From Chelativorans salis (GTDB taxonomy: Bacteria > Pseudomonadota > Alphaproteobacteria > Rhizobiales > Rhizobiaceae), in NCBI RefSeq assembly GCF_025336525.1, contig NZ_JAOCZP010000008.1, positions 1-64,000 on the forward strand: DNA of 64,000 bases. The letters run 5' to 3'. Below, one piece after another: positions 1 to 64,000 of the stretch (position 1 is the first letter of the stretch; every line of letters begins with the position of its first letter). Position numbers and translations under genes: made by a program. Below the pieces are notes generated by a model. The model worked only from the letters and a program-made list of their open reading frames with translations. It was not told the origin of the DNA and ran no database searches.

Positions 1-162
1 CAATAGCTATCCTTGCCGCTTTGTCTCCCTCGCGCGGCGAGAATATGATGGATAGTGGTTTAGGCACGAACCTTGCTGCTTTTTCACGGTTTGCGATACT
101 GCCGTCAAGCCAGCGTCGGCGTCCTTTTGCGGAGTGGCGGCAGCAGAGAGAGGACACAGCGC

Positions 163-660
163 TCACGCGGCGGTCTCACCTGCCCGGTCCGGCATGGCGA
201 GCGTCAGCCAGCGTGCTGTCAGCGCCGGCTTGAGGCTGTTCTCGATTTCGACCGTCACATCGTAATGGCACTCGACGATACCCGACGGACGCACCTTCAG
301 TTGCGCCAGTAGGAAGCGGGCGCGGATGCGTGCGCCGGATTTGACGGGATTGAGAAAACGGACGCGGTCGAATCCGAAATTTACGCCCGCGCTTGTTCCT
401 TCGAGCTGCGGCACGGCCTCGAAAATCATGGTCGAAAGCAGCGACAGCGACAGGAACCCATGGGCGATAGTGCCGCCATAGGGCGTTTCGCGGGCGGCGC
501 GCTCCGGGTCGGTGTGGATGAACTGGTGATCGTCGGTCGCCGCCGCAAACTGGTTGATCATCTCCTGCGAGACGGTGCGCCAGTTGGAGACGCCCACTTC
601 CTCGCCCACAAGCGCTTCGGCTTCGTCGATTGTGATGGTGTCCCTACGCAACAGCCGCAA
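163..660 (-). CDS. MaoC-family dehydratase ((R)-hydratase-like)
   Basis: A 165-residue hot-dog-fold protein of the MaoC family, which hydrates enoyl-CoA or related thioesters. The hydratase-2 motif is visible as TDDHQFIHTD (residues 42-51); Asp44 and His49 are the expected catalytic pair, followed by the conserved stretch IAHGFLSLSL (65-74). The length fits single-domain MaoC proteins. No ATG is available: the frame opens with TTG at 660, and a second TTG at 651 is better spaced from an upstream G-rich Shine-Dalgarno-like run, so the N-terminus is uncertain by three residues. It lies 24 bp behind the SDR gene on the same strand and is probably its operon partner. The thioester substrate is unknown. 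Confidence 0.85.
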   Translation of the reverse strand: MRLLRRDTITIDEAEALVGEEVGVSNWRTVSQEMINQFAAATDDHQFIHTDPERAARETPYGGTIAHGFLSLSLLSTMIFEAVPQLEGTSAGVNFGFDRVRFLNPVKSGARIRARFLLAQLKVRPSGIVECHYDVTVEIENSLKPALTARWLTLAMPDRAGETAA

Positions 661-684
661 CCCCCGTTTTCTCCGTGGACGGCC

Positions 685-1500
685 TCAGTCCCTGAACAGC
701 TTCATGCCGTGCTGGGCCGATTGGCCGCCGTCGATGGGCAAGATGGCACCCGTGACGTAGCTGCCAGCCCGCCCGCACAGATACAGCGTCGCGCCGGCAA
801 TGTCATCCGGCGCGCCAATCCTTCCCAGAGGAACGCGCGCACCTACCTTGGCCGCCTTTTCTTCGGTGCCGGTGGCAAACGCCGTCATGCGGCTCTGGAA
901 GGGGCCGGGGGCCAGTGCGTTGACAGTGACGCGTTTTGCCGCGAACTCGTTTGCCAGCGTGCGCGTCAAGTGATGCACGGCTGCCTTGGAAGCGGTGTAG
1001 GAATAGGCGCCGTCGGCGATTGGTTGGCTACCCATGACGGAACCGAGATTGACGACGCGGGCAGGATCTTCCTCGCCCGCCGCCTTCTCAAGAAGCGGCA
1101 GCAGCTCGCGCGTGAGATGGAAAAGGCCGGTGACGTTGATGTTCAGTACCCGCGCCCAAGCATGGTAGGGGAAGCTTTCCAATCGCTCGCCCCAGCTCGC
1201 GCCGGCATTGTTGAACAGAATGTGGAGCTTGTCCGTGCGCTCGCTTACTGCGGCGGCGAGTTGCGTTACGCCCTCTTCGGAGCCCACATCGCCGGCAAAG
1301 CCTTCCGCCGAGCCGGCGGCGTCCAGCGCATTCAGTTCCTTGGCCACGGCGGCGCACTGGTCACCGCGGCGCGAGGCGATCATGACATGAGCACCGGCGC
1401 GCACCATCGCGCTCGCCGCCATGCGGCCGATGCCGGAGGCTCCTCCCGTGACCAATGCTGTTTTGCCGGCGAGCGAAAAGAGCTCTTCGAAGATCGTCAT
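685..1500 (-). CDS. SDR-family NAD(P)-dependent oxidoreductase
   Basis: A classical short-chain dehydrogenase/reductase of 271 residues. It has the nucleotide-binding motif TGGASGIG (18-25), NNAG (97-100), and the catalytic Ser154, Tyr168 and Lys172 (YTASK). The reading frame extends upstream, but ATG at 1500 is preceded by a purine-rich GGAAAAGGTGGG site and gives the expected short N-terminus (MTIFEELFSLAGKTALVTGG), so it was chosen. The MaoC-like hydratase follows 24 bp downstream. A ketoacyl-CoA reductase paired with an enoyl-CoA hydratase is one reading of this pair, but the substrate cannot be told from sequence. Confidence 0.9.
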   Translation of the reverse strand: MTIFEELFSLAGKTALVTGGASGIGRMAASAMVRAGAHVMIASRRGDQCAAVAKELNALDAAGSAEGFAGDVGSEEGVTQLAAAVSERTDKLHILFNNAGASWGERLESFPYHAWARVLNINVTGLFHLTRELLPLLEKAAGEEDPARVVNLGSVMGSQPIADGAYSYTASKAAVHHLTRTLANEFAAKRVTVNALAPGPFQSRMTAFATGTEEKAAKVGARVPLGRIGAPDDIAGATLYLCGRAGSYVTGAILPIDGGQSAQHGMKLFRD

Positions 1501-1573
1501 CCCACCTTTTCCTTGCCGCAGCACAAAGCCGGCGACAGTCTGTTCATCCGGTCCGTTTTGTAAAGCCCCGTTG

Positions 1574-4500
1574 CTACCGAGGTTTGGAGGCAGAGGCGGA
1601 CGCGGCGTGGTTGAGCTCGCGCTCGAGGCGGGCTTCCTCCTCCACCTTGGGCGTGATGAACCGGCCAAGAAGCAGATAGGCCACCGGCGTGAGGTAGAGC
1701 GTGGAGAGTGCTGAGAGTCCCAGCCCGCCGACGATCACCCAGCCGAGCGCGACGCGCGCCTCGGCGCCCGCCCCGGTCGCCAGCACCAGCGGCAGGCCGC
1801 CGACCACGGTACATATCATGGTCATGGCCACCGGCCGCAGGCGGATGAGGGAAGCCTGCTCGATCGCCTCACGCACGTTCAGCCCGCGGTCGCGCAGCTG
1901 GTTGGCGAACTCGACGATGAGGATGCCGTTCTTGGCCATGATGCCGACCAGGAGCACGAGACCGATCTGGCTGTAGACGTTGAGGCTCGTGCCGGTAAGG
2001 AGCAGCGCGAAGACCGCGCAGGCGAGCCCCAGCGGCACTGTGGCCATGATGATAATGGCGCTGACGAAGCTCTCGAACTGGGCTGCCAGGACAAGCAGGA
2101 TGATGACTACGGCGAAGCCGAAGATGGTCAGCATGCTGTTGGCCGTCTCGCCCAGTGTCGCGGCCTCGGCCAGCGGGATGATGCGGGCTCCCGGCGGCAG
2201 GTGCGGCTCGGCGATCTCCTTTGCGGTTTCCAGGGCGGTGCCGAGCGGGAAGTTATCGGCGAGCCCGGATGTCACCTGCACGACCCGCATCTGCTCCTCT
2301 CGCACGAGCGAGGGCGGAACGGCCTCCTCGCGCAACGAGGTGATGGTTGAGACGGGAACGAAGCGCCCGTCGCCCGTCCTGACGAAAATATTCTCCAGGT
2401 CCGTCGGATCGTTGATCGGGTCGGTGGTCGACAAGAGCTTCACGTCGAAGCTCTTATCATCGATGAAGAGGGAGCCGATCTTGCGGCCGTCGAGCAGGGC
2501 CTGGATGGCCTCGCCCAGTCCTGCGATCTCGATGCCGAGGTCGGAGGCGCGCTGGCGGTCGATCTCCACCTTTAACTGCGGCTGAGTGGCATCCTGCGAC
2601 AGACGCGGTCTGTCGAACCGCGGATCCTCTTCCATATCCGCGACGATGGCCATGGCGGCCTCGGTCAGGCGCTCGTAATTGTAGCCCGCCACGGCAAATT
2701 GCAGCCCGCTGCCGGAGCCGCGAATACCCAGGCTATTGGGCTGGAAGGCGAAGGCGCGCACGCCAGGTACGCGAGCTGCCAGCGCGTTAACCTCGTCGAG
2801 GATTTCCTGCTGGCTGCGTTCGCGTTCTTCCCAGGGCGCCAGGCCGAGCACCAGGAAGCCGCGGTTGGAGCCGCCCATGCCGACGATGGAGAAGGTGCTG
2901 CGGATTTCGCCGCGCTCGCGCAGTGGCTCGATCAGCGTTTCGATCTGGCGCATGTTCCCGGTCAGATAGTCAAGGCTCACGCCCTGCGGTGCGGAAACAC
3001 GCATGAAGGCCACCGAGCGGTCTTCGCTCGGCGTGAGTTCGGACTTGACGGTGCCGAACATCCCATAGGCGGCCGCCGCAAACAGTACGGAGACGAGCAG
3101 GATCACGGCCGGCGCGTCGAGGCAGAAGTGCAAGGTTTTCGCGTAAAGCCGGGAGAGACCCTCGCCGAAGCGCGCCATGGGGCTTGGGGGCGCCGTTTCG
3201 TGCCCGGAGCTGCGCTCGCCCGAGGCAAGCATGCGCGAGGCGAGCATCGGGCACAGCGACAGCGCGACGATGGACGACAGGAAGACGGCAATAGCCAGCA
3301 CGAAGCCGAACTCGCGGAACAGGCCGCCGGCCTGGCCGGGCAGGAAGGAGAGCGGCACGAAGACCGCCACCAGCACGGCCGTGGTAGCAACGACGGCGAA
3401 GAACACCTCCTGCGTGCCGAGCACGGCGGCCGCGCGGGGGCCCATGCCCTGGTTACGCCGGCGCACGATGTTTTCAAGGACGACGATGGCGTCGTCGACG
3501 ACAAGGCCGGTTGCAAGCACGAGCGCAAGCAGGGTGAGGATGTTGATGGAGAAGCCCGTCAGGTAGATGGCTGCCACCGTGCCGATCAAGGCCACGGGGA
3601 TGGCGACGCCGGGGATAATGGTGGCACGCACGTCGCGCAGGAACAGGTAGATCACCAGGAGCACCACCGTCACGGCGATGCCGAGCGCGATCTCCACCTC
3701 GTGGATGGCCCCGTTGATGAATATGGCGTCGTCGCTGGTGACGGCAATCTCCATGCCCTCCGGCAGGATCGGCCTGATCTCCTCGACGGCCTCGCGGACA
3801 CCGGCGGAGATGTCGAGCGTATTCGACTGGGCTTGGCGCACGATCCCCAACCCGATGCCCGCCCTGCCGTTGGAGCGCAGCCGGCTCTCGCCCAGATCGG
3901 GACCGAGGGTAACGACAGCGACGTCGCCTAGGTGCACGTTGCGCGAAAGCTGGATGGCCTCCAGATCCTCCGGCGTGGTGATGGACGCCGTCGCCCGCAC
4001 GATCAGGTCCTGGGTGCCGCTGGTCAGCGAGCCGGCGGGGCTGTCGAAAGCCACCGTCGACAGCGCGTTGCCGATGTCGCCGATGGTCATGCCGAGGCTG
4101 GCAAGCCGCGCCTGGTCGATGTCGACGCGGAAGATCTTGTCGCGGTCGCCGTAGACCTGCACGTCGGCGACGCCGGTCACGGTGGCGAGCTTGTCGACGA
4201 TCTCGTCCTCTACGAAGACTGTCATGTCCTCGACCGACATTTCGTCGGAGGTGACGGCCAACCGCATGACCGCCTGTGCGTCGTCGTCGGCCTTGACGAT
4301 GGTCGGTGCGTCGGCGTCATCGGGCAGCTGGTTCTGGACGCGGCCCACCGCATCGCGCACGTCCGAAGCGGCGGCATTGATGTCGACGCTCTCGCGGAAC
4401 TCGATGGTCACCCGGCTCCGGCCGAAGGAGGAAGAGGAAGAGATGGTCGAAACGCCGGCGATACGCGTCACCGCGTTCTCGAGGACGGCGGTTATCTCGC

Positions 4501-4711
4501 GGTCGATGGTCTCAGCCGCAGCGCCGTCAAAACGCGTCGTGACGGAGATCACCGGGCGGTCGACATCCGGCAGTTCGCGCACCTCGACGCCGTAGAGCGC
4601 GGCAAGGCCGGCAACCGCGATCAACGTATTGACGACGAAGGCGAAAACGGGGCGGCGCACGAAGAGCGCGGTAATGCCGCCGCCGGCCTGCTCTATCTTT
4701 CCCTCGCTCAT
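1574..4711 (-). CDS. RND multidrug efflux permease (AcrB/MexF-like, HAE1 family)
   Basis: An inner-membrane RND pump of 1045 residues, the usual size for the AcrB/MdtBC group. It should drive proton-coupled export of hydrophobic compounds through a tripartite complex. The first transmembrane helix lies at about 20-40, followed by periplasmic porter domains. The proton-relay motif GLVVDDAIVVLENI carries Asp406/Asp407 in TM4, and a second periplasmic half and C-terminal helices follow. ATG at 4711 was chosen because the family N-terminus (ITALFVRRPVFAFVVNTLI) starts here; upstream in-frame codons overlap the membrane-fusion gene. It sits 19 bp downstream of that gene. No outer-membrane TolC-like gene or TetR regulator is adjacent, so the channel must be encoded elsewhere. 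Confidence 0.95.
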   Translation of the reverse strand: MSEGKIEQAGGGITALFVRRPVFAFVVNTLIAVAGLAALYGVEVRELPDVDRPVISVTTRFDGAAAETIDREITAVLENAVTRIAGVSTISSSSSFGRSRVTIEFRESVDINAAASDVRDAVGRVQNQLPDDADAPTIVKADDDAQAVMRLAVTSDEMSVEDMTVFVEDEIVDKLATVTGVADVQVYGDRDKIFRVDIDQARLASLGMTIGDIGNALSTVAFDSPAGSLTSGTQDLIVRATASITTPEDLEAIQLSRNVHLGDVAVVTLGPDLGESRLRSNGRAGIGLGIVRQAQSNTLDISAGVREAVEEIRPILPEGMEIAVTSDDAIFINGAIHEVEIALGIAVTVVLLVIYLFLRDVRATIIPGVAIPVALIGTVAAIYLTGFSINILTLLALVLATGLVVDDAIVVLENIVRRRNQGMGPRAAAVLGTQEVFFAVVATTAVLVAVFVPLSFLPGQAGGLFREFGFVLAIAVFLSSIVALSLCPMLASRMLASGERSSGHETAPPSPMARFGEGLSRLYAKTLHFCLDAPAVILLVSVLFAAAAYGMFGTVKSELTPSEDRSVAFMRVSAPQGVSLDYLTGNMRQIETLIEPLRERGEIRSTFSIVGMGGSNRGFLVLGLAPWEERERSQQEILDEVNALAARVPGVRAFAFQPNSLGIRGSGSGLQFAVAGYNYERLTEAAMAIVADMEEDPRFDRPRLSQDATQPQLKVEIDRQRASDLGIEIAGLGEAIQALLDGRKIGSLFIDDKSFDVKLLSTTDPINDPTDLENIFVRTGDGRFVPVSTITSLREEAVPPSLVREEQMRVVQVTSGLADNFPLGTALETAKEIAEPHLPPGARIIPLAEAATLGETANSMLTIFGFAVVIILLVLAAQFESFVSAIIIMATVPLGLACAVFALLLTGTSLNVYSQIGLVLLVGIMAKNGILIVEFANQLRDRGLNVREAIEQASLIRLRPVAMTMICTVVGGLPLVLATGAGAEARVALGWVIVGGLGLSALSTLYLTPVAYLLLGRFITPKVEEEARLERELNHAASASASKPR

Positions 4712-4730
4712 GGCGCCGTTCCCTGTCCCC

Positions 4731-5873
4731 TCACGAGCCGCGCGGCTGGCTTTCGTTGCCGGCGATTGACACGCCCTGGCCCTCGCGCACCGCGTGCACG
4801 CCCTCGACGACCGCCTGGTCGCCCTCGGCGAACGCGCCGTCGACGAGCACGCTGTCGGAGTTGCGCTGGATGATGCGCACAGGGGTGCGCCGCGCCACGC
4901 CGTCGCGCACCACCCAGACATATGCCCCCTCGGTGCCCCACTGAACGGCAAGCGGATCCACCGCCGGGTAGGTTTCGCCGGCGAACGCCATGCTCACGCG
5001 AAAGGCCATGCCAGAGCGCAGCGTGTCGGCTGGATTGTCGATGCGGCCCTGGACGCGCAGCGTCCGGCTTTCCTGGTCGATCTTGTTGTCGATGGCGCGG
5101 ACGGTGCCGGTGTAGCTCTCGTCGGGGCGGGCGATGGATCGGGCGGTGAGCGGCATGCCGACCGCCAGTGCGCCGGCATAGCGCTCCGGCACCCAGAAAT
5201 CGACGAGGATCTGCGAGCGGTCGTCGATGGTGGCAATGTCATCCGAGGATGTCACATAATCCCCCTGCGCAACCGGCAGGATGCCGACGAAGCCACCTAT
5301 TGGCGCCACGATCTCGCGACGTTCCAGCGCCAGGCGTGCTTCGCGCAGGGCAAGTTCGGCATTGCGCACTTCCAGTTGCACCTCGGTCTGCTGGACGGCG
5401 GTGACGGTGTTGGAGGAACGCAGGGCGCTGATGCGCTCGAGCCGTGCACGCGCGTCATCGAGCGCCAACTCCGCACGGTCTACGGCGATGCTCTCGGTTT
5501 CCGAATCCAGGCGCGCGATGATCTCGCCGGCCTCGACCTCCGCGCCTGGCTCCACGGAAACCTCGGTGAGACGTCCGGACGTGAACGGCCGCACGGCGAC
5601 CGTGCGCAGCGCGTTGCCGGTACCGATTGCGGTGAGCCGGTCGTTGATGGTGGCGGTGGTTACCGGCGTTGCGACCACCGGGCTCTGCATGCCGCCTCCA
5701 CGCCGGCCGGGACCGCCGCGCGGCGCCTCATCGGCGGGAGCTGTTGCGGCAGGCGCCTCGCCGATACCCCATTCGGCCGCCACCTCCGCCGCGCCTGGAA
5801 AGAAACGATACCAGACGACGGCGGCGGCCCCCAGAAGCAGGAGACACAAAAGGGCCTGTTTCCACCATGTCAT
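4731..5873 (-). CDS. RND efflux periplasmic adaptor (membrane-fusion protein)
   Basis: A 380-residue HlyD/AcrA-type adaptor that would bridge the RND pump downstream to an outer-membrane channel. It starts with one membrane anchor (about 5-22). The biotinyl-lipoyl-like half-motif around SGRLTEVSVEPGAEVEAGE, an alpha-hairpin rich in Ala, Glu and Arg, and beta-barrel segments follow. ATG at 5873 follows a GGAGA Shine-Dalgarno site; a GTG at 5900 is possible but lacks one. It is the first gene of a two-gene operon with the permease. It lacks a lipobox, so it is anchored by the N-terminal helix rather than by lipid. Confidence 0.93.
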   Translation of the reverse strand: MTWWKQALLCLLLLGAAAVVWYRFFPGAAEVAAEWGIGEAPAATAPADEAPRGGPGRRGGGMQSPVVATPVTTATINDRLTAIGTGNALRTVAVRPFTSGRLTEVSVEPGAEVEAGEIIARLDSETESIAVDRAELALDDARARLERISALRSSNTVTAVQQTEVQLEVRNAELALREARLALERREIVAPIGGFVGILPVAQGDYVTSSDDIATIDDRSQILVDFWVPERYAGALAVGMPLTARSIARPDESYTGTVRAIDNKIDQESRTLRVQGRIDNPADTLRSGMAFRVSMAFAGETYPAVDPLAVQWGTEGAYVWVVRDGVARRTPVRIIQRNSDSVLVDGAFAEGDQAVVEGVHAVREGQGVSIAGNESQPRGS

Positions 5874-6031
5874 CCGTCTCTCCGGAATAGGTACGCGCAC
5901 AAGGGGTCTTGGTCAGCGCAGTGCGCGCGACCGCATATCCCCGGCTTCTACCGCCCTTGTACGGCAAGAGCGGGCGCGGTTCATCCTTTATACCATTAAA
6001 TTACTGTAAGGATCAGCCGAAGCTCCAGGCC

Positions 6032-6334
6032 TCAGGCCGGTGTCCCCCGCCGCGTGCGACCGACATTGGTGGCGATCTCGGTATAGGCGGCGGTGCTGCC
6101 GGGAATCCTGCGCCTGTTGGCCTCGCGCAGAAAGCGCAAGGGAAACAGGACCGCCTCTACATTGGACGGCGAGAGCTGATCCGGGCGCAGCCGGTCGGCG
6201 GCCAGCGCCGTTTCAGCTTCGGCAAGGGCGGCGTCGATCTCTTCCGCCTCGGCCAGGCCCTTCTCGCGCATCAGCGAGCAAAGGGCCGAGACGGCCATCA
6301 GCATGCCTTCCATCTGCAGGTTCGCGGTGTTCAT
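6032..6334 (-). CDS. small conserved-type hypothetical protein
   Basis: A 100-residue protein of unknown function. Its ATG overlaps the stop codon of the mechanosensitive channel gene (ATGA at 6331-6334), so the two are translationally coupled. The sequence is acidic and Ala/Leu-rich in its first half (about 10-50, predicted helical) with a basic C-terminus (GRTRRGTPA). No signal peptide, membrane helix or known motif is recognisable. The overlap and normal codon usage argue that it is a real gene. Confidence 0.6.
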   Translation of the reverse strand: MNTANLQMEGMLMAVSALCSLMREKGLAEAEEIDAALAEAETALAADRLRPDQLSPSNVEAVLFPLRFLREANRRRIPGSTAAYTEIATNVGRTRRGTPA

Positions 6335-7473
6335 TGTCGGCCTCCCTCGGGGTTTGCCTCATAGTGGAATGCGGGCTGCCTGACCGGTGCTTCGCTGGCG
6401 TCCGTCTCGGCACGGAAGCGCGGCAGCGATTGCGGATAGTTCGTGGCCAGGAATGCGATAAGCTGTTCGCGAATGTCGCACTTCAGCGAGAAGACATCGC
6501 CGGAATCGGCGCCGCTCGCCAAGACGCGGACCTCCATCGTCGTCTCGCGCAGGTCAGTGACCTGGACGGCAAATGTCTCGCCGTCCCACAAGGGCGATGC
6601 TCGCACGATCTCCTCGGCCTTCTTGCGCAGTACGGCGACAGGGACAGAGAAGTCGACATAGAAAAATACAACACCGATAAGTGCCGTCTCGTCCCGCGTC
6701 CAGTTCTGGAACGGGCGCTCTATGAAGTAATTGAGCGGGATGATGAGGCGCCGGCGGTCCCACGCGCGCACGACGACGTAGGTCGAGGTGATCTCCTCCA
6801 CATTGCCGTACTCGCCCTCGACAACCAAAGCGTCGTCGATGCGGATCGGCTGGGTGACGGCGAGCTGGATGCCGGCGAAGAGGTTCTTCAGCATCGGCTG
6901 CAGCGCCAGACCCACGACGATGCCGGCCGCGCCCGCGGAGGCGAGCAGGCTGATGCCGTATTGGCGCACGGTGTCGAAGGTCATCAGCATGGCGCCGATG
7001 CCGAGGATCAGGATCAGCATTCCGGCGATGCGCTGCAGGATGCGCATCTGGGTGACGTGCTTGCGCGCCAGGAGCTCGTCCTCCGCATCGAGCTTGAAGC
7101 GCCTCAGATGCAGCGTGGTGAAGATGTGCATGGCCAGCTGCGCCAGCCGCATGACGATGGCGATGAAGCCGATCAGCAGCACATGATGCAGAATACGGGC
7201 GACGGTTTCCGGCAAGGGCGCCAGCGGCGCGGCCAGCGCCAGCCCGCCAACGGCAAAGGCGAGTCGCAAGGCGTTGGTGGTGCGCGCCACCAGCGAGCGC
7301 CAGAAAAGATCACGCGGCGCGACGAAGCGGATGAGAAACCGGTGGAGAAGCCAGTGCAGCACGAGGGCGGCGGCCAGCGCCACGGACAGGATGAGGAAGG
7401 CGGCCAGAAAATCCGGCGTCACCTCCGTCAGCGCTTCCAACTGCGCCGCCCCTTCGTTCAAAAGTCCATCCAT
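6331..7473 (-). CDS. MscS-family mechanosensitive ion channel
   Basis: A 380-residue inner-membrane channel of the MscS superfamily. Four hydrophobic segments precede the pore helix and beta domain; the typical region runs through GISLLASAGAAGIVVGLALQ (about 205-225) and the following FAGIQLAVTQPIRIDD. These channels release solutes on hypo-osmotic shock, but members of this length with an extended C-terminus may have other roles. ATG at 7473 is the only plausible start. The small hypothetical gene overlaps its stop codon. Confidence 0.9.
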   Translation of the reverse strand: MDGLLNEGAAQLEALTEVTPDFLAAFLILSVALAAALVLHWLLHRFLIRFVAPRDLFWRSLVARTTNALRLAFAVGGLALAAPLAPLPETVARILHHVLLIGFIAIVMRLAQLAMHIFTTLHLRRFKLDAEDELLARKHVTQMRILQRIAGMLILILGIGAMLMTFDTVRQYGISLLASAGAAGIVVGLALQPMLKNLFAGIQLAVTQPIRIDDALVVEGEYGNVEEITSTYVVVRAWDRRRLIIPLNYFIERPFQNWTRDETALIGVVFFYVDFSVPVAVLRKKAEEIVRASPLWDGETFAVQVTDLRETTMEVRVLASGADSGDVFSLKCDIREQLIAFLATNYPQSLPRFRAETDASEAPVRQPAFHYEANPEGGRQ

Positions 7474-7724
7474 GCTTCCCTCATATCATATCGTGGCGGG
7501 TCTTGCCTGCCCACGCCCTTCGGCGCACCTCGATCCTCTGATGAAACCGCTGCGTGCAATAGCTTCTCAAGTTCTTGTATAAGTTGAGGATAGGCGCGTA
7601 GCTGTTTGATCTGGAAGGATTGTTGCCGAACCTGAAGAAGGAAATATGTTCTCCTGCGCTGAGGTCACAGGACACTTCTTCGTCCAACGATCTTCGGACG
7701 GATTGCTGCTCAAAGCTCGAAGGA

Positions 7725-7799
7725 TGGTGGGCGTGACAGGGATTGAACCTGTGACCCCTTCGATGTCAACGAAGTGCTCTCCCGCTGAGCTACACGCCC
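7725..7799 (-). tRNA. tRNA-Val (anticodon GAC)
   Basis: On the minus strand the sequence folds as a full cloverleaf. The acceptor stem GGGCGTG (7799-7793) pairs with CACGCCC (7735-7729), the anticodon loop TTGACAT lies between CTTCG and CGAAG, the T-arm reads GGTTCAATCC, and CCA is encoded (7725-7727). The GAC anticodon reads valine GUC/GUU. No neighbouring integrase or duplicated tRNA 3' end is visible, so it does not look like a used attachment site. Confidence 0.97.
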
Positions 7800-7851
7800 A
7801 TCCGACGCGCGCATACACCACATATTCGCGGGCGGCGTCAATAGGAAGGTT

Positions 7852-8214
7852 TCAGGCCGCCTGCAACAGTTTCTCCACCTCGTTGACGAGGTCGCGCAGG
7901 TGGAAAGGTTTCGAAAGAACCTTGGCGTCGCGCGGGGCGTTGGAATCAGGATTGAGCGCCACTGCCGCGAAGCCGGTGATGAACATGACCTTCAGGTCTG
8001 GGTCGATCTCGGTGGCGCGGCGGGCAAGCTCGATACCGTCCATCTCCGGCATGACAATGTCGGTCAGGAGCAGCGAGAAGGGCTCCTCGCGCAGCCGTTC
8101 GTATGCGCCGGCGCCATTGTCGAAATCGATTACCTCATAGCCGGCGCGTTCCAGCGCCTTGACGAGGAAACGCCGCATGTCGTCGTCGTCTTCCGCGAGA
8201 AGGATTCGTGCCAT
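7852..8214 (-). CDS. cpdR: CpdR-type single-domain response regulator
   Basis: A 120-residue stand-alone receiver domain with the acidic pocket (Asp9-Asp11), phospho-acceptor Asp52 in LLLTDIVMPEMDG, Thr in MFITGF and Lys in LSKPF. It closely resembles CpdR, which in Caulobacter and Sinorhizobium is phosphorylated through CckA-ChpT and controls polar localisation of ClpXP and timed proteolysis of CtrA and other substrates. There is no output domain, as expected. It is divergent from the amidohydrolase gene across a 200-bp AT-richer spacer. Confidence 0.88.
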   Translation of the reverse strand: MARILLAEDDDDMRRFLVKALERAGYEVIDFDNGAGAYERLREEPFSLLLTDIVMPEMDGIELARRATEIDPDLKVMFITGFAAVALNPDSNAPRDAKVLSKPFHLRDLVNEVEKLLQAA

Positions 8215-8416
8215 TAGTTACTTCCGAAACAGACCCCGAGCGCCCTTAGGCCGGCAACCGCCATATATCACGCTATATGATTCTGGCATGGTAAATATCA
8301 AGTGAATGGTGGCAGCGGAAGAGCGCTGCGGCAAGCGGGCACTCTGGACAGGGGGCTGTCCGGGTGGCAGGCTTCCAGGGGAGCAAGGGCAAGGTTTCAA
8401 AGGGTTCAACACCTAG

Positions 8417-9307
8417 ATGAGCGCACAGGCGGACTTTTCCGACATTCCAGCCTTCCAGGTGCAGACGGCGGGCGAGCAGCGCATCCCATTCGTTTTCAAC
8501 TCCCCGCATAGCGGACGTCACTATCCATCCCGCTTTCTGGCGATGAGCCGGCTCGACGCCGCCACCATCCGGCGCTCTGAGGATTGTTATGTCGATGAAC
8601 TGTTCTCCACCGCCGCTTCTCTCGGCGCGCCGCTTCTCAGCGCCAATTTCCCGCGCGCCTATCTCGACGTGAACCGCGAGCCGTGGGAACTCGACCCGCG
8701 CATGTTCCGCGAGCCGGTGCCTTCCTTCGCCAATATCCGCTCGCCGCGGGTGGCCGGCGGGCTCGGCACCATTCCGAAGCTGGTGGGCGAGGGGCTCGAT
8801 ATCTATGGTTCGCGCCTGCCGCTCGAGGAGGCGCTGTCGCGCATCGAGCACATTTACCGCCCTTACCACGCCTGCCTCGCGGAGCTTCTGCAGCGGACGC
8901 GGGATACTTTCGGATATGCGATCCTGATCGACTGCCACTCGATGCCGGCCAACATCCGCGTAGGCGATGGGTCGCTGCGGCCCGATTTCATCATCGGAGA
9001 CCGTTTTGGCTCTTCCGCCGCGCCAGGACTGACCGAGCACGCGATTTCGCTGCTCGCCGCCAGGGGCTACGCCGTGGCGCACAACAAACCCTATGCCGGC
9101 GGCTTCATAACCGAGCATTACGGCAGGCCGGCCGAGCAAGTCCACGCCCTGCAGATCGAGATTAACCGCGGGCTTTACATGAATGAGCGCACGCTGCAGC
9201 GCGTGGAGGGCTTTGGCACGCTTGCCGACGACCTGGCCGAATTCATACGAACGCTGACGATGATCCCCGACCAGTTTTTCCTTACCGTGCCCATGGCTGC
9301 GGAATGA
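8417..9307 (+). CDS. N-formylglutamate amidohydrolase family protein
   Basis: A 296-residue cytosolic zinc hydrolase of the N-formylglutamate amidohydrolase family (HutG-like). It begins with the characteristic FVFNSPHSGRHYPSRF (about 25-40), followed by DVNREPWELDPRMF, an IDCHSMP metal or catalytic segment (about 171-177), and a C-terminal QIEINRGLYM. Family members hydrolyse N-formylglutamate in histidine degradation. No other hut gene is present, so it may instead act on another N-acyl amino acid. The ATG lacks a strong Shine-Dalgarno site. Confidence 0.85.
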   Translation: MSAQADFSDIPAFQVQTAGEQRIPFVFNSPHSGRHYPSRFLAMSRLDAATIRRSEDCYVDELFSTAASLGAPLLSANFPRAYLDVNREPWELDPRMFREPVPSFANIRSPRVAGGLGTIPKLVGEGLDIYGSRLPLEEALSRIEHIYRPYHACLAELLQRTRDTFGYAILIDCHSMPANIRVGDGSLRPDFIIGDRFGSSAAPGLTEHAISLLAARGYAVAHNKPYAGGFITEHYGRPAEQVHALQIEINRGLYMNERTLQRVEGFGTLADDLAEFIRTLTMIPDQFFLTVPMAAE

Positions 9308-9526
9308 CAGGTCGCGGCCGCTCTGCCAGCAAGGCGGCGGGGTAAAAAAAGAGACCGTATCGTTTACACGACACGGCCATAAGTCTAGGGAGGAACCGCC
9401 CAAGGAGGGCATAGATAGAATCAACTATCCGAATCAAATTTTATGTTGCGCTGCACAATTGTCAAGCCCTAAGTCCGAAATCGCGCAAAAAAGAGCTGGA
9501 TAATCGTGCCGCAGCGGGGGAATCCA

Positions 9527-10309
9527 ATGCTTGAGACCCACCCCACACCCGAATTCATGCGTCGTCTCGCCGCTGCCGCAGCCGCCGAGACACTGCCGCG
9601 ATTCCGCAAGGGCGGCGATGTCGGCAACAAACATGCCGCCGGCTTCGACCCTGTGACGGAGGCTGATCGTGCCGCCGAGATGGCCATCCGAGCGCTCATC
9701 CGCGAGCATTTCCCCGACCAGGGGATCATCGGTGAGGAATTCGGCACGGAAGGGGCCGGCAACAGCCACATCTGGGTGATCGACCCGATCGACGGCACAC
9801 GCGCCTTCATCTCGGGCCTGCCGCTGTGGGGCACGCTGGTGGGGCTCACCGTCGACGGCAAGGCGGTTGCCGGCATGATGTCACAGCCCTTTACGGGGGA
9901 GCTCTATTATGCCGATGGCGAAGGCGCGCATTACGAGGGACCGGGAGGGGGGCGGCGGCTCGCCACGCGCGGCACCACGCATCTTGCCGACGCGACCCTT
10001 TGCACCACCACACCGGCGCTCTTCGACGCGCCGCGCCGCGCGCTCTACGACCGGGTGGAAATGGCCGTACGTCTGCCGCGCTACGGCACCGACTGCTATG
10101 CCTATGCCATGGTGGCGGCCGGCCATGTCGACCTGGTGATCGAGTGCGACCTCAATCCATACGACATCGTGGCACTCATTCCCATCATCGAGCAGGCCGG
10201 CGGTATCATCACCACGTGGGACGGCGCCCGTGCGGAGGCCGGTGGGGACATCGTCGCCGCCGCCACTCCGGAGCTGCATGAAAGGGCGCTGGCGCTTTTG
10301 CGTTCCTGA
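9527..10309 (+). CDS. hisN: histidinol-phosphatase, inositol-monophosphatase fold (HisN-type)
   Basis: A 260-residue Mg-dependent phosphatase of the inositol monophosphatase superfamily. Metal ligands are visible: Glu70/Glu71 (GIIGEEFG), Asp86 and Asp89 in WVIDPIDGT (83-91), and the C-terminal Asp in ECDLNPYDI. In Hyphomicrobiales and actinobacteria this type supplies the histidinol-phosphate phosphatase step of histidine biosynthesis. ATG at 9527 has a GGGGGAA Shine-Dalgarno site; a GTG at 9506 is less likely. It is 220 bp downstream of the N-formylglutamate hydrolase, an order I associate with rhizobial genomes. An inositol-1-phosphatase role is the alternative. Confidence 0.82.
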   Translation: MLETHPTPEFMRRLAAAAAAETLPRFRKGGDVGNKHAAGFDPVTEADRAAEMAIRALIREHFPDQGIIGEEFGTEGAGNSHIWVIDPIDGTRAFISGLPLWGTLVGLTVDGKAVAGMMSQPFTGELYYADGEGAHYEGPGGGRRLATRGTTHLADATLCTTTPALFDAPRRALYDRVEMAVRLPRYGTDCYAYAMVAAGHVDLVIECDLNPYDIVALIPIIEQAGGIITTWDGARAEAGGDIVAAATPELHERALALLRS

Positions 10310-10313
10310 TGTT

Positions 10314-11294
10314 TCAGCCAGCATCCGCCGTCGGTTGGGGCGCCTGGATACCGCCGCCACGGCTGGGTCGCGCGAAAGCTTCGAAGGCAGCGAGAACCTG
10401 TTCCCGGTAGAGGTCTGCTTCCTGGAGAAGTTCATGGCGCGCGCCGTCGATGGTCAGCACATGCGCCGAGCGCAAACCCTTTGCATAGCGTTCGATGGCA
10501 GGGGTTGAGACAACCCGATCGGCGCTGGCGGCGAGAAACAGGATGGGCAGACGTATCCCGGCCATGAACTCCCGCTCGCGCACGCGCTCCGCGGCGGTGA
10601 AGGCGGCGCGCAGCCATGCTGTGGAGAGGTTGGCGACGGCGAGTTCGGGATGAGCGCTCAACAGCGCCTCGTTGCGTGTATAGCGGGTGGAATCGCTGGT
10701 TAGCCGGTTCGCTGCAAATGGTATTTCTGCGCCGCGCCGGCCTGCGCCGGGGACAGGACGGCTTCCAAGGCCGCAGGCGAAATAGGTGCTCGTAAACGCC
10801 CTCACCAGGGATAGCGGCAGAGGTGCGATAAAGGTGAAGAGGGGCGCGAGGAGCACCATGCGGCTGACGCGGCTGGCAAGGTGCGGGCTCGCGAGAAGCG
10901 CGATGAGCGCGCCGGTGGAGTGGGCAAGCACGGTATAAGGCGGGCGGCAGTCCGGTAATACGATTTCCGTGAAGAACCGATCGAGATCGGCGACATAGTC
11001 GTCAAAGGTCTCGATATGCCCGCACCCCGCGTTGGGCAGCAGCCGGTCCGAGCCGCCCTGGCCGCGCCAGTCCAGCGTGGCGGCGGCAAAGCCGCGCTTG
11101 GCGAGATCCCCAACTGTCTCGAAATACTTCTCGATGCTCTCGTTGCGTCCTTGCAGTAGCACGACGGTGCCGTTCTCGGCGCGACAGGGGAAGTGGGCAT
11201 AGCGGATGCGCACCCCGTCGTCCCCCGTCATCATGCCCGCCACGGCGCTCTTCGGCAGGGGATTTTCGGGAATTTCGCGCAGCAGGTCGGACAT
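10314..11294 (-). CDS. alpha/beta hydrolase (lysophospholipase-like)
   Basis: A 326-residue alpha/beta hydrolase of the serine aminopeptidase/monoacylglycerol lipase type (Hydrolase_4). The nucleophile elbow AHSTG places Ser126; the strand TVVLLQGRNESIEKY, the LDWRGQGGSDR stretch, and a C-terminal Asp (ASADRVVS) and His (GARHELLQE) complete the triad. ATG at 11294 was chosen over upstream in-frame codons because it starts just before family-like sequence. It converges with hisN, with only 4 bp between the stop codons. No signal peptide is seen. The lipid or ester substrate is unknown. Confidence 0.86.
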   Translation of the reverse strand: MSDLLREIPENPLPKSAVAGMMTGDDGVRIRYAHFPCRAENGTVVLLQGRNESIEKYFETVGDLAKRGFAAATLDWRGQGGSDRLLPNAGCGHIETFDDYVADLDRFFTEIVLPDCRPPYTVLAHSTGALIALLASPHLASRVSRMVLLAPLFTFIAPLPLSLVRAFTSTYFACGLGSRPVPGAGRRGAEIPFAANRLTSDSTRYTRNEALLSAHPELAVANLSTAWLRAAFTAAERVREREFMAGIRLPILFLAASADRVVSTPAIERYAKGLRSAHVLTIDGARHELLQEADLYREQVLAAFEAFARPSRGGGIQAPQPTADAG

Positions 11295-11580
11295 GGATCG
11301 GGTTCGCCGCTTTCGAGCGGGGGCACCTCGACCGTGATAGTGAGGAGGCCCGTCAAAAGCAAAGGATTTCATGAGCGGAGGGCGTTGTCTATCGCAGACC
11401 GGGGATGGTGCGAGGACCATCCCCGGCATTCCGGAACACATGGAAGGGACGGTTGCATGTGCCCCGGAAAGTACGATGGGTGAAAGGGTAAAGCCGCGTG
11501 TGTGAACGTAAGGCGAAGGGTTCGTTCAGGCTGTGTTCATCTTTCGGTTATCGCGGTTGTCGTGCCCCGCCCTTCTCGAT

Positions 11581-11609
11581 CTTGAACGGCGCGCGAAAAA
11601 TACCCAAAT
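11581..11609 (+). promoter_or_regulatory. RpoH (sigma-32)-like promoter of hsp20
   Basis: CTTGAAC (11581-11587) and CCCAAAT (11603-11609), separated by 15 bp, match the heat-shock consensus CTTGAAA-N(11-16)-CCCATNT well. Transcription would start near 11616, giving a 5' leader of about 100 nt in front of the small heat-shock gene. Confidence 0.7.
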
Positions 11610-11615
11610 CTGGCA

Positions 11616-11718
11616 CGCGGCCGCCGTGAATGGGGCCGCTGGCCAGGAAAAGGGAACGCCGAGACGGGTTTCCGGCAGTGGCCAAACGCAAACTTGTTGC
11701 TCAACAGGAGGACAGACC
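11616..11718 (+). promoter_or_regulatory. ROSE-like RNA thermometer in the hsp20 leader
   Basis: The leader ends in TTGCT (11697-11701) followed closely by the Shine-Dalgarno sequence AGGAGG (11706-11711) and ATG at 11719. This is the arrangement of ROSE elements, where a U(U/C)GCU strand pairs imperfectly with the Shine-Dalgarno region at low temperature. Upstream, GCC-A-GGAAA (11642-11650) can pair with TTTCCGGC (11669-11676), giving a second stem. Rhizobial hsp20 genes commonly carry ROSE elements. Pairing was judged by eye only. Confidence 0.62.
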
Positions 11719-12186
11719 ATGCGTCATGTCGATTTTTCCCCGCTTTACCGTTCGACGGTCGGCTTCGACCGGCTTTTCACCATGCTGGATTCGCTTGGCC
11801 AGCTTGATGGCGGTCAGCAGACCTACCCGCCCTACAACATCGAGCGCACGGGCGAGAACGCTTACCGTATCTCGATGGCAGTCGCCGGCTTCTCCGAAGA
11901 CGAGATCTCGGTCGAGGCGCACCGCAACGTGCTGACGATCAAGGGCGAGAAGAGCGATGAGCAGAAAGACGAGGGTGCCGAGGTGCTTTACCGCGGTATC
12001 GCCGCGCGCACTTTCGAGCGGCGCTTCCAGCTCGCCGATCATGTCGAGGTGCAGGGCGCAACGCTGAAGGATGGCCTCTTGCACATCGATCTCGTCCGCA
12101 ACATCCCCGAGGAGATGAAGCCGCGCAAGATCGCGATCACCTCCTCGAAGGAGAAGTCGAAGCAGATCGAATCCAAGGCCGCGTAA
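11719..12186 (+). CDS. small heat-shock protein, Hsp20/alpha-crystallin family
   Basis: A 155-residue class A rhizobial-type small heat-shock protein (IbpA/HspH-like). It is an ATP-independent holdase that binds unfolding proteins as large oligomers. The N-terminus reads MRHVDFSPLYRSTVGFDRLF. The alpha-crystallin domain runs from about 38 to 130 (YNIERTGENAYRISMAVAGF through HIDLVRNIPEEMKPRKI), with a basic C-terminal extension. The start is fixed by AGGAGG seven bases upstream; longer in-frame starts fall inside the structured leader. Regulation appears two-layered: an RpoH-like promoter and a ROSE-like thermosensor. A strong terminator follows. Confidence 0.95.
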   Translation: MRHVDFSPLYRSTVGFDRLFTMLDSLGQLDGGQQTYPPYNIERTGENAYRISMAVAGFSEDEISVEAHRNVLTIKGEKSDEQKDEGAEVLYRGIAARTFERRFQLADHVEVQGATLKDGLLHIDLVRNIPEEMKPRKIAITSSKEKSKQIESKAA

Positions 12187-12212
12187 GGCCTTCAGACTCA
12201 TCGAAACGGCAG

Positions 12213-12240
12213 AGCGGCGCCTTGCGGGCGCCGCTTTTCT
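12213..12240 (+). terminator. intrinsic terminator after hsp20
   Basis: AGCGGCGCC (12213-12221) and GGCGCCGCT (12227-12235) form a perfect 9-bp GC-rich stem with loop TTGCG, followed by TTTTCT. It ends hsp20 transcription. Its T-tract overlaps the stop codon of the convergent doxX-like gene. Confidence 0.88.
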
Positions 12241-12736
12241 ATCGGGCGAACCGCGCAAGGAGGTGATCGGCCGAAGCCTTCCCCGGCCCCCATGCCATGA
12301 TGGCGAGCGCCATCGCCGCCCATGTAAGATGCAATGGCCAGCCGCTCGGCACCGTCACCTGTATGACGATGGTCATGGCCAGCAGGCCGAGGGCGGCAAG
12401 CCGTGTCGCCAGCCCGACGACGAGCAGCAGTGGAAGCAGGATCTCCGCCGAGCCAACGAGGAAAGCGACGATGCCAGGTGCGGGAAAGCCGTAGGGGCCG
12501 CCGGGCAATTGCAGCTTGAATTCCTGGGCGAAGAGAAGCACCGCCACCTCGTTGAGATCCAGGAAGCCGTCCCATTTGTTGATGCCTGAACGCCAGAAGG
12601 GGACGGCAAGCGCCAGCCGCAGCGCCAGTTGGGTAAGCGACGGGAACGCGATTGTCCTCACCAGCGCATTTACCCGCTCGACCAGCGTCGAAAGCGCATG
12701 CCTGCCTGCGTAACCGGCATCTTGCATATCGGCCAT
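12239..12736 (-). CDS. bufD: DoxX-family membrane protein, BufD of the bufferin operon
   Basis: A 165-residue inner-membrane protein of the DoxX family with four hydrophobic segments (about 31-48, 72-92, 97-120 and 126-145). Recognisable features are the first-helix motif LRLALAVPFWRSGINKWDGF and GSAEILLPLLLVVGLATRLAA. DoxX proteins are the fourth component of bufferin operons in Caulobacter; their role there is not well defined and may be redox or membrane-related. ATG at 12736 has a GAAGGG site eight bases upstream. A GTG at 12745 overlapping the bufC stop is an alternative. It is the last gene of the operon. Confidence 0.85.
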   Translation of the reverse strand: MADMQDAGYAGRHALSTLVERVNALVRTIAFPSLTQLALRLALAVPFWRSGINKWDGFLDLNEVAVLLFAQEFKLQLPGGPYGFPAPGIVAFLVGSAEILLPLLLVVGLATRLAALGLLAMTIVIQVTVPSGWPLHLTWAAMALAIMAWGPGKASADHLLARFAR

Positions 12737-12741
12737 CGTCT

Positions 12742-13548
12742 TCACCCTTCAGATACCGCCACCGCTGTGAATGCGCCGGCTTCAAGCATGCCGGCGATGT
12801 TGGCGGCCGGAACGAACCTCTCGTCGTCTTCCAGTGCCGCGACCACCGCCTCGCCAAGCGGCTTGCCCGCCATCAGCCCTTCCAGGAACGCCGCACCCCC
12901 AGGCGGCAGGCGGCGCACAATGACTTCCAGCTCCGGGCGCGTCACCAGGCCATCCTCCGGGTCGGCGGTCTCCAGCCGGCCGACGGGTCCGTCCTGGCGG
13001 TTGAGCGCGAATATAGTGACGGCGGGGAAGCGGGAGCGCACGACCCTTGCCGCCGGATGGGCGGTGAAAGTCGCTTGCGAGAGCTTTTCCGGCGGGATCG
13101 CGGCCAGCGCATCCGGTTTCAGCGGCCCTGTGTCGGCGGCGTGATAGGCGTCGAGCCAGGCACGCTCGATGCGCGCGACATCGGCGAGATAGGGAAGCGT
13201 GCGTGCGTGCTCGAAATTTTCGATGAAATCTGCGAAACCGCGCCCGTATTCGAACAGCAGCGGCGATGTCGGCGGGGTCTGCCGCACGTGGATCCTGGCC
13301 ATGGCGCGGAAGAAGTCTTCGCCAACGATGCGCCGTGTCGCCGGAAATGTGTCCGCCAGCGCTTTGACGAGGCTCACCGTCACATTGTTGCGGTAGACGT
13401 TGTAGCGCTTCTTCGCCGCCTTGCCGTTCGGCCCGGCGATCAGTCCAGGCTCCTCCACCTCGGGGTCGAGCAGCGGCGGCGTGAAGGCGCCCGCATAAGC
13501 TAGGCGGCCACGTCCCCGTTTCGCCAGCGATATCACCCGCTCAGGCAT
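12742..13548 (-). CDS. bufC: DUF2063/HvfC-BufC family partner protein of the MNIO enzyme
   Basis: A 268-residue protein of the HvfC/BufC family (DUF2063, putative DNA-binding domain). The N-terminal helical domain contains [19 protein letters not shown] and [20 protein letters not shown], the signature of this family, then [11 protein letters not shown]. The C-terminal part resembles a winged-helix or RRE-like module. In bufferin and methanobactin-like pathways such proteins pair with the DUF692 enzyme and help bind the precursor peptide. The annotation as DNA-binding in databases is probably misleading. It overlaps bufB by 8 bp, and its stop lies in the start region of bufD. Confidence 0.88.
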
Positions 13549-14452
13549 TGGCCGCGCCGCGTTCCCGGGACGCCGCGTAGCGGTCGAGAATTTCCTGCGC
13601 CGCCGCGGCCTCCGCCTTCAATACAGGCCAGTCGGGAATGTCGCTGTCCCATTCAACGAGCGTGGGAACGGGACCACGGCGGCCGATCACGATCTCGTAG
13701 AGCTTCCACACGGCGTCCGCCACCGGCCCGTCGTGGCTGTCGATCAACAGAAGCGCGCCTTCGTCGTCCTCCTGCTCGGCGTGGCCGGCCAAGTGGATTT
13801 CGCCAACATGTTCCAGCGGGAAGTCAGCAAGGTACTCCAGCGCCGAATAGCCATGGTTGGTGGCCGAGACGAAGACGTTGTTGACGTCGAGCAGCAGGCC
13901 GCAGCCCGTGCGCTGGACAAGCGCGCTCAGGAACTCGGTCTCGCCCATCGTCGATTCCTTGAAGACGACATAGGTCGAAGGGTTTTCAAGCAGGATCGGC
14001 CGGCCGATCGCCTCCTGCATCTCCTCGATATGCTCGGCCACACGGGCAAGCGTCGCCTGTGTATAGGGCAGCGGCAGCAGGTCGTTGAAATAGGTCGTCT
14101 CGTGGGTCGACCATGCCAAATGCTCCGACACCAGCGCCGGCTCGTAGCGGTCGACCAGGGATTTGAAGCGTTGCAGATGGCCCTTGTCGAGCGGTTGCGC
14201 GCCGCCGATGGACATGCACACCCCGTGAAGCGAGACCGGCCACCGCTCGCGGATGGCGGCAAGTGCCGCATGGGGCGGGCCGCCGGCGCCCATATAGTTT
14301 TCGGCGTGGACCTCGAAGAAGCCGACGGGGGCAGGGTCGGCATGGATCCCGACGAGGTGCTCGGGCTTCAGGCTCGCCCCGGCGCTCCCATGCACGGGGA
14401 ATGCCGGAAAGCGGGCCGCCTCGACGCGGTCGACGACAGGCATACCGATCAT
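13541..14452 (-). CDS. bufB: DUF692 multinuclear non-haem iron oxidative enzyme (MNIO), BufB
   Basis: A 303-residue TIM-barrel enzyme of the DUF692/MNIO family (MbnB, BufB). MNIOs bind two or three iron ions and oxidatively modify cysteines in RiPP precursors. Candidate metal ligands are present along the barrel: His49 and Glu51 (VHAENY), His76 (LHGVCM), Glu110/His111 (SEHLAW), Glu156/Asn157 (LLENPS), Asp189 and Asn191/Asn192 (LLDVNN), His220/His224 (EIHLAGH), His240 and Glu267. The start at 14452 follows GGGAGG; upstream codons have no family similarity. It sits 28 bp downstream of the DUF2282 precursor gene, so it most likely converts cysteines of that peptide to thiooxazoles, as described for Caulobacter bufferin 1. 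Confidence 0.93.
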
Positions 14453-14480
14453 GGGTGCCTCCCTTTCCGGCAGTTTTCGA

Positions 14481-14804
14481 TCAGGACGGGATGTCGCGGT
14501 CGAGCGCCTCGGGCGAGCCCATGCGGTCGCCGGGAAGCTCCATCGTCTCGCAGGTGCCTCCGGCAACGAATTTCCAGGCGTTGCCCTGATAGTCCACCGT
14601 CGAGGTGCCCTGGCAGGTGGTGCCGGGTCCCGCGGCACAGTCGTTCTGGCCGGCGAGTGCCACGCCGTAGCACTTCTCCATGCCGGCATCCATCGCCGCC
14701 TTGACTTCGGCTTCGCTCAGAGGAGCCGCTGCGGCGCCGGTCGCCAGCGCGGCGGTGACGGCACTCGCCAGATAGGCGGCGCCAACGAAGGTCTTCGTGG
14801 ACAT
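14481..14804 (-). CDS. bufA: DUF2282 bufferin precursor peptide, BufA
   Basis: A 107-residue DUF2282 protein, the precursor of a bufferin RiPP. An N-terminal Sec signal peptide (about 1-27, ending in ATGAAAA) replaces the usual cytoplasmic leader, so the product should be exported to the periplasm. Four cysteines lie at 45 (MEKCYG), 56 (NDCAAG), 64 (TTCQGT) and 85 (GGTCETM), matching the conserved four-Cys pattern of the family; the stretch [18 protein letters not shown] is typical. In Caulobacter, modified bufferins bind copper and protect the cell from it. The gene has a strong GGAGAG Shine-Dalgarno site and heads the bufABCD operon. Confidence 0.92.
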
Positions 14805-14833
14805 GTTCTCTCTCCTCTTGGGGTTTCGAAAAA

Positions 14834-14924
14834 CGACCGGTCGGTCGCCGGCCGGTCCGTTCTCCCAAAGGAGGCAGTCACTTGGAAATCAAGGTCGCGC
14901 GATCAATCGTCACGGCCTGGTTAC
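14834..14924 (-). promoter_or_regulatory. candidate control region of the buf operon
   Basis: Upstream of bufA lies a dense palindromic patch. CGACCGGTCG (14834-14843) is a perfect 10-bp palindrome, and GACCGG (14835-14840) pairs with CCGGTC (14852-14857). Further up, on the minus strand, GTAACC occurs (14924-14919). It resembles the -35 element I recall for the sigma-F factor that controls the Caulobacter bufferin operon, but no convincing matching -10 element is present at the right distance. No regulator gene is adjacent. Function is inferred. Confidence 0.3.
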
Positions 14925-14952
14925 AGCGGCGTGAGCGCGGCGTGCGCAGCCT

Positions 14953-16002
14953 TCAGGCCACGATCTGACCGAACCGGTCCACCTCCTCCTCGGTGGTGGC
15001 GAAGCTGGTCACGAACCGGAGGAGCATTTCGCCTTCGCCGAGCAAGCTTGCGTATGGCGCCGGCCAATCGTGGAACGCGACGCCGCCGGCCTTGAGCTCC
15101 TCGGCTGTTGCGGTTTCCATGACGGTGAAGACTTCGTTGGCGTCCGGCCGCCAGGCGAGCCTAAGCCTGGCCGACTTTTCCACATGACCGGCGAGCCGCG
15201 CGGCCATCGCGTTGGCATGGCGGGCGTTCTTCAGCCACAGGTCGTCGCGGAAATAGGCGTCGAACTGGGCGGCGATGAAGCGCGATTTGGAGAAGAGGTG
15301 GGCGGCGCGCTTGCGCAGGAAAGGCATGTCGCGGGCTTGTCCGGGGTCCATCACGACGATTGCCTCGGCGCACCAGCAGCCGTTCTTGGTGGCACCGAAG
15401 GAGACGACGTCGACGCCGCGTTTCCAGGTCATCTCCGCCGGCGTGGTGTCGAGGGCCGCGAGCGCGTTGGCGAAGCGGGCGCCGTCCATGTGCAGCGGCA
15501 GGCCATGGGCGCGGCAGGTCTCAGAGATGGCAGCGATCTGGTCGAGCGAGTAGACCGTGCCGATCTCCGTCGCCTGGGTGATGGAGACAGCCATGGGCTG
15601 GCCCATATGGACAAATTCCGCCGGGAACTGCCGGATAGCCTTTTCCAGCGCTTCGGTTCCCACACGGCCGAGAGCGCCGTCGACGCCGTGCGTCCTGGCG
15701 CCGCCGGTCAGATATTCCGGCGCTCCGCCCTCGTCCTCCAGCATGTGTGCATGTGCGTGGCAGAAGATGACGCCGCCCGGCCGGTTCGCAAGCGCCATGG
15801 AGAGCGAATTGGCGGCCGTGCCGGTGGCGACGAAGAAGACCGCCACCTCGCGCTCGAAAATCTCGCAGAAACGCTCTTCCACCCTGCGGTCGATGTCGCT
15901 CAGGCCGTAGGCCGTGGCAAAGCCGCCCGAGTGCTCGGCCAGCGCTTGCGTGATGGCCGGGTGGGCACCGGCCCAGTTGTCGGAGGCGAAGTTGATCGTC
16001 AT
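14953..16002 (-). CDS. ltaE: low-specificity L-threonine aldolase
   Basis: A 349-residue PLP enzyme of the beta-eliminating lyase family (aldolase class I fold). It cleaves L-threonine or allo-threonine to glycine and acetaldehyde. The Schiff-base lysine is Lys206 in SFGATKNGCW, Asp173 and Arg176 in HMDGARFANAL contact the cofactor, and the HAHAHMLEDEGG segment (82-93) lies at the active site. ATG at 16002 is preceded by GAGG; 43 further upstream in-frame codons have no family character. It is divergent from gltB across a 480-bp regulatory region. Confidence 0.9.
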   Translation of the reverse strand: MTINFASDNWAGAHPAITQALAEHSGGFATAYGLSDIDRRVEERFCEIFEREVAVFFVATGTAANSLSMALANRPGGVIFCHAHAHMLEDEGGAPEYLTGGARTHGVDGALGRVGTEALEKAIRQFPAEFVHMGQPMAVSITQATEIGTVYSLDQIAAISETCRAHGLPLHMDGARFANALAALDTTPAEMTWKRGVDVVSFGATKNGCWCAEAIVVMDPGQARDMPFLRKRAAHLFSKSRFIAAQFDAYFRDDLWLKNARHANAMAARLAGHVEKSARLRLAWRPDANEVFTVMETATAEELKAGGVAFHDWPAPYASLLGEGEMLLRFVTSFATTEEEVDRFGQIVA

Positions 16003-16203
16003 CGGGTGAACCTCTAAGCTGCGGGGCGCACCCTTGCGTGTTGCCGGCGTGGATTCAAGAATTATGTAACGCGGGTGGCGTGGCAGCCTGTTGATGTTTG
16101 CGAACTTGCTGAAGGGACGTAAATGCCGCAACTTTGTTGCTCTCCCGGAGCGGTTTTTTACATTTTCGTCTTGTGTGGCGCTCCGTTTTCTGGCATGTGA
16201 GGA

Positions 16204-16228
16204 AATAGGACAGGAGTACTGTCTTATT
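16204..16228. promoter_or_regulatory. inverted repeat, candidate operator upstream of gltB
   Basis: AATAGGACAG (16204-16213) and CTGTCTTATT (16219-16228) form a 10-bp inverted repeat broken only by one G-T wobble, around GAGTA. It lies about 30 bp upstream of a TATAAT box, where an activator or repressor would bind, and between the divergent ltaE and gltB genes. The identity of the binding protein is unknown. Confidence 0.4.
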
Positions 16229-16256
16229 TATCCGCTGTTCGCGGGCCGGTTTGCGC

Positions 16257-16262
16257 TATAAT
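16257..16262 (+). promoter_or_regulatory. candidate -10 box of the gltBD promoter
   Basis: A perfect TATAAT in a GC-rich surrounding, 220 bp upstream of the gltB start. No good TTGACA-like -35 element lies at 16-18 bp, which suggests either activator dependence or a chance match. The inverted repeat at 16204-16228 is just upstream. Confidence 0.4.
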
Positions 16263-16337
16263 GGCGGCATTAAGGCACCAGAAGAATGCGCGGATATGGC
16301 GGGGCCCGGGGTGGGAATCCTGGCGCATCGCCTACTA

Positions 16338-16374
16338 GAAGAAGCGTACCGTGGGAGACGGTAAAGCGTTCTTC
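16338..16374 (+). promoter_or_regulatory. leader hairpin upstream of gltB
   Basis: GAAGAA (16338-16343) pairs with TTCTTC (16369-16374), and inside it TACCG pairs with CGGTA around GGGAGA, with a small internal loop. The hairpin is followed by CGGCTTTTCG. It resembles a weak terminator or attenuator in the gltB 5' leader. No leader peptide was identified. Confidence 0.3.
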
Positions 16375-16483
16375 CGGCTTTTCGTAAGATATGCCGACCG
16401 ACCGACCGAGATGCGCCGTCGATCAGAGGGCCGCTCGAAACAGACCCGACGCCCCGGAGGGGCCGAACGCGGAGGATGAAGCG

Positions 16484-21211
<4,728 letters not shown>

Positions 21212-21266
21212 TTCCCCGGCACTTTGAAACTGGCTGCGGGCCTGAACGGGCCGTCAGGAACAAGGA

Positions 21267-22727
21267 ATGAGTATGGGCAAGGTTACAGGCTTTCTTGAGA
21301 TCGACCGGCAGGAGAACAAGTATCAGCCGGCGTCAGACCGGATTCGGCATTTCCGCGAGTTCACGCTGCCGATGTCGGACAAGGAGGTCGAGAAACAGGC
21401 CGCGCGCTGCATGGATTGCGGCATTCCCTTCTGCCATGGGCCGATGGGCTGTCCCGTGCACAACCAGATCCCGGACTGGAACGACCTCGTCTATCGCGGT
21501 GATTGGGAGACGGCGATCCGCAATCTCCACTCCACCAACAATTTCCCGGAGTGGACGGGCCGCATCTGCCCGGCACCCTGCGAGGAAGCCTGCACACTGA
21601 ACCTTGAGGACGTCCCCGTCGCCATCAAGACCGTCGAGCAGGCGATCGGCGATAAGGCGTATGAGTTCGGCTATGTACGCCCGCAGCCGGCGGACAAGAA
21701 GACGGGCAAGCGGGTGGCCGTCATCGGCTCGGGGCCTGCCGGCATGGCGGCGGCCCAGCAGCTCGGCCGCGCCGGCCACGACGTGCATGTCTACGAGCGC
21801 GAGAGCCGGCCTGGCGGGCTGATGCGCTACGGCATACCCGACTTCAAGATCGAGAAGCACTATATCGATCGCCGCGTAGAGCAGATGCAGGGCGAGGGTG
21901 TGACCTTCCATTGCGGCGTCAATGTCGGCGTGGACAAGCCCGTGGCCGAGCTTCTGGCCGAGCATGACGCCGTGCTCTACTGCGGCGGTTCGGAAACGCC
22001 GCGCCCGGCGGGTATTCCCGGCGTCGAGCTCGACGGCGTGCACGACGCCATGCCCTATCTGGTGCAGCAGAACCGGCGCATCGGCGGTGAGGACATCCAG
22101 TCCGTCGCCTGGCCATCCGAGCCGATTCTTGCTGGCGGCAAGCATGTCGTGGTGGTGGGCGGCGGCGATACGGCGTCGGATTGCGTCGGTACGGCCTTTC
22201 GCCAGGGCGCGGTGCGCGTCACCCAGCTCGACATCCGCCCCAAGCCGCCCGAGAAGGAAGACAAGCTCGCCGTGTGGCCCTATTGGGCGACGAAAATGCG
22301 CACCTCCTCCAGCCAGGCGGAGGGCGCGCAACGGGAGTTTCAGGTCGCCACGCTTGAATTCGTCGGCGAGGACGGGGAGCTGATCGGTGTCAAGTGCTGC
22401 GAGGTGGACGAGCGGCGCAAGCCCATCGCCGGCACGGAGTTCATCATCAAGGCCGACCTCGCCTTCATCGCCATCGGCTTTGCCGGACCGGTCGAAACGG
22501 GCGTGCTCGGCGAAATGAGCGACAAGCTGGCGATCGACGTCGATCGACGCAACTCCACCAACGTGGCGGCGGACGATAAGGACTACCGCACCACGATCGA
22601 CCGTTTCTTCGCCGCCGGCGACGTGCGGCGCGGCCAGTCACTGGTGGTCTGGGCCATCCGTGAGGGCCGCCAGGCGGCGCGCGCCATCGACGAATTCCTG
22701 ATGGGGAGCACGGTGCTGCCGCGTTAG
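21267..22727 (+). CDS. gltD: glutamate synthase small subunit
   Basis: The 486-residue GOGAT beta subunit, which passes electrons from NADPH through FAD and 4Fe-4S clusters to GltB. Cysteines of the ferredoxin-like N-terminal domain are present (Cys48, Cys51, Cys56, Cys62 and Cys101, Cys105, Cys109). The FAD-binding motif [14 protein letters not shown] and the NADPH-binding motif [13 protein letters not shown] follow, with the C-terminal [17 protein letters not shown]. Length and order are normal. It is co-transcribed with gltB and converges with the DUF459 gene, leaving 13 bp between stops. Confidence 0.97.
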
Positions 22728-22740
22728 CGCACTCCGGCAT

Positions 22741-23964
22741 TTAGGGCTCGACAGCCGTCGTCGTCTCCTCGTCGGTCTCTACCACCGGCGCCTCGCGTTG
22801 CCGGCGCAGCGAGAAGTTATCGGCGCGGCCGGGCTGGGCCTCCGGTGCCGGGCGATCCGGTGCGGCCGTGGACGTGGCGCCGAGCAGTTCCGTGCCGCTG
22901 CCAAGATCGGGGCCGGCGAGCGAGATCGGAGCGGTGCGGCCGCTGTCGGCCGGCTCACCCAGTGCAACCCCCGGTTCGGGCAGGTTCTCGATATCGAGCT
23001 GTTCGATGCCGGGTGCGACGGCGCCGCCCAGCAGCTTGCCCAGCGGCTTCTCCACATAGAAGGCGACCTTGCGCTTGGCGGGCCGCGTCAGGTTGATACC
23101 GTCGCTGCCGCGCAGGCGCACCGGCTGCCCGTTCATGTCCGGCCCGGTGAAGACGAAGGCGCCATTCTCGTCCACGAAACCTTCCCAGATGTCGACGAAA
23201 GTGCCGCCGGCGGCCTCCGCCGCTCGGCTGTGGATGTCGTTGAAGGCCAGCATGTCCGATGACATGGATGAGGATTTGAATGGCGGGAGCCCGGTCCAGA
23301 TGAGGGGCACATCCGCGGTTTCAACCGCCCCGGCGAAAGCCGTCACCCGGCGTGTATACTCCTCCAGCCACTGTTCACTCTGCGGACTCTCGCGCTGGCC
23401 GTTCACGACAAGCTGCTGTCGGTCGTTGGAGCCGATCATGACGACCATCACGTCCGGTTGCACCTCCTCCAGGATCGGAATGATCTCGCTGTTCCAGTCG
23501 TAGTAGTCGTCGCGCACGAAGCCGGAGGAGCCGTTGCTGCGATCGATGATGCGTACGCCTGGCGATTCCGCGTAGGCCGCTTCGAGCCCCTCGGCCAGTC
23601 CACTGGCGAGGAAATCGCCGACCACAAGAACGACGCGGGCGTTCTGCAGCTTTTCGATCGCCGGCTCAGGGGCTGGCGCAGGCGCCGCGCGAGTGGGCTG
23701 TCGCCGTGTGGCGGCGGGTGGTGCCCTTCGTTGGGGGATGGCGCCGGGCGGCTGCGGATATGTGCGCTGTGGTTGGCGCGCCGGAGGCAGTTGCTCCCGC
23801 CGTGGCGGGCCGAACAGAAGATCGAAGATCCCGCGCCTGCGGATCACTTCCTGGGCGAATGCGCCATCCTGGAAGGAGGGCAGGGCGGTGAAGAAGACGG
23901 CAAGGCAGACAATAACCAGCACCAGCCGCGGGAAGCGGGAAGCCGTGCACGTGCCTGCCGCCAT
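22741..23964 (-). CDS. DUF459 SGNH-fold protein, probably catalytically inactive
   Basis: A 407-residue exported protein with an N-terminal membrane or signal segment (about 12-36), a Pro/Arg-rich linker (to about 105), and a DUF459/SGNH-hydrolase domain (about 110-310). Block I reads GDFLASGL (116-123), with Phe118 where the nucleophile Ser of GDS is expected. Block III, GSND (178-181), is intact. Block V reads SDGINLT, with Asn291 where the catalytic His is expected. It therefore looks like a pseudo-enzyme or carbohydrate-binding variant. The C-terminus is disordered. It starts 11 bp after the transglycosylase gene, so the two probably form an operon in cell-wall metabolism. Confidence 0.82.
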   Translation of the reverse strand: MAAGTCTASRFPRLVLVIVCLAVFFTALPSFQDGAFAQEVIRRRGIFDLLFGPPRREQLPPARQPQRTYPQPPGAIPQRRAPPAATRRQPTRAAPAPAPEPAIEKLQNARVVLVVGDFLASGLAEGLEAAYAESPGVRIIDRSNGSSGFVRDDYYDWNSEIIPILEEVQPDVMVVMIGSNDRQQLVVNGQRESPQSEQWLEEYTRRVTAFAGAVETADVPLIWTGLPPFKSSSMSSDMLAFNDIHSRAAEAAGGTFVDIWEGFVDENGAFVFTGPDMNGQPVRLRGSDGINLTRPAKRKVAFYVEKPLGKLLGGAVAPGIEQLDIENLPEPGVALGEPADSGRTAPISLAGPDLGSGTELLGATSTAAPDRPAPEAQPGRADNFSLRRQREAPVVETDEETTTAVEP

Positions 23965-23975
23965 CGAGCTTTCTC

Positions 23976-25199
23976 CTACCTACCTCGCAGCCTTTTCAGC
24001 ACTTCCTTGCTCGGATGCCCGTCCTGCGCGAGGCCCATGCGCTCCTGAAACGCCTTGATGGCGCTGCGCGAGCCGGAGCCGATCTTACCGTCGATCGGGC
24101 CTTCGTAATAGCCGAGCGCGCCGAGGCGCTTCTGCAACTCCTCCGTCTCCTCGCCGGACAGCCGCTCGAAGGGGCGGTTCCAATCCCGCACCAGGCCGCT
24201 GTAGCCGGCGATCTGGTCGGCCAGGAGCCCGACTGCAAGGGCGTATTTGTCGGAGTTGTTGTAGCGCTTGATGACGAAAAAGTTCTTCGTCATCAAAAAG
24301 GCGGGGCCGGCACGGCCGTCGGGCACCTTCAGCTCCGCATTGTCGGAGGGGCGCGGGAATGGCTTGCCGTTGGCGCGCACGACGCCGATTCCGGCCCAGC
24401 GGCTGAGCGACATCGTGCCGGCCGGGAACTTGCGGCCTCCCGGCAGAACCACCTCATAGCCCCAGGTCTCTCCGCTCTGCCAGCCGTTCTTGCGCAGGAG
24501 GTTTGCCGCCGTTGCCAGCGCATCGGGCACCGAGTTCCAGATGTCGCGCCGGCCGTCGCCGTCCATGTCGACCGCATAGGCCTGATAGCTGGTGGGGATG
24601 AACTGGGTGTGTCCCATTGCGCCGGCCCAGGAGCTGGTGAGCTGGTTGGCGGAGATGTCGCCGCGCTCGACGATCTGAAGTGCGGCGATGAGCTGGCTTC
24701 GGGCGAACTTCGCCCGCCGACTGTCGGCATAGGCGAGGGTGGCAAGCGAGCGCGGCAGGCTGCGCATGACGCGGTCGTTCTTCAGCGCCTCGCCATAGTT
24801 GGATTCGATCGACCAGATGGCCAAAAGGATGTGCCGGCTGACGCCGAACTGGCTTTCGATCCGGTCGAGCCAGGGCTTCCACTGGCGGGCAAGCTGCTGG
24901 CCGGTCCGGATCGTCCGTTCCTGCAGGCGGTTGTCGAAATATTCCCATGCCTCGGACCGGAACTCGGGCTGATACCGTGCCTTTTCCAGAACCTCCGGAT
25001 CGGGCGCCGTGATGCCGCTGAAGGCCCTGTCATAGGTGGCACCCGAAATGCCGTTTTGAATGGCGACATTGCGGAATTCAGCGACCCAGCGCTGGAACCC
25101 GGCATCGGCAAGCGCCGGCCCGGCGGTGAACGCAACGAGGACGGCGGCCATGAAAAACGTGGCTGCGGTGAGGCCACCGGCGGCTCTCTTTGCAAACAT
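23976..25199 (-). CDS. lytic murein transglycosylase (MltB family) with peptidoglycan-binding domain
   Basis: A 407-residue periplasmic enzyme that cleaves peptidoglycan glycan strands to 1,6-anhydromuropeptides. A signal peptide (1-31, ending GPALA) precedes the SLT_2 domain, with catalytic Glu132 in WSIESNYG and the conserved GAMGHTQFIPTSY and VDMDGDGRRDIW segments. A C-terminal PG_binding_1 domain follows (EELQKRLGALGYYEGPIDGK). ATG at 25199 is chosen for its GGAGG site; 35 codons upstream are also open. There is no lipobox, so it is soluble in the periplasm, unlike E. coli MltB. Confidence 0.93.
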   Translation of the reverse strand: MFAKRAAGGLTAATFFMAAVLVAFTAGPALADAGFQRWVAEFRNVAIQNGISGATYDRAFSGITAPDPEVLEKARYQPEFRSEAWEYFDNRLQERTIRTGQQLARQWKPWLDRIESQFGVSRHILLAIWSIESNYGEALKNDRVMRSLPRSLATLAYADSRRAKFARSQLIAALQIVERGDISANQLTSSWAGAMGHTQFIPTSYQAYAVDMDGDGRRDIWNSVPDALATAANLLRKNGWQSGETWGYEVVLPGGRKFPAGTMSLSRWAGIGVVRANGKPFPRPSDNAELKVPDGRAGPAFLMTKNFFVIKRYNNSDKYALAVGLLADQIAGYSGLVRDWNRPFERLSGEETEELQKRLGALGYYEGPIDGKIGSGSRSAIKAFQERMGLAQDGHPSKEVLKRLRGR

Positions 25200-25385
25200 T
25201 CCAACCTCCATCGGAACAACCAAGCCGTCTTTATCGCCGATTGCGGTTAGGAAAGGGTTTACCATATAACCGGGCCGAAGCGGGGCGAGGTACATAGAAT
25301 TCACCTTTTCGACCCAGGAACGATCAACCCCGCTCCAGCATTGTCCGATGGTTGCCGGACGTCAAGATATTGAGGGATTTGCCGG

Positions 25386-26261
25386 ATGAAGAGGATACGC
25401 AAAGCTGTATTTCCCGTCGCAGGCCTCGGAACCCGCTTCCTGCCCGCCACCAAGGCGATACCGAAGGAAATGCTTCCGGTGGTGGACAGGCCCGTCATCC
25501 AGTACGTGGTGGAGGAGGCGCGCGAGGCCGGCATCGAGCATTTCATCTTCGTGACCGGGCGCAACAAGACGGCCCTCGAAGATCACTTCGATGTGCAGGT
25601 AGAACTTTACGACACCCTTTCGCGGCGCGGCAAGACCGATGTCCTGGAGCGCCTGAAGGCGATGCAGCCGCAGCCGGGCGAGATGAGCTATACGCGCCAG
25701 CAGGAGCCTCTGGGGCTGGGGCACGCGGTTTGGTGTGCGCGCGAGCTTGTGGGCGAGGAGCCCTTCGCGCTGCTTCTGCCCGACATGATCATGCAGTCGG
25801 AGCGGGGCTGCCTCAAGGAGATGGTTGCACTTTACGAAGAGACCGGCGGCAATGTGCTGGCGGTGGAGGAGTGCGATCCGTCAGAGACGCATAAATACGG
25901 CATCGTCGGGCGTGGCAAGGAGACTCATACGGGCTTCGAGATCACCGTCATGGTGGAAAAACCGAAGCCGGAAGACGCGCCGTCCAACTTCTTCATCAAC
26001 GGCCGCTACATCCTGCAGCCGGAGATCTTCTCGCTCCTGGAAAATCAGGAGACCGGCGCCGGCGGCGAGATCCAGATCACCGACGCCATGCTGCGGCTGC
26101 ACGCGAAACAGCCTTTTTACGCGTATATTTACAAGGGACGTACGTTCGACTGTGGCTCGCCGGAAGGTTTCGTCGAAGCCAACCTCGCCTTCGCCCTGCA
26201 ACGCGAGGAGATGCGGTCGCGCGTGAAGCGGCTGATGCAGGAGATCTTCGGCGAGGACTAG
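25386..26261 (+). CDS. galU: UTP-glucose-1-phosphate uridylyltransferase
   Basis: A 291-residue nucleotidyltransferase that makes UDP-glucose for exopolysaccharide, cyclic glucan and LPS synthesis. The N-terminal nucleotide-binding loop reads [20 protein letters not shown] (4-23), followed by [18 protein letters not shown]. Later conserved stretches are [14 protein letters not shown] and [14 protein letters not shown]. Length is typical. It is divergent from the transglycosylase gene across 186 bp and is followed by a palindromic repeat. Confidence 0.95.
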
Positions 26262-26265
26262 CTTT

Positions 26266-26323
26266 CCCTCCCCCTTGAGGGGAGGGTGGGCCCACCGGCT
26301 TGCCGGCGGGGTCGGGTGGGGGT
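26266..26323. repeat. palindromic intergenic repeat downstream of galU
   Basis: CCCTCCCC (26266-26273) pairs with GGGGAGGG (26279-26286), and CCCACC (26291-26296) pairs with GGTGGG (26315-26320). Similar double-hairpin GC-rich repeats are scattered through Hyphomicrobiales intergenic regions. It lies between convergent galU and the barrel gene and may also help end transcription. Confidence 0.55.
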
Positions 26324-26424
26324 GGCCGAGACCGCGCGCCGACGTTTCATGCTAAAGCCAACACGAATTTCCTGACACTGCACTCTGGTGTCTGCGGCCG
26401 TCCCCCTATCCAGAGAGGAACACC

Positions 26425-28083
26425 TCACCGCTGCAGCGTCATGCCCATGAAGATGCTGGTCGCCTCATAGTCGCGGCCGGGCAGGTTGCTTTTCTGGCGT
26501 TCATGGCGGGCGCGGCCGGTGAGGCCGGCGTAGCGGTTGAGCCACCAGGTCAGGCTCGCCTCGCCGCTCAGGATCAGGTCGTGGCCGCCGCCGGAGTAGT
26601 CGCGCCACGCCGCGCCGAGGGCGACATCGCCGGTAAGATTGGAGCGCATTTGGCGTTCCAGCCGCAGCGTGCCGGAGTAAAGCAGCGAGCCGCTGTCGCC
26701 GGCGTCCGTCGAGCCTTCCACGGTAGTCGAGCCGTCCAGCCTCACATTGGTGCCGCGCATGGGCGACCAGTTGAGCGCGGCCGCTAGCGCCAGGCCGGAG
26801 ACCGTGTCGAGCCGGTCATCCTCGAAGTCCTCGGCCACCCAGCCGGCGGAGACCTCGCCCGAAAGCTTCTCGGATATGTCGAGCGAAAGGCCGGCGCGCG
26901 CGCCAAGCCGCGTGGCGGAGCGGGCATAGCCGGCGCTGTCGCGCTCTTCGTCATAGAAGCGGCGGCCAGCCTCTACCTCGAGGAAGGGGATCAGCGCCGG
27001 CGAAAGCTCATAGCCGCCGCGCAGCCTGACCAGCGCCAGGGTGGAGTTGCGGTCGCTTTGGGAGAGCGTGTCGCCGTTGTCGAGCCGCGCGTCCCCGTAC
27101 TGGTTGCGCGAGACTTCGCCCGTGACCCTCAGGCGGAGCTTGCCGACCGCCTTTTCCACGCCAAGGGAACCGTCGATCGTGTGGCGCAAGGGCTGCCGGA
27201 CAACGCCGGCGATGGCGACCGGCGAGGAGGCCGATTCGCGCCGGGCCGCGTAGGCGAGGGCGGCGCGGGCGGAAAGGTCACCGCGGAGATCAAGTTCGAG
27301 TGCCGCGTCCGCCCCGCCTTCGAACTCCGACACATCGTCGCCGGAAACGGATTTGCGGTAGGTCCCGTAGCCGTTCAACACCGCGCGGTGGCGCGACCAG
27401 CCCGAGACGGCGTTGAGCCGCAACGTCGTCTCGGAAAGGAGCGCTTCCTCGCCGCCTGGGCTGCTGTCGGCGTTCGTGGTCCAGGTCAGGCCCTGTTCAA
27501 GGGTTGGCACCACCGTAAATGTGCCGATGCGCAGGCCGAGCGGCGCGTAGGGATCGTCCTCCGGTGTACGACGCGCGCGGCCCTCGATAGGCTCTACCCG
27601 TTCGTTGGTGCGCAACGGCAGGGGACGGATGCCTTCGGTCGCATCGATCGTGCCGACGCGGGCTGTACCGGTCGCTAGGTCGTCCAACTGCTCGGCGGGC
27701 TCCGCTTCCTGACTTGGCGCGGCGGCTTCCTCGGCGCGGTTTTCATTTTCAGCCGCTGTGGCGGATCCACGTGTCGAGGCCGGCCGATCGAGAGGCGGGA
27801 ATGGATCCTCTGCGGTGAGGGAGCCGGTACCGGGAAAGAGCGTGCCGTCCTCGTCGGCGCTGTCGGGCAGTGCGCCGGCACTCGTCGGCCGGTATTGGGT
27901 ACGAGGCGTCTCAGCCGCCTCCATGCCGCGCCCGGCCCGGAGGGTGGAATCCATGTACGTATCGCCGACCGTGCCGCGCAAGCTCCCCTCCTGGCCGGTG
28001 GCCGGAAAGGCAGTCATCAGCGCGCCCGCCGCACAGACGAGGCGCAGTCCTTTGAACTTTCCGTTGAAGCGAATACGCGACAT
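26425..28083 (-). CDS. outer-membrane beta-barrel protein
   Basis: A 552-residue exported protein. A signal peptide (about 1-30, ending PATG) is followed by a long acidic, disordered region (to about 165) and then a barrel of alternating strands rich in Gly, Arg and aromatic residues up to the C-terminus (IFMGMTLQR). It resembles the BBP2-like barrel proteins found beside capsule or exopolysaccharide genes in rhizobia. Neighbouring galU and the KpsF/KdsD-like isomerase point to surface polysaccharide, but the role is inferred. The start at 28083 avoids a 40-codon extension without a signal sequence. Confidence 0.72.
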   Translation of the reverse strand: MSRIRFNGKFKGLRLVCAAGALMTAFPATGQEGSLRGTVGDTYMDSTLRAGRGMEAAETPRTQYRPTSAGALPDSADEDGTLFPGTGSLTAEDPFPPLDRPASTRGSATAAENENRAEEAAAPSQEAEPAEQLDDLATGTARVGTIDATEGIRPLPLRTNERVEPIEGRARRTPEDDPYAPLGLRIGTFTVVPTLEQGLTWTTNADSSPGGEEALLSETTLRLNAVSGWSRHRAVLNGYGTYRKSVSGDDVSEFEGGADAALELDLRGDLSARAALAYAARRESASSPVAIAGVVRQPLRHTIDGSLGVEKAVGKLRLRVTGEVSRNQYGDARLDNGDTLSQSDRNSTLALVRLRGGYELSPALIPFLEVEAGRRFYDEERDSAGYARSATRLGARAGLSLDISEKLSGEVSAGWVAEDFEDDRLDTVSGLALAAALNWSPMRGTNVRLDGSTTVEGSTDAGDSGSLLYSGTLRLERQMRSNLTGDVALGAAWRDYSGGGHDLILSGEASLTWWLNRYAGLTGRARHERQKSNLPGRDYEATSIFMGMTLQR

Positions 28084-28232
28084 TGCCCACCCGACATCCT
28101 GCGGCGCACACCGCGCTAGGGTAACTAAACGGTAAAAGGTGTTGGTTAATGCAAGGTTGAGAGCGGGCGGATGAGCGCTCTTCGTCGCAACAACAATAGA
28201 CATGGCGCGAGGAAAGCGCTAAGCGCACCCTC

Positions 28233-29228
28233 ATGTTGACCAGAGAGAACGAAAAGGCCGACGCCAAGGGCGCCATCGCCTCGGCCATGCGCACGCTGGC
28301 AGCGGACCAGACCGCCCTTGCCGCCCTGGCGGAGGCGCTGGACGACGGGCTTTCAGAGCCTTTTGCCGAAGCTGTCGAGCTGGTGTCGCGGATATCCGGC
28401 CGCGTTATCGTCACCGGTGTCGGCAAGAGCGGCCATATCGGCTCCAAGATCGCCGCTACGCTCGCCTCCACTGGCACGCCCGCCTATTTCGTGCATCCAG
28501 CGGAGGCGAATCACGGCGACCTTGGCATGATCACGCGCGACGACGCCATCCTCGCCATGTCCTGGTCGGGCGAGACCGCGGAATTGAAGGGCATCGTCGC
28601 CTACGCACGGCGCTTCTCGATCCCGCTGATCGCCACCACCTCGCGGCAGAGCTCGGCATTGGCGAGCGAGGCGAGCGTGACGCTCCTCCTGCCGCGCGTG
28701 CCCGAGGCCTGCCCGCACGGCCTGGCGCCTACAACCTCGACGCTCATGCAGCTCGTCATCGGCGACGCGCTCGCCTTGGCGCTGCTCGAAGCACGCGGCT
28801 TCACCGCCGATCACTTCCGTACCTTCCATCCCGGCGGCCAGCTCGGCGCCAACCTGACCCATGTCGGCGACATCATGCGCCGGGGCGAGGATATCCCCGT
28901 CGTTCTGCCGGGCACGAAAATGCAGGACGCGGTGATGACGCTTTCGAACAAGCGGCTCGGCTGTGTGTGCGTCGTCGGGGATGGGGGACGGCTGGCCGGG
29001 ATTATCACCGACGGCGACCTCGCCCGCAATCTCCACCGCAACATGGCCGGCCTCGTCGTCGACGACATCATGACGACCAAGCCGAAAACCGTGCGGCCGG
29101 AGACGCTGGCAAGCCAGGCCATGGCCATCCTCAACGAGCACAACATCAGCGCCCTGGTCGTGACGGAGGACGAGCGCCCGGTCGGCATCGTGCATTTCCA
29201 CGACCTGCTGCGCCTCGGTGTAGCCTAG
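28233..29228 (+). CDS. kdsD: KpsF/GutQ-type arabinose-5-phosphate isomerase
   Basis: A 331-residue sugar-phosphate isomerase that makes arabinose-5-phosphate for Kdo, needed in LPS and some capsules. A SIS domain (about 40-175) contains GVGKSGHIGSKIAATLASTG and HPAEANHGDLGM; two CBS domains follow (about 205-331), starting at VGDIMRRGEDIP and VDDIMTTKPKTV. It is the normal length for the family. It is divergent from the barrel gene, with 149 bp between starts. Whether it is the housekeeping KdsD or a capsule-specific KpsF cannot be decided from the window. Confidence 0.9.
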   Translation: MLTRENEKADAKGAIASAMRTLAADQTALAALAEALDDGLSEPFAEAVELVSRISGRVIVTGVGKSGHIGSKIAATLASTGTPAYFVHPAEANHGDLGMITRDDAILAMSWSGETAELKGIVAYARRFSIPLIATTSRQSSALASEASVTLLLPRVPEACPHGLAPTTSTLMQLVIGDALALALLEARGFTADHFRTFHPGGQLGANLTHVGDIMRRGEDIPVVLPGTKMQDAVMTLSNKRLGCVCVVGDGGRLAGIITDGDLARNLHRNMAGLVVDDIMTTKPKTVRPETLASQAMAILNEHNISALVVTEDERPVGIVHFHDLLRLGVA

Positions 29229-29327
29229 CGCATCGGCTCGAAAACCGGAGTCGGTTTTCGGAAGGCACGATGCGTAGATTCAAAATGCTAGAGCGTCCTT
29301 GTGTAGCGTCCGAATGGACGCACGGCG
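29229..29327. repeat. RIME-like intergenic element
   Basis: The 99 bp between convergent genes contains two palindromic parts: CGAAAACCGG facing CGGTTTTCGG, and GCGTCC (29306-29311) facing GGACGC (29316-29321). The layout resembles rhizobial intergenic mosaic elements (RIME). The second hairpin has a close relative downstream of eda at 36241-36260. Confidence 0.5.
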
Positions 29328-29795
29328 CTAAGCCTGAATCGCCTCCACCTGCAGTTCACCGCCCTTCGCAGCCACCACGCGCACCCTCGTGCCGGCCGGC
29401 AGGTCGGGGCCTGAGACGCGCCAGAGGGTATCGCCTAAGCGAATGCGGCCGCGGCCTTCGGTGATAGGCTCCTCAAGGGCTGCGGTGCGGCCGACGAGCT
29501 GCTTGGCCCGCTGGTTGAGCAGAGGCTGGTCGGTTTCCTCCCCCCGTCTCGCATCCATCAGCCTCTTGCCGGAATAGGCCGAAGCGAGCGACAGGGCGAG
29601 GAAGACGAGCACCTGTATCTGCCAGCTCCAGAAAGCCATGCTCCAGAGCTGGAGCGACAGCGCACCGGTGAGGATGGCGGCAATCCCGATCCACAGCAGG
29701 AAGACGCCGGGGATCAATATCTCCAGCGCCAGGAGGACGAAGCCCAGGAGCACCCAGTTCCACGGGCCCAGCTCGGTCAGGATACTGATCAGCAT
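29328..29795 (-). CDS. NfeD-family membrane protein
   Basis: A 155-residue short NfeD (NfeD1b) protein. Two or three transmembrane segments (about 10-30 and 32-75) are followed by a small OB-fold domain (about 90-150: LVGRTAALEEPITEGRGRIRLGD). These proteins occur with SPFH/stomatin-like partners and are thought to aid membrane microdomain quality control. ATG at 29795 follows CGGAGG; the open frame continues upstream into the SPFH gene. The stop of that gene lies 13 bp upstream, so the two form an operon. Confidence 0.88.
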   Translation of the reverse strand: MLISILTELGPWNWVLLGFVLLALEILIPGVFLLWIGIAAILTGALSLQLWSMAFWSWQIQVLVFLALSLASAYSGKRLMDARRGEETDQPLLNQRAKQLVGRTAALEEPITEGRGRIRLGDTLWRVSGPDLPAGTRVRVVAAKGGELQVEAIQA

Positions 29796-29808
29796 GGCCG
29801 GCCTCCGT

Positions 29809-30759
29809 TCAGCCGCGGTCGGGTCCGACGGCGGGCGGACGGGCCGGGGAGGCGGGGCGGACGGTCTTGCCGTCCTCGCCGAAGACATCGCGAGCAATTG
29901 CTCCAATGCCTCCCAGCGTACCGATGAGCGAAGAGGCTTCGAAGGGCATCAGCACGATCTTGTTATTGTTCGAGGAACCGATCTTGGCCAGCGCCTCGGT
30001 GTATTTCTGAGCGACGAAGTAGTTCACCGCCTGCACATCGCCCTGGGCGATCGCTTCCGAGACCACCTGTGTAGCGCGCGCCTCGGCCTCCGCCGCGCGC
30101 TCACGCGCCTCGGCGTCGCGGAAGGCGGCTTCACGCCGGCCCTCGGCCTCCAGGATCTGCGATTGCTTCAGGCCTTCGGCTTCAAGGATTTGCGCGCGCT
30201 TGTTGCGCTCGGCCATCATCTGGCGGGCCATGGACTCCACAAGGTTCGCCGGCGGATTGATGTCCTTGATCTCGACGCGGGTCATCTTGATGCCCCAGGG
30301 GCTGGCCGCCTCGTCGACTATGTGCAGGAGCTTTTCGTTGATCGTGTCGCGGTTGGACAGGAGCTCGTCCAGGTCCATCGAACCCATGACCGAGCGGACG
30401 TTGGTCATGGTGAGGTTGAGGATGGCGTTCTCCAGCCCGGCCACCTGATAGGCCGCCTGCGGCGCGCTCAACACCTGGAAGAAGGCGACACCGTCGACGG
30501 CGATGGTGGCGTTGTCGCGGGTGATGATCTCCTGGGTCGGCACATCCAGCACTTGCTCCATCATGTTCATCTTGGCGCCGATGCGGTCGATGAAGGGCAC
30601 GATGATGTTGAGGCCGGGCGTCAGCGTCCGCGTGTAGCGCCCGAAGCGCTCCACCGTATAGTTATAGCCCTGCGGCACCGTTTTGACGCCGGCGAAAAGC
30701 AGAAGCAGGACGAGAATGACAAGAACGGGAATGAGAATATCAAAACCTGAAAAAGACAT
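29809..30759 (-). CDS. SPFH/stomatin-like membrane protein (QmcA-like paraslipin)
   Basis: A 316-residue membrane-anchored SPFH protein. One N-terminal helix (about 7-25) is followed by a SPFH domain (about 28-190; [21 protein letters not shown] and [19 protein letters not shown]). A coiled-coil rich in Glu-Ala-Arg follows (about 190-260), then a C-terminal segment ending in a Pro-rich tail. It scaffolds membrane microdomains or protease complexes. The operon partner is the NfeD protein, the standard pairing for this family. Confidence 0.93.
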
Positions 30760-30874
30760 CTTTGTTTTCCCCAGCGTGAAAATGGTCTGAAAGCCGCAAT
30801 GCTATCTCACGAATTATGGCAGGAGGCAACAACACGGCTGGCGGAATGCTTTCACTGTGCGCGTCCACGTGCGC

Positions 30875-30989
30875 CGTCATCCCGGAAGCTGCGGCGAGAG
30901 CGGCGACTGTCCGGCCCTTTCCGGAACGTAGACGGGTCACGGAATGGATCCCGGCTCGCGGTCACTTTGCTCCCCTGGCCGGGATGACG
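30875..30989. repeat. inverted-repeat element between SPFH and hemH
   Basis: CGTCATCCCGG (30875-30885) and CCGGGATGACG (30979-30989) are perfect 11-bp inverted ends bounding 115 bp of non-coding, GC-rich sequence. The end sequence is typical of scattered rhizobial intergenic repeats. No gene is visible inside. Confidence 0.6.
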
Positions 30990-31022
30990 AGGTGCGCAAA
31001 AGGCACCGAGGAAGGCTTCGCC

Positions 31023-32087
31023 TCAAACCCAGCCGGAAAGCTCGCGCCGCACCAGCGCCTCGATCACCGCCATGCCCTCCTCGCTGTCGTTGAGGCAGGG
31101 GATGTGGGTGAAGTTCCGGCCGCCGGCCTCGTGGAAGATCTCGCCCGCCCCGATGGCAATCTCCTCCAGCGTTTCCAGGCAGTCCGACACGAAGCCGGGG
31201 TTGAAGACGGCGATCGACTTCACCCCCTCGCGCGCCAGCCTTTCCACTGTCTTGTCCGTATAAGGTTGCAACCACTCCTCCGGCCCGAAGCGCGACTGAA
31301 AGCAGGTGAGAAGCCTGTTGTCGTCCCAGCCTAGGCGCGCGCGCAGGAGGCGCGAGGACTCCTCGCAATGGCGGCCATAAGGGTCGCCGCGCTGCGCATA
31401 GCTTTGCGGAATACCGTGATAGGAGGCGATGACCACCTCTGGCTCGAAGTCGAGCGAGGCCAGATGGCGCTCGATGGAACGCGCGAGCGCATCGATATAG
31501 ACCGGCTCGTCGTAATAGGCGGGCACGGTGCGGACGGCGGGCTGGAAACGCATCTTCATCAGCGCTTCGAAAAACTTGTCGTTCACGGTGGCCGTGGTGG
31601 AGGCGGAGTATTGCGGGTAGAGCGGAAACGCCACGATGCGCTTGCACCCGCGCTCCATCAGGCTCTTCGTCACCGTCTCGATGGAAGGACTGCCATACCG
31701 CATGGCCCAGTCGACGACGATATGCTTGTGCTCGGCGAGTGCCGCGCCCAGCTTCTCCGCTTGCGCGCGAGTGAAGGTGCGCAGGGGGGACTCGTCGCGC
31801 TCCCGGTTCCAGATCTTCGCGTAGGCCGCGCCGGACTTCTTCGGCCGTGTGCTGAGAACGATGCCGTAGAGAACCGGATACCATACAGCGCGCGGCCATT
31901 CGATGACGCGCCTGTCCGACAGGAACTCGCGCAGATAGCGGCGCATCGGCCAGTAGTCTGTGCCGTCGGGCGTGCCAAGGTTGACGAGCAGCACGCCGAC
32001 CTTGCCGGCATGTGCCGGCGGAATGTCAGCAGGCTTCGGGCCTTTGGTCTTGGCGGTTTTCTTGACGGCCTTCGCGACGGTGGTCAT
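31023..32087 (-). CDS. hemH: ferrochelatase
   Basis: A 354-residue ferrochelatase inserting Fe2+ into protoporphyrin IX, the last step of haem synthesis. After a Lys/Ala-rich N-terminal extension (about 1-28) come GVLLVNLGTPDGTDYWPMRR, the active-site His in ASYHGIPQSY, and the C-terminal CLNDSEEGM region with the acidic metal-binding residue. ATG at 32087 has a GAGGGAG site; the frame is open for 84 further codons without similarity. It lacks the C-terminal Fe-S cysteines seen in some homologues. Confidence 0.95.
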   Translation of the reverse strand: MTTVAKAVKKTAKTKGPKPADIPPAHAGKVGVLLVNLGTPDGTDYWPMRRYLREFLSDRRVIEWPRAVWYPVLYGIVLSTRPKKSGAAYAKIWNRERDESPLRTFTRAQAEKLGAALAEHKHIVVDWAMRYGSPSIETVTKSLMERGCKRIVAFPLYPQYSASTTATVNDKFFEALMKMRFQPAVRTVPAYYDEPVYIDALARSIERHLASLDFEPEVVIASYHGIPQSYAQRGDPYGRHCEESSRLLRARLGWDDNRLLTCFQSRFGPEEWLQPYTDKTVERLAREGVKSIAVFNPGFVSDCLETLEEIAIGAGEIFHEAGGRNFTHIPCLNDSEEGMAVIEALVRRELSGWV

Positions 32088-32164
32088 GGCGTGCTCCCTC
32101 GGGTGAGGTACACCTAACGAAGTTTGCCGCAAGGGCAATGTCACCTGTGGCCGCAGGCAAAGGA

Positions 32165-32188
32165 ATGCCCCACCCGAAGGCGGGGCAT
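32165..32188 (-). terminator. hairpin terminator after the nucleotidase gene
   Basis: On the minus strand ATGCCCCGCC and GGTGGGGCAT form a 10-bp stem with one wobble, capped by a TTCG tetraloop and followed by TCCTTT. It lies 25 bp after the nucleotidase stop codon and upstream of hemH. Confidence 0.6.
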
Positions 32189-32212
32189 CCAAAAGACCGG
32201 CTGCGGCGGGTA

Positions 32213-34216
32213 CTATTCGGCCGGCGGCACGATCAGTGTGGCGCCGACGACGAGGCCGCGCTCGCCGAAATCCGGGTTGGCCTCCGCCAGCGTGGACCAC
32301 TTCTCCGGATCGCCGTAGAATTTCTGCGCGAGGTCCCAATAGGTGTCGCCGCGCATGATGACATAGGTCTCTTCCATGGCGGTCGCTTCCTCGGCAGCGT
32401 CCATGGGCTCTTCCGTAGCCGCCATCTCGCCTTCGGTTTCCGTTTCGTCGGCCTTCGGCTCGGCCATCGCCGCTTCGTCGTCCGTCTCTTCCATCGGCTC
32501 CTCGGAAGCGGCCATCTCGCCGTCCTCTTCCGTCATGGCGTCGTCCCCGGCCGTCTCAGTGGGTTCGTCCTCCGCCATGGCCTCCGGCTCTTCTGCCTCT
32601 TCCGCCATAGCCGCGGCTTCCGTGATGCGGCCGTCGGTGTAGGGCTGGTAGGGCTTGTTCTCTGCCAGATAGTCGGCCACCACCTGTTCCAGCCCCGGCC
32701 CGTAGTCATAGGCGTTCTCGGCATTTTCGGCGAACAGGTTATAGCCATCGCCACCGCCGCGCATGAAGTTGTTGGAGGCGATGGTGTAGGTCTCGTTCGG
32801 GTCGATGGGCGTCCATTCATTGCCGTCCGCCTGCACCTCGACATCGCTGACGCGGCTGCCGGGCTCGGCCGATGGGTCGAAGGTGAAGCGCAGGCCCGAG
32901 ACCTGTGGGAAGCGTCCCGCACCCTCCTCGATCTGGCTGACACCGCTTTCGAGCGAGGCGACGACATCCGCCCCCTTCAACTGAAACGTGGCAAGCGTGT
33001 TTTGGAAAGGCAGAACCTCCAACACCTCGCCCATGGTCACCTCGCCGGCGTCGATGGAGGCGCGTAGGCCGCCGCCATTGGTGATGGCGAACTGCACGCC
33101 CTGGTCCTTGGTCCGCGCCAGCATGGCATCGGTCACCAGGTTGCCCATCTCGCATTCCTGCGCCCGGCAGGTATCGCGGCTGCCATCGATAGGTGCAGCC
33201 GTCTCGGAGACGACCGTGGTCTTCAATTCCTCGATGGGCCCGGCAAGTTCCTGAACACGCGCCGCCACCTCTTCATCCGGCTCGACAGACGCGTCGATCA
33301 GATGCACGTCGCCGGTGGCTTCCGTCACCGTGCCCGCGTCATCGAAGACGACGTTCAGTTCGCCCAGATACTTGGAATAGGCATTCGCCTGGACCACCGG
33401 CACCTGATAGCCGTCCGGGTTGTCCACCATCGTGGGGTAGGGGCCTTCGGCGCCGTCGATGGAGTTGGAAAGAAGCGTGTTGGTGTGGCCGCCCACCACC
33501 ACGTCGACGCCCGGTATCTTGGCGATGGCCGCGAGGTCGCGCGGGTATCCGACATGGGTGAGCGCGATGATCTTGTTCACGCCTTCAGCCTTAACCGCCT
33601 CGACCGCCGCGGTGATCCCCTCGTCATCGTCGATGATGGAGACGTTCTCGCCCGGCGAGGAAAGCTCGGCCGTGTCGTTGGCCACCGCACCGACGATGCC
33701 GATCTTCTCCCCACCCACCTCGAGCACGACATATTCGCGCACCCGATCGCCGAGCGCGGAAGCCTCCGTCGCCTTCACGTTGGAGCCCAGCACGGGGAAC
33801 TTGACCTTCTCCAGAAAAGCGGCCAGTCCGTCTTCGCCGTCGTCGAACTCGTGGTTGCCGACCACCATGGCGTCGGTCTCCATGAGGTTCAGGAACTCGG
33901 CCTCCACCTCGCCTTTGTAGGTGGTGTAGAAGAGCGAGCCCTGGAAATTGTCACCGGCATTCAGGAACAGCACATTCTCGCCGTTGAGCGCGGAACGCCG
34001 CTCGCCCACTGCCGTTACGAGGCGTGCGGCACCCCCGAAGCACTCGCCGGCGGCATCGTCCTCGGCCGAGCAGGTGGAATCGTATTTATTGATGGGCTCG
34101 ATGCGGCTGTGCCAGTCGTTGATGTGCAGGATATTGAGCGTGTAGTCGGCTAATGACGGCGCCGCGGACAGCGCCAGAGCCGACGTGCTCAAAGCCAGGA
34201 CTGCAAATTTTCTCAT
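32213..34216 (-). CDS. exported 5'-nucleotidase/metallophosphatase fused to a LysM domain
   Basis: A 667-residue exported UshA-type nucleotidase. A signal peptide (about 1-23) precedes the metallophosphatase domain, with LHINDWHSR, LNAGDNFQG, GNHEFDDG and GGHTNTLL. The 5'-nucleotidase C-terminal domain (about 330-520) has ITNGGGLRA and NNFMRGGGDGYN. Unusually, an acidic low-complexity linker of about 85 residues follows, containing two copies of a GEMAA(S/T)EEPM unit of about 21 residues, then a C-terminal LysM domain (YVIMRGDTYWDLAQKFYG) that would hold the enzyme on peptidoglycan. A start at 34216 rather than 34222 is preferred because GGGAG is then seven bases upstream. Likely role: periplasmic nucleotide or phosphate salvage. 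Confidence 0.88.
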   Translation of the reverse strand: MRKFAVLALSTSALALSAAPSLADYTLNILHINDWHSRIEPINKYDSTCSAEDDAAGECFGGAARLVTAVGERRSALNGENVLFLNAGDNFQGSLFYTTYKGEVEAEFLNLMETDAMVVGNHEFDDGEDGLAAFLEKVKFPVLGSNVKATEASALGDRVREYVVLEVGGEKIGIVGAVANDTAELSSPGENVSIIDDDEGITAAVEAVKAEGVNKIIALTHVGYPRDLAAIAKIPGVDVVVGGHTNTLLSNSIDGAEGPYPTMVDNPDGYQVPVVQANAYSKYLGELNVVFDDAGTVTEATGDVHLIDASVEPDEEVAARVQELAGPIEELKTTVVSETAAPIDGSRDTCRAQECEMGNLVTDAMLARTKDQGVQFAITNGGGLRASIDAGEVTMGEVLEVLPFQNTLATFQLKGADVVASLESGVSQIEEGAGRFPQVSGLRFTFDPSAEPGSRVSDVEVQADGNEWTPIDPNETYTIASNNFMRGGGDGYNLFAENAENAYDYGPGLEQVVADYLAENKPYQPYTDGRITEAAAMAEEAEEPEAMAEDEPTETAGDDAMTEEDGEMAASEEPMEETDDEAAMAEPKADETETEGEMAATEEPMDAAEEATAMEETYVIMRGDTYWDLAQKFYGDPEKWSTLAEANPDFGERGLVVGATLIVPPAE

Positions 34217-34636
34217 GATCATGCTCCCGAGTGGTTCCCTGATTATCCCGCTCTACCGCCGCACCATGTCGGTTTCGTAACGCATTGGGAACATGTTCCC
34301 ACTGGCTTTCGGGGGATGCAAGAAAAACGTTGCCGCCTCGCTTTCTCGGCCGGGATGAAGCGCGCTTGGAAGTGCGGCCCTTTCGGCCAAGGGAGGTCGG
34401 AGGGTTCAACGGTCAGACGGTGAAAACCGGGCGTGACGACGATGACGCCCATCCTCACGGTCGGCGGGCGGGGGATAAAATAGGCCAAACCAAGTTACCG
34501 CACCATCCAGATTTGCAAGCAATAACAAATGGTTGAAAGATGCGCGGAAAATTCCGGAAGCAAAACACACCCGCGTTTGTCCCCGCGGGTGCGCAGCGGC
34601 GGAAAATAGGACCAAGACAGAAACGGAGGTCCCTTC
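34217..34636. promoter_or_regulatory. 420-bp divergent intergenic region with a perfect 16-bp palindrome
   Basis: This region separates the divergent nucleotidase and muramidase genes. It holds no gene I can support. TGGGAACATGTTCCCA (34286-34301) is a perfect palindrome, 70 bp upstream of the nucleotidase start, and is a candidate operator. The rest is ordinary sequence with an AT-richer patch near 34500-34540 that may hold the muramidase promoter. Confidence 0.4.
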
Positions 34637-35518
34637 ATGTTTTCCGCCGATACGATAGAACGCATCATCGACACCGCCCGCCGCGCCGACCTGGACCCCG
34701 CGCTCCTTCTCGCCTTGGTCGAGGTGGAGACCGGCGGCAGGACGCATGCTGTCGTCAACGGCAGGCGCGAGCCGTTGATCCGCTTCGAAGGCCATTATTT
34801 CGACCGCCGCCTTTCGCCGCCAGATCGGGAGCTGGCCCGTCGCGAGGGTCTTGCGGCACCCACCGCCGGCGCCGTGCACAACCCGCCAGGGCAGGCTGCG
34901 CGCTGGCGGATGCTCGAGCGCGCGATCGAGATCGACCGCCGCGGGGCCTACGAATCCACCTCCTGGGGCATGGGGCAGGTGATGGGCGCCCACTGGGCTT
35001 GGCTCGGCTACAAGAACGTGGATGCGTTGGTGGACAAAGCGCGCAGCGGACCGGAAGGCGAGCTCGATCTCATGCTGCGCTATATCGACAAGGCCGGGCT
35101 GATGGAGCCGCTCAGGAATCGCGACTGGGCCGCCTTCGCCCGTGGCTATAACGGCCCCGCCTTCGCTGGGCACAGCTACCACATAAAGCTCTCCCTCGCC
35201 TATCGCCGCCATGCGCGTCGGCTGGCGGTGGCGCCCGGTACGCCCGGCCTTCTGCGCAAGGGCGACCACGGCACGGCGGTGCGGCACCTGCAGAACCTGC
35301 TTCGCGCGCTCGGCCATCCGGTGGCGAGCGACGGCATTTTCGGTCCCCGTACCGAGGCGGCGGTTGCGCTGTTCCAGCGCCGCCAGGGGCTGATGGCTGA
35401 CGGCATTGCCGGCCCGGCGACCATGGAGGCGATGGAAAAGGCATTGCCGTTGGCCGGCATGGACCGGACACTGCGGGACGGCATTGCCGAGCTATGGCGG
35501 CGTATCGTCAAAGCCTGA
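34637..35518 (+). CDS. N-acetylmuramidase-domain endolysin-like protein with peptidoglycan-binding domain
   Basis: A 293-residue protein with an N-terminal N-acetylmuramidase (DUF3380) domain (about 5-190) and a C-terminal PG_binding_1 domain (about 200-270, KGDHGTAVRHLQNLLRALGH). The candidate catalytic Glu is in LIRFEGHYF (Glu51), and the family signature STSWGMGQVMGAHWAWLGY is present. There is no signal peptide, as in phage endolysins that need a holin. No other phage gene is nearby, so it may be a domesticated phage lysin or a toxin-like muramidase. Codon usage matches the neighbours. Confidence 0.85.
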   Translation: MFSADTIERIIDTARRADLDPALLLALVEVETGGRTHAVVNGRREPLIRFEGHYFDRRLSPPDRELARREGLAAPTAGAVHNPPGQAARWRMLERAIEIDRRGAYESTSWGMGQVMGAHWAWLGYKNVDALVDKARSGPEGELDLMLRYIDKAGLMEPLRNRDWAAFARGYNGPAFAGHSYHIKLSLAYRRHARRLAVAPGTPGLLRKGDHGTAVRHLQNLLRALGHPVASDGIFGPRTEAAVALFQRRQGLMADGIAGPATMEAMEKALPLAGMDRTLRDGIAELWRRIVKA

Positions 35519-35589
35519 ACCGCCCGCGGCATTTGAATTCGCATTGAATCGGTCTATGAGATGCACCGAAACCCACGCTGGAGCCGGTG

Positions 35590-36234
35590 ATGAAGAAGAG
35601 GAAGACGGAAAAGCTTCTGGAGATCCTGTCCGGGCAGCCGGTCATCCCGGTGCTCAGGATCGACCGTATAGCCGATGCCGTTCCGCTGACCCGCGCGCTC
35701 GCCAAGGGCGGGCTGCCGGCGGTCGAGATCACGCTGCGCACGCCCGATGCGCTGGATGCCATCCGCCTGGTGGTCGACGAGGTGCCGGAAGCCATCGTTG
35801 GCGCCGGCACCATTCTGACGGGGAAGGATTTCGCCGGCGCGGCGGTAGCCGGGGCGCAATTCATCGTTTCACCCGGAACGACACAGGAGCTCCTGGACGC
35901 GGCCACCCGGTCGGAGGTGCCCTTCCTCCCCGGCGCGGTCACGCCAAGCGAGGTCATGGCCATGCGCGACGAGGGCTATGAGATCCTGAAGTTCTTTCCC
36001 GCCGAGCAGGCGGGCGGCGCGGCTTTCCTGAAGTCGCTCGCCTCACCGCTCCCAAGCGTGCGCTTCTGCCCCACCGGAGGCATCTCGCCGAAGAACGCGG
36101 CCGATTATCTGTCGTTGCCCAACGTGGTGTGCATCGGCGGCTCATGGGTCGCGCCCGACGCCGAGCTTGCGGCCGGCAACTGGCAGGCGGTGGAAGAACT
36201 GGCGCGCGAAGCGGCGAAGCTTGCCCGCCGATAG
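35590..36234 (+). CDS. eda: 2-keto-3-deoxy-6-phosphogluconate (KDPG) aldolase
   Basis: A 214-residue class I aldolase that splits KDPG to pyruvate and glyceraldehyde-3-phosphate in the Entner-Doudoroff pathway. Glu46 (GLPAVEITLR) and the Schiff-base Lys134 (EILKFFPAEQAGG) are present, with VGAGTIL and FCPTGGIS also typical. The start is the ATG at 35590, one codon after a possible GTG. edd and zwf are not in the window. It ends just before a hairpin at 36241. Confidence 0.92.
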   Translation: MKKRKTEKLLEILSGQPVIPVLRIDRIADAVPLTRALAKGGLPAVEITLRTPDALDAIRLVVDEVPEAIVGAGTILTGKDFAGAAVAGAQFIVSPGTTQELLDAATRSEVPFLPGAVTPSEVMAMRDEGYEILKFFPAEQAGGAAFLKSLASPLPSVRFCPTGGISPKNAADYLSLPNVVCIGGSWVAPDAELAAGNWQAVEELAREAAKLARR

Positions 36235-36240
36235 TCTGCC

Positions 36241-36260
36241 GCGCGTCCATTTGGACGCGC
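36241..36260. repeat. GCGTCC-type hairpin between eda and the DUF882 gene
   Basis: GCGCGTCC and GGACGCGC form a perfect 8-bp stem with loop ATTT between two convergent genes. Without a T-tract it is only a weak terminator candidate. Its core GCGTCC-N4-GGACGC is shared with the element at 29306-29321. Confidence 0.5.
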
Positions 36261-36272
36261 AGGGGACGTTCC

Positions 36273-38072
36273 CTACTCGAACTTCGCCACAGACAAGAAG
36301 GTGATGGCCCTGCCGCTGAAGCTGCGGACATCCGCCACTTCGACGCCTCGCTCGAAGCCGCCCGTATAGACGGTCTTGGGCGCGGCGGCGATCTCGGCGC
36401 TGAAGGCAGGCACGTCGGCATGCGGCGCCCTGTCGAGCACCGATTCCCGGCTGAGCATGTGCTGCGCCGTTGCCACCGTGGCAGGCAGCACCATCGGCTT
36501 TGGCACGTCACGCGTGTCCACGGCGGTTGGCTTCGGGCCTTTGGGCGTCGTCTTTACGCCGCCCGAAAGGAGCGCTTCCGGCGACACGCCGCCGTTCGCC
36601 TTCAAAAGTGCCACGCGTGGCGACGCATCGCTCCGCTCCGGCTCGACCGCCGGTTCCGAGTGTACGGCGGCCAGCCTCGCTTGGCGCTCTTGCTCGGTGA
36701 GTTGCGGTTCTTTCGGCAGAGCGGCGAGGGTATATTCCGGCCTCGTAAGGCCTGTCGTGGCGGCCGGTACCGGCACGGCAGCCGCCAGCACCTCCTCGAC
36801 ATCCCTCTTGGGCGCATCATCCTTCTGCGCGGCCAGGATCTCGGCGATCGCATCCGAAGAACGCGGCGGCTCCGGCCGGCGCGTGGGCGTGACGAAGGCA
36901 GATGCCATCTGCATCGTCCCTTCGCTTTCACTCTCCGCCGTTTTTGTCGCGGGCGTGTAGTCTGGCCGCCGGGTTGGCCGCGGCACGTTGAGCGCCACCT
37001 GCGTGGCCTCCTCCTGAGGTGCCGCCTCCTCGGCGGTAGCGGGCGTCTCCTCGGGTGCCGGCGTCTCGGCCTGCTGCGGAGTTCCGACATCGGCGCTCGG
37101 ACGCGGCGCGATACGCGGCACGGGGAGCGAGCGCTCCGGAAGTGCTGCGAGGATAGTGGCTGGCGTCCCGGGCTCCGGCTGAGCCTGCGGCTGCTGAGCC
37201 ACCTGCGGCTGCGCCTGCTGCACGGCCTGCGCCGGGCGCGGCGCGGCGGCGACTTGCGTGTCGGCGTTGTCCTCTTCCTCGTCGGCACCGCCGCCCCTGC
37301 CGAAGAGCGCGGCCAGAAGTCCGCGCCCGCGGTTGCGGCCGCCGCTGTCGTTGGCCACCTGGATGGAGCCGCCGTTGCGCTGACGCGCTTCATAGGCGGC
37401 AAGCGCCTGCTGGTAGCCGGGCATAGCCTTGCCGTCCGAAGGCACGTGCACCGTCTTACCGTCAGGGAAGACCGAAGCCAGCTCCTGGCGGCTCATGCGC
37501 GGCCAATGGCGCACATTGCCCACGTCAAGGTGGACGAAAGGCGAGCCCGAACGCGGATAGTAGCCCACACCGCCAACCTCCATCTTCAGGCCGAGATTGC
37601 GCAGCGTGGAAAGCTTCACGTCCGGCAGATAGAAGTCGATCGCCTTGCCCAGCATATGCTGGCTCTTCTCGGCAACGCCGCTGGAGCGTTTGCGCAGCAT
37701 GGCGTTCGTCGCCGGCGAGCGGTAGGCGGAGACGACATGGATATAGTCGCGCGAGCCCGAGGCGCGGTAGACCTCCCACAAAAGGTCGAGCAGGCGCGGG
37801 TCCATCTTGGTGGGCTCGTTGCGGCGCCAGTCACGCAGGATGTGGTTGACCTGGTTGAGGCCGCTCTGCAGATAGCGGCCGTTGCGCTTGTAGGCGATCT
37901 CGGCCCGCTCTTTCGTATGCAGGAAATAGAGCCTCAGTGTGCGTGTCTCGGCGGTGGCCGCCGGGACGGCAGTAAGCAGGACGGTCACGGCAAGCATCAG
38001 CCCGGCCAGAACCTTCACCGGCCCGAACCCTCCCTTGCGCAATCGGCGATGCGAAACGTCGTCGTTTTTCAA
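36273..38072 (-). CDS. exported DUF882 (M15-like peptidase) protein with long disordered tail
   Basis: A 599-residue protein. After a signal/anchor segment (about 20-42) comes a DUF882 domain (about 45-200) related to D-Ala-D-Ala carboxypeptidases of family M15. Zinc ligands are intact: His139 and Asp146 (HMLGKAIDF) and His181 (FVHLDVG); SAYRSPATN is also typical. The remaining 400 residues are low-complexity, rich in Ala, Pro, Glu and Gln, and likely disordered, perhaps spanning the periplasm or binding the wall. In E. coli the related YcbK/MepK cleaves 3-3 peptidoglycan crosslinks; that function is plausible here but unproven. Confidence 0.85.
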   Translation of the reverse strand: MKNDDVSHRRLRKGGFGPVKVLAGLMLAVTVLLTAVPAATAETRTLRLYFLHTKERAEIAYKRNGRYLQSGLNQVNHILRDWRRNEPTKMDPRLLDLLWEVYRASGSRDYIHVVSAYRSPATNAMLRKRSSGVAEKSQHMLGKAIDFYLPDVKLSTLRNLGLKMEVGGVGYYPRSGSPFVHLDVGNVRHWPRMSRQELASVFPDGKTVHVPSDGKAMPGYQQALAAYEARQRNGGSIQVANDSGGRNRGRGLLAALFGRGGGADEEEDNADTQVAAAPRPAQAVQQAQPQVAQQPQAQPEPGTPATILAALPERSLPVPRIAPRPSADVGTPQQAETPAPEETPATAEEAAPQEEATQVALNVPRPTRRPDYTPATKTAESESEGTMQMASAFVTPTRRPEPPRSSDAIAEILAAQKDDAPKRDVEEVLAAAVPVPAATTGLTRPEYTLAALPKEPQLTEQERQARLAAVHSEPAVEPERSDASPRVALLKANGGVSPEALLSGGVKTTPKGPKPTAVDTRDVPKPMVLPATVATAQHMLSRESVLDRAPHADVPAFSAEIAAAPKTVYTGGFERGVEVADVRSFSGRAITFLSVAKFE

Positions 38073-38266
38073 ACCTTGGCCTTCGGCAGCAATTGTCCCC
38101 GAAACGAGAGCCGAACAGCGCCCCCGAACGTACGCGCAGTCTCCATGACAATGGTTAACCGAGACTTATTGAAACGGCAATGCGCTAGGAGCGTGGCAAC
38201 AACGTGGCGCAGCAGCATTTGGACCGGGCTTGGTGAACGAACGCTGAAGCCGCTGGCCGATGGGCC

Positions 38267-39760
38267 TCAGTCCGACCTGCCGCGCTCCTCGGCCGGGTCG
38301 ATGCCCATTTCCTTGAGCTTGCGGTAAAGCGTGGAGCGGCCGATGCCGAGCCGGCGGGCAACCTCGCTCATCTGCCCGTCATAATGCTCGATGGCAAGAC
38401 GAATCATTTCCCGCTCGGTCGCTTCGAGCGTCCGTATATGGCCGTCCTCGCCGAAAACGCGCAGGAGCGCAGGGTGAGGCGGTTGGCGCAGCAGCGGTGC
38501 TTCCCCACCGCCCCCGGCGGCACTCTCGTGTGCCGCTTCCTGTTCCGGCGGAGCGAGCAACGCCTCGTCGATGCCATCTACCTGCGCACGGATCTGCGGG
38601 AACTCGGCCACCGTCAGCATCTCTCCCTCGCTCAGCACCAGCCCGCGGAAGACGGCATTCTCCAATTGCCGGATATTGCCCGGCCAATCATAGGCCGACA
38701 GCATGTCGAGCGCCTCGGCGGTGATGCCGGAGACATGTGCTCCGGGAACCGCATCGGCAAAGCGGGCGATGAAATGCTGTACCAGGAGCGGGATATCCTC
38801 CTTGCGCTCACGCAACGGCGGCATCATGATCGGGAACACGTTGAGCCGGTAGAACAAATCCTCCCGAAAACGCCCCTCCTTCACGCGTTCGAGCAAATTC
38901 TGGTTGCTGGCCGAAATCAGCCTGATATCAACCTTCACCGTGCCGCGCGCGCCCACCGGGTCCACCTCGCCCTCCTGCACCGCACGCAGGAGCTTGACCT
39001 GGACGTCGGCCGGCAGGTCGCCGATCTCGTCGAGGAAGAGCGTGCCGGTGTTTGCTTCGATGAACTTGCCCGTGTGCTTCTCCGTGGCGCCGGTGAAGGA
39101 GCCTTTCTCGTGGCCGAACAAGATGCTTTCCACGAGATTCTCGGGAATGGCCCCGCAGTTGACGGTGACAAATGGCTTCGTCCGCCGCGCACTCTCACCG
39201 CGGATGGCGCGGGCGATCAGCTCTTTGCCCACTCCCGATTCGCCTTCGATAAGGATGGGGATGTCCGAGGCGGCCGCCTTGCGAGCAAGCCGGGTGACGC
39301 GCTCCATGGTTGGGCTGCCGGTAACGATATCGCTGAAGGAAAAGCCCTTTTCCCTGCGGCGTTTGCGCCGCACCGTGCCTTCCAGCGCCTCCACCTTCAG
39401 TGCATTGTGGATCGCCTTGCCGAGCCGCTCCGGTGAGACCGGCTTCACGACGAAATCGAAGGCACCGGCCCGCATGGCTGCCACCGCCGTCTCAACGCCG
39501 CCTTTGGCTGTCTGCACGATGACGGGCACGTCGACGCCTGCCTGGCGCATACGCCGCATCACATCGATGCCATCCATCCCAGGCATCATTAAGTCCATGA
39601 CGACGGCACGCGGCTCCGCCGGGCGCGCGCCGTTCACGGCTTCGAGCGCCTCTTCGCCGCCCTCAGCAAGCACCGGCGCATATCCCAGCTTCCGGACCAT
39701 CGCGTCGAGAAGGCGGCGCTGCACCGGGTCGTCGTCAACTATCAAGATCGTGTCGGGCAT
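38267..39760 (-). CDS. sigma-54-dependent response regulator (NtrC family), orphan
   Basis: A 497-residue transcription activator. The receiver domain carries Asp56 (VVMDLMMPGMDG). The AAA+ domain (about 155-385) has Walker A GESGVGKE and a sigma-54 contact loop reading GSFTGA instead of GAFTGA. The C-terminal Fis-type helix-turn-helix reads MSEVARRLGIGRSTLYRKL. It should activate sigma-54 promoters after phosphorylation. No histidine kinase is adjacent. The start at 39760 gives a normal receiver N-terminus (MPDTILIVDDD); a GTG at 39790 is the alternative. Neither has a strong Shine-Dalgarno site. Confidence 0.93.
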   Translation of the reverse strand: MPDTILIVDDDPVQRRLLDAMVRKLGYAPVLAEGGEEALEAVNGARPAEPRAVVMDLMMPGMDGIDVMRRMRQAGVDVPVIVQTAKGGVETAVAAMRAGAFDFVVKPVSPERLGKAIHNALKVEALEGTVRRKRRREKGFSFSDIVTGSPTMERVTRLARKAAASDIPILIEGESGVGKELIARAIRGESARRTKPFVTVNCGAIPENLVESILFGHEKGSFTGATEKHTGKFIEANTGTLFLDEIGDLPADVQVKLLRAVQEGEVDPVGARGTVKVDIRLISASNQNLLERVKEGRFREDLFYRLNVFPIMMPPLRERKEDIPLLVQHFIARFADAVPGAHVSGITAEALDMLSAYDWPGNIRQLENAVFRGLVLSEGEMLTVAEFPQIRAQVDGIDEALLAPPEQEAAHESAAGGGGEAPLLRQPPHPALLRVFGEDGHIRTLEATEREMIRLAIEHYDGQMSEVARRLGIGRSTLYRKLKEMGIDPAEERGRSD

Positions 39761-39957
39761 GAATGCAACAGCTTCGAAGGAATCGCGCACATACGCTCGT
39801 TGGAAGACTGGAACAATATGGCACAGGCTTCTAAACAGGCCTTCAAGAAACCCGGTGAATGAATCCTTGATATCGAGAACGCAGATTGTTTTCAGGACAC
39901 TATGGGTTCGTTCCGCAGTTACAACGGGCTTTGAGCCCGCAGACAGGAGTACCCCTC

Positions 39958-41820
39958 ATGGTTCTATCTCCAGATCGGTCCGGCACCATCGCCCGCGCGG
40001 CGGAACCCGCGATGGCAGGCGCCCGCAAGACAGCCGATCTCGGCAGCCTGCCCGAGTGGAACCTTGCCGATCTCTACCCAGCGATGGACAGCCGCGAGGT
40101 AAAGGACGACATGGCACGCGCCGAGCGGGAGGCACGTGCCTTCGAGGAGGCGTGGAAGGGCCGTCTGGCGGACGAGGCGGCGAAGGGAAGCGAAGGACGA
40201 CTGGGTGAGGCAGTGCGCGCCTATGAAGGGCTCGACGAGCTTTTCGGTCGCATCGGCTCCTATGCCGGCCTCGTCTATGCCTCGGACACGTCGGATCCGA
40301 AGCGTGCGAAATTCTATGGCGACGTCCAGGAGAAACTTACCGACGCCAGCACACACCTGCTCTTCTTCACGCTCGAACTGAACAAGATCGACGACGCACT
40401 GATCGACACCGCGCTCGAGCAGGACGCGCTTTTCAGCCACTACCACCCGTGGGTGCTGGACATCCGCAAGGACAAGCCGCACCAACTCGAAGACCGCATC
40501 GAGCAGCTTTTCCATGAAAGCTCGATGGTCGGGCGCGGTGCCTGGAACCGCCTCTTCGACGAGACCATGACGAGCCTGCGCTTTACCGTCGACGGCGAGG
40601 AATTGACGCTCGAGCCGACGCTGAACCTTTTGCAGGACGCCGACGGCGAGAAGCGGCGCAAGGCGTCCGAGGCGCTCTCGGCGACGCTTGGCGAGCACAT
40701 ACGCCTCTTCACGCTCGTCACCAACACGCTTGCCAAGGACAAGGAAATCTCCGACCGCTGGCGCAGCTTCGCTGACGTCGCAGACTCGCGTCATCTCGCC
40801 AACCGGGTGGAGCGCGAGGTGGTGGACGCGCTCGCCGCCGCCGTGCACGAGGCCTTCCCGCGTCTCTCGCACCGCTATTACGCGATGAAGGCCAAGTGGC
40901 TCGGCATGGATGCACTCAACCACTGGGACCGCAATGCCCCGCTGCCTGAGGCACCGCAAACCGTTATCGGCTGGGACGAGGCCAGGGAAACGGTGCTCTC
41001 TGCGTATCGTTCCTTCGCTCCGGAGATGGCGGAGATCGCCGGCCGCTTCTTCGAACGCAACTGGATCGACGCGCCGGTGCGGCCCGGCAAGGCGCCTGGC
41101 GCTTTCGCCCACCCCACCGTGCCCTCCGTGCACCCCTATGTGCTCTTAAACTACATGGGCAAGCCGCGCGACGTCATGACGCTCGCCCACGAGCTCGGTC
41201 ATGGTGTGCACCAAGTGCTGGCCGGCGAACAGGGGGCGCTCATGTCGGCGACGCCGCTGACTTTGGCCGAGACGGCCTCCGTCTTTGGCGAAATGCTGAC
41301 CTTCCGCTCGCTCATCGACCGCACCACCGATCGGCGCGAGCGCAAGGCCATGCTGGCGCAGAAGGTGGAGGACATGATCAACACCGTGGTGCGCCAGATC
41401 GCCTTCTACGAATTCGAGCGCAAGGTACACACCGAGCGCCGCAAGGGTGAGCTGACGTCGGATCGGCTCGGCGAACTGTGGCTGGAAGTGCAGGCGGAAA
41501 GCCTGGGGCCGGCGGTGAAGCTGCGCGAGGGATATGAGACCTTCTGGGCCTATATCCCGCACTTCATTCACTCGCCCTTCTACGTCTATGCCTATGCCTT
41601 TGGCGACTGCCTGGTGAACTCTCTCTTCGCCGTCTACAGCCAAGCGGAGAAGGGCTTCCAGGAGAAGTATTTCGAGCTGCTGAAGGCCGGCGGCACGAAG
41701 CATCATTCGGAGCTTCTGGCCCCCTTCGGCCTCGACGCCTCCGATCCCGCTTTCTGGGGCAAAGGGCTTGCGGTCATCGAAGGGCTGATTGACGAGCTGC
41801 AAGAGCTGGACGAGGGGTGA
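39958..41820 (+). CDS. pepF: M3-family oligoendopeptidase F
   Basis: A 620-residue cytosolic zinc oligopeptidase that degrades short peptides. The zinc motif HELGH begins at His411 (TLAHELGHGVHQ), with the downstream Glu in TLAETASVFGE. A helical M3 fold surrounds it, and the N-terminal DLGSLPEWNLADLYP is typical of alphaproteobacterial PepF. ATG at 39958 has an AGGAG site nine bases upstream. The next gene starts 12 bp after its stop, so the two are likely co-transcribed. Confidence 0.93.
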   Translation: MVLSPDRSGTIARAAEPAMAGARKTADLGSLPEWNLADLYPAMDSREVKDDMARAEREARAFEEAWKGRLADEAAKGSEGRLGEAVRAYEGLDELFGRIGSYAGLVYASDTSDPKRAKFYGDVQEKLTDASTHLLFFTLELNKIDDALIDTALEQDALFSHYHPWVLDIRKDKPHQLEDRIEQLFHESSMVGRGAWNRLFDETMTSLRFTVDGEELTLEPTLNLLQDADGEKRRKASEALSATLGEHIRLFTLVTNTLAKDKEISDRWRSFADVADSRHLANRVEREVVDALAAAVHEAFPRLSHRYYAMKAKWLGMDALNHWDRNAPLPEAPQTVIGWDEARETVLSAYRSFAPEMAEIAGRFFERNWIDAPVRPGKAPGAFAHPTVPSVHPYVLLNYMGKPRDVMTLAHELGHGVHQVLAGEQGALMSATPLTLAETASVFGEMLTFRSLIDRTTDRRERKAMLAQKVEDMINTVVRQIAFYEFERKVHTERRKGELTSDRLGELWLEVQAESLGPAVKLREGYETFWAYIPHFIHSPFYVYAYAFGDCLVNSLFAVYSQAEKGFQEKYFELLKAGGTKHHSELLAPFGLDASDPAFWGKGLAVIEGLIDELQELDEG

Positions 41821-41832
41821 TATCTTCCCGGT

Positions 41833-42984
41833 ATGCCGGACCCACGCCGCCAAGTCGCGCTCTTTCGCAACGACCTGCAAGGCGAGGCGCTGAGCTTTGC
41901 CGTGCCGGAAGAAATCCTGCTTGTCAGCAAGCCTGCGGAACTCCTCCCCGCGCTCGAGCGTGCGGAAGCGGCGCGCGGCGCGGGCAAGTGGCTTGCCGGC
42001 TACATCTCCTACGAAGCGGGCTACGTTCTGGAGCCCGCGCTGACATCCTACCTACCGGAAGAGCGCCGCGCGCCTCTGTTGTGCCTCGGCGTCTTCGACG
42101 CGCCGGCGAACATCGAGTCGCCGCAGTCCTCCACGGACACGCACCCTGGCCTCTTCGCCCCGCGTGCCACCTGGAGCTTTTCCGACTACGAGTCCCGCTT
42201 TACCCGCCTCCATAACCATTTGCGCCGCGGCGATTGCTACCAGGGCAATCTCACCTTTCCCGTAACCGCGCGCTGGCAGGGGGATCCGCTGGCGCTCTTC
42301 GACACACTGACGGCGCGTCAGCCCGTTCGCTACGCCGCATTTGTCGATCTCGGCGGGCCGGCGGTGCTTTCGCGTTCGCCGGAGCTCTTCTTCGAAGTCT
42401 CGGCGGATGGCTGGATCGAAACCTTGCCCATGAAGGGCACGATGGCGCGCGGCAAGACGGTCGAGGAGGACGCCACCCTCAAGGAAACGCTGCGCAACGA
42501 CCCAAAGAACCAGGCGGAAAACCGCATGATCGTCGACCTGCTGCGCAATGACATCTCGCGTATCTCGGAGGTTGGCACGCTGGACGTGCCGGAGCTCTTC
42601 CACGTCGAGACCTACCCGACCGTGCACCAGATGATCAGCCGCGTGCGCGCCAAGCTCAGCCGAGGCGTGACCTTCGCCGACATCCTTTCCGCCCTCTTTC
42701 CGTGCGGCTCCGTCACCGGGGCGCCGAAGATCAGCGCCATGAAGATACTGCGGGAACTGGAAACCGCGCCGCGCGACGTCTATTGCGGTGCCGTCGGCTG
42801 GGCAGCGCCCGACGGGCGCATGCGCTTCAACGTCGCCATCCGCACGATCTCGCTTTATCCGGGTGGCGAGGCAGTCTTCAACGTGGGCGGCGGCGTGGTT
42901 TTCGATTCCACCGCCCGTGAGGAGTACGAGGAATGCCTTCTGAAAGCCGGTTTCGCAACGGGGGAGGTGCCGGCCTCCACCTGA
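41833..42984 (+). CDS. pabB: aminodeoxychorismate synthase component I (PabB-like)
   Basis: A 383-residue chorismate-utilising enzyme for p-aminobenzoate and hence folate synthesis. The key Lys201 lies in LPMKGTMARG, the PabB-type signature that forms an adduct with chorismate. Other conserved blocks are AENRMIVDLLRNDISRI, SVTGAPKISAMKIL and YCGAVGW. It is shorter than E. coli PabB because the N-terminal part is reduced, as in many alphaproteobacteria. No amidotransferase (PabA) or lyase (PabC) gene is adjacent. Confidence 0.9.
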   Translation: MPDPRRQVALFRNDLQGEALSFAVPEEILLVSKPAELLPALERAEAARGAGKWLAGYISYEAGYVLEPALTSYLPEERRAPLLCLGVFDAPANIESPQSSTDTHPGLFAPRATWSFSDYESRFTRLHNHLRRGDCYQGNLTFPVTARWQGDPLALFDTLTARQPVRYAAFVDLGGPAVLSRSPELFFEVSADGWIETLPMKGTMARGKTVEEDATLKETLRNDPKNQAENRMIVDLLRNDISRISEVGTLDVPELFHVETYPTVHQMISRVRAKLSRGVTFADILSALFPCGSVTGAPKISAMKILRELETAPRDVYCGAVGWAAPDGRMRFNVAIRTISLYPGGEAVFNVGGGVVFDSTAREEYEECLLKAGFATGEVPAST

Positions 42985-43074
42985 GCCGCTGGCGCTTTCT
43001 CCCTTTATTGTGACGCCGTTCTGTGTTTTGACCGTTACGCCTTCACGCACGTCCAACGAGGAGAACCCCCTGAA

Positions 43075-44520
43075 ATGGCTAACAAAGACTGGCCCATTCA
43101 CGGCGAGATCACCGGCCCTGTCGTCATGATCGGTTTTGGCTCGATCGGCCGTGGAACACTGCCCCTCATCGAGCGCCATTTCAACTTCGACAAGTCGCGC
43201 ATGGTGGTTATCGATCCGGTCGACACCGACCGGAAGGTGCTCGACGAGCGGGGGATCGGGTTCGTGCAGGCCGCCGTGACCAAGGAGAACTACAAGGACC
43301 TGCTCACCCCGCTTTTGACGGAGGGCGAGGGCCAAGGCTTCTGCGTCAACCTTTCCGTCGACACCTCTTCGCTCGACCTCATGAAGCTCTGCCGCGAGCT
43401 CGGCGTGCTTTATATCGACACCGTGGTGGAGCCGTGGCTGGGTTTCTACTTCGATACCACTGCCGACAACGCCTCGCGCACCAACTATGCCCTGCGCGAG
43501 ACCGTCCGCCAGGAAAAGCTGAGGAATCCCGGCGGCACTACCGCCGTCTCCTGCTGCGGCGCCAATCCGGGCATGGTCTCGTGGTTCGTCAAGCAGGGGC
43601 TTGTCAACCTGGCCCAGGATATGAAGCTCGCCTTCGAGGAGCCGGGGCCGGACGATCGTGAAGGCTGGGCCAAGTTCATGCAGAGGCTTGGCGTGAAGGG
43701 TATACACATCGCCGAGCGCGACACCCAGCGTACCAAGAAGCCCAAGCCCATGGATGTGTTCTGGAACACCTGGTCCGTCGAGGGCTTCATCTCGGAAGGC
43801 ATGCAGCCGGCTGAACTCGGCTGGGGCACGCACGAGAAGTGGAAGCCCGAGAACGCGCGCGAGCAGAAGGAGGGTTCTAAGGCGGCGATCTTCCTGGAGC
43901 AGCCGGGCGCCAACACCCGAGTGCGCACCTGGTGCCCGACGCCAGGTGCCCAATATGGCTTCCTCGTCACCCACAACGAGTCCGTCTCGATCGCCGATTA
44001 CTTCACTCTGCGCGGCGGTAACGGCGAGGTCACCTACCGCCCCACCTGCCACTACGCCTACCATCCCTGCAACGACGCGGTGCTGTCTCTGCACGAGATG
44101 TTCGGCGCCGCCGGCAAGCCGCAGCCGGTCCATCACGTGCTGGATGAGAACGAGCTGGTGGACGGCATAGACGAGCTGGGTGTGCTCATCTACGGCCATG
44201 AGAAGAACGCCTACTGGTATGGCTCACAGCTTTCCCTGGAGGAGACGCGCGAACTCGCCCCCTACCAGAATGCCACCGGCCTCCAGGTCACCTCCGCCGT
44301 GCTTGCGGGCATGGTCTGGGCGCTGGAGAATCCGGAAGCCGGCATTGTCGAGACCGATGAGATGGACTACCGCCGCTGCCTCGAAATCCAGCTTCCGTAT
44401 CTCGGGCCGGTGAAAGGCTATTACACTGATTGGACGCCGATCGATCAACGGCCGGGCCTTTTCCCCGAGGACATCGACAAGGAGGACCCATGGCAATTCC
44501 GCAACATCTTGGTGCGTTAG
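43075..44520 (+). CDS. hss: homospermidine synthase
   Basis: A 481-residue NAD-dependent enzyme that makes sym-homospermidine from two putrescines, the main long polyamine of many rhizobia. The Rossmann motif is VVMIGFGSIGRGTLPLIERH (about 17-36), followed by SCCGANPGMVSWFVKQGL and HNESVSIADYFTL. Length is typical. Its putrescine donor could come from the decarboxylase at the right end of the window. A good Shine-Dalgarno site (GAGGAG) lies further upstream than usual. Confidence 0.95.
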   Translation: MANKDWPIHGEITGPVVMIGFGSIGRGTLPLIERHFNFDKSRMVVIDPVDTDRKVLDERGIGFVQAAVTKENYKDLLTPLLTEGEGQGFCVNLSVDTSSLDLMKLCRELGVLYIDTVVEPWLGFYFDTTADNASRTNYALRETVRQEKLRNPGGTTAVSCCGANPGMVSWFVKQGLVNLAQDMKLAFEEPGPDDREGWAKFMQRLGVKGIHIAERDTQRTKKPKPMDVFWNTWSVEGFISEGMQPAELGWGTHEKWKPENAREQKEGSKAAIFLEQPGANTRVRTWCPTPGAQYGFLVTHNESVSIADYFTLRGGNGEVTYRPTCHYAYHPCNDAVLSLHEMFGAAGKPQPVHHVLDENELVDGIDELGVLIYGHEKNAYWYGSQLSLEETRELAPYQNATGLQVTSAVLAGMVWALENPEAGIVETDEMDYRRCLEIQLPYLGPVKGYYTDWTPIDQRPGLFPEDIDKEDPWQFRNILVR

Positions 44521-44600
44521 CGCACTGCACGGACGACTTTTGCTTGCCTTTTCACTGAAAGACCGGCGAAAAAGCCACTTTCCACATATGGGAGGCCGTC

Positions 44601-44987
44601 ATGGTCACATTTCGAAAATCTGTTTCCTGCGCGGCTCTCGCTTCCATGCTGGCCGTTTCCGGTTGTGCGATGGTCGCTCCCAGAGGAGGGCCTGTGCCGG
44701 TGCAGCAGAGCGGCGTAGAGGGAAATTGGATCGGCGCGGAAGGGATCATGTCCAGCTTTAGAGGGGGCGCCTTCGAGACCCGCGCGGCCGACACCGGCGA
44801 AGTGCTTGCCACCGGGAGCTATCAGGAGCAACCGGGAGGGATGGTGAGCATCTCCGTGCAATCGCGCGTCCGCGAGCCGCAGACGGTCAACTGCCTGAAG
44901 GTGGGTGCAGCCTCCGGCGGTCGTTTCAACCAGATGAATTGCACAAGCTCGGCAGGACAGAATTTCGTTCTGACCCGGGCGAGCTGA
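44601..44987 (+). CDS. omp10: Omp10-like outer-membrane lipoprotein
   Basis: A 128-residue lipoprotein with lipobox LAVSGC (Cys22). The mature part contains GNWIGAEGIMSSFRGGAFET and VLATGSYQEQ, resembling Brucella Omp10, a surface-exposed lipoprotein conserved in Hyphomicrobiales. Two further cysteines in the C-terminal half (VNCLKV and MNCTSS) could form a disulfide. A GGAGG site precedes the start. Function in the envelope is unknown. Confidence 0.85.
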   Translation: MVTFRKSVSCAALASMLAVSGCAMVAPRGGPVPVQQSGVEGNWIGAEGIMSSFRGGAFETRAADTGEVLATGSYQEQPGGMVSISVQSRVREPQTVNCLKVGAASGGRFNQMNCTSSAGQNFVLTRAS

Positions 44988-45023
44988 CTTCTTCCGTGAG
45001 GCCGCTGCGGCGGAGGTGGCCGG

Positions 45024-45701
45024 ATGATAGGCATTGTAGCTCTTGCCGTCCTCGCCATCGTCGTTCTGCCGCAGCTCTGGGTGCGTCACACGCTTTCCCG
45101 CCACGCCGCCGACCGGCCGGATCTGCCCGGCACCGGCGGCGAGCTGGCCCGCCATCTACTCGACCGTTTCGGCCTGGCGCATGTGACTGTCGCGACCACC
45201 GACACCGGCGACCACTATGATCCTCAAGGCAAGGCCGTCCGCCTTCTGCCGCAGCACCATTCGGGGCGCTCGCTGGCGGCGGTGGCGATCGCCGCGCACG
45301 AGGTCTCGCACGCAATCCAGGATGCGCGCGGCGAGAGACTGCTGGCGATGCGGCAGACGCTGGCGCGCGTGGCGCAAGCCACGGACCGGCTGGCCGGCAT
45401 CTTCTTCGTCGCCGCGCCCGTGCTGGCGATCCTGGCGCGCACGCCGGTTGCCATGTTGGCGTTGATTGCGGTCGGCATCGGGCTCCTGTCGTTCCGCGTC
45501 ATCGTCAATCTCGTAACCCTGCCGGTCGAGTTCGACGCCAGCTTCGCCAAGGCGCTGCCGATCCTCGATGACGGGCAGTATGTCGCGGCCGCCGATATGC
45601 CGGCCGTGCGCTCCGTCCTGCGCGCCGCCGCCTTCACCTATCTCGCCGGCGCATTGATTTCGCTCATCAACCTTGCACGCTGGATCAGGCTCCTGCGATA
45701 A
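45024..45701 (+). CDS. membrane zinc metallopeptidase (Zn_peptidase_2, YugP-like)
   Basis: A 225-residue integral membrane protein with an N-terminal helix, the zinc-binding motif HEVSH (His92, Glu93, His96 in AAHEVSHAIQD), two central hydrophobic segments (about 121-165) and a C-terminal helix. It belongs to the neutral zinc metallopeptidase PF04298 family, whose substrates are not known. It is followed after 21 bp by the ligase gene on the same strand. Confidence 0.88.
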   Translation: MIGIVALAVLAIVVLPQLWVRHTLSRHAADRPDLPGTGGELARHLLDRFGLAHVTVATTDTGDHYDPQGKAVRLLPQHHSGRSLAAVAIAAHEVSHAIQDARGERLLAMRQTLARVAQATDRLAGIFFVAAPVLAILARTPVAMLALIAVGIGLLSFRVIVNLVTLPVEFDASFAKALPILDDGQYVAAADMPAVRSVLRAAAFTYLAGALISLINLARWIRLLR

Positions 45702-45722
45702 GGGGCGCAAAGGGAGGAGTTC

Positions 45723-46976
45723 ATGGGCGCGCATTTCGACAGCCTCGAGACCCGCGATCCACAACAGCGCGAGGCGGATCTCTTCGCCCGGCTGCCGGCG
45801 TTCCTGGCAGCCGCCATGGAAAAGGCGCCGGGGCTTGGCCGCTGGCTCGGCGGGATCGCGCCGGAAGATGTCCGCTCGCGCCGCGACCTTGCACGGCTGC
45901 CGGTCCTGCGCAAGGCGGAACTCCTGAAGCGCCAGCGCGAGGAGCCGCCCTTCGGCGGCTTTGCCGTAGCGGAGGCGTTGAAGGGCACGCGCGTCTTCAT
46001 GTCTCCCGGTCCCATCTGGGAGCCGCAGGCGCCGGGCGCCGACCCGTGGCAGGCCGCGCGCGCCTTCTTCGCCGCCGGCGTGCATCCCGGCGACATCGTC
46101 CACAACGCCTTCGCCTATCACATGACGCCGGGCGGCTTCGTGCTCGACGAGGGCGCGCGAGCCTTCGGCTGCACCGTCTTTCCCGCCGGCACCGGTAATA
46201 CGGACGGCCAAGTGGAGGCGGCGAGCGCGCTGAGGCCCCAGGTTTATTGCGGCACGCCGGATTTCCTGAAGGTCATGCTCGACCGGGCGGCGGACGCGGA
46301 CAAGGACCTTTCCTCCTTCCGCCTCGGCCTCGTCTCCGGCGGCGCGCTCTTCCCCTCGCTGCGGGCGGAATATGCGGAGCGCGGCGTCCGCGTCTTCCAA
46401 TGCTACGCCACGGCGGAGTTCGGCGTCATCGCCTACGAGACGGCGGGTACAGAAGGCAACCCGCTGCCCGGCATGGTGGTGAACGAGAACCTGATCGTCG
46501 AGATCGTCCGTCCCGGCAGCGGTGAGCCGGTGGAGGACGGCGAAGTGGGCGAAGTGGTCGTCACAAACTTCAACCCTGCCTATCCGCTGGTGCGGCTCGG
46601 CACCGGCGACCTCTCCGCCGTTCTGCCGGGGGTGAGCCCTTGCGGGCGCACCAACATGCGGATTGCGGGCTGGATGGGCCGCGCCGACCAGCGCACCAAG
46701 GTCAAGGGCATGTTCGTCGACCCCGAGCAGGTGGCCGAGCTGATGAAGCGCCACCGCGAGCTTTCGCGGGCGCGCCTGGTGGTGACACGAAAGGGCTCGG
46801 CTGACGTCATGGCCTTGCACGTGGAACCGGCCGGCGGGGCATCGGTCGACACCGAGGCCGTGGCCGCTTCCCTGCGCGAGATCACCAAGCTCGGCGGCAC
46901 CATCGAAGTCGCCCCTCCGGGCTCGCTTCCCAACGATGGCAAGGTGATCGCCGATGAGCGCGACTACGCCGGCTAA
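45723..46976 (+). CDS. phenylacetate-CoA ligase-like adenylate-forming enzyme
   Basis: A 417-residue member of the ANL superfamily resembling PaaK. The P-loop-like region reads FMSPGPIWEPQ, followed by YHMTPGGFVLDEGARAFG, YCGTPDFLKVM, QCYATAEFGVIAYE and the C-terminal RADQRTKVKGMFVDPEQVAE hinge. It would activate an aromatic or other carboxylic acid as acyl-AMP and then CoA thioester. No paa catabolic genes are nearby, so the substrate is open. A GGAGG site fixes the start. It ends just before a gene-poor kilobase. Confidence 0.85.
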   Translation: MGAHFDSLETRDPQQREADLFARLPAFLAAAMEKAPGLGRWLGGIAPEDVRSRRDLARLPVLRKAELLKRQREEPPFGGFAVAEALKGTRVFMSPGPIWEPQAPGADPWQAARAFFAAGVHPGDIVHNAFAYHMTPGGFVLDEGARAFGCTVFPAGTGNTDGQVEAASALRPQVYCGTPDFLKVMLDRAADADKDLSSFRLGLVSGGALFPSLRAEYAERGVRVFQCYATAEFGVIAYETAGTEGNPLPGMVVNENLIVEIVRPGSGEPVEDGEVGEVVVTNFNPAYPLVRLGTGDLSAVLPGVSPCGRTNMRIAGWMGRADQRTKVKGMFVDPEQVAELMKRHRELSRARLVVTRKGSADVMALHVEPAGGASVDTEAVAASLREITKLGGTIEVAPPGSLPNDGKVIADERDYAG

Positions 46977-48001
46977 CGGTCGTGATGCGCCACGCTTCCC
47001 CACCCTTCGACGAGCTTAGTCTAGGAGGGAAGGGTGTCGGATATGTCGCGCCTTCCCTGGCGAGGACGTGCTTATCCGTTACCGCGCTTCTGCCGAAGCC
47101 GGGCTATGTCAAAGAACGTGGGAAGCGGGGCGCGTTGTCCGAGCCACTCAATTTGTTTTTTAAGGCGCGTCCAACGCGCCCCGCCGGAGTCTGTCCCGAC
47201 GGTCGGCCGGTCACCCGGCCCCCGCCCTTCCCGGCTGCACCCGATTGGGGCTTTGCCGGGCCGGACGGGAAGCTTGGCGGCTTCTCCGCAATGCCGGCAA
47301 CGCAGGCTGTCACCCAGCGCTCCCGGCACCGCCGGCCTGTCGCGGGCCCTCAGGCCTCCGGGCACCGAGCCCGAAGGGGGAGGTTTCCGCCGCCCTCCCT
47401 GATCCCCGGTCCGGACCCGGTTCCCGCGAGGGCGATGGGGCTATGATAGGGGCGGCTTGGGCAGGGGGGCGGATTTTCCTGCGAGAAAAGTTTGCAGGTT
47501 GTGGGGGATCAATGGGTTGGCGGGAACGAGGGGCGAAATTTATCCCCGCTTTGGATCACATCGTTGGTCCAGTTGGTGCCCGTGATCGCTGTTCAGGCAT
47601 GGATCCTCGGCTCAAGCCCGAGGATGACGAGTTGTGTTGAGGTTGCGGCTAATCGCAAACCTCGGCGATTTACGCCGCCCTTCCTACCATCGTCATCCCC
47701 GGGCTTGACCCGAGGAACCATGCCGTGACTTTTCCGCGTTCCGGAACGGGTATCGGCACCAACTTATCCAGCAGCCAAATCCGCAGCCGGAAGGGCTGCG
47801 CAGCTCTTCCCCACGCGCCCTTCCTTGCCAAATGGCGGGGTGCGCGGCATAAGCTTGGGGTGCCGAGAGGGTGTGGGCGGCGGTGATTGGCTGCCTGTGT
47901 GTGAAGGATATGGCGGCATCCGGGGCGCGGATGCCGGGTCTGTCCACCATCACGTCCTGCTTGTGGGGCGCAGAGCGCGCCGCCGGCCCTGGAGGATGTG
48001 T
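46977..48001. other. 1-kb gene-poor region with repeats
   Basis: No gene here can be supported with confidence. A perfect 7-bp hairpin GGCGCGT-CCA-ACGCGCC lies at 47164-47180 beside a T-rich run. A minus-strand frame at 47072-47365 (97 codons) contains a lone CRHCG and ends in a plausible IEWLGQRAPLPTFFD segment; it could be a small zinc-ribbon gene or a gene relic. An inverted repeat pair sits at 47604-47716. The last 150 bp should hold the modABC promoter; no ModE box or Moco riboswitch was recognised. Confidence 0.4.
47604..47716. repeat. REP-like inverted repeat pair
   Basis: The 25-bp sequences at 47604-47628 and 47692-47716 are reverse complements with two mismatches (core TCAAGCCCG). 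They are separated by 63 bp and belong to a type of scattered repeat that often reads GTCATCCCCGGGCTTGACCC in rhizobial genomes. Confidence 0.65.
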
Positions 48002-48778
48002 TTGATCAAGATTGTTGCCGCCGTTCTTGTGGCGCTTGCCGGCTTTCTTCCGTATGCGGTGGGGGCTTCGGAGCGTCTTACCATTTTTGCTGCCGCCAGC
48101 ATGAAGGACGCGATGGACCGCGTGGTCCCCGCTTTTACGGCGGAAAGCGGTGTGGAGGCTGTCGTTTCGCTTGCCGCGAGCTCCGTGCTGGCGCGGCAGA
48201 TCGAGGCGGGGGCGCCGGCGGATGTCTATGTCTCGGCCGATGTCGAGTGGATGGACTGGCTCGCCGAGCGCGGGCTTGTGCGGGAGGCGAGTGTAAAGAC
48301 GGTGGCGGGGAACGCGCTTGTTATCGTTTCGTCCGCGGCGGCGGATGGCGGGGTGGCTGATATTCTTGCTCATGGGCGCGTTGCCATGGGCGATCCGAGC
48401 CACGTGCCGGCGGGGCGCTATGCGCGGGCCGCGCTGTCGCATCTCGGCCTGTGGGAGACGGTGCGGGAGAGGGCGGTGTTTGCCGAGAACGTGCGCGTGG
48501 CGCTGGAGCTTGCCCGGCGCGGCGAGGCGGCGGCGGCGATCGTCTACGTATCGGATGCGCAGGCGGTTGGGCTTTCCCCCCGCTATACCTTCCCGCCCGA
48601 GAGCCATCCGCCCATTCTCTATCCCGCCGCCGCGACGGCGAAGGCGAAGCCGGGGGCAGAAGCCTTTCTCGATTTCCTGGCGGGCGATACGGGGCAGGCC
48701 ATCTTTCGCGACTTGGGGTTTGCGCGCCCGGCCACGATGGGGGCGGACGGTCCTGAAAACCGGACGGGTGGGCGATGA
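48002..48778 (+). CDS. modA: molybdate ABC transporter substrate-binding protein
   Basis: A 258-residue periplasmic molybdate-binding protein. A signal peptide (about 1-21, MIKIVAAVLVALAGF to AVGA) is followed by LTIFAAASMKDAMDRVVPAF, SLAASSVLARQIEAGAPADVYVS and the C-terminal FLDFLAGDTGQAIF, all typical of ModA. The start is ambiguous: ATG at 47996 abuts GGAGG with no spacer, whereas TTG at 48002 lies six bases after it and gives a normal signal peptide, so TTG is preferred. modB overlaps its stop (ATGA). Confidence 0.92.
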   Translation: MIKIVAAVLVALAGFLPYAVGASERLTIFAAASMKDAMDRVVPAFTAESGVEAVVSLAASSVLARQIEAGAPADVYVSADVEWMDWLAERGLVREASVKTVAGNALVIVSSAAADGGVADILAHGRVAMGDPSHVPAGRYARAALSHLGLWETVRERAVFAENVRVALELARRGEAAAAIVYVSDAQAVGLSPRYTFPPESHPPILYPAAATAKAKPGAEAFLDFLAGDTGQAIFRDLGFARPATMGADGPENRTGGR

Positions 48779-49464
48779 CGGAGACGGAAGCGGCAATCAT
48801 CCTGTTGTCGGCCAAGGTGGCGCTGGCGGCCACCTTGTTCGCGCTTCCACTGGCCTTTGCCGTGGCGTGGCTGCTGGCGCGCCGGTGCTTCGTGGGAAAG
48901 GGGCTTTTGCAGGCGATCGTCACCCTGCCGCTTGTGCTGCCGCCTGTCGCCACCGGTTACGGGCTGCTTCTTCTCTTCGGCACGCAAGGTCCGCTCGGCC
49001 GGCTGATGGAGGCCGTCTTCGGCCTCACCTTCGCCTTCCGCTGGACAGGGGCCGCGCTTGCCGCCGGCGTCATGGCCTTTCCGCTGCTCGTGCGGCCTAT
49101 CCGCTTGTCGCTGGAGGCGGTGGATCGGGGGCTCGAGGAGGCGGCGGCGACGCTGGGGGCTCGGCGCATCATCGTCTTCCTGACGGTGACTTTGCCGCTG
49201 GCTTTGCCGGGGCTGCTGGCCGGCGCCGTCCTGGGCTTTGCCAAGGCGCTGGGCGAGTTCGGCGCCACCATCACCTTCGTCTCCAACATTCCCGGCCAGA
49301 CGCAGACGCTCTCGCTGGCGATCTACTCCCTGCTGCAGAGCCCCACCGGAGATGCCGCGGCGCTGCGTCTCATCGTCGTCTCCATCCTGTTGGCGCTCGG
49401 CGCGGTGCTTTTGTCGGAGTGGGCGGGGCGGCTCATCCGGAGGGGTGGCGATGGGCGGGCTTGA
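48775..49464 (+). CDS. modB: molybdate ABC transporter permease
   Basis: A 229-residue inner-membrane permease with five predicted helices and the ABC-contact EAA motif around LEEAAATLGARRIIVFLTVTLPLALPG (about 122-148). The ModB signature LPLVLPPVATGYGLL is also present. Its start overlaps the modA stop by 4 bp, and its end overlaps modC by 14 bp, indicating translational coupling. Confidence 0.95.
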   Translation: MTETEAAIILLSAKVALAATLFALPLAFAVAWLLARRCFVGKGLLQAIVTLPLVLPPVATGYGLLLLFGTQGPLGRLMEAVFGLTFAFRWTGAALAAGVMAFPLLVRPIRLSLEAVDRGLEEAAATLGARRIIVFLTVTLPLALPGLLAGAVLGFAKALGEFGATITFVSNIPGQTQTLSLAIYSLLQSPTGDAAALRLIVVSILLALGAVLLSEWAGRLIRRGGDGRA

Positions 49465-50536
49465 GGTCGATATCGCCGGCAAGGCCGGCAGCTTCGCGGT
49501 TTCGGCGCGTTTTACCGCCGCACCGGGCGTGACCGCGCTGTTCGGCCGCTCGGGGGCGGGCAAGAGCACGATCCTGAAGATGATCGCCGGCACGGCGCGG
49601 CCCGATGAGGGGCGCATCGTGTCGGACGGGCGCGTGCTCTTCGACGCGGCGGCCGGCATAGACCTGCCGGTGCGTGCACGGGGCATCGGCTTCGTCTTCC
49701 AGGAAGATCGGCTGTTTCCGCATCTTTCGGTGCGGCGGAACCTTACCTATGCACGCTGGGCTGGCCGGCGGGCGGTGGGAAGGCCCTTGCCAGAGGTGGT
49801 GGCGCTGCTGGGGCTCGAAGACCATCTCGACCGCCTGCCCGGCACGCTTTCGGGCGGCGAGCGGCAGCGCGTTGCCATCGGCCGCGCGCTTCTCGCCGAT
49901 CCGCGCATCCTCCTGATGGACGAGCCGCTTTCCTCGCTCGACCGGCAGAGGAGGGCGGAAATCCTGCCCTATCTGGAGGCGGTCGCCAACGAGACGTGCA
50001 TCCCCGTGCTCTATGTCAGCCATGAGACGGAAGAGGTGGCACGGCTTGCCGACAAGGTGGTGGCGGTGGAGGCGGGGCGCGTGCGCGCGGTGGGCTCGCC
50101 TGCCGAAATCCTCGGCGGAGAAGAGGGCGGGGAGACTGCCGTGCTCCTGGAGGGGCGGGTGACGGGCGTCGACCCGCATTACGAGACGGCGACGGTGGAT
50201 ATCGGCGGCGCCACGGTGGAACTGTCGGCGCCCGGCCTGCCGATGGGCGCCCGCGTGCGGCTCAGAGTGCGGGCCTCGGATGTCGCCATCGCAACCAGGC
50301 CGCATGAGGGGCTTTCCATCCGCAATCAGCTTTCGTGCACCATCGAGCGCGTGACGGTGAAGGGCTCTGCCGCTGAAATCCTCCTCGCACTTGGCGAAAA
50401 GAGGCTCGTTTCGCGCATTACCGCAAAGTCCGCCGAAGCGCTCGGCCTTGCCGTCGGGCAGCGGGTCGTGGCGCTGGTCAAGGCGGTCTCGGTGGAGCGG
50501 GCCCGCCTGATGCGGCCGGATGAAGCGGTGGAGTAG
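49451..50536 (+). CDS. modC: molybdate ABC transporter ATP-binding protein
   Basis: A 361-residue ATPase. Walker A is GRSGAGKS (33-40), the signature LSGGERQR (about 133-140) and Walker B ILLMDEPLSSLD. A C-terminal MOP domain (about 290-355; LSCTIERVTVKGSAAEILLALG) can bind molybdate and sense its level. ATG at 49451 follows GGAGGGG. It completes the modABC operon. Confidence 0.95.
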   Translation: MGGLEVDIAGKAGSFAVSARFTAAPGVTALFGRSGAGKSTILKMIAGTARPDEGRIVSDGRVLFDAAAGIDLPVRARGIGFVFQEDRLFPHLSVRRNLTYARWAGRRAVGRPLPEVVALLGLEDHLDRLPGTLSGGERQRVAIGRALLADPRILLMDEPLSSLDRQRRAEILPYLEAVANETCIPVLYVSHETEEVARLADKVVAVEAGRVRAVGSPAEILGGEEGGETAVLLEGRVTGVDPHYETATVDIGGATVELSAPGLPMGARVRLRVRASDVAIATRPHEGLSIRNQLSCTIERVTVKGSAAEILLALGEKRLVSRITAKSAEALGLAVGQRVVALVKAVSVERARLMRPDEAVE

Positions 50537-50687
50537 GTCAATCGGGCTGTGGGTGGAGCCGCGCTGGAATATGGTAGCGCTTGTGAAAGGCGCCTCGTTT
50601 AACTATGCATTCTCCGACCTATGGGGTATTCCTTGGCTGCATGCTCAGGGAACAACGACGAAAAGACGATTGAGGAGGAGTAGAGCC

Positions 50688-51683
50688 ATGAAAATGCTTA
50701 TCGGAGCGCTATCCGCTCTTGCGCTGACGACGCTGGCATCCAACGCCTATGCCCAGTGCGACGATGGCGAGATGGTCATCAAGTTCAGCCACGTGGTTGC
50801 CGCGAAGGGCCACCCGAAGGGTGACGCCGCCACATTGCTGGCCGAGCGCGTGAACGAGGAGATGAACGGCACGGCCTGCATGGAGGTCTACCCGAACTCG
50901 ACGCTCTACGACGACGACAAGGTGATGGAGGCGCTGCTTCTTGGCGATGTGCAGCTTGCCGCGCCCTCGCTCGCCAAGTTCGAGGCCTACACGCTCAAGT
51001 ACCGGCTGTTCGATCTGCCTTTCCTGTTCCCCACGCTCGACGCGGTGAACGATTTCACCACTTCCGACGCGGGCAAGGAACTGCTCAAGGCGACCGAGGA
51101 CGAGGGCTACACCGGCCTTGGCTACTGGTCGTCGGGCCTCAAGCAGTTCTCGGCGGGCAAGCCGCTCGTCGAGCCGAACGACGCCAGCGGCCTGAAATTC
51201 CGCGTGCAGACCTCCGACGTGGCGGTGGCCATGATCGAGGCGATGGGCGCGTCGGCCCAGAAGCTGGCCTTCAACGAGGTCTACGGCGCGCTGCAGACCG
51301 GTGTCGTGGACGGCCAGGAAAACTCCTGGTGCAACATCTACACCCAGAAATTCTTCGAAGTGCAGGACGGCATCACCGAGACCAACCACCAGCTTCTGGC
51401 CTACCTGCTGGTGACTTCGACGGAATGGCTCGAAGGCCTTGAGCCGGAAGTGCGCGACCAGTTCCTGTCGATCACCGACGCGGTGACGCAGGAGGCCAAC
51501 GCGGACGTCGCCGACAAGGAAGCCGCCTGCCGCCAGAACATCCTCGACGCCGGCGGGGAAATCCGCGAGCTTACCCCCGAGCAGCGCGAGGAATGGGTGT
51601 CGACGATGAAACCCGTCTGGGAGCAGTTCGAGGGCGACATCGGCGCCGACCTCATCAATGCCGCCGCTTCGAACGGTTCCTGA
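50688..51683 (+). CDS. dctP: TRAP transporter substrate-binding protein (DctP family)
   Basis: A 331-residue periplasmic binding protein. A signal peptide ends at about 22 (SNAYA). Conserved features are IKFSHVVAAKGHPKGDAA, the carboxylate-binding Arg in GLKFRVQTSDV, and DGQENSWCNIYTQKF. The pattern fits the C4-dicarboxylate subgroup, though other organic acids are possible. GAGGAGGAG precedes the start. An inverted repeat follows its stop, then dctQ and dctM. Confidence 0.92.
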   Translation: MKMLIGALSALALTTLASNAYAQCDDGEMVIKFSHVVAAKGHPKGDAATLLAERVNEEMNGTACMEVYPNSTLYDDDKVMEALLLGDVQLAAPSLAKFEAYTLKYRLFDLPFLFPTLDAVNDFTTSDAGKELLKATEDEGYTGLGYWSSGLKQFSAGKPLVEPNDASGLKFRVQTSDVAVAMIEAMGASAQKLAFNEVYGALQTGVVDGQENSWCNIYTQKFFEVQDGITETNHQLLAYLLVTSTEWLEGLEPEVRDQFLSITDAVTQEANADVADKEAACRQNILDAGGEIRELTPEQREEWVSTMKPVWEQFEGDIGADLINAAASNGS

Positions 51684-51694
51684 TCAAGTCAACG

Positions 51695-51718
51695 GCGCAC
51701 CCGCTCCGGCGGGTGCGC
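51695..51718 (+). promoter_or_regulatory. stable hairpin between dctP and dctQ
   Basis: GCGCACCCGC (51695-51704) and GCGGGTGCGC (51709-51718) form a perfect 10-bp stem with loop TCCG, and no T-tract follows. Such intercistronic hairpins commonly stabilise the 5' binding-protein message or reduce read-through, giving more DctP than membrane subunits. Confidence 0.6.
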
Positions 51719-51793
51719 ATCAAGCATCCGCGCAAAAAACGATAAGGCATGAGCCTGGGGAACAGCGCGGCGATTTCCGCTCGGGAGGCTCCG

Positions 51794-52489
51794 ATGACAT
51801 TGCTATGGCCTTCGCTCGCGCTTGTCGTACTGGTGGGCGTTCTGTTCTTCACTGAAAGGCGTTATCCGGCCGCGGTCGGGCGTCTTGAGGAAAACGTCCT
51901 TTCCGTTCTTCTTGCCCTCATCACCTTCGTTTCCTTTACGCAGGTGGTTGCCCGCTACGGCTTCAACCGGGGCTGGGGCGGGGCGCTGGAGTTCACGCGC
52001 ATCCTCTTTGCCTGGATGATCCTGTTCGGCATGAGCTACGGCGTGAAGCGCGGCATCCATCTTGGCGTCGACGCCTTCGTACGGCTGATGCCGAAGCCGC
52101 TGTTCCGGGCAGCCGCCATTTTCGGTGCCGTCTGCACGTTCCTCTATGCCTTCATCCTGCTTTACGCGGGCTGGCTTGCCTTGGTGGGGGCGGACGTTTC
52201 GACCAACTGGCGCCAGACGGGCGCCATCGGCTACTGGACCTTCATGTTCGATCGGGGCACGGGGCTCGACGACCTGCGCTATCCCCTATGGATGCAGGAG
52301 ACGTTCGGCTTGCAGGAGCGGGTGCAGCGGTGGGTGGCCTATCTCATGCTGCCGGTGGGGCTGGCGCTGCTCGCGTTTCGGGCGCTGGAGGGTGTCGTCG
52401 CCATTGCCACTGGCGAGCGCGACCTCATCATTGCCGGACACGAGGCCGAGGAACTGGTCAGCGAAAACCGCGGCGTGGTGAGGGACTGA
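51794..52489 (+). CDS. dctQ: TRAP transporter small membrane subunit (DctQ)
   Basis: A 231-residue membrane protein with four predicted helices. The typical DctQ features are FTQVVARYGFNRGWGGALEFTR and FGMSYGVKRGIHLGVDAF. It is longer than the usual 160-200 residues because of a loop of about 45 residues (GADVSTNWRQTG to LQERVQRW) before the last helix. The start at 51794 has a GGGAGG site. dctM starts 3 bp after its stop. Confidence 0.92.
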   Translation: MTLLWPSLALVVLVGVLFFTERRYPAAVGRLEENVLSVLLALITFVSFTQVVARYGFNRGWGGALEFTRILFAWMILFGMSYGVKRGIHLGVDAFVRLMPKPLFRAAAIFGAVCTFLYAFILLYAGWLALVGADVSTNWRQTGAIGYWTFMFDRGTGLDDLRYPLWMQETFGLQERVQRWVAYLMLPVGLALLAFRALEGVVAIATGERDLIIAGHEAEELVSENRGVVRD

Positions 52490-52492
52490 GCG

Positions 52493-54112
52493 ATGGAACC
52501 GCTGATCCTCTTCATCCTCGTCCTGACGCTGCTTTTCCTCGGTGTACCCGTGGCGGTGTCGCTCGGGCTGTCGTCGCTGATCGTCATCGCATTCTTCTCG
52601 AGCGATTCCGTTTCGTCGGTGGCGCTGCAGCTTTTCACTGCCTCGCAGAACTACACGCTGCTTGCCATTCCCTTCTTCATTCTTGCCTCCGCCTTCATGT
52701 CGACCGGCGGCGTGGCGCGGCGCATTATCCGCTTCGCTATCGCCTCGGTCGGCCATTTCCGGGGTGGGCTGGCGATGGCGTCGGTGCTTGCCTGCATGAT
52801 GTTTGCGGCGCTTTCCGGCTCCTCGCCGGCGACGGTGGTCGCCATCGGCACCATCGCCATCGCCGGTATGCGGCAGGTCGGCTACACGAAGGATTTCGCG
52901 GCCGGCATCGTCGCCAATGCCGGCACGCTGGGCATACTCATCCCGCCGTCGATCGTCATGGTGGTCTATTCGGCGGCGACGGACGTTTCCGTGGGCCGCA
53001 TGTTCCTTGCCGGCGTCGTGCCGGGCCTGGTGGCCGGGCTCATGCTGATGATCGCCATCTATATCATGGCCCGGGTCAAGAACCTGCCGGCGGAAAAGTG
53101 GAAGGGCATCCACGAGATCGTCGAGGGCGGCAAGCAGGCGGGGTGGGGGCTGTTCCTCATCATCATCATCCTGGGCGGCATCTATGGCGGCGTCTTCACG
53201 CCGACGGAAGCCGCCGCCGTGGCTGCGGTCTACGCCTTTGCGGTGGCGCTTTTCGTCTACCGCGACATGGGGCCGATGAAGGGTGTTCCGTGGGTGAGGG
53301 ACGACGATCACAAGCGCGCGCGCACCGGCTTCTCGGCGACCGTCTATGCCGTCGCTTTCTTCTTCGTGTGGATGATCCTCACCTTCTTTCTGACGGCCGA
53401 TTGGGAATGGGTGAGCCTGCGCGGCCGGACGCTGGTGGGACTTGTGCTTTCGCTCTGCGTCATGGTGGCATACACGGTGTGGCGCGACGAGGAATCCAAC
53501 CCGCGCAACATCCCCACCTTCATCGCCGCCAGCCTGCCCGTCTGGCGGCGCAACCTCGCGCTGATGGGCCGCAACTTCTTCCGCGCGTTCTTCAACGACG
53601 ACACGCACAAGGTGATGGTGGACGCCTCGCGCACCACGGTGATGCTGATGTTCATCATCGTCAACGCGCTCCTGTTCGCCCACGTGCTGACGGCCGAACG
53701 CATCCCGCAGGCGATCACCAGCGTGATGGTGGATGCCGGCTTCACCTGGTTCACCTTCCTCATCGCCATCAACCTGCTCCTCCTGCTTGGCGGGCAGTTC
53801 ATGGAGCCCTCGGGGTTGCTCCTGATCGTCGCGCCGGTGGTCTTCCCCATCGCCATGGAGCTGGGCGTGGATCCGGTGCATCTGGGCATCATCATGGTGG
53901 TGAACATGGAGATCGGCATGATCACGCCGCCGATCGGGCTCAACCTGTTCGTCACGTCCGGCATAACCGGGATGAGCCTGATCCAGGTGGTGCGGGCGGC
54001 ACTTCCCTTCGTGGCGGTGCTGTTCCTGTTCCTGATCCTGGTCACCTACACGCCGGGGCTTTCCACCTGGCTGCCCTATAGTCTTATGGGGCCGGAGATC
54101 GTGTCGCGGTGA
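52493..54112 (+). CDS. dctM: TRAP transporter large membrane subunit (DctM), enlarged
   Basis: A 539-residue permease, about 110 residues longer than the usual 425-440. The N-terminal half is standard (LLAIPFFILASAFMS, FAALSGSSPATVVAIG, NAGTLGILIPPSIVMV, YGGVFTPTEAAAVAAVYA). An insertion lies at about 265-372 and includes two extra hydrophobic segments (284-300 and 313-330), before the normal second half resumes at SRTTVMLMFIIVNA and ends with GMITPPIGLNLFV. The insertion is in frame with normal codon use, so it is likely a true subfamily feature. Confidence 0.92.
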   Translation: MEPLILFILVLTLLFLGVPVAVSLGLSSLIVIAFFSSDSVSSVALQLFTASQNYTLLAIPFFILASAFMSTGGVARRIIRFAIASVGHFRGGLAMASVLACMMFAALSGSSPATVVAIGTIAIAGMRQVGYTKDFAAGIVANAGTLGILIPPSIVMVVYSAATDVSVGRMFLAGVVPGLVAGLMLMIAIYIMARVKNLPAEKWKGIHEIVEGGKQAGWGLFLIIIILGGIYGGVFTPTEAAAVAAVYAFAVALFVYRDMGPMKGVPWVRDDDHKRARTGFSATVYAVAFFFVWMILTFFLTADWEWVSLRGRTLVGLVLSLCVMVAYTVWRDEESNPRNIPTFIAASLPVWRRNLALMGRNFFRAFFNDDTHKVMVDASRTTVMLMFIIVNALLFAHVLTAERIPQAITSVMVDAGFTWFTFLIAINLLLLLGGQFMEPSGLLLIVAPVVFPIAMELGVDPVHLGIIMVVNMEIGMITPPIGLNLFVTSGITGMSLIQVVRAALPFVAVLFLFLILVTYTPGLSTWLPYSLMGPEIVSR

Positions 54113-54211
54113 GGTGGCGGGCGTTAAGATTTAGTTAACCATTTCTTAACGTTCGGGGCGCAAGCTGAAGTCTTCGGATCGGCTTTCCTCCTCCCAAGCA
54201 CGGTTCGAACA

Positions 54212-54236
54212 GGGGCGGCGCTCCTGGTGCCGCCCC
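54212..54236 (+). terminator. hairpin downstream of the TRAP operon
   Basis: GGGGCGGC (54212-54219) and GCCGCCCC (54229-54236) form an 8-bp GC stem, followed by TTCCGTTGTT. It is a probable intrinsic terminator for dctPQM, in a 270-bp spacer that otherwise shows nothing recognisable. Confidence 0.55.
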
Positions 54237-54382
54237 TTCCGTTGTTACACCTACCCCGACCTTCGCTGCTTTCTGCCGGAACCTTTCGGTTCTGTCCAAG
54301 GTTCATTGTGGCTGGTACGATGCAGGCGGCGCAAGACGGCACCTGTTGACTGCCAGCGCCAGACACGCAAGCGGACGACCGC

Positions 54383-56161
54383 ATGGACGCTCTCCTCTCC
54401 GGTTACGAGGCCTATGTGGCGCTTGCACTGCTGGCGCTACTCTTCATCTCCTTCGTACTCGAGCTCTATCCGCCGGAGGTGACGGCGATGGGCGGGGCGG
54501 CGGGGTTCATTCTGTTCGGCTTCGTGCCCATGGATCGGGTGATGTCCGTCTTCTCCAACCCGGCGCCCATCACCATCGCCGCCATGTTCGTGCTGACGGG
54601 AGCCCTCGTGAGGACCGGCGTGCTCGGCGCGATGTCGGAGGCAATCGTTGCCCGTGCGCAGAAGAGCCCGGTGCCGGCTGCACTCGCCTTCATTGTCGCC
54701 ACGCTCGTCGCCTCCGCCTTCATGAACAACACGCCCGTAGTGCTGATCCTGATCCCGATCGTCACGAGGCTGGCGGCGGCACTCAACGTCGCGCCGACGC
54801 GTCTCCTTATTCCGCTTTCCTATGCCTCGATCCTCGGTGGGACCTGCACGCTCATCGGCACGTCCACCAATCTTCTGGTGGACGGCGTGGCACGGCGCGA
54901 CGGGCTGGAGCCCTTCTCGATTTTCGAGATAACGCCCATCGGCATCGCCGCCGCGGCGGCCGGCACGGCGACGATGCTGCTGCTCGGCCGCTTCCTGCTA
55001 CCGGATCGTGGTACAGCGGGTGACAAGACGACAGACGAGACTGAATTCTTCAGCGAAGTCACCGTGCGGGTGGAGGGGCGCTTCACGCGCCGCCTGATCG
55101 GCGAGATCGCGGCTTTCCAGCGCCCTGGTCTGCGTATCATCGGGCTCAGGAGCGGTAACGAGGTGATCCGGTCAGACATCAAGGAACGCGCGCTGAAGAA
55201 GGGCGATTCACTCATCGTCATGGCCTCCACGTCCGAGCTTCTGACACTGAATGAGCAAGAAGGGCTGCGCGTCGGGCTCAGGCGCGGGCCCGACGTGGAC
55301 ACCGAGACGGTGGTTGTAGAGGCGGTTGTGGTGCCGCACCGGACCAGCGCCGGCAGCCGCATCGCCGATCTGACGCTTGGCCGGCGTTTCGGCGTGCGCG
55401 TGCTCGGCGCTAGCCGTCACCGTCACATCCCCGGCCCGGACCTTGAGAACGTGCGCCTGAGGCCGGCGGACAAGCTGCTGCTCGAAGGGCCGGCCACCGG
55501 CTTCGACGCGCTGGCGGAGGAGGCCGATCTCGTCTCCGTTTCCCGTTCCTCGGGTCGAGCCTTCCGACGCGGCAAGGCGCCGATCGCGGTGCTCGCACTT
55601 TTCGCCGTGGTGCTTCTGGCGGCTTACAATGTCGCCGATATAGGCATTCTCGCCCTGCTGGCGGTTTCGGCAATCCTGCTTCTGCGGTGCATCGATGCCG
55701 ACGAGGCCTGGGGGTCCATCGAGGCTTCCATCCTCATCCTCATCTTTGCGATGCTGATCGTCGGCGAGGGGCTGCAACAGGCCGGCGCCGTCGAAATCGT
55801 CGTAACAGCTGTTGCGCCCGTGCTTTCGGACCTGTCACCCTTGGTAGCGCTGTTTGCGGTCTATCTGCTTACCTCGATTCTGACGGAGATCGTCACGAAC
55901 AATGCGGTGGCGGTGCTGCTTACGCCGATCGTCATCAGCCTAGCCACACAAATGGGTGCAGACCCACGCCCATTTGTGGTGGCCGTGATGTTCGGCGCCA
56001 GCGCAAGCTTCGCAACTCCCATCGGCTATCAGACAAACACGCTGGTCTACGGCGCCGGCGACTACCGCTTTTCCGATTTCCTGAAGATCGGCGTGCCGAT
56101 GAATATCATCGTCGGGATCGTCAGCGTGCTGGCGATACGGGTCTTCTTTCCGCTGGAATAA
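54383..56161 (+). CDS. SLC13/DASS-family permease with two TrkA-C domains
   Basis: A 592-residue anion permease. Two membrane halves (about 8-205 and 400-590) surround two RCK/TrkA-C regulatory domains (about 220-390: LRIIGLRSGNEVIRSDIKE and GVRVLGASRHRHIPGP). The two DASS signature loops are NNTPVVLILIPIV with SILGGTCTLIGTSTNLLV in the first half, and TNNAVAVLLTPIV with FATPIGYQTNTLVYG in the second. Family members carry dicarboxylates, sulfate or other anions; members with TrkA-C domains are often sulfate transporters, but the substrate is not determined. Confidence 0.9.
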   Translation: MDALLSGYEAYVALALLALLFISFVLELYPPEVTAMGGAAGFILFGFVPMDRVMSVFSNPAPITIAAMFVLTGALVRTGVLGAMSEAIVARAQKSPVPAALAFIVATLVASAFMNNTPVVLILIPIVTRLAAALNVAPTRLLIPLSYASILGGTCTLIGTSTNLLVDGVARRDGLEPFSIFEITPIGIAAAAAGTATMLLLGRFLLPDRGTAGDKTTDETEFFSEVTVRVEGRFTRRLIGEIAAFQRPGLRIIGLRSGNEVIRSDIKERALKKGDSLIVMASTSELLTLNEQEGLRVGLRRGPDVDTETVVVEAVVVPHRTSAGSRIADLTLGRRFGVRVLGASRHRHIPGPDLENVRLRPADKLLLEGPATGFDALAEEADLVSVSRSSGRAFRRGKAPIAVLALFAVVLLAAYNVADIGILALLAVSAILLLRCIDADEAWGSIEASILILIFAMLIVGEGLQQAGAVEIVVTAVAPVLSDLSPLVALFAVYLLTSILTEIVTNNAVAVLLTPIVISLATQMGADPRPFVVAVMFGASASFATPIGYQTNTLVYGAGDYRFSDFLKIGVPMNIIVGIVSVLAIRVFFPLE

Positions 56162-56171
56162 CAGCGCTTAC

Positions 56172-57341
56172 TCACCTTGCCAGAAATTCCCTCATGCGTT
56201 CGATGGCGCGCAGGATGTTTTCTTCCGAGTTGGCGTAGGAAAGCCGGATGTAGCCCTCGCCGAGAATGCCGAAATCGGGGCCGCCGATGAGCGCCACGCC
56301 AGCTTCCTCCAGGAGGGCGGAGGCCAGCGCTTTGGCCTTCCAACCCGTCGCACCGATGTTGGGGAAGGCGTAGAAGGCGCCCTTCGGCGTCAGGCAGGTG
56401 ATGCCTTCGAGGCTGTTCAGCCCCTCGACGACGATCTGCCGCCGCGCGTCGAAGGCGCGCATCATCTTGTCCACGTCGTCCTGCGGACCGTCGATGGCGG
56501 CGATGCCGGCATATTGCGCCGGCGCGTTGACGCAGGACCAGCAGTTGACGGCGAGCTTGCGCACCTTGTCGTAAAGATCGTCCGGCCAGATGGACCAGCC
56601 AAGGCGCCAGCCGGTCATCGCCCACGTCTTCGACCAGCCGTTGAGGACGATGAGGCGGTCGCGGATTTCCGGGAAGGTGAGGAGCGAGGTGGCGGCTTCG
56701 GCGTCGTAGGTCATGACGTCGTAGATCTCGTCGGAGAGGATGGCGACGTGTGGATGCGCCTCGAGCCCCTTCGCCAGCTTTGCGATCTCTTCGCGCGGGG
56801 TCACGCCGCCGGTCGGGTTGGCGGGCGAATTGAGGATGAGGAGGCGGGTCTTCGGCGTAATGAGCGACAAGGTCTCCTCGGCGGAGAAGGCGAAGCCGTT
56901 CTCCTCGCGGATCGGCACCGGCACGGGTGTGGCGCCGGTGAACTCGATCATCGAGCGGTAGATGGGGAAGCCCGGATCGGGATAGAGGATTTCCGCACCC
57001 GGCTCGCCGAACATGACGATGGCGGCGTACATTGTGGGCTTGCCGCCGGGCAGAATCATCACATTGTCGGGCGAGACCTCTATGCCGGTGGTCGCCAGGG
57101 TGCGGCGCACCACCGCCTCGCGGGCGGGGAGGATGCCCGTGGCCGGCGTGTAGCCGTGGTAGCCGTCGCGCAGGGCCTTCACCGCTGCCTCAACGATGTG
57201 CTCCGGCGTGTGGAAATCAGGCTGGCCGATGCCGAGATTGACGATGTCTCGGCCCTGGTGGGCGAGTTCGGTCGCCCGCGCGAGAACGGCGAAGGCGTTC
57301 TCCTCGCCGATGCGGTCGAAGGCGGGCACTGTTTGGAGCAT
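56172..57341 (-). CDS. class I/II PLP-dependent aminotransferase
   Basis: A 389-residue fold-type I aminotransferase of the aspartate aminotransferase family. Visible features are IVNLGIGQPDFHTPEHI, NSPANPTGG, LSDEIYDVMTY, the Schiff-base Lys in NGWSKTWAMTGWRLGW (about 230), and the C-terminal YIRLSYANSEENI with the substrate-carboxylate Arg. Its amino-acid specificity cannot be read from sequence. It converges with the SLC13 gene, with stops 10 bp apart. Confidence 0.92.
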   Translation of the reverse strand: MLQTVPAFDRIGEENAFAVLARATELAHQGRDIVNLGIGQPDFHTPEHIVEAAVKALRDGYHGYTPATGILPAREAVVRRTLATTGIEVSPDNVMILPGGKPTMYAAIVMFGEPGAEILYPDPGFPIYRSMIEFTGATPVPVPIREENGFAFSAEETLSLITPKTRLLILNSPANPTGGVTPREEIAKLAKGLEAHPHVAILSDEIYDVMTYDAEAATSLLTFPEIRDRLIVLNGWSKTWAMTGWRLGWSIWPDDLYDKVRKLAVNCWSCVNAPAQYAGIAAIDGPQDDVDKMMRAFDARRQIVVEGLNSLEGITCLTPKGAFYAFPNIGATGWKAKALASALLEEAGVALIGGPDFGILGEGYIRLSYANSEENILRAIERMREFLAR

Positions 57342-57393
57342 ATCGGGAGTTCCGTCTGGTTCTGTCGCGCTGGAAGCGCTTTTGTGAAATTTT

Positions 57394-58104
57394 ATGATCG
57401 AAACGTCAATCGAGGCAATTCCCGTGCAGAACCTCTCCCATTGGACATCGCGGCCGGTCCCCGGCCGCGCACCGCTCGCCGGCCGTTATGTGCGGCTGGA
57501 GCCGCTTGATCCCGCCGTCCATGGTGACGGCCTGTTTGCTGCCTCCAGTGTTCCCGATTCGGAGGAGCGCTTCCGCTGGTTGGGCGATTATCCGCCGGAG
57601 AAACGTGAAGCCTTCCAGCCGTGGCTGGAGAAGGCGGCGGCCAGCCATGATCCGCTGTTCTTTGCCGTCATTAACCTTGCCACGGGCGAGATCGGCGGGC
57701 GGCAGGCGTTCATGCGCATCGACGCGGCCAACGGCGTGGCGGAGATCGGCAATATCTATTGGGGGCCCACGGTCGCCCGGACGCGGCTGGCGACGGAGGC
57801 GTTTTATCTCTTTGCCCGCCACATCTTCGATGATCTCGGCTATCGCCGGTTCGAGTGGAAATGCAACGACCGAAACGAAGGCTCGAAGCGCGCTGCACTG
57901 CGCTTCGGCTTCCGCTTCGAGGGAATTTTCCGCCAGCACATGGTGGTCAAGGGCGAAAATCGGGATACGGCGTGGTATGCCATGCTGGACCATGAGTGGC
58001 CGACCGTCCGGGCGGCCCTGGAAGCCTGGCTGGCGCCGGATAATTTCGACGGCGACGGGCGCCAGGCGAGGCGGCTCGAGACGATCAGGGAGACGACGGG
58101 GTGA
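57394..58104 (+). CDS. GNAT-family N-acetyltransferase (RimJ/RimL-like)
   Basis: A 236-residue GNAT acetyltransferase. The fold is visible from GRYVRLEPLDPAVHGDGLF through GEIGGRQAFMRIDAANGVAEIGNIYW and the acetyl-CoA site region after it to LGYRRFEWKCNDRNEGSKRAALRFGFRFEG, a signature of the RimJ/RimL-like group acting on proteins or small amines. It is divergent from the aminotransferase across 52 bp and has only a weak Shine-Dalgarno site. Confidence 0.88.
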   Translation: MIETSIEAIPVQNLSHWTSRPVPGRAPLAGRYVRLEPLDPAVHGDGLFAASSVPDSEERFRWLGDYPPEKREAFQPWLEKAAASHDPLFFAVINLATGEIGGRQAFMRIDAANGVAEIGNIYWGPTVARTRLATEAFYLFARHIFDDLGYRRFEWKCNDRNEGSKRAALRFGFRFEGIFRQHMVVKGENRDTAWYAMLDHEWPTVRAALEAWLAPDNFDGDGRQARRLETIRETTG

Positions 58105-58138
58105 GAGCGGTGGAGCCTGAAACGGGCAGTGCGGCGTC

Positions 58139-58342
58139 ATGAAGGAGAACCGCGAAGCCATCATTGCCGCGGCCGTCATCCTTGTCGGTTTCGGCCTTGC
58201 CGCATTCTTCCTGCCGCACGTGATGATCGCCGTCGGCGACATCTCGACCGTCGCTGCGGTGGGGGTGGCGATCCTGTTTGTGGCCGGGTTCTTTCTGATT
58301 TTCTGGCTGCGGGCGCGCAGCCAGAGGCGGAAGGGGAAGTGA
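58139..58342 (+). CDS. small two-helix membrane protein
   Basis: A 67-residue hypothetical protein with two predicted transmembrane helices (about 8-27 and 37-58), a short periplasmic loop and a basic tail (RARSQRRKGK). It lies 34 bp after the GNAT gene on the same strand. No family is recognised. Its clean membrane topology supports a real gene, although the Shine-Dalgarno site is weak. Confidence 0.6.
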   Translation: MKENREAIIAAAVILVGFGLAAFFLPHVMIAVGDISTVAAVGVAILFVAGFFLIFWLRARSQRRKGK

Positions 58343-58409
58343 GGAAATCAGCCTTTCTGCCGCTGGCTTGAGCGGGGTGGAAGGAGCAGCGGTGGGATGT
58401 GCCGGCGCT

Positions 58410-59669
58410 CTACGCCAGGCTCGCTGCCAACAATGTGAGGCCCAGCAACAGCACCAGGGCGGCGCCGGCGATCTCGATGCCCGTGTGGATGCGGGCGCTC
58501 CAGGTGCCGCCGCCGGCAATGGCCACGGCCCAGTTCTTGGCCGTCACGGCGAGGGTGGCCAGGATGGAGACGGTGATGGCCGTGCCGAGCGCCATGGCGA
58601 AGACGGAGACGACGCCGCCCAGCCAGAGCGCGTTGAGGAAGGAGAAGGTGAGGACGATCAAGGCGCCGGAGCAGGGCCGCAGGCCCACCGCCGCTACTGC
58701 GGACCAGCCTGTCTTCCAATCGAGGCGGTCGCCGGCAAGCTGGGTGGGGTCGGGCGCGTGGGCGTGGCCGCAGGTGGGGCAGACCTCGCCCGGCGCATGG
58801 TGGTGATCGTGGTCCTCGTGATGATGGTGGTGGTTCCCGTCCTCATGGTGGTGATGATGGACATCTCCGGCATGGGCGGCGGACAGGCTGTGCATGGGCT
58901 GCGACGGCTCCTTGCGCGTGAGCTGGCGCAGCTTGCGCCACAGGAGCCAGGCGCCGAAGGCGGCGATGAGGGCGAAGCTGGCGCTTTCGAGGAACCATGT
59001 TGCGTCGGTCATGGAGACGGCGGTGCCGCGCAGCGCCAGGAAGACCGCCGCCATCAAGACGATCGCCGTGACCGCCTGCAGAACGGCGGCGGCGAAGGAG
59101 AGCACGACGCCGCGCTTCAGCGCCACCTCGTTGGCAACCATGTAGGAGGAGATAACGGCCTTGCCGTGGCCGGGGCCGGCGGCGTGGAAGACACCGTAGG
59201 CGAAGGAGAGGCCGACGAGCATCCAGATCTGCGAGCCGTCCTCGCGCATCGCCTTCAATGCCCCGGTGAGCGCCCGGTAAAAGGCCTGCTGCTGGACGTT
59301 GACCCATTGCAGGAGGCCGGCCAGGGGACCGCTGGGGGCCATCGACGGTTCGGCCGTGCCGATGCCCAGCGAGCTTTGGGCATGGGCGGCGGGGACGAGG
59401 ATGAGCAGCGTCGCCGCTGCAATGAGCGCGAGTTTTGTCCAACTGCTAAAGCCGGATAAGAGCGGCGCCCCTTCACGCCCCCCTTGGTCCTGCCGGACAT
59501 TTCCCCCACATGGGGGGAGATTGCGCTGGCCGTTTGCTCCGGCACCTATTCTGCAACCCTGGCGATCGGCGAAAGTCGCCGCGACGGCTGATCTCCCCCC
59601 TCGTGGGGGAGATGTCCGGCAGGACCAAGGGGGGCGCGAACGGGCGCAATCTTCACTCATTTTATCCAT
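58410..59669 (-). CDS. NicO/RcnA-type nickel-cobalt transporter with repeat-encoded N-terminus
   Basis: A 419-residue membrane protein of the high-affinity nickel-transport/RcnA superfamily. Helices start at about residue 79. Characteristic segments are FAYGVFHAAGPGHGKAVISSY and AVGLRPCSGALIVLTFSFLNALW. A metal-binding loop between the halves has three dense His clusters followed by CPTCGHAHAPD. The only in-frame ATGs upstream of the first helix are at 59669 and 59660, so residues of about 8-69 are read from a palindromic repeat (59465-59647). The ATG overlaps the stop of the DUF1007 gene, so the pair is coupled. Confidence 0.85.
   Translation of the reverse strand: MDKMSEDCARSRPPWSCRTSPPRGGRSAVAATFADRQGCRIGAGANGQRNLPPCGGNVRQDQGGREGAPLLSGFSSWTKLALIAAATLLILVPAAHAQSSLGIGTAEPSMAPSGPLAGLLQWVNVQQQAFYRALTGALKAMREDGSQIWMLVGLSFAYGVFHAAGPGHGKAVISSYMVANEVALKRGVVLSFAAAVLQAVTAIVLMAAVFLALRGTAVSMTDATWFLESASFALIAAFGAWLLWRKLRQLTRKEPSQPMHSLSAAHAGDVHHHHHEDGNHHHHHEDHDHHHAPGEVCPTCGHAHAPDPTQLAGDRLDWKTGWSAVAAVGLRPCSGALIVLTFSFLNALWLGGVVSVFAMALGTAITVSILATLAVTAKNWAVAIAGGGTWSARIHTGIEIAGAALVLLLGLTLLAASLA
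59465..59647. repeat. palindromic repeat element, 58-bp inverted arms, inside the NicO frame
   Basis: The arms at 59465-59522 and 59590-59647 are reverse complements over 58 bp with about six mismatches. Each contains CCTTGGTCCTGCCGGACAT and a second hairpin around CCCCCA...GGGGG. The element spans 183 bp (61 codons), has no stop codon in the NicO frame, and lies between the overlapping gene start and the first transmembrane helix. Confidence 0.85.
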
Positions 59670-60327
59670 TGGCGCTGCACTGGATCTCGAGCTTGGTCGC
59701 GAAGATCTTGCTGAGGTTGTTGCCGCCCGGCTCGTTAAAGAAGGCATCCGTCAGCGTCTGCTGGTTCTGGGCGATGGCCTCGTCCGGGTCGGGGCGGATC
59801 ACCTCGCGGCTGCAGCCTTGCGGCAGGTTCTCCACCGCCATGTAGCTGTCCTCGGTGAAGTCGATCGCGGTGTAGAAAGTCGGGTCGTAGACGCCGAAAT
59901 CCAACTTGCCTTCAAGCTCCAGAGGCTCCTTTGGCCGCGATTCGAACAGGATGATGAGCTGCTGATCGGTGAAGTCAGCGATGAGCTTTTCCGGCGGCTG
60001 CATGGCCACGTCGCGGCCATCGGCGGTGACGATCTGGAAATAGTCGAACTCGGCGAGCGATTCGTGGACGACGTTGGCGACCTCCTTCAGTTCATCGGCG
60101 TCGAGCTCAAGGTCCTGATTCTGGTCGAACTCGACGAGCACGGTGCTGGAGAAGAGATCGTCGAAGCGCCAGACATGGCGCAACGCCTCTACCTTGCTGT
60201 CCTCGGAGACGGTGATGTCCAGCCGGGCCTCGGCGAAGACGTGGGGGTGCGCCAGTGCCGGAGCGCTCGCGGCAGACAGAACGGCGACCGCCCCCATCGC
60301 CGTTGCCATTCTCTTCCAAGAGTGCAT
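59662..60327 (-). CDS. DUF1007 periplasmic protein, metal-transport partner
   Basis: A 221-residue exported protein. A signal peptide (about 1-26, ending PALA) leaves a mature N-terminus beginning HPHVFAEARLD, typical of DUF1007; a histidine near the new N-terminus could bind metal. An acidic DQNQDLELDADELKE segment resembles an EF-hand-like loop. DUF1007 genes are usually found beside NicO transporters, as here, where the two overlap by 8 bp. The first gene of the pair, it probably delivers or binds the ion. ATG at 60327 was chosen over 60375 to place the signal peptide correctly. Confidence 0.85.
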   Translation of the reverse strand: MHSWKRMATAMGAVAVLSAASAPALAHPHVFAEARLDITVSEDSKVEALRHVWRFDDLFSSTVLVEFDQNQDLELDADELKEVANVVHESLAEFDYFQIVTADGRDVAMQPPEKLIADFTDQQLIILFESRPKEPLELEGKLDFGVYDPTFYTAIDFTEDSYMAVENLPQGCSREVIRPDPDEAIAQNQQTLTDAFFNEPGGNNLSKIFATKLEIQCSANG

Positions 60328-60396
60328 GCGCTGTTGTCCCCGTCGGTATCGTGAGAGAGGTGCGTTATCTATCACGAAGCCGGCGAAAATGGGACA

Positions 60397-61308
60397 TCAC
60401 CAACGATCTTCAGCACTGCAATTTTCCTTCAGCCACTGGGCCAGGAAATCGACCAGGGCACGCACTTTGGCCGGCAGGTAGCGGCGGTGGGGATAGACGG
60501 CGTAGATGCCAGCGCCGTCGGTAATGTGACCGTCGAGGACGGTGACGAGCCGACCCGCCGCGATCTCCGGCGCGGCGATGAAGTCGGGCTGGAAGGCGAA
60601 GCCGAGCCCGGCCACCGCGGCCGAACGCACGGCGAGTGGGCTATTGACCTCGATGCGCGCCGACACGGGAACGGTGAACACCGTGCCGTCGGCCTCGCGG
60701 AACGGCCAGTTGTGGCGGAAGCGGCCATTGGTGTCGACGATGCAGGGAAGGTGCTGGAGGTCGCGGGGGTGTTCCGGCCGTCCCACCTTTTCAATGAGCG
60801 CGGGTGCCGCGCACAGCGGCAGGGAGAAGGGTGCCAGCCGACGGGCGATCAGCGAGGAATCGTCGAGCCTGGTGATGCGGATGGCGAGGTCGAAGCCTTC
60901 TTCAACGAGGTCGACGAAGCGGTCGTCGAGCTGGATGTCGAGCACGATGTCGGGATGGGCGGTGGCGAAATCGATCAGCGCGCGGCCGATCGGCGCGTCG
61001 GCAAAGGTGCGTGAGGCCGACAGCTTGATACGGCCCTTGATGTCGCCGGAGGTCTCGCGGACGGCCTCCGAAAGGGTGTCGATCTCACGCACGATTTCGA
61101 CCGCCCGCTGGTAGTAGGTGTGGCCGGTCTCGGTCAGCGAGAACTGCCGCGTGGTGCGGTTCAAGAGCAGCGCGCCCAGCTCGTCCTCCAGCTCGCGCAC
61201 GTATTTCGACAGGAGTGCCTTGGAGCGGCCAACCTTGCGGGCGGCGGCGGAGAAGCCCTCCGCCTCGACCACGTCGATGAAGGCGCGCATGCGGGTGAGT
61301 GTGTCCAT
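60397..61308 (-). CDS. LysR-family transcriptional regulator
   Basis: A 303-residue LysR regulator. The N-terminal winged helix-turn-helix (about 1-60) reads MRAFIDVVEAEGFSAAARKVGRSKALLSKYVRELED, followed by the coiled linker and a substrate-binding-type effector domain (about 90-295). It is the subgroup often linked to oxidoreductase genes. It lies between the amidase gene (upstream, same strand, 11 bp) and the DUF1007 gene (69 bp downstream). Its target is unknown, but the amidase is a candidate. Confidence 0.92.
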   Translation of the reverse strand: MDTLTRMRAFIDVVEAEGFSAAARKVGRSKALLSKYVRELEDELGALLLNRTTRQFSLTETGHTYYQRAVEIVREIDTLSEAVRETSGDIKGRIKLSASRTFADAPIGRALIDFATAHPDIVLDIQLDDRFVDLVEEGFDLAIRITRLDDSSLIARRLAPFSLPLCAAPALIEKVGRPEHPRDLQHLPCIVDTNGRFRHNWPFREADGTVFTVPVSARIEVNSPLAVRSAAVAGLGFAFQPDFIAAPEIAAGRLVTVLDGHITDGAGIYAVYPHRRYLPAKVRALVDFLAQWLKENCSAEDRW

Positions 61309-61319
61309 GAGGTTCCTGT

Positions 61320-62501
61320 CTAGGAAAGAATGCTTGTGGCCAGGCGGATGAGCTGGCGGTCGCTGCCGGCGGGGCCGAGCAGGGATATGCCGAAGGGCGC
61401 ACCGTGCACTTCGTCGAGGGGGATCGTGATCTGCGGCCAGCCGAGTAGGCCGGCGATCGACGTCAGCGTCAGGGCCTTTGCGCGGTAAGTCTCGAGCTCG
61501 GGCTGGGTGGCGATCTTCAAGGGCGGCGCGGATGGCTGGGTCGGCATGACCACCACCATGTCCGGGTCCATGAGGGCAGCGAAATCGGCCTGGAAGTCGC
61601 ACTGGCGCTGGCGCGCTGTCTCCACCGTCGCCGTGCTGATGGAGCGGGCATAGGCGAAGCGCTCCTTCACGCCGGGGCCGAGGTCGCGATCTTTCTTCCT
61701 GAGGAACGGTGCATGTACTTCCCAGGCCTCGTACGCCTGGATTTCCTTGAAACGCTCGAAGAGTTCGTCCGGTGCGCCGGGCAGCGCCAGGAAACCCGGT
61801 TCGCGCTCGAAGTGGTCGAGGACACGACCGAGCATGGCGCCGTATGCCGTGCGTTCGGCCTCGCCGAACAGGAGCGCTTCCAGTTCGGCGATGCGCACCG
61901 GGCGGCGGAGCGTCCTGCCGTGGGTATCCTCGCCCAGAAGCACCTCGCCCACCGCCGTATAGGCGGCGGCGTCGCGGGCGAACCAGCCGAAGGTGTCGAA
62001 GGAAGGGGCGAGCGGCATGGCGCCTTCCATCGATATGCGGCCATGGGTGGTGCGCAGGCCTATGAGCCCGCAGAAGGAGGCGGGGGCGCGGATGGAGCCG
62101 TTGGTGTCGGAGCCGACGGCTATGTCGGCAAGCCCGCCTGCCACCGCCGCCACCGAGCCGGAGGACGAGCCGCCGGTGACCCTTTCGCGCGCCCGCGGGT
62201 TCACCGGCGGGGGGAAATGGGCGTTCATGCCGATCATCGAGTAGGTGAGCTCGTCCGTTTGCGTCTTGCCGGCGAAGCGGGCGCCGGCATCGAGCAGCGC
62301 ATGGATGGCGGGGGCCGTGGCCTCGGCGTTGCCGCTTTCGGCCTCCTTCTGCGGGTTGCCTCCGCCGGTTGGATAGCCGGCCACGTCGTAGATGTCCTTC
62401 ACGGCGAGAGTGAGGCCCATGAGGGGGCCGTCCGGGGCCGACGGCACGGGGGTTTCAGGATAGTCCAGAAACGCGTTCAGCGGGTCCCGTGTCGCCGTCA
62501 T
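61320..62501 (-). CDS. amidase-signature family hydrolase
   Basis: A 393-residue amidase with the Ser-cisSer-Lys triad: Lys35 (LAVKDIYD), Ser112 (TGGSSSGS) and Ser136 (GSDTNGSIR). The Asn in GSDTNGS replaces the more common Gly, as in several indoleacetamide and general amidases. The length fits the shorter AMI1-like group. Substrates could be aryl or alkyl amides. The LysR regulator follows 11 bp downstream in what looks like an operon. Confidence 0.9.
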   Translation of the reverse strand: MTATRDPLNAFLDYPETPVPSAPDGPLMGLTLAVKDIYDVAGYPTGGGNPQKEAESGNAEATAPAIHALLDAGARFAGKTQTDELTYSMIGMNAHFPPPVNPRARERVTGGSSSGSVAAVAGGLADIAVGSDTNGSIRAPASFCGLIGLRTTHGRISMEGAMPLAPSFDTFGWFARDAAAYTAVGEVLLGEDTHGRTLRRPVRIAELEALLFGEAERTAYGAMLGRVLDHFEREPGFLALPGAPDELFERFKEIQAYEAWEVHAPFLRKKDRDLGPGVKERFAYARSISTATVETARQRQCDFQADFAALMDPDMVVVMPTQPSAPPLKIATQPELETYRAKALTLTSIAGLLGWPQITIPLDEVHGAPFGISLLGPAGSDRQLIRLATSILS

Positions 62502-62639
62502 TTTCGCTCCTTATGGCATTTCGGACCCGACAATCGACGCTCGGTGGATTTTTTTCAAGCTCAGGCAGATTTTTCATTGATTGTGACAGGCGGGAAGATT
62601 ATATCGCGCGTGCCCAAAGTCGCACGTGCCTGTGGGTGT

Positions 62640-63040
62640 CCGCCGAACCTCGAAATGGCGAGGAAGTCGGTAAGGTACCTGGAACTAACCCCTCCAGTCG
62701 GTTTCGCGGCCAACCACGAAATCGAGGACATCTTGAAGCAACGACGGTGCGGGCCTTTCTGGTGTCTGCCGGTTGTCCAAAAACCGGGGTTACTGAAGAG
62801 GCACACCTTCATTGCCGGCAGTGCGGTTGGGGTCTCCCATACCAAAGCTGAGGCAGACAAAGCAGAGCATTCGCCGCGAGGCGGAAGCTCATCGTCATGC
62901 GTCGAGCGCAACCGTGGTTTCCGGTGATTTTCCACCCTCCGGTCCATCGGTCCGTTCATCGCATCCTTTGTCCACCGCGGGCCCTAAAAGTCCGCAGAGC
63001 TTGAGCTTTGATCGAAGGCGGCTGCGGCCGCCTATGGAGA
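62640..63040 (+). ncRNA. speF-type leader RNA upstream of the decarboxylase
   Basis: The 545-bp spacer before the decarboxylase holds a long structured leader. AACCACG (62712-62718) is complementary to CGTGGTT (62913-62919), and several local hairpins lie between. Alphaproteobacterial ornithine decarboxylase genes commonly carry the long speF leader (Rfam RF00518), thought to respond to polyamines, and the position and size fit. The boundaries are approximate, and the match was made by eye. The first part of the spacer (62502-62640) presumably carries the promoter. Confidence 0.55.
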
Positions 63041-63047
63041 GACCCCG

Positions 63048-64000
63048 ATGGCCACGCAGCGCATCCTCGACTTTCTCGCCACCCGACGCCCCGACGGCCC
63101 CTGCCTCGTCGTCGACCTCGACGTCGTGCACGACAACTATCGCGCCTTCGAGAAGGCCCTGCCGGATTCGAAGATCTTTTACGCCGTGAAGGCCAATCCC
63201 GCGCCGGAGATCCTGAAGCTTCTGGCGAATCTCGGCTCGTCCTTCGACACGGCTTCCGTGGCGGAGATCGAGATGGCGCTTGACGCAGGCGCGACGCCCG
63301 ACCGCATCTCCTTCGGCAACACCATCAAGAAGGAGCGCGATGTGGCGCGGGCTTTCGAGCTCGGTGTCCGGCTGTTCGCCGTCGACTGCGTGGAAGAGGT
63401 GGAGAAGGTTGCCCGCGCGGCGCCGGGCGCCCGCGTCTTCTGCCGCGTGCTGACTGACGGGGCGGGCGCGGAGTGGCCGCTGTCGCGCAAGTTCGGCTGT
63501 GTGCCGGCGATGGCGGTGGACGTGCTGCGCAGCGCCAAGGTTCTGGGCCTCGATCCCTACGGTGTCTCCTTCCACGTCGGCTCGCAGCAGACGGATCTTT
63601 CCGCCTGGGACCGTGCGTTGGACGACGCCCGCTTCGTTTTCCAGACGCTGGCCGAGGAAGGCATTGTCCTGAAGATGGTCAACATGGGCGGCGGCTTTCC
63701 GACGCGCTACCTGCGCGACGTGCCGGCGGCACAGGCCTATGGACAGGCGATCTTCACCGCGCTCAGGAAGCACTTCGGCAACCGTCTGCCGGAGACCATC
63801 ATCGAGCCCGGTCGCGGGATGGTAGGCAATGCCGGCGTCATCAAGTCTGAGGTGGTTCTGGTCTCGAAGAAGTCGGAAGACGACGACGTACGCTGGGTCT
63901 ATCTCGACATCGGCAAGTTCGGCGGTCTGGCCGAGACCATGGACGAGGCGATCCGCTATCCGCTCGTCACCAAGCATGACGGCGGTGAGACGGCGCCGTG
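63048..64000 (+). CDS. ornithine/lysine decarboxylase, fold type III (3' end beyond window)
   Basis: The first 317 residues of a eukaryote-like, group IV PLP decarboxylase; the full protein should be about 377 residues. The Schiff-base Lys48 lies in IFYAVKANPAPEIL, then the PLP-phosphate region GGGFPTRY, HVGSQQTD and EPGRGMVGNAG. It makes putrescine (or cadaverine) in the cytosol, feeding homospermidine synthase. Its family includes enzymes active on both ornithine and lysine. The start follows GGAGAG. The reading frame is open to the window edge. Confidence 0.93.
   Translation, partial: MATQRILDFLATRRPDGPCLVVDLDVVHDNYRAFEKALPDSKIFYAVKANPAPEILKLLANLGSSFDTASVAEIEMALDAGATPDRISFGNTIKKERDVARAFELGVRLFAVDCVEEVEKVARAAPGARVFCRVLTDGAGAEWPLSRKFGCVPAMAVDVLRSAKVLGLDPYGVSFHVGSQQTDLSAWDRALDDARFVFQTLAEEGIVLKMVNMGGGFPTRYLRDVPAAQAYGQAIFTALRKHFGNRLPETIIEPGRGMVGNAGVIKSEVVLVSKKSEDDDVRWVYLDIGKFGGLAETMDEAIRYPLVTKHDGGETAP

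Follow-up and report, generated by a model that had tools for sequence, protein, structure and literature searches.

A bufferin 1 operon of Chelativorans salis preceded by a conserved block, possibly a second control region for bufferins

By which route is the bufferin 1 operon of Chelativorans salis controlled? The question is raised by positions 12239-14804 of the window (the whole stretch of 64,000 nucleotides analysed here), which very probably hold a complete bufferin 1 (Buf1) operon. The operon itself is ordinary, its class being already known, well annotated and named in databases, and more than 20,000 members are reported (PMC13097082). The control region is the less ordinary part of the locus.

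The first-pass annotation of this DNA had placed four minus-strand genes here, separated by overlaps or short gaps, and its coordinates proved exact and all four reading frames unbroken. The gene bufA (14481-14804, 107 aa) encodes a DUF2282 precursor with cysteines 45, 56, 64 and 85, bufB (13541-14452, 303 aa) an MNIO (DUF692) bufferin maturase, bufC (12742-13548, 268 aa) a protein with a DUF2063 N-terminal domain, a second domain and a predicted PME type 1 fold, and bufD (12239-12745, 168 aa from a GTG start) a DoxX-family membrane protein. Bufferin 1 operons often, though not always, include a DoxX gene. Between bufA and bufB there are 28 nt; bufC overlaps bufB by 8 nt and bufD overlaps bufC by 4 nt. 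The start taken for bufB is the ATG that fits its homologues, the mechanical open reading frame beginning further upstream at 14689, and bufD also has an in-frame ATG at 12736. The families that had been named for the four products were all recovered above the curated Pfam cut-offs (DUF2282, 1.5e-24; MbnB_TglH_ChrH, 6.4e-106; DUF2063, PF09836, 9.6e-25; DoxX, PF07681, 1.3e-17), and the proposed check of whether HMM searches would fail to assign DUF692 and DUF2282 returned both. The expectation that generic annotation would label all four genes hypothetical was not borne out, since NCBIfam and UniRef already carry names for BufA1, BufB and BufC. The MNIO and DUF2282 families each have a single place in the genome (5.66 Mb, 19 contigs), in both cases the one in the buf operon.

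The A-B-C-D order of Caulobacter bufferin 1, which had also been claimed, agrees with the published one: CC3254-CC3257 of Caulobacter vibrioides/crescentus follow the same succession of DUF2282, DUF692, DUF2063 and DoxX (PMC3511200). A locus of the same bacterial family with the same kinds of genes is SMb20530-SMb20527 of Sinorhizobium meliloti, where SMb20530 is described as a membrane protein, SMb20529 as DUF692 and SMb20528 as DUF2063, followed by SMb20527 (PMC6180224).

The conserved block upstream of bufA

Bufferin 1 of Caulobacter is controlled by SigF/NrsF through a promoter GTAACC-N16-CGAA (PMC3511200), and the bufferin 1-type operon of S. meliloti is under RpoE7, of group ECF16 (PMC6180224). 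The locus described here differs from both. A search for NrsF (PF06532), positive in Caulobacter as a control, gave 0 matches in the window genome, and within 300 nt upstream of bufA there is no match to GTAAC-N16/18-CG[AT][AC]; the leader carries another conserved block. The S. meliloti operon has an ECF16 promoter and a divergent rpoE7-ecfR7 pair, and the box described below is not reported there (PMC6180224). Among the top-ranked literature matches we found no published bufferin control region beyond the SigF/RpoE7 type.

Alignment of the leaders of 11 carriers gave a conserved core, TTGATTTCCAANTGA, which in the window reads TTGATTTCCAAGTGA (14878-14892, minus strand) and, with up to three mismatches allowed, is matched nowhere else in the window, 0.63 matches being expected by chance. 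The genome contains a single exact match to TTGATTTCCANNTGA, the box of bufA; at up to two mismatches it contains 68, compared with 20 for the reversed pattern. A stricter pattern, TTGATTTYCANNTGA, has nine matches in 16 genus genomes, six of them before bufA and three elsewhere. An ungapped alignment of 47 bufA upstream regions extends the box to a 60-bp block (14863-14922, minus strand), conserved, as counted from the box start, at positions -29, -21 to -18, -10, -7, 0 to 14, +23 and +29. Among the 47 sequences T is found at -10 in 44, C at -7 in 44, T at +23 in 39 and A at +29 in 46, and [GT]TGA-like letters occupy -21 to -18. The arrangement TTGA-N7-[GT]TGA, to which additional half-sites are added some two turns upstream, resembles the sites of OmpR-type response regulators.

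Several tests show the conserved control block to be real. Of 88 leaders, 44 contain at least 12 of the 15 box letters, whereas 30 dinucleotide shuffles gave 0.43 such leaders on average and never more than 3. We also searched 84,980 species (genome_contigs collection, contigs of at least 3 kb) for the core followed at a spacing of 48-76 nt by GAGGAG, the ribosome-binding site. This yielded 28 matches, of which 25 immediately precede a bufA homologue and three belong to Akkermansiaceae, Verrucomicrobia and Gammaproteobacteria records. The reading that we favour, with somewhat better than even confidence, is that an alternative regulator uses the block as its operator or promoter.

Such a block could also be a housekeeping promoter of the usual kind whose elements are strongly conserved, which would leave the operon constitutive in these lineages. 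TTGATT could serve as its -35 element, and the conserved T +23 and A +29 keep a fixed distance; however, the letters from +23 to +28 are unlike TATAAT, a scan of 11500-16600 for sigma-70-type promoters found none, and the conservation extends upstream by 20-30 bp more than a plain promoter requires, so that we consider this explanation unlikely.

It is less likely still that the bufA leader works as an RNA switch, in which TTTCC of the box would pair with the GGAGA ribosome-binding site across a hairpin and block translation. The leader does have a GC-rich hairpin followed by TTTTT between the box and bufA (14834-14854, minus strand), stable hairpins are common in individual leaders, and RNAalifold, applied to 33 of the 47 leaders, proposes exactly the TTTCC:GGAGA pairing around a CCGG hairpin. 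Nevertheless the paired letters are nearly invariant and hence give no support by covariation, and the column-shuffle control (z -13.8) is weak because shuffling breaks up the conserved blocks. Moreover, 24 box-less leaders of the SigF type fold as strongly (mean z -1.86, 16/24 below -1) as the 47 leaders with the box (mean z -1.54, 30/47 below -1), and an Rfam search of 14600-15100 gave no family at the cut-off. The rigid, ungapped spacing over 60 bp and the conserved letters upstream of the box fit a DNA element better. A terminator or attenuator before bufA was considered separately and rejected, five terminator-like sites being found in 11500-16600 where shuffling predicts 4.4. By eye, the U-run after the leader hairpin is seen only in the window genome and two others (G000, G001, G003) among the 11 carriers.

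Distribution of the box and of SigF-like sites

We compared 30 loci taken by BufB rank, calling the box where at least 12 of 15 letters matched at 79-112 nt before bufA. The box was found in 16, a SigF-like site in five and neither in nine, and all five loci with a SigF-like site belong to genomes with NrsF. Among 151 family genomes, BufB is present in 80 (95 places) and NrsF in 51. Of these places, 63 have no NrsF within 6 kb, and in 29 of them the pattern TTKATTTYCANNTKA is found at 440-671 nt upstream of the bufB match; in the 32 places with NrsF it is never found (Fisher p 6e-7, which exaggerates the significance because related genomes are not independent).

Sixty further leaders were read, 20 chosen for carrying TTKATTTYCANNTKA, 20 unlinked to NrsF and without the pattern, and 20 linked to NrsF. 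The unlinked group comprised 11 with a looser box, two with a SigF-like site, both from genomes with NrsF on another contig, and seven with neither, while the NrsF-linked group comprised 17 with a SigF-like site and none with the box. Pooling gave 88 different loci, in which 47 have the box (20 of these having been chosen for it), 24 a SigF-like site, 17 neither and none both. A strict rule by which the box replaces NrsF is contradicted by one genome (G001) that has the box and an NrsF gene elsewhere, and by the 17 loci with neither element. In the BufB tree at least three changes between promoter types are counted, on 145 columns by a quick method with many forks open, and a group of eight operons of the SigF type (support 99) is placed among box operons. 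Since the leader hairpin is present in both promoter types, it is not part of the switch between them.

We propose that bufferins have a second control region, apparently not described before, and that the block is this region. In its full form the proposal, which we regard as reasonably probable, is that bufferin 1 of Rhizobiaceae has two mutually exclusive control regions, either the ECF16/NrsF promoter or an undescribed 60-bp DNA element around the core described above, nearly dedicated to this operon and recognised by a regulator. The two would have been exchanged at least a few times with the leader hairpin and the genes kept, placing the same copper peptide under different sensors. If this is true, a copper-peptide system has been rewired so that another control replaces the sigma/anti-sigma pair, and the 60-bp element, occurring almost only at the bufferin operon, would be a sharp bait for the regulator and its signal, be it copper or other.

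Products of the operon and their proposed working

BufB passed the NCBIfam equivalog model MNIO_BufB (NF050167) with 385.6 bits against a cut-off of 310, and it also remained below the cut-offs of ApyH and ChrH. An operon of the oxazolin/Hvf or methanobactin type is extremely improbable, for although the HvfB and MbnB models match BufB too, and those of HvfC and HvfX match BufC and BufD, the HvfB and MbnB scores are below cut-off (234.8 bits versus 360 and 55.9 versus 325) and the precursor is a DUF2282 protein in whose sequence EGKCG repeats are absent.

The candidate iron ligands of BufB, another element of the first reading that alignment bears out, are H76, H111, E156, D189, N192, H220, D238, H240 and E267. 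Except for H76, these are identical in the alignments with 3bww, TglH (8hci_D) and MbnB (7dz9_A); H76 is shared with 3bww, and the alignments to TglH and MbnB do not extend to it. The aligned residues are taken to be metal ligands. For N192, D238 and H240 the assignment relies on the alignment to 3bww and on their correspondence to N175, D242 and H244 of HvfB, whose replacement abolishes activity (PMC13419390).

The N-terminus of BufA, a basic MSTKTF followed by an Ala-rich hydrophobic run, looks like a Sec signal peptide. No NCBIfam model was assigned to BufA, and several of its matches are named 'BufA1 family periplasmic bufferin-type metallophore'. Its cysteine spacing, C-x10-C-x7-C-x20-C, is kept in 120 of 120 homologues, these being the best 120 of at least 7,986 matches found among 8,000 scored candidates.

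For BufC a sequence search of the PDB gave no match. A structural model built from 35 aligned sequences (mean pLDDT 83.3, pTM 0.79, residues 1-20 below 50) had three matches under E 0.001, namely chain A of TglHI in 8hci and 8hi7 (E 2e-5 and 3e-5, TM 0.55) and NGO1945 (3dee, E 6e-4). Since the DUF692 protein of TglHI is chain D, we take chain A as TglI. The TglHI and NGO1945 structures are those named for the MNIO-partner fold in PMC12452194, and BufC, judged from its model, appears to be a PME type 1 partner, a type with DUF2063 plus an RRE-type domain in about 250-260 aa. Its relatives are named 'HvfC/BufC N-terminal domain-containing protein', and BufC and BufD stay below the NCBIfam cut-offs of HvfC (45.4 bits, cut-off 142) and HvfX (60.6 bits, cut-off 80). 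In related operons the place of bufD holds two distinct sorts of DoxX protein (window, L036, L037, L038, L039, L040, L052), one of 165-169 aa (G000, the window genome, and G001, G003, G009) and one of 186-217 aa (G004, G005, G010, G022, G036, G034); in the one pair compared the two sorts share a 31-residue match at 61% identity.

Modification and copper binding of BufA would follow what is known of its relatives. In Caulobacter bufferin 1, as later papers report, 5-thiooxazoles on the two central cysteines have been shown. Here bufABCD would be transcribed as a single unit, its promoter lying in the 150 bp that separate bufA from the aldolase-like gene described below, under the 14863-14922 block. 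The putative Sec-type signal peptide of BufA may double as the leader recognised by BufC, as is known for Buf/Hvf relatives, and BufB, with its iron cluster, would together with BufC oxidise C56 and C64 to 5-thiooxazoles before export. After export by Sec a C45-C85 disulphide may form, and the thiooxazoles would bind periplasmic copper and lower free copper.

The captophorins (oxazolin/HvfABC, fontiphorin, gonophorin) are alike in that an MNIO enzyme and a DUF2063 partner install 5-thiooxazoles on a Sec-exported peptide (PMC13097082, PMC13419390), but their precursor has EGKCG repeats and not DUF2282, and the HvfB cut-off exceeds the score of the BufB described here. Methanobactin MbnABC has the DUF692 fold and the metal ligands in common, whereas its precursor and partner are others, it serves copper acquisition and not sequestration, and the MbnB cut-off is not reached here.

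Genomic site and history of the operon

Upstream the buf site is bordered by an aldolase-like gene (PLP-dependent, Beta_elim_lyase; 14957-16131, minus strand), the true start of which is likely nearer 16005, and downstream by ibpA (11728-12186, plus strand), encoding a small heat-shock protein of the IbpA/Hsp20 family. Between the convergent bufD and ibpA a perfect hairpin, GCGGCGCC-CGCAA-GGCGCCGC (12214-12234, minus strand), was recognised by eye, the terminator scan not having reported it, and is probably a terminator shared by both genes. In genomes that lack buf, similar hairpins, likewise seen by eye, lie between ibpA and the aldolase-like gene.

BufB is present in 34 of 61 relatives. Within the genus the aldolase-like gene and ibpA each occur in 16/16 genomes and buf in seven, the window genome included; all seven carriers have the order aldolase-buf-ibpA, and in eight of the nine non-carriers the two flanking genes are 82-265 nt apart. 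Three genomes of other genera (G022, G036, G034) share this setting on either side of buf. We infer that the buf site is old and has undergone repeated loss; repeated gain at the same site is less likely. Recent arrival is disfavoured because the chromosomal setting is conserved. A plasmid-borne origin was considered and rejected; 19 plasmid records match by megablast, none of them over more than 80% of the query.

The genome without buf that departs from the short spacing (G015, L050) has its aldolase and ibpA separated by 17.4 kb of other DNA, and the site therefore accepts other inserts too. In G001 a gene for an Omptin-family outer-membrane protease (Pfam 4.3e-48; L033, 5567-6601, minus strand) stands between aldolase and bufA, and G003 has a gap of similar size at that place, which the window does not have.

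Within the operon bufA has apparently undergone exchange, its tree being in conflict with bufB, bufC and the flanks (window, L033, L034, L037, L038). The window's BufA shares 89% identity with its counterparts in G004 and G005 and 71% with that of G009, whereas BufB is nearer to G009 (81%, versus 70% for G004/G005), as are BufC (73% versus 47-49%) and the flanking aldolase and IbpA. A BufA tree holding the window group with G009 was rejected (AU p 0.004), and so was a BufB tree holding it with G004/G005 (AU p 3e-5), the groups for both tests having been named after the identities were seen.

Elsewhere in the window, Rfam models identified the sRNA ar45 (62612-62758, plus strand) with a speF leader directly after it (62767-62920, plus strand); the mmgR (suhB) sRNA lies at 9338-9417 (minus strand) and a tRNA-Val at 7725-7799.
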